Made by a program: the position numbers and the translations under genes | Shown: positions 1 through 11,034 of the stretch, one piece after another | Layout: each line of letters opens with the position of its first letter | Numbering within the stretch: the stretch's first letter is position 1 | Notes under the pieces: model-generated | The model's input: the letters and a program-made list of their open reading frames with translations, nothing else | What the model was told of the DNA's origin: nothing | Databases searched by the model: none | Assembly: GCA_024640585.1 (NCBI GenBank) | Contig: JAHEEQ010000093.1 | Location: 1 to 11,034 of the forward strand | DNA from: Micrococcales bacterium | GTDB lineage: Bacteria > Actinomycetota > Actinomycetes > S36-B12 > UBA5976 | Length of the DNA stretch: 11,034 nucleotides | Direction of reading: 5' to 3'

Positions 1-254
1 TTGGTCTTCAGCGTTCGGGTCGCATTATTACGGCAGCCGCAGTTTTGCTAGCTGTTGTGTTTGCAGCTTTCGTAACAGCTTCAGTCACAAACATGAAATT
101 ACTTGGATTTGGAATCGCGTTAGCAATCTTGCTTGATGCAACTGTGGTTCGTGGTTTGTTAGTGCCAGCCCTTATGCGAATTGCCGGACGTTGGAACTGG
201 TGGGCACCTAAACCTTTGCGGTTTATACATGCTCGATTCGGGCTAAAGGATTAG
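1..254 (+). CDS. MMPL-family (RND-like) membrane transporter, C-terminal end (partial)
   Basis: This is the last 83 codons (reading from base 3) of a gene that enters from the left edge. MMPL proteins are polytopic inner-membrane exporters, in actinobacteria often moving lipids or hydrophobic compounds. The visible part has two hydrophobic helices. The first runs through IITAAAVLLAVVFAAFV, and the second ends in the motif LLDATVVRGLLVPALM. A short cytoplasmic tail follows with RWNWWAPKPLR. The pairing of the LDATVVR helix with an RWNWWAP tail is characteristic of the C-terminal transmembrane domain of actinobacterial MMPL transporters. The stop codon (252-254) overlaps the stop of the convergent amidase gene by 4 bases, so no separate terminator lies between them. 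The substrate cannot be inferred from this fragment. Family assignment is fairly secure; nothing can be said about the missing N-terminal part. Confidence 0.85.
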   Translation, partial: GLQRSGRIITAAAVLLAVVFAAFVTASVTNMKLLGFGIALAILLDATVVRGLLVPALMRIAGRWNWWAPKPLRFIHARFGLKD

Positions 255-1609
255 TCAGCTTTATAAAAACCCGGCTTGAAGCCATCGTCTGGCTTGCATC
301 CCAGATTTTGTTCTAGCAAAAGTCCAAGTGCGAGCATTGTGCTTTCGCTATTTGCAGGACCTGCAATTGTTAGTCCAACTGGTAATCCATTTACGAGTCC
401 CATTGGAATGCAAAGAAGGGGATAGCCAGCAACAGCCGCAGGCGAAGTAACTTTGCCACCAGCGATGTCGTCCGGATCTCCCAAATTATTCTCCCAGGCT
501 GGACCGTATGTAGGTGCGATAAATAAATCATGATGTTCAAGTGCAGTCTGAAAACAAACCCGTCTTGCCCAATCTTGGCCTCTGATTTTCGCAGTTTGAT
601 ATTGATCGCTCTTCTTACCTGGCGATGAAATCGCTAAATCAAAATGCTCTTGGCCAAAGAACTGTAATTCACTTGCCGCATTTTCTAAATTGAAATTTAC
701 GACATCTTCCAAAGTGCGAACTTCGTGGTTTCCAGGTCTGCCTTGCAGATACAGAGCCATTTCATCTTTAATTTCGTTTAGCAATATCGCATATTCATCT
801 TCGCTTGCTTGCTCTGAGATAGATGGGATGTTTGAAGTTGTTACTTTGGCGACCAATTTGTTTGCGATGCCAATTGCACGTTCGAAAACCGCATCGGTTG
901 CGTCATCCCCTGTTAGCCAATTTTCTGCCACACCAATTCTTAATTTTGCTGCAATTGTTTGCGCGTTAACTAGTTTTGCGAATGTGCTTTGTCCGCTAAT
1001 TGCGTCAAAACCTTTTGCAGCCCATTCAACATTTGCTGCAATCGGTCCTGGGGTATCTTGGGTTGAACTAATTGGAATAACTCCATGAGTTGAAACCGAA
1101 CCGACAGTCGGTTTTAGTCCAACCACTCCGTTTAATGAAGCTGGGCAAACAATCGAACCATCGGTTTCAGTACCTATTGCAATTGTGACGATTCCCGCAC
1201 CAACTGCAGCGCCTGATCCTGAACTAGATCCGCCAACGCTATGACCAAGTTTCCATGGGTTATTGGTTAGCCCACCGACTGCCGACCATCCGCTGATTGA
1301 TTTTGTCGAACGCAGGTTTGCCCATTCCGACAAATTTGTCGAACCAACAATATCCGCACCAGAGTTTCGAAGTTTTGAAACTAATTCTGCATCGCGTTTT
1401 GCAGGCGATTCGATTAGTGCCAAACTTCCAGCACTAGCTGGCAGTCCGACTGCTTCAATGTTGTCTTTAATCAAAACTGCAACTCGTGCAAGTGAACCTG
1501 CTGAGTTTGAATGAGGATCACAAGTTGCAAGAACTGAATTGACCCCGATTTCAATATCAATCTTTTGATGGTTGTCGAGAAATTCATCTCTCTCAATTGC
1601 ATGGCTCAT
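251..1609 (-). CDS. Amidase-signature family hydrolase
   Basis: A 452-residue cytoplasmic amide hydrolase of the amidase signature (AS) family, which uses a Ser-cisSer-Lys triad. All three residues are visible: Lys48 in LIKDNI, the cis-Ser in GGSSSGSG (Ser128 by spacing), and nucleophile Ser152 in GTETDGSIVCPAS. The following GVVGLKPTVGSVSTHGVIPIS and TQDTPGPI segments are also typical. The DGSIVCPAS variant and the lack of companion gatB/gatC genes argue for a stand-alone amidase rather than the GatA subunit of Glu-tRNA amidotransferase. The length is normal for the family, with a short N-terminal helix region. No signal peptide is seen, so it probably acts in the cytoplasm; the substrate is unknown. 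No Shine-Dalgarno precedes the ATG. A -10-like hexamer CAGACT lies 6 nt upstream, compatible with a leaderless mRNA. The gene diverges from the prenyl transferase gene and converges on the MMPL gene. Confidence 0.9.
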   Translation of the reverse strand: MSHAIERDEFLDNHQKIDIEIGVNSVLATCDPHSNSAGSLARVAVLIKDNIEAVGLPASAGSLALIESPAKRDAELVSKLRNSGADIVGSTNLSEWANLRSTKSISGWSAVGGLTNNPWKLGHSVGGSSSGSGAAVGAGIVTIAIGTETDGSIVCPASLNGVVGLKPTVGSVSTHGVIPISSTQDTPGPIAANVEWAAKGFDAISGQSTFAKLVNAQTIAAKLRIGVAENWLTGDDATDAVFERAIGIANKLVAKVTTSNIPSISEQASEDEYAILLNEIKDEMALYLQGRPGNHEVRTLEDVVNFNLENAASELQFFGQEHFDLAISSPGKKSDQYQTAKIRGQDWARRVCFQTALEHHDLFIAPTYGPAWENNLGDPDDIAGGKVTSPAAVAGYPLLCIPMGLVNGLPVGLTIAGPANSESTMLALGLLLEQNLGCKPDDGFKPGFYKAD

Positions 1610-1626
1610 CGTTGTAGTCTGCCACT
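1610..1626. promoter_or_regulatory. Overlapping divergent leaderless promoters (-10 elements) between amidase and prenyl transferase
   Basis: Only 17 bases separate the two divergent start codons. On the plus strand TAGTCT (1615-1620) fits the actinobacterial -10 pattern TANNNT and lies exactly 6 nt before the GTG at 1627. On the minus strand CAGACT (complement of 1616-1621) fits five-base-shifted on the same DNA, departs from TANNNT only in its first base, and lies exactly 6 nt before the ATG at 1609. A -10 hexamer 6-7 nt from the start codon is the hallmark of leaderless transcripts, and neither gene has a Shine-Dalgarno. No convincing -35 was found. The promoter role is inferred. Confidence 0.5.
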
Positions 1627-2406
1627 GTGTTAAACCAAATCAAGGCTGCAATTCGCGCACCACTCGAATCCTTATATGAAAAGCGCCTTGCTCGCAGGTT
1701 GCACAAGTTTCCAACCCCAAGGCATATCGGGGTGATTCTCGATGGCAATCGCAGGTGGGCCGCTAGCCAAGGCGGACCTACTTCTCGCGGGCACCGTGTT
1801 GGGGCTAGCAAAATTTCGCAATTCCTTGAATGGTGTGCAGAGCAAGATGTTGAGGTCGTGACGCTTTGGCTTTTGTCCACCGACAATTTGCGCAGATCTG
1901 AATCAGAGCTGATTCCGCTTCTGGGAATAATCGAACAAACCGCAACTGATTTGGCAAAAGATAAACGCTGGAAATTGCAGGCGGTTGGTGCTCTCGATAG
2001 TTTGCCAGAGAAAGTTCAAACCACATTGAAAAATGCTGAAGTCGCAACCGCTGCAAACAAAACTATGCAAGTTAATTTGGCAGTTGGATATGGCGGCCGA
2101 CAAGAAGTGGTCGATGCGGTCAGTTCTTATATACGAGAAGAAGCGGCGAAAGGTAATTCGCCAGAAGTAATTGCAGCGATGATCAATGCTGAAGCAATCG
2201 AAAACCATTTGTATACCAAAGGTCAACCAGATCCCGACTTAGTGATTAGGACTTCAGGTGAGCAGCGGCTTTCTGGTTTCCTACTTTGGCAAACCGCGCA
2301 TTCTGAATTCTGGTTTTGTGAAGCATATTGGCCAGATTTTCGCCGGATTGATTTCCTGCGCGCAATCCGCGATTTTGGAATCCGCCAACGCAGATACGGA
2401 AGTTAA
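1627..2406 (+). CDS. uppS: Isoprenyl transferase (cis-prenyl transferase, Rv1086-like)
   Basis: A 259-residue enzyme of the UppS/cis-prenyl transferase family. It condenses isopentenyl diphosphate with an allylic diphosphate to make Z-configured polyprenyl diphosphate, the precursor of the lipid carrier for cell-wall synthesis. Visible motifs: HIGVILDGNRRWA with catalytic Asp39, GHRVGA (55-60), TLWLLSTDN (79-87), VNLAVGYGGRQE (149-160) and the C-terminal diphosphate-binding block RTSGEQRLSGFLLWQ (208-222), followed by E227 and the WPDFRRIDFLRA signature. The N-terminal LESLYEKRL resembles the M. tuberculosis short-chain Z-farnesyl diphosphate synthase Rv1086. The product could therefore be Z-FPP rather than full undecaprenyl or decaprenyl diphosphate, and chain length is not decided by what is seen here. 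The GTG start is chosen because it lies 6 nt after a TAGTCT -10-like element and leaves the conserved N-terminus intact. There is no Shine-Dalgarno, so translation is probably leaderless. Confidence 0.92.
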   Translation: MLNQIKAAIRAPLESLYEKRLARRLHKFPTPRHIGVILDGNRRWAASQGGPTSRGHRVGASKISQFLEWCAEQDVEVVTLWLLSTDNLRRSESELIPLLGIIEQTATDLAKDKRWKLQAVGALDSLPEKVQTTLKNAEVATAANKTMQVNLAVGYGGRQEVVDAVSSYIREEAAKGNSPEVIAAMINAEAIENHLYTKGQPDPDLVIRTSGEQRLSGFLLWQTAHSEFWFCEAYWPDFRRIDFLRAIRDFGIRQRRYGS

Positions 2407-2471
2407 TTCTTAACTGCACAGTTTCATTTCAGTTCATAATTCATTTCGGCGTGGCTCATGCTCGTATCGCT

Positions 2472-2500
2472 TTGCCGGCAATAGTGTCTATGTGTACACA
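2472..2500. promoter_or_regulatory. Palindrome cluster and possible promoter upstream of phoH2
   Basis: The 119-base gap between the prenyl transferase and phoH2 contains two perfect 10-bp palindromes, TTGCCGGCAA (2472-2481) and TGTGTACACA (2491-2500). They are separated by nine bases, TAGTGTCTA, that also have three-base symmetric arms. TAGTGT (2482-2487) matches the TANNNT -10 pattern and sits between the two palindromes. The arrangement looks like an operator around a promoter. No known regulator site was recognised and no good -35 is visible, so the function is inferred. A single 10-bp palindrome is expected about ten times by chance in a window this size; the clustering is what stands out. 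Confidence 0.35.
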
Positions 2501-2525
2501 CCCGAGCGCGTGTTAGGAGTCATTA

Positions 2526-3905
2526 GTGCCACCAACCACCAAGAAAACTTCCCCTGCGACTAAAAAGCAATCTGCTAAATCAAGTCCGAAAGCGAAGCAA
2601 AAACCGGTGGATGTGGCTCGAAAGACTTTTGTTCTCGATACTTCAGTTCTTCTGTCTGATCCAAATGCGATGTTGAGATTCGCTGAACATTCAGTTGTGT
2701 TGCCAGTGGTGGTCTTAGCAGAACTCGAATCGAAACGAAGTCATCCAGAACTTGGTTTTTTCGCGCGATCTGCTTTGCGGCTACTCGATGATTTTCGAAT
2801 TAAATACGGCAGGCTTGATGAGCCAATTCCGGTTGGTGATGCTGGTGGAACAATCCATGTTGAACTAAATCACACAGACGACAACTCCCTCCCTGCTGGT
2901 CTTAGGCTCAATGACAACGACACCAGGATTCTGGCTGTTGCGAAAAATCTTTCCAACGAAGGCAATGATGTAGTTGTAGTAACCAAAGACTTGCCGATGC
3001 GCGTGAAAGCTTCTAGTGCTGGCTTGGACGCTGAGGAATATCGAGCAGAACTCGCGGTTAATAGTGGTTGGACTGGCACTACTGAATTGCATGTTGGCGA
3101 TGAGGTGATTTCAAAACTCTACGAAGGTGCTGCTTTTTATTTGGATGACGCAAAAGACCTTCCTGTCCATACGGGATTGATTTTGCAAAGTTCGCGGGGA
3201 AGTGCCTTGGCGCGAGTTTTACCTTCAAAGGAAATTCGTTTGGTTCGAGGAGATCGGGAAGCGTTTGGAATCCATGGCCGAAGTGCAGAGCAACGCATCG
3301 CTTTGGACTTACTTCTTGATGAAGACATTGGAATTGTTTCACTTGGCGGAAAAGCGGGAACCGGAAAGAGTGCCCTCGCACTTTGCGCAGGACTTGAAGC
3401 GGTCATGGAAAGGCAAAGCCACCGCAAAGTTATTGTGTTTCGTCCGCTCTATGCGGTTGGCGGTCAAGAACTTGGCTACCTACCTGGAACTGAAGCCGAA
3501 AAAATGGGGCCATGGGGTCAAGCGGTTTATGACACCTTGGGTGCTGTCGCATCGTCTGAAGTAGTCGACGAGATTCTCGAACGGGGGATGCTTGAGGTCC
3601 TACCGCTGACACACATCCGCGGACGCAGTTTGCATGACGCGTTTGTAATTGTTGATGAAGCCCAATCCTTAGAACGAAATGTCTTACTAACTGTTTTGTC
3701 TCGAATCGGAAAAGACAGTCGAGTTGTCCTAACCCACGACGTCGCGCAACGCGACAACCTGCGGGTTGGCAGGCATGACGGTGTGGTCGCGGTAGTTGAA
3801 AAGCTCAAAGGTCACCCGCTCTTTGCACATGTAACTTTGACCAGAAGTGAAAGATCTCCGATTGCCGCTCTAGTAACCGACATGCTCGAAGACATTTCTT
3901 TGTGA
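2526..3905 (+). CDS. phoH2: PIN-domain plus PhoH-like ATPase (PhoH2)
   Basis: A 459-residue two-domain protein: an N-terminal PIN ribonuclease domain (about 33-180) and a C-terminal PhoH NTPase/helicase domain (about 240-459). PhoH2 proteins such as M. tuberculosis Rv1095 are ATP-dependent RNA-unwinding and cleaving enzymes. The PIN acidic residues are visible: Asp38 (FVLDTSVLL), Glu66 (VLAELE), Asp130/Asp132 ([10 protein letters not shown]) and Asp155 (VVTKD). Walker A is GGKAGTGKS (274-282) and Walker B is FVIVDEAQ (373-380, Asp377-Glu378). [17 protein letters not shown] and [11 protein letters not shown] are standard PhoH segments. Residues 1-30 form a Lys/Ser/Thr/Pro-rich basic tail, likely disordered. 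The GTG start is set by an AGGAG Shine-Dalgarno at 2515-2519, 6 nt upstream. The gene follows uppS and precedes the transglycosylase-like gene on the same strand, a grouping seen elsewhere in actinobacteria. All catalytic residues are intact, so it should be active. Confidence 0.93.
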
Positions 3906-3915
3906 CCCTCGACAC

Positions 3916-3949
3916 CCCTAAATGTCCGAAAAGTCGGAAAAGTTAAGGG
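3916..3949 (+). terminator. Imperfect hairpin after phoH2, possible terminator without U-tract
   Basis: Eleven bases after the phoH2 stop lies a two-part hairpin. The inner stem is TCCGA (3925-3929) with TCGGA (3934-3938) around an AAAG loop. The outer stem is CCCTAA (3916-3921) with TTAAGGG (3943-3949) and one bulged A, separated from the inner stem by a small internal loop. No run of T follows. Many actinobacterial terminators lack a U-tract, so it may end the phoH2 transcript, but it could also be an RNA-processing or regulatory structure. Confidence 0.35.
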
Positions 3950-4003
3950 TTAGAAGCCGTAAATTGTGGAAAACCTCGGGGTCATAGAGTTGCGCTCCAC
4001 AGG

Positions 4004-4011
4004 TTTATAAC
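4004..4011 (+). promoter_or_regulatory. Possible -10 region for the transglycosylase-like gene
   Basis: TTTATAAC ends 14 nt before the ATG at 4026 and is the only AT-rich -10-like element close to the start. No clear -35 lies 16-18 nt upstream and no Shine-Dalgarno precedes the ATG. A start of transcription here would give a leader of roughly 8 nt. This is a weak, positional call. Confidence 0.3.
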
Positions 4012-4025
4012 GGCACGGTAACCCC

Positions 4026-4652
4026 ATGACTCGTAACCCAATTCGAGCCCTTTCGATGGCGACTGTCTCAGTTCTACTAGCGGCATTTCTTTCAACGACC
4101 CTGACTCCAGCGTTCGCAGAAGATGTCACTACTGATCCAACCGTTGTAGTCGATGATCCAAATACCCCGGTTGATGAATCAACTGAAGAACCAACCGACG
4201 AAACCCAAACCGGAACTCCAGTCGAAGTTCTGATGAACATGGGTGCTCCGGACATGAAAGTTTTCAAGACTTTGACCAAGAAGGCGATTGCAACAGCTCG
4301 CAATCTGGCACCAAAGCAAAGCAAGAGCTTCCACAAAACCCCTGCATACGCAAAGTGGTACGCAAAACTCCACATTAAAGAGCGTTATGGCTGGAGCAAG
4401 AAGCAATTCGGCTACCTTGCAAAACTATGGGGCAAAGAATCTGCTTGGAAGTTCCGTTCAACTGGCTACCGCAACTACTACTTGGGAATTCCGCAGTTGA
4501 ACAAAAAAGCCATCTTGGCCAACGGTTACAGCATCAAGCAGTTCCGCAAGAGCCCAGAAGTGCAGGTTCAACTCGGTGCGAAGTACATCAAAGTCCGCTA
4601 CGGCACACCAAAGCACGCGTGGAAACACTTCCTGCGCCACGCTTGGTACTAA
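4026..4652 (+). CDS. Secreted transglycosylase SLT-like protein
   Basis: A 208-residue exported protein. Residues 1-31 form a Sec signal peptide: basic start TRNPIR, hydrophobic core ATVSVLLAAFL, and probable cleavage after AFA at Ala31. Residues 32-66 are an acidic Asp/Glu/Thr/Pro-rich linker. From about 100 on the protein is very basic and ends in a lysozyme-like transglycosylase fold of the actinobacterial short type: LAKLWGKESAW with the expected catalytic Glu138, LGIPQL (153-158), YIKVRYGTPKHAWKHF (187-202) and terminal WY. It should bind and cleave peptidoglycan glycan strands outside the membrane. Compared with relatives, the usual N-x-S-G-A-x-G stretch before GIPQ is replaced by GYRNYYLGIPQ. 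The fold call is sound but activity is less certain. The upstream ATG (4026) is preferred over the internal ATG at codon 11 because it supplies the positively charged signal-peptide start. No Shine-Dalgarno is seen. Confidence 0.82.
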   Translation: MTRNPIRALSMATVSVLLAAFLSTTLTPAFAEDVTTDPTVVVDDPNTPVDESTEEPTDETQTGTPVEVLMNMGAPDMKVFKTLTKKAIATARNLAPKQSKSFHKTPAYAKWYAKLHIKERYGWSKKQFGYLAKLWGKESAWKFRSTGYRNYYLGIPQLNKKAILANGYSIKQFRKSPEVQVQLGAKYIKVRYGTPKHAWKHFLRHAWY

Positions 4653-4706
4653 ACCTTTAACTCTTTGCTAACTTAAGTCCGAGAACTCGCGCCCAACTGC
4701 GGCGGG

Positions 4707-4733
4707 TAGGTTTGCCTCCTTGCAATTGAGGAG
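4707..4733 (+). promoter_or_regulatory. sucC upstream region: -10-like element, Shine-Dalgarno and possible SD-masking hairpin
   Basis: TAGGTT (4707-4712) matches TANNNT. GAGGAG (4728-4733) is a strong Shine-Dalgarno 5 nt before the sucC GTG. CTCCT (4716-4720) is complementary to AGGAG (4729-4733) with an 8-nt loop between them, so the ribosome site could be sequestered in a small hairpin. If transcription starts about 7 nt after TAGGTT, the CTCCT arm would be mostly missing from the RNA, and the hairpin would matter only for transcripts coming from further upstream. Confidence 0.4.
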
Positions 4734-4738
4734 ATTTC

Positions 4739-5911
4739 GTGGATTTATACGAATACGAAGCCAAAGACCTTTTTGGCCGTCATGGCGTGCCAGTTATTGG
4801 CGGACAAGTTGTCAACACTGCTGAAGCGGCTGCAAAAGCTGCAACCGAAATAGGCGGCAAAGTCGTCATCAAAGCTCAGGTCAAAATGGGTGGTCGCGGT
4901 AAAGCTGGTGGCGTCAAAGTTGCCGAGGGCCACGACGATGCGCTTGAAAAAGCTAAAGGCATCTTGGGTCTCGACATCAAAGGTCACATTGTTAAAAAGG
5001 TTTTAGTAACGGAAGCATCAGCAATCGCTGAGGAATATTACGTTTCATTTCTTTTAGACCGCGCAAACCGCACCTATCTTGCAATGGCAAGTGTGGAAGG
5101 CGGCATGGACATCGAAGAAGTCGCACACACAAAGCCTGAAGCTCTTGCAAAAGTTGCAGTTGATGCGATTGAAGGTTGCACGCCTGCAAAAGCAAAAGAA
5201 ATTGTTACCGCCGCGAAATTCCCAAGCGAAGTAGCGCCTCAGATTGAAAAGATTTTGATTGGTCTTTGGGATGCATTAATCAAAGAAGATGCAACCTTGG
5301 TAGAAGTCAATCCGCTCGCAAAACTTAGCGATGGCCAAGTTGTAGCCCTTGATGGCAAAATGACTTTGGACGAAAACGCAAGCTACCGCCATCCGGACCA
5401 CGAAGAATTCGCTGACACCGCAAATGTCGATCCAATCGAATTGCGCGCAAAAGAAAACGATCTCAACTACGTAAAACTCGATGGAGAAGTTGGCATTATC
5501 GGAAACGGCGCAGGGCTTGTTATGTCAACGCTTGATGTCGTTGCATACGCTGGCGAAAAGCATGGCAACATGACGGCTGCAAACTTCCTCGACATCGGTG
5601 GCGGTGCAAACGCCCAGGTCATGGCAAACGGTTTGGACATCATCCTCAATGACCCAGGTGTTAAATCTGTATTTGTAAACGTATTCGGTGGCATCACAGC
5701 CTGCGATTTGGTGGCAAACGGAATCATCGACGCCGTTGGCATCCTTGAAAAAGACGGTAAGAAATTGAACAAACAAATTGTCTGCCGCCTTGATGGAAAC
5801 AATGCTGCTGCAGGACGCAAAATTCTCAAGGAATGTGGCATTCCAGTTATCGAACTTGTTGAAACTATGGACGAAGCGGCAGATCTTGCCGCAGAGCGGG
5901 CGAATGCATAA
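4739..5911 (+). CDS. sucC: Succinyl-CoA synthetase (succinate-CoA ligase), beta subunit
   Basis: The 390-residue beta subunit of the citric-acid-cycle enzyme that converts succinyl-CoA plus phosphate and NDP to succinate, CoA and NTP; it works in the cytoplasm with SucD. The N-terminal ATP-grasp domain begins [19 protein letters not shown] and carries the nucleotide loop GGRGKAGG (51-58). VEVNPL (188-193) and LDGKM (204-208) supply the Mg-nucleotide ligands Asn191 and Asp205. The C-terminal ligase/CoA domain shows [12 protein letters not shown] (256-266), [10 protein letters not shown] (282-291) and [16 protein letters not shown] (314-329). The length is standard. The GTG start is fixed by GAGGAG five bases upstream and by the conserved N-terminus. 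The stop TAA shares its last base with the ATG of sucD, so the two are translationally coupled. Whether ATP or GTP is preferred cannot be told. Confidence 0.97.
5876..5892 (+). promoter_or_regulatory. GC-rich hairpin at the end of sucC, just before the sucD start
   Basis: GCGGCA (5876-5881) and TGCCGC (5887-5892) form a perfect 6-bp stem around a GATCT loop, ending 18 nt before the sucD ATG. It could tune translation or mRNA stability at the sucC-sucD junction. It falls in a stretch encoding EAADLAAE, where GCN alanine codons make such matches easier by chance. Confidence 0.25.
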
Positions 5912-6786
5912 TGACTATTTTCATCAATAAAGACAGTCGCGTAATTGTGCAAGGTATGACTGGTTCAGTAGGTGCAAAGCACACCAAACTTATGGTCGGT
6001 GACGGCACAAACATTGTTGGTGGTGTAACTCCAGGCAAGGGCGGGCAAAATGTTGATGGCATTCCCGTTTTCAACTCAGTCAAAGAAGCTATAGATGCAA
6101 CCGGCGCCAACGTCACAATCGTTTTCGTACCACCAAAATTCACAAAAGGTGCAGTTGTCGAAGCTATAGATGCAGAAATTCCACTTTGCGTCGTTATCAC
6201 TGAGGGTGTTCCAGTCCACGACACGGCCTACTTCTTCCAGTACTCTCAAAATAAAGGTAAGACTCGCATCATTGGTCCAAACTGCCCGGGGCTAATCAGC
6301 CCAGATGAATCTAGCGTTGGAATTGTTCCTGGCGACATCACCAAAAAAGGTCGCATCGGACTTGTTTCGAAGTCAGGAACATTGACTTACCAAATGATGG
6401 CTGAACTTTCAGACATCGGTTTCTCAACAGCTGTTGGTATCGGTGGCGATCCAATCATTGGGACAACACACATCGATTGCTTGCAAGCTTTCCAAGATGA
6501 CCCAGAAACTGATGCGATTGTGATGATTGGTGAAATCGGTGGTGACGCTGAAGAACGCGCGGCTGCTTACATCAAACAACACATCACAAAACCGGTTGTC
6601 GGCTATGTTGCAGGCTTCATGGCTCCAGAGGGCAAGACCATGGGTCACGCAGGTGCAATTGTTTCTGGTTCTTCAGGCACCGCGCAGGCGAAGAAAGAAG
6701 CATTAGAGGCTGTTGGAGTCAAGGTTGGAAAAACTCCTTCCGAAACTGCACGCCTAATGCGCGAAGTGATGCAGAACCTCAAGTAA
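5911..6786 (+). CDS. sucD: Succinyl-CoA synthetase, alpha subunit
   Basis: The 291-residue alpha subunit of succinyl-CoA synthetase, which binds CoA and carries the phosphorylated histidine during catalysis. The CoA-binding Rossmann domain opens with [22 protein letters not shown], including the GMTGSVG loop (15-21). IGPNCPGLI (121-129) and [15 protein letters not shown] (147-161) are conserved. Glu208 in [11 protein letters not shown] and the active phosphohistidine His246 in [18 protein letters not shown] are both present. The length and all key residues are standard, so the enzyme should be functional. Its ATG overlaps the sucC stop by one base (TAATG) with no strong Shine-Dalgarno of its own, which points to translational coupling and equal production of the two subunits. 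The DUF6350 membrane-protein gene begins 10 bases after its stop. Confidence 0.97.
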
Positions 6787-6796
6787 AAATAGTTTT

Positions 6797-8092
6797 GTGA
6801 AACTATTCAAAGCCAAGAATGCCGCAAAGCTGAAGGATGCAGCTCGTGCGGTGGAATTGCCAGCATCGCAAATTGCTTGGCCGATTCCACTTGCTGCATT
6901 AATCGCAACCTCTTGGGCTTGGGTAATCACAATCTTTGCATCAGTAGTTGTTTCATCACTCGTTTGGATCACAACCGCAGACTCAACTACCGATTATGCG
7001 AACTCGATTTACACCTCATTTGCATTAGTTCTGCTTGCCCACTCAATTCCTGTTGTTGCAGGCGGACTTTCTTTCTCGATTCCGCCACTCGTCATTACGG
7101 GCCTATTGATTTGGTTGATCAAAAGATCTACTCAATGGGCAGTTCGATCCACACTTATTACCAATCTAGCAGGAGTTCTCGTACTAATCGCCAGCTTCAT
7201 GGTTAGTTATGCAACTCTTGCTTTAGCCGTGTCAGCAATTGCATCTCCAGTCGCGGATTTCAATGCAAGTCGAGTCTTAATTCACGCAGGTCTTTGGGCG
7301 CTGGTTGGAAGCCTTTGGGGAATCTTGCGTTCGCCTGGCGAAATCGGTCCGGCAGAAAAACGTAATTACAAAAACGCGGGGGAGCGCACTAACTTCAACG
7401 TCAAACCGCAATCTCCACACGCTTTAGTAATTGACCTTTGGCACTCAACCCCAAGTGCATTTCGCCTTGGTTTTGCATTTGCAACTCGCGCATTGTTTCT
7501 GCAACTTATTTTTGCATTCATCTTTGCCGCAGTAATTTTTGTGTTTGCGCTGAATGATATGTACGACATTGTTTCGCTCGTCGCAACAGACACTTTCTCC
7601 ACCATCATCTTGATTTTGTCATTAGTCCTTTACGTTCCAAACATCATCATTTGGTATTTCGCAATTCTCACCGGCCCAGGAGTGGTTATCGGTGGAGGAA
7701 GCGCTGTCACATTAATTACCCAAGCAGTCGGCGCACTTCCGACACTTCCGATGTTTACAGTTATTCCGCATTCACTTCCATGGCTCACTCGCATCCTGAT
7801 TGTGTTGCCAGTACTTAGTTCATTCCTAGTCGCGTCCACTTTTGGTCGCAAACAATTCGGTTATAAAACTGTGCCCAACTCAGTTGCCGTTTCAATAGCA
7901 ATCTATGCAGGTTTCGTCTCTGCATTCTTTGCATTCATCCTCAGTGCCCAAGCCTCCGGTGCTTTCGGAGCCGGCAGATTCCTCGAGGTCGGCATCAATC
8001 TCTGGCAGATCTCTCTTTGGGCCTTTGCCTGGGGGTTCATTGGGACGTTGGTTGGTCTTACTGTCTTTCAAAAAGTCAGGATTCGCAAATAG
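6797..8092 (+). CDS. DUF6350 / PerM-like polytopic membrane protein
   Basis: A 431-residue integral membrane protein with about ten hydrophobic segments, roughly at 29-58, 72-92, 94-108, 121-149, 163-177, 230-251, 267-292, 331-348, 363-385 and 402-424. The N-terminal 28 residues are basic and a hydrophilic loop lies at about 178-222. Segment LTGPGVVIGGGSAVT (291-305) is the kind of Gly-rich motif seen in DUF6350. Identity rests mostly on position: in actinobacteria sucC-sucD is commonly followed by a DUF6350 gene, the counterpart of M. tuberculosis PerM (Rv0955), which is linked to cell division and persistence. The GTG start lies 10 nt after the sucD stop with no Shine-Dalgarno, so translation probably depends on re-initiation after sucD. 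Its usual downstream partners purN and purH are not in this window; a low-GC gene block follows instead. Confidence 0.75.
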   Translation: MKLFKAKNAAKLKDAARAVELPASQIAWPIPLAALIATSWAWVITIFASVVVSSLVWITTADSTTDYANSIYTSFALVLLAHSIPVVAGGLSFSIPPLVITGLLIWLIKRSTQWAVRSTLITNLAGVLVLIASFMVSYATLALAVSAIASPVADFNASRVLIHAGLWALVGSLWGILRSPGEIGPAEKRNYKNAGERTNFNVKPQSPHALVIDLWHSTPSAFRLGFAFATRALFLQLIFAFIFAAVIFVFALNDMYDIVSLVATDTFSTIILILSLVLYVPNIIIWYFAILTGPGVVIGGGSAVTLITQAVGALPTLPMFTVIPHSLPWLTRILIVLPVLSSFLVASTFGRKQFGYKTVPNSVAVSIAIYAGFVSAFFAFILSAQASGAFGAGRFLEVGINLWQISLWAFAWGFIGTLVGLTVFQKVRIRK

Positions 8093-8094
8093 CC

Positions 8095-8116
8095 TAGGCT
8101 TATGAACTGGGGGAGG
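8095..8116 (+). promoter_or_regulatory. Candidate promoter and strong Shine-Dalgarno of the accessory operon
   Basis: TAGGCT (8095-8100) fits the TANNNT -10 pattern and is the right half of a perfect 10-bp palindrome AGCCTAGGCT (8091-8100) that overlaps the DUF6350 stop codon. A start of transcription near 8107 would give a leader of about 14 nt. That leader would contain the purine-rich ribosome site GGGAGG (8111-8116), 4 nt before the ATG at 8121. No clear -35 is visible. This suggests that the accessory genes can be expressed separately from sucCD. Confidence 0.45.
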
Positions 8117-8120
8117 GAAA

Positions 8121-9263
8121 ATGACAGATAATCCGAGGGGCTTCGTTTTTAGAGACCTGCCCCGTGACGGAGGATTTGGAGATACGAATCCAGAACAGCA
8201 TGTGACCACCTTCAAATGTGATCACTGTGGAGCAACTTTCGATAATATGGATGCATTGGTTTTGCATATAAATCAAGGGCACATTGAGCTTCGCCCCAGA
8301 CTATTCTTCCAAAATGTTGAACGACATGAGTTGCCATTCCAAATCCTCGAAACACCTTCAGTGGATTCATGGCGATTTGAAAATTTCGAAACAATTTACC
8401 TTAATGGAAAACTAGTTCAAGAATCAGAGCTAAAAGAGTTTTTCACACGACAATTCGAAGGAAGATTTGAAGTTAAGCTTGCAAACAAGAATATTCAGAA
8501 TAAATTTGATTTGGAATTTCTAGTTCCATTGAGTTCTGAACTCAAACAAGTAGATGGTATTTTGCAAAACACTTTCCCTGATGATGACTGGGCGCTAAGT
8601 AAATCGTCAATTGACAATTTTCGTGAACGTGCAGAATCTTTAACGACCGCACAGACTTACGTCTCAGGAATATGCGAATACCTTCGAGGTGTATTCGAAC
8701 GTGAGAATCGCGCAGATCCTGGAGCACATCAATTAGAACTGGATCCTGATCGTCGATACAACAAAGCGTTAGAAAGACTTAAGAATTACATCGGTGGGAG
8801 CGCAAATAGGAGTGAACTTGCGGAAGTGTTTTCCGCTATCATTTATCTTGAATTCAACCTTTTCGACGCAGCGAGTAATTTAACATTAAGCCCAAGGTAT
8901 TCTGCCCTTGCACTCAGATTTCAGAGCATACTTAATGGCGGATCGCCAGCACCTTCGATCCCTTCACCGCATCCCCTCGAGGAAAAGTTTCTAGATTCAT
9001 TTACAGCTGAGAAGCTTCAACTTTGTTGCATACTTATAGACGGTACTTCACAAGAAGAAATTCTTAGAATCGGACACCTTCTTGATGATCCAAAATGCAC
9101 AAGTAGAGATAAATTGAAATTGCATCTTGTAGCTTATTCGTACCACCTAAACAACTTAAATGTAGAGTCAGCGGCTAAGCATCTAAAATCACTTGAGCAA
9201 AGCACTCAATTTTACGAATGGGCAAAACAAACTAGAGAAAGTATTCAGAGTGGCGACAGATAG
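8121..9263 (+). CDS. C2H2 zinc-finger protein with helical C-terminal region, unknown function
   Basis: A 380-residue protein with no recognised full-length family. Near the N-terminus one classical C2H2 zinc finger is clear: Cys33-x2-Cys36-x12-His49-x4-His54, with the hydrophobic core Phe40 and Leu46 of the usual fold. Single fingers of this kind in bacteria usually bind DNA, RNA or protein. Residues 80-140 look like mixed strand and helix. Residues 155-270 are mostly amphipathic helices (for example AQTYVSGICEYLRGVFERE at 177-195), then comes a Pro/Ser-rich break (273-286). A second helical block (290-376) resembles an alpha-solenoid or TPR-like stack. No signal peptide or membrane segment is seen, so it should be cytoplasmic. 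The ATG is fixed by GGGAGG four bases upstream. It heads the low-GC block, and the next gene overlaps its end. A recognition or adaptor role for the Hsp70 encoded downstream is inference only. Confidence 0.75.
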   Translation: MTDNPRGFVFRDLPRDGGFGDTNPEQHVTTFKCDHCGATFDNMDALVLHINQGHIELRPRLFFQNVERHELPFQILETPSVDSWRFENFETIYLNGKLVQESELKEFFTRQFEGRFEVKLANKNIQNKFDLEFLVPLSSELKQVDGILQNTFPDDDWALSKSSIDNFRERAESLTTAQTYVSGICEYLRGVFERENRADPGAHQLELDPDRRYNKALERLKNYIGGSANRSELAEVFSAIIYLEFNLFDAASNLTLSPRYSALALRFQSILNGGSPAPSIPSPHPLEEKFLDSFTAEKLQLCCILIDGTSQEEILRIGHLLDDPKCTSRDKLKLHLVAYSYHLNNLNVESAAKHLKSLEQSTQFYEWAKQTRESIQSGDR

Positions 9264-10383
9264 AGAAGTCCTTCCAATTAGTGAAGTGAAAATCGAAGTA
9301 GACAATTCGAAAGAAGACCCGCTAGTTATTGAACAAATAAATATCAAGCAAGTTACGTCTACAGCTAAAACCAAACCCAAGAAAACGACTGAATCAAGTT
9401 TTGACGACTTGCCCAAATTCCTTGAATACTTGATACAAAATCCAAAACAGCATTCTAAGTTATCTGTTGCGAAATTTATAAAGGAAAAAGAAATAACTGA
9501 TATCGGTTTTACAATTGATCATCCGATGTTTAAAGAAATGTGGAAGACTGACAAATCTTTGGCTTTCCCTGTGGCTCTCTTAAAGGATATTACATTATCT
9601 GGAAGCGTAACTCCTGCTAAGAATCAAGTTTCTACATTGGCTGAAGACTTAATCTTATTTCACCCGTTATTCAAATACGTAGAAATAACAAGCTTAACCT
9701 CGTTAGAAAGTTCAATGCTTGAAACTGCATTAAAAGCTCTCTCTTTTCAGGATTTGGAATATAAACAACTATCTGAGATGACAACTGGCTTCAAGAAAAA
9801 TTTGAAAAAAAATATTTTAATATCAATCCTGTTGCTCAATTCCTATAGAGGTGTTTGGACTCTACGGGAAGTTGTCGATAAAACTGGAGATTTTCTCTGG
9901 GGTAAATCGGATATTTCTCCAGAAGAACTTATTTTGTCGAAAGACGTAAGAGCGCTTGGTGCGGTATATAGGAGTTTCCACGTCGATCTAGAAAGACAAA
10001 ACCTAATTAATGTACGTTTAAATCGAGAAAATGCTGAATTGAAGGTTGCATTAGAACTTCAAGAAAGTAAAATCCGAAAAGCAGATAATTCTATTTCGAC
10101 ACTTTCGGAAGAGTTAGAACTCAAACTTCAAGAAATTAATGGATTGATAGCTACGCATAAAGCCGAGGAAACCATCCTTCTCGATAGATTGCTGTCGCAA
10201 AAAATGGATTCAATAACAATTCTTGGTGAAACCAGAATATGGTTGGAAAATTTAGAAAGGGATTTGAATAGCGCTCTGCATGCATCCAAGAAAGGAAAGA
10301 ATGAATATGCGGAAGACTTTATTGATAATAACTTAAAGAAATTGTCAGAATTTATCGCAAAACTTAAATTACGGGAGGAGTAG
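9250..10383 (+). CDS. Lysine-rich coiled-coil protein of unknown function
   Basis: A protein of 377 residues from the GTG at 9250, not matched to any family I recognise. The first 60 residues are polar and Lys/Thr-rich (AKTKPKKTTESS), probably a flexible linker. Residues about 50-240 are predicted mostly helical with hydrophobic patches (KKNILISILLLNSY near 183-196), too short and interrupted for a clear membrane segment. Residues about 254-316 show heptad-like spacing of Leu/Ile (LERQNLINVRLNRENAEL and on), a likely coiled coil. The C-terminus (320-377) is another charged helical region. The GTG start overlaps the zinc-finger gene by 14 bases; a TTG at 9193 is also possible but would overlap by 71. 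The Hsp70 gene follows 4 bases after its stop, and the Shine-Dalgarno for that gene lies inside its last codons. A co-chaperone-like partner of the Hsp70 is a plausible guess. Confidence 0.7.
   Translation: MATDREVLPISEVKIEVDNSKEDPLVIEQINIKQVTSTAKTKPKKTTESSFDDLPKFLEYLIQNPKQHSKLSVAKFIKEKEITDIGFTIDHPMFKEMWKTDKSLAFPVALLKDITLSGSVTPAKNQVSTLAEDLILFHPLFKYVEITSLTSLESSMLETALKALSFQDLEYKQLSEMTTGFKKNLKKNILISILLLNSYRGVWTLREVVDKTGDFLWGKSDISPEELILSKDVRALGAVYRSFHVDLERQNLINVRLNRENAELKVALELQESKIRKADNSISTLSEELELKLQEINGLIATHKAEETILLDRLLSQKMDSITILGETRIWLENLERDLNSALHASKKGKNEYAEDFIDNNLKKLSEFIAKLKLREE
10373..10380 (+). promoter_or_regulatory. Shine-Dalgarno of the Hsp70-like gene
   Basis: GGGAGGAG lies within the last codons of the coiled-coil gene, 7 nt before the ATG at 10388. 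It fixes the start of the Hsp70-like gene and couples the two genes in one transcript. Confidence 0.8.
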
Positions 10384-10387
10384 ATAA

Positions 10388-11034
10388 ATGATTTTTGGGT
10401 TTGACTTTGGAACAACAAATACATTCGTCGCTTATGCTCAGGCAAAAAATCGAGATGGAAATCAAACGGTCATTACGTTTGGAGATGACATAAACAAACC
10501 AATTCCATCTGTTGTTACCTTTATAGGTGACAAGGAAGTTATTGGTGCTGAAGCTAAAGCAAATCTGGATGGAGCTGGACTTGGAGTATTTGAAAATACT
10601 GTGCGGTCTCCGAAGTCGATGCTTGGAAAAGCTAGCGTATCAATAGGTGGAATCGATCGCGATCCAATTGATATTGCTAAATCGGTCATTGAATACGCAA
10701 AGAATAAGGCAAATGCAAGAGCTTCCGAGATTAACATGGACGTTAAGCAGGTTGTTGCAACAATTCCAATTTCAATGGACGGTCGAAAGCGCAAGAAGTT
10801 GCGAGATGCATTTGATCGGGCTGGACTTGAGGTAGTCCAGTACATCCACGAACCGTTTGCAGCTCTATATGGATATTTCCGCAATCATCCTGAGATGGAA
10901 AGTGAGGTTAGGCGACTAAATCAAAGATATGTCTTAGTGGTGGACTGGGGTGGAGGTACGCTTGATTTGACCTTGTGTTATGTAGAAAATGGCGAAATTT
11001 TTCAGATTGAAAATTCGGGAAGCGATGTTGAATA
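10388..11034 (+). CDS. Divergent Hsp70 (DnaK-like) ATPase, N-terminal part (partial)
   Basis: The frame stays open to the right edge and gives the first 215 residues of an Hsp70/actin-fold ATPase. Phosphate-1 loop: FGFDFGTTNTFVAY with Asp6 and Thr9-Thr10. The catalytic lysine of DnaK (Lys70) corresponds to Lys76 in SPKSMLGK. TIPISMDGRKRKKLRDAF and GLEVVQYIHEPFAALYGY (146-163) match the DnaK block around the INEPTAAA motif. Phosphate-2: VLVVDWGGGTLDLTL with Asp186 and Thr191, where the usual DLGGGT is DWGGGT. Spacing of the motifs is close to DnaK, so the nucleotide site should be functional. It is not the housekeeping dnaK: the neighbours are not grpE and dnaJ, the sequence is divergent, and it sits in a low-GC block. 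Hsp70 relatives outside the dnaK operon occur with unknown partners in variable genome regions. The substrate-binding domain, if present, lies beyond the window. Confidence 0.88.
   Translation, partial: MIFGFDFGTTNTFVAYAQAKNRDGNQTVITFGDDINKPIPSVVTFIGDKEVIGAEAKANLDGAGLGVFENTVRSPKSMLGKASVSIGGIDRDPIDIAKSVIEYAKNKANARASEINMDVKQVVATIPISMDGRKRKKLRDAFDRAGLEVVQYIHEPFAALYGYFRNHPEMESEVRRLNQRYVLVVDWGGGTLDLTLCYVENGEIFQIENSGSDVE

Follow-up and report, generated by a model that had tools for sequence, protein, structure and literature searches.

Gene content of the locus

The window analysed here (11,034 nt) ends in three same-strand genes, referred to below as A, B and C. Gene A (8121..9263, + strand) encodes a 380 aa protein with a C2H2 zinc finger (8211..8282, +; ligands C33, C36, H49 and H54), a beta-rich domain and a TPR-like helical half. 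Gene B (9250..10383, +) is an open reading frame of 377 aa with a GTG start, its product helical and with a conserved C-terminal helix. Gene C (10388..11034, +) is the N-terminal part of an Hsp70 gene, 215 aa of which are visible before it is cut by the window end. Outside the module, on its chromosomal flank, lies a DUF6350 gene (6797..8092, +; Pfam DUF6350, E = 6e-46), separated from gene A by 28 bases in the ORF list. The same list confirmed the tight packing reported in a preliminary description of this DNA, with A and B overlapping by 14 bases and a gap of 4 bases between B and the Hsp70 gene. The strong ribosome sites also reported there were clear for two of the genes: by direct reading, Shine-Dalgarno-like sequences were located 5' of gene A (GGGGAGGG, 8110..8117, +) and 5' of the Hsp70 gene, within the end of gene B (GGGAGGAG, 10373..10380, +), whereas none of note was seen by eye at the GTG of gene B. 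No promoter was found in the window 5' of gene A. The arrangement of the trio is not due to chance, as relatives retain the gene order, mostly with 4-base overlaps.

Protein A of the window matched Pfam zf-C2H2 at E = 5e-4, below the family cut-off. A profile of 11 A sequences was compared to solved zinc fingers, with a best match of 5.7e-12 (a multi-finger protein) and a next of 1.7e-5, and the C2H2 ligand pattern was present in 16/16 A proteins listed. The likeness of the helical half to TPR proteins was at a level reachable by chance among helical repeats; structural match lists for A inform mainly on this half and barely on other parts. In the A tree the window copy grouped with the actinobacterial set (96/95), on a long branch.

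Protein B of the window was 23% identical to B of a plasmid relative (E = 3e-9), and its mean identity to other B proteins was only 20%. A possible coiled coil was located at approximately residues 255–305, with a heptad score equalled or exceeded by 8 of 100 shuffles; for B of the L012 relative the corresponding count was 0 of 100. The earlier suggestion that B acts as a nucleotide-exchange factor found no support, hhalign giving a probability of 0.2% against GrpE (four rows only on the GrpE side), and a GrpE-like role for B was tentatively set aside for want of profile similarity.

The Hsp70 protein

The window Hsp70 belongs to the Hsp70 superfamily (Pfam HSP70, E = 7e-20, 71 bits against a cut-off of 20.6) and shares 47% identity with the plasmid member of the family over 215 aa; actinobacterial relatives are 588–603 aa in length. 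The nucleotide-binding motifs GFDFGTTN and DWGGGTLD were found in 17/17 Hsp70 sequences, the window's among them, and a GGMxxMP motif in all 16 complete sequences. Complete Hsp70s of the module end in a Cys-rich (Cys4) tail, which would lie beyond the cut copy of the window; the tail of the L109 protein is Cys-rich yet off-pattern. In three alignments the module Hsp70 aligned with DnaK over the nucleotide-binding domain (NBD) and beta substrate domain to residue 482, the residue at which the Pfam match of the plasmid protein (589 aa) also stops. A lid is part of DnaK anatomy, and the module Hsp70 appears to be without a recognised one, a reading kept tentative because a few DnaK matches run on to residues 512–537. 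The NCBIfam prok_dnaK equivalog cut-off was not reached (L012 relative, 142.9 vs 822.55 bits), and no GrpE or J-domain matches were obtained among the module proteins scanned. The Hsp70 tree left the window copy, on a long branch, unplaced.

Base composition and chromosomal setting

G+C had been put, from sampled stretches, at 27–33% for the trio against 45–55% for core genes. It is indeed lower in the module, but the contrast was overstated: in 500-base windows it was 35–43% from position 8251 on and 42–51% before it, and per gene 41% (A), 35% (B) and 42% (Hsp70) against 45–49% in six core genes. Synonymous codon distance was 0.17 for both A and B, within the range of the six core genes (0.09–0.20), and 0.24 for the Hsp70 gene; codon use was dropped as proof of acquisition since A and B fall within the core-gene range. 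The placement of DUF6350 ahead of purN and purH proved plausible when 12.5 kb from sucD onward was inspected in 12 genomes from the same phylum: within this stretch purH occurred in 5/12 (5/5 ORFs Pfam-confirmed), a DUF6350 match in 4/12, and purN was confirmed in one ORF. Neither gene A nor a module-type Hsp70 was present in this 12.5 kb in any of the 12 genomes. The window stops within the Hsp70 gene, short of any position for purN or for the fourth gene (D) described below.

Relatives, rarity and mobility

Genes A, B and Hsp70 were adjacent and in the same order in 21/21 relatives whose surroundings were examined (16 actinobacterial chromosomal loci, two conjugative plasmids and three IMG/VR contigs of putative viral nature), with B unrecognisable by profile in one and gene A interrupted by an IS in each of the plasmids. 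In a genome scan made with the Hsp70 only, 13/13 family loci carried A and B immediately upstream, a 14th locus encoding a generic Hsp70 that falls outside this count; the trio co-occurs across unrelated genomes as had been proposed, and the converse possibility, that A and B never accompany the Hsp70 elsewhere, fails on the same 13 loci. Because several Streptomyces copies are near-identical, the 16 loci amount to fewer than 16 independent cases. The set is rare, the A profile being found in 2/396 Actinomycetota genomes, and it has been horizontally transferred. The trio is an undescribed and probably acquired unit, in agreement with the preliminary description.

Protein searches with A and B matched the window alone among 5.8 billion sequences, a search that requires shared 5-residue words; the notion of a window-only oddity was dropped when tblastn on plasmids recovered relatives. 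In IMG/VR, a scan with A returned two contigs and a broader Hsp70 scan a third, a broader A scan adding none. Phage cargo was also dropped as an explanation, the first IMG/VR scans with Hsp70 and D being empty and matches few later. In phage records there were at least 23 Hsp70 matches among the matches listed, each under 30% identity, and no matches to D.

The fourth gene

Gene D follows the trio in 17/18 actinobacterial copies (16 chromosomal loci and two plasmids). It is missing from a Micromonospora locus and from all three IMG/VR copies (4/21 relatives), and so cannot be the sole effector. Its product is large, comprising N-terminal domains, a long coiled coil and a C-terminal domain (residues ~350–450) that is predicted to adopt a RelE/HigB-like BECR fold; Foldseek E-values were weak (best 5e-3). 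Identification of D as RelE by sequence failed: none of 15 D members matched a BECR Pfam family (E up to 5), and no sequence match to RelE was found in PDB (E up to 10), so that catalysis by D stays a prediction.

The predicted fold, the plasmid location and the documented connections between RelE-family toxins and chaperones (higBAC, PMC11980606; DnaK and GraT, PMC7918210; both in the text available) would suit a chaperone-controlled toxin-antitoxin or addiction module like the SecB-type systems, in which Hsp70, A and B restrain D and loss or titration of Hsp70 frees it. This is quite unlikely given the relatives that lack D, the lack of any recognised antitoxin-like protein and the absence of a RelE sequence signature in D.

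Defence neighbourhood

Neighbours of the module include type I restriction-modification (RM), DISARM, Hma and DUF262 genes. At locus L105 the trio sits within a BREX operon, with pglX on one side and pglZ, which it overlaps by 4 bases, on the other, and at L109 it is placed after mcrBC. A defence role, raised earlier as a possibility, emerges stronger than proposed from these neighbours together with the one BREX insertion and the one McrBC neighbour; the defence setting is well supported. As the module recurs near anti-virus genes, and in one case within an anti-phage operon already known, it probably belongs to bacterial immunity as a component not described before.

Neighbour ORFs of at least 150 aa numbered 159 in 16 loci, and control ORFs 198 in 18 segments. 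From these, 101 neighbours (15 loci, the near-duplicate L009 omitted; nearest ORFs retained, largest omitted) and 101 controls (13/18 segments) were chosen by hand and scanned with PADLOC, the counts being of redundant models rather than proteins (one HsdS alone matches 85). Some models, such as mad2, matched in both sets, and PD-T4-6 made up 17/25 among the models listed for the controls. Of ten large neighbours submitted individually, six were without a match at 1e-20, and a defence gene was named at only about half of the loci. Window A, B and Hsp70 matched 0 PADLOC families (E up to 1). A full-text literature search found no description of the gene set, a weak negative in that subscription papers are thinly covered, and the terms Hsp70, DnaK and chaperone were absent from the text of PMC12839542.

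The same surroundings could be occupied by a dedicated chaperone that aids assembly or solubility of neighbouring BREX, McrBC, DISARM or type I RM machinery, with D as a targeting or ribosome-docking subunit and not a toxin. The overlap with pglZ at the BREX insertion, the variation in partners among loci, the dispensability of D and the alignment of the Hsp70 with DnaK through both domains accord with such a helper. Against it, no partner is common to the loci and about half are without an identified large defence machine, a RelE-like fold would be unusual for a plain co-chaperone, and the module proteins scanned yielded neither GrpE nor J-domain matches; it is judged unlikely. Hsp70 chaperones are classical proteostasis factors, and Cys tails are able to sense redox or zinc, which would also fit an acquired operon for stress response or proteostasis that serves general fitness and is unrelated to phages. 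That the set is rare and transferred, with recurring defence neighbours and a BREX insertion, makes this very unlikely.

Proposed mechanism

The reading favoured here, regarded as moderately probable, is that the genes form a closely linked defence module spread by horizontal transfer, whose Hsp70 cycle takes input from A and switches a partner. The anatomy of the module, the co-occurrence and close packing of its genes, its mobility and its defence surroundings are observed. Its core, established by co-occurrence, consists of A, a zinc-finger/beta/TPR-like adaptor, B, a coiled-coil protein, and C, the Hsp70. The finger of A may sense or tether an infection signal and its TPR-like half may bind the Hsp70, B would hold the components together, and the Hsp70 ATP cycle would alter the state of the complex, gating release or remodelling of the partner. 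In Actinobacteria the partner would be D, for which structure prediction gives a coiled-coil stalk bearing a RelE/HigB-like fold, and its effector activity a RelE-like, ribosome-directed stop of translation with an anti-phage outcome; in copies without D the partner may be the surrounding or adjoining BREX or McrBC machinery. More tentatively, the trio may define an unrecognised class of prokaryotic immunity, in which a lidless Hsp70 motor with a Cys4 tail, together with A as C2H2/TPR sensor and B as coiled-coil scaffold, would make up a portable switch plugged into a RelE-fold effector aimed at the ribosome (Actinobacteria), BREX (one lineage) or McrBC (another). If true, an ATP-driven chaperone serves as an immune switch and three protein families now without annotation are explained; the operons named here become directly testable against phages.

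Comparison with known systems

Canonical DnaK resembles the module Hsp70 in the two aligned domains and differs in that the latter falls far under the equivalog cut-off, with a Pfam match that ends early and a Cys4 tail. D is like the RelE/ParE (BECR-fold) superfamily in predicted fold, and differs in having no Pfam or PDB sequence match and in its added N-terminal domains and long coiled coil.

According to the portions of the sources available, higBAC (PMC11980606), which is triggered by a phage protein, and CmdTAC (PMC11618068), a toxin-antitoxin-chaperone module, likewise encode a chaperone with a toxin, of RelE/HigB type in higBAC. The higBAC chaperone is SecB-like, whereas that of the module is an Hsp70 and not a SecB; unlike toxin-antitoxin-chaperone systems, the module has no recognised antitoxin, and D is large with a coiled coil. 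The GTPase-centred conflict systems (PMC7159879, in the part available) share an Hsp70 accessory, and many are actinobacterial; theirs include GrpE, whereas no GTPase, tubulin or GrpE was recognised in the module proteins.

CoCoNuT type III (CnuD; PMC11090510, as far as its available text describes it) is similar in its Hsp70-like NBD and substrate-binding domain (SBD), defence setting, coiled coils and McrBC-type partners, and related CoCoNuT helicases carry a RelE-like RTL domain, D being RelE-like by prediction. The CnuB GTPase and CnuH helicase are missing from the module, and the module proteins scanned gave no match to McrB. In the same portion of that source CnuD is called degenerate, with RNA binding suggested as a possibility, whereas the phosphate motifs of the module Hsp70 are intact in 17/17; CoCoNuT McrB is marked there by NxD, and the McrB neighbouring L109 has MNIAD, that is NxxD. 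In type 1 BREX the L105 trio is not a core part and fills the pglX-pglZ slot, which in a related BREX of a Runella plasmid is occupied by an AAA ATPase and a restriction endonuclease gene.

Operon structure and composition

ORF prediction and reading of the sequence gave three ORFs arranged as in the preliminary description: A, a protein with a C2H2 finger, a beta domain and a TPR-like region (8121–9263), overlaps by 14 bases the coiled-coil protein B (9250–10383), which is followed after a 4-base gap by the Hsp70 gene C, starting at 10388 and read for 215 codons to the contig end. G+C content was 41% for A, 35% for B and 42% for the Hsp70 gene, against 45–49% for six core genes; the drop in G+C reported earlier at these genes is real, although smaller than claimed. 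No match to A, B or Hsp70 from the window was obtained with the PADLOC collection of defence-system models. Elsewhere in the window, a 208-aa ORF (4026–4652) lies between a phoH-like gene and sucC; its start resembles a secretion signal and its C-terminal part appeared by eye to be lytic transglycosylase-like.

Relatives and distribution

Protein searches with A and B as queries returned only the window itself, and tblastn of A against plasmids found relatives on two conjugative Paenarthrobacter plasmids (L001 and L002). Both plasmids carry, downstream of A and in this order, B, the gene for a 589-aa Hsp70 and a fourth gene, D, whose product (446 aa) has a C-terminal domain with a predicted RelE/HigB-like fold; identity to the window is 47% for Hsp70 and 23% for B. 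An IS3 transposase of the same accession interrupts A in both plasmids and D also in L002, and the plasmid modules may therefore be inactive.

A genome scan with the Hsp70 alignment as sole query yielded 14 loci, 13 of which carried A and B immediately upstream; the remaining locus (L016, an uncultured Bacilli MAG) encoded a generic Hsp70. Co-occurrence of the trio in other genomes, on which the proposed three-gene system depended, was thus found at all 13 module-type Hsp70 loci. Searches with an A profile added three loci, all with the order A-B-C-D. Hosts include Streptomyces, Arthrobacter, Micromonospora, Sphaerisporangium, Nocardioides and one Mycobacterium species, and the loci are not all independent, since several Streptomyces copies are near-identical. 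D was present in 17 of 18 actinobacterial copies (16 chromosomal loci and two plasmids, including the IS-split gene of L002), the exception being Micromonospora.

Counting the starting genome in each own count, the A profile matched 4/392 genomes in the genus of G004, 4/295 in the family of G001, and 2/396 sampled Actinomycetota genomes, both already among the loci found; the best identity to the window SucD in the last sample was 79%. The lineage of the window is accordingly assigned to the phylum and to no lower rank, on the strength of SucD and DUF6350. A search with D gave 136 protein clusters; among the 120 listed, every organism-named cluster was actinobacterial, and source names were mostly "hypothetical protein", with phage shock protein A (two) and regulator of replication initiation timing (one) also occurring.

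Gene coupling and transfer

With start codons picked by alignment, start and stop codons overlapped by 4 bases between A and B at 12 of 13 loci and between B and Hsp70 at all 13, and D started 1–9 bases past the end of Hsp70 in 12 of 12. Pairwise identities of A, B, C and D were correlated at 0.93–0.99 (a figure inflated by related rows), which argues that the four genes travel together. Between Nocardioides and one Streptomyces copy, identity was 94% for Hsp70, 86% for A, 82% for D and 71% for B, against 74% for SucD of the same hosts, and transfer of the module between orders is therefore indicated.

Defence neighbourhood in Actinobacteria

Module neighbours matched 249 PADLOC models at 1e-10 and control ORFs matched 29, totals that are not protein counts because the models are redundant (a single HsdS matches 85). 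The comparison used 101 hand-chosen ORFs on each side: neighbours from 15 loci (near-duplicate L009 left out, nearest ORFs kept, largest dropped) and controls from 13 of 18 segments of nine host genomes. The neighbours include HsdS at L003, and two HsdM-type and two HsdS-type proteins across the neighbour set; HmaC on one side and a ResIII/PLD/DUF3427 protein on the other at L028; and, on the plasmids, paired DUF262 genes and a set of methyltransferase, helicase and GIY-YIG genes. In Micromonospora (L006), DrmA of DISARM adjoins the module, with an MZB protein and a NERD/helicase protein; this DISARM-like set (12556–21556) flanks the sole chromosomal copy lacking D. An MkoA-like helicase (L012) and a UvrD helicase (L014) are weaker evidence for a defence setting. 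Six of ten large neighbours scanned singly had no PADLOC match at 1e-20, and the neighbour scans named no defence gene for about half of the loci.

A large gene pair lies downstream of the module in three Streptomyces loci (L008, 13368–17776; L009, 13006–17774; L015, 13375–17783); in L008, whose pair encodes 584 and 885 aa, neither a PADLOC scan of the first protein (at 1e-20) nor a Pfam scan of the second (at 1e-5) gave a match. A divergent GrpE-like gene on contig C77 of Sphaerisporangium (L094) is the second in that genome, alongside a stronger GrpE match on another contig, and possibly belongs to another accessory Hsp70 set.

Copies in IMG/VR

Two IMG/VR contigs were found with the A profile and a third by a wider Hsp70 scan. 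L105 (GC 53%) carries two 189-aa ORFs without assigned identity (the first truncated where the locus ends), a BrxC relative (E 3e-16 against solved BrxC), a PglX-type methyltransferase, A, B, Hsp70, PglZ and BrxL (E 8e-157). Because A begins 2 bases past pglX and pglZ overlaps Hsp70 by 4 bases, the trio looks, from this spacing, translationally coupled inside the BREX operon. In a related BREX locus on Runella plasmid pSP2_1 (L117, 4479–8004), the slot before pglZ is filled by genes for an AAA ATPase and a restriction endonuclease, and brxL is followed by genes that carry the annotations virulence factor SrfB and SrfC.

In L109 (GC 58%), mcrB (E 2e-71) and mcrC (E 6e-24) end 166 bases ahead of A; downstream of A lie a 340-aa ORF in the position otherwise taken by B and an Hsp70 whose end is rich in Cys. 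The 340-aa ORF did not match the B profile and gave short matches only, to B of L105 (E 0.001) and of the window (E 0.008). L106 has the trio with no partner identified at the locus. D was found in none of the three contigs, which makes the trio the core and D an actinobacterial addition.

Proposed function

A-B-C, with or without D, very probably forms a genuine mobile unit in a defence setting, and its function is probably anti-phage. The simplest reading across all settings is a switch in which, on a signal reported by A, the Hsp70 cycle would act on a partner. The actinobacterial partner would be D, as a candidate effector aimed at the ribosome. This gated-effector mechanism is advanced tentatively, and for the module itself we infer every step. 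Precedents are described in three sources: in the higBAC chaperone module, a phage tail protein activates HigB (PMC11980606), DnaK makes GraT, a member of the HigBA family, more toxic (PMC7918210), and phage sensing by bNACHT25 is mediated by DnaJ, with DnaK (PMC12169576).

Comparison with known systems

The Hsp70 system of the preliminary description stands, and is more interesting than first written: it is an undescribed mobile module tied to defence, with a putative function and, usually in Actinobacteria, a fourth gene of predicted RelE fold. GTPase-HSP70 systems (PMC7159879) carry a GTPase and GrpE, neither of which was recognised in the module, and the chaperone of the higBAC TAC module is SecB-like (PMC11980606). 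Among the systems found, the nearest described defence use of Hsp70-like domains is CoCoNuT type III, which has an NxD GTPase (PMC11090510), whereas the module lacks the NxD GTPase and its Hsp70 motifs are intact.
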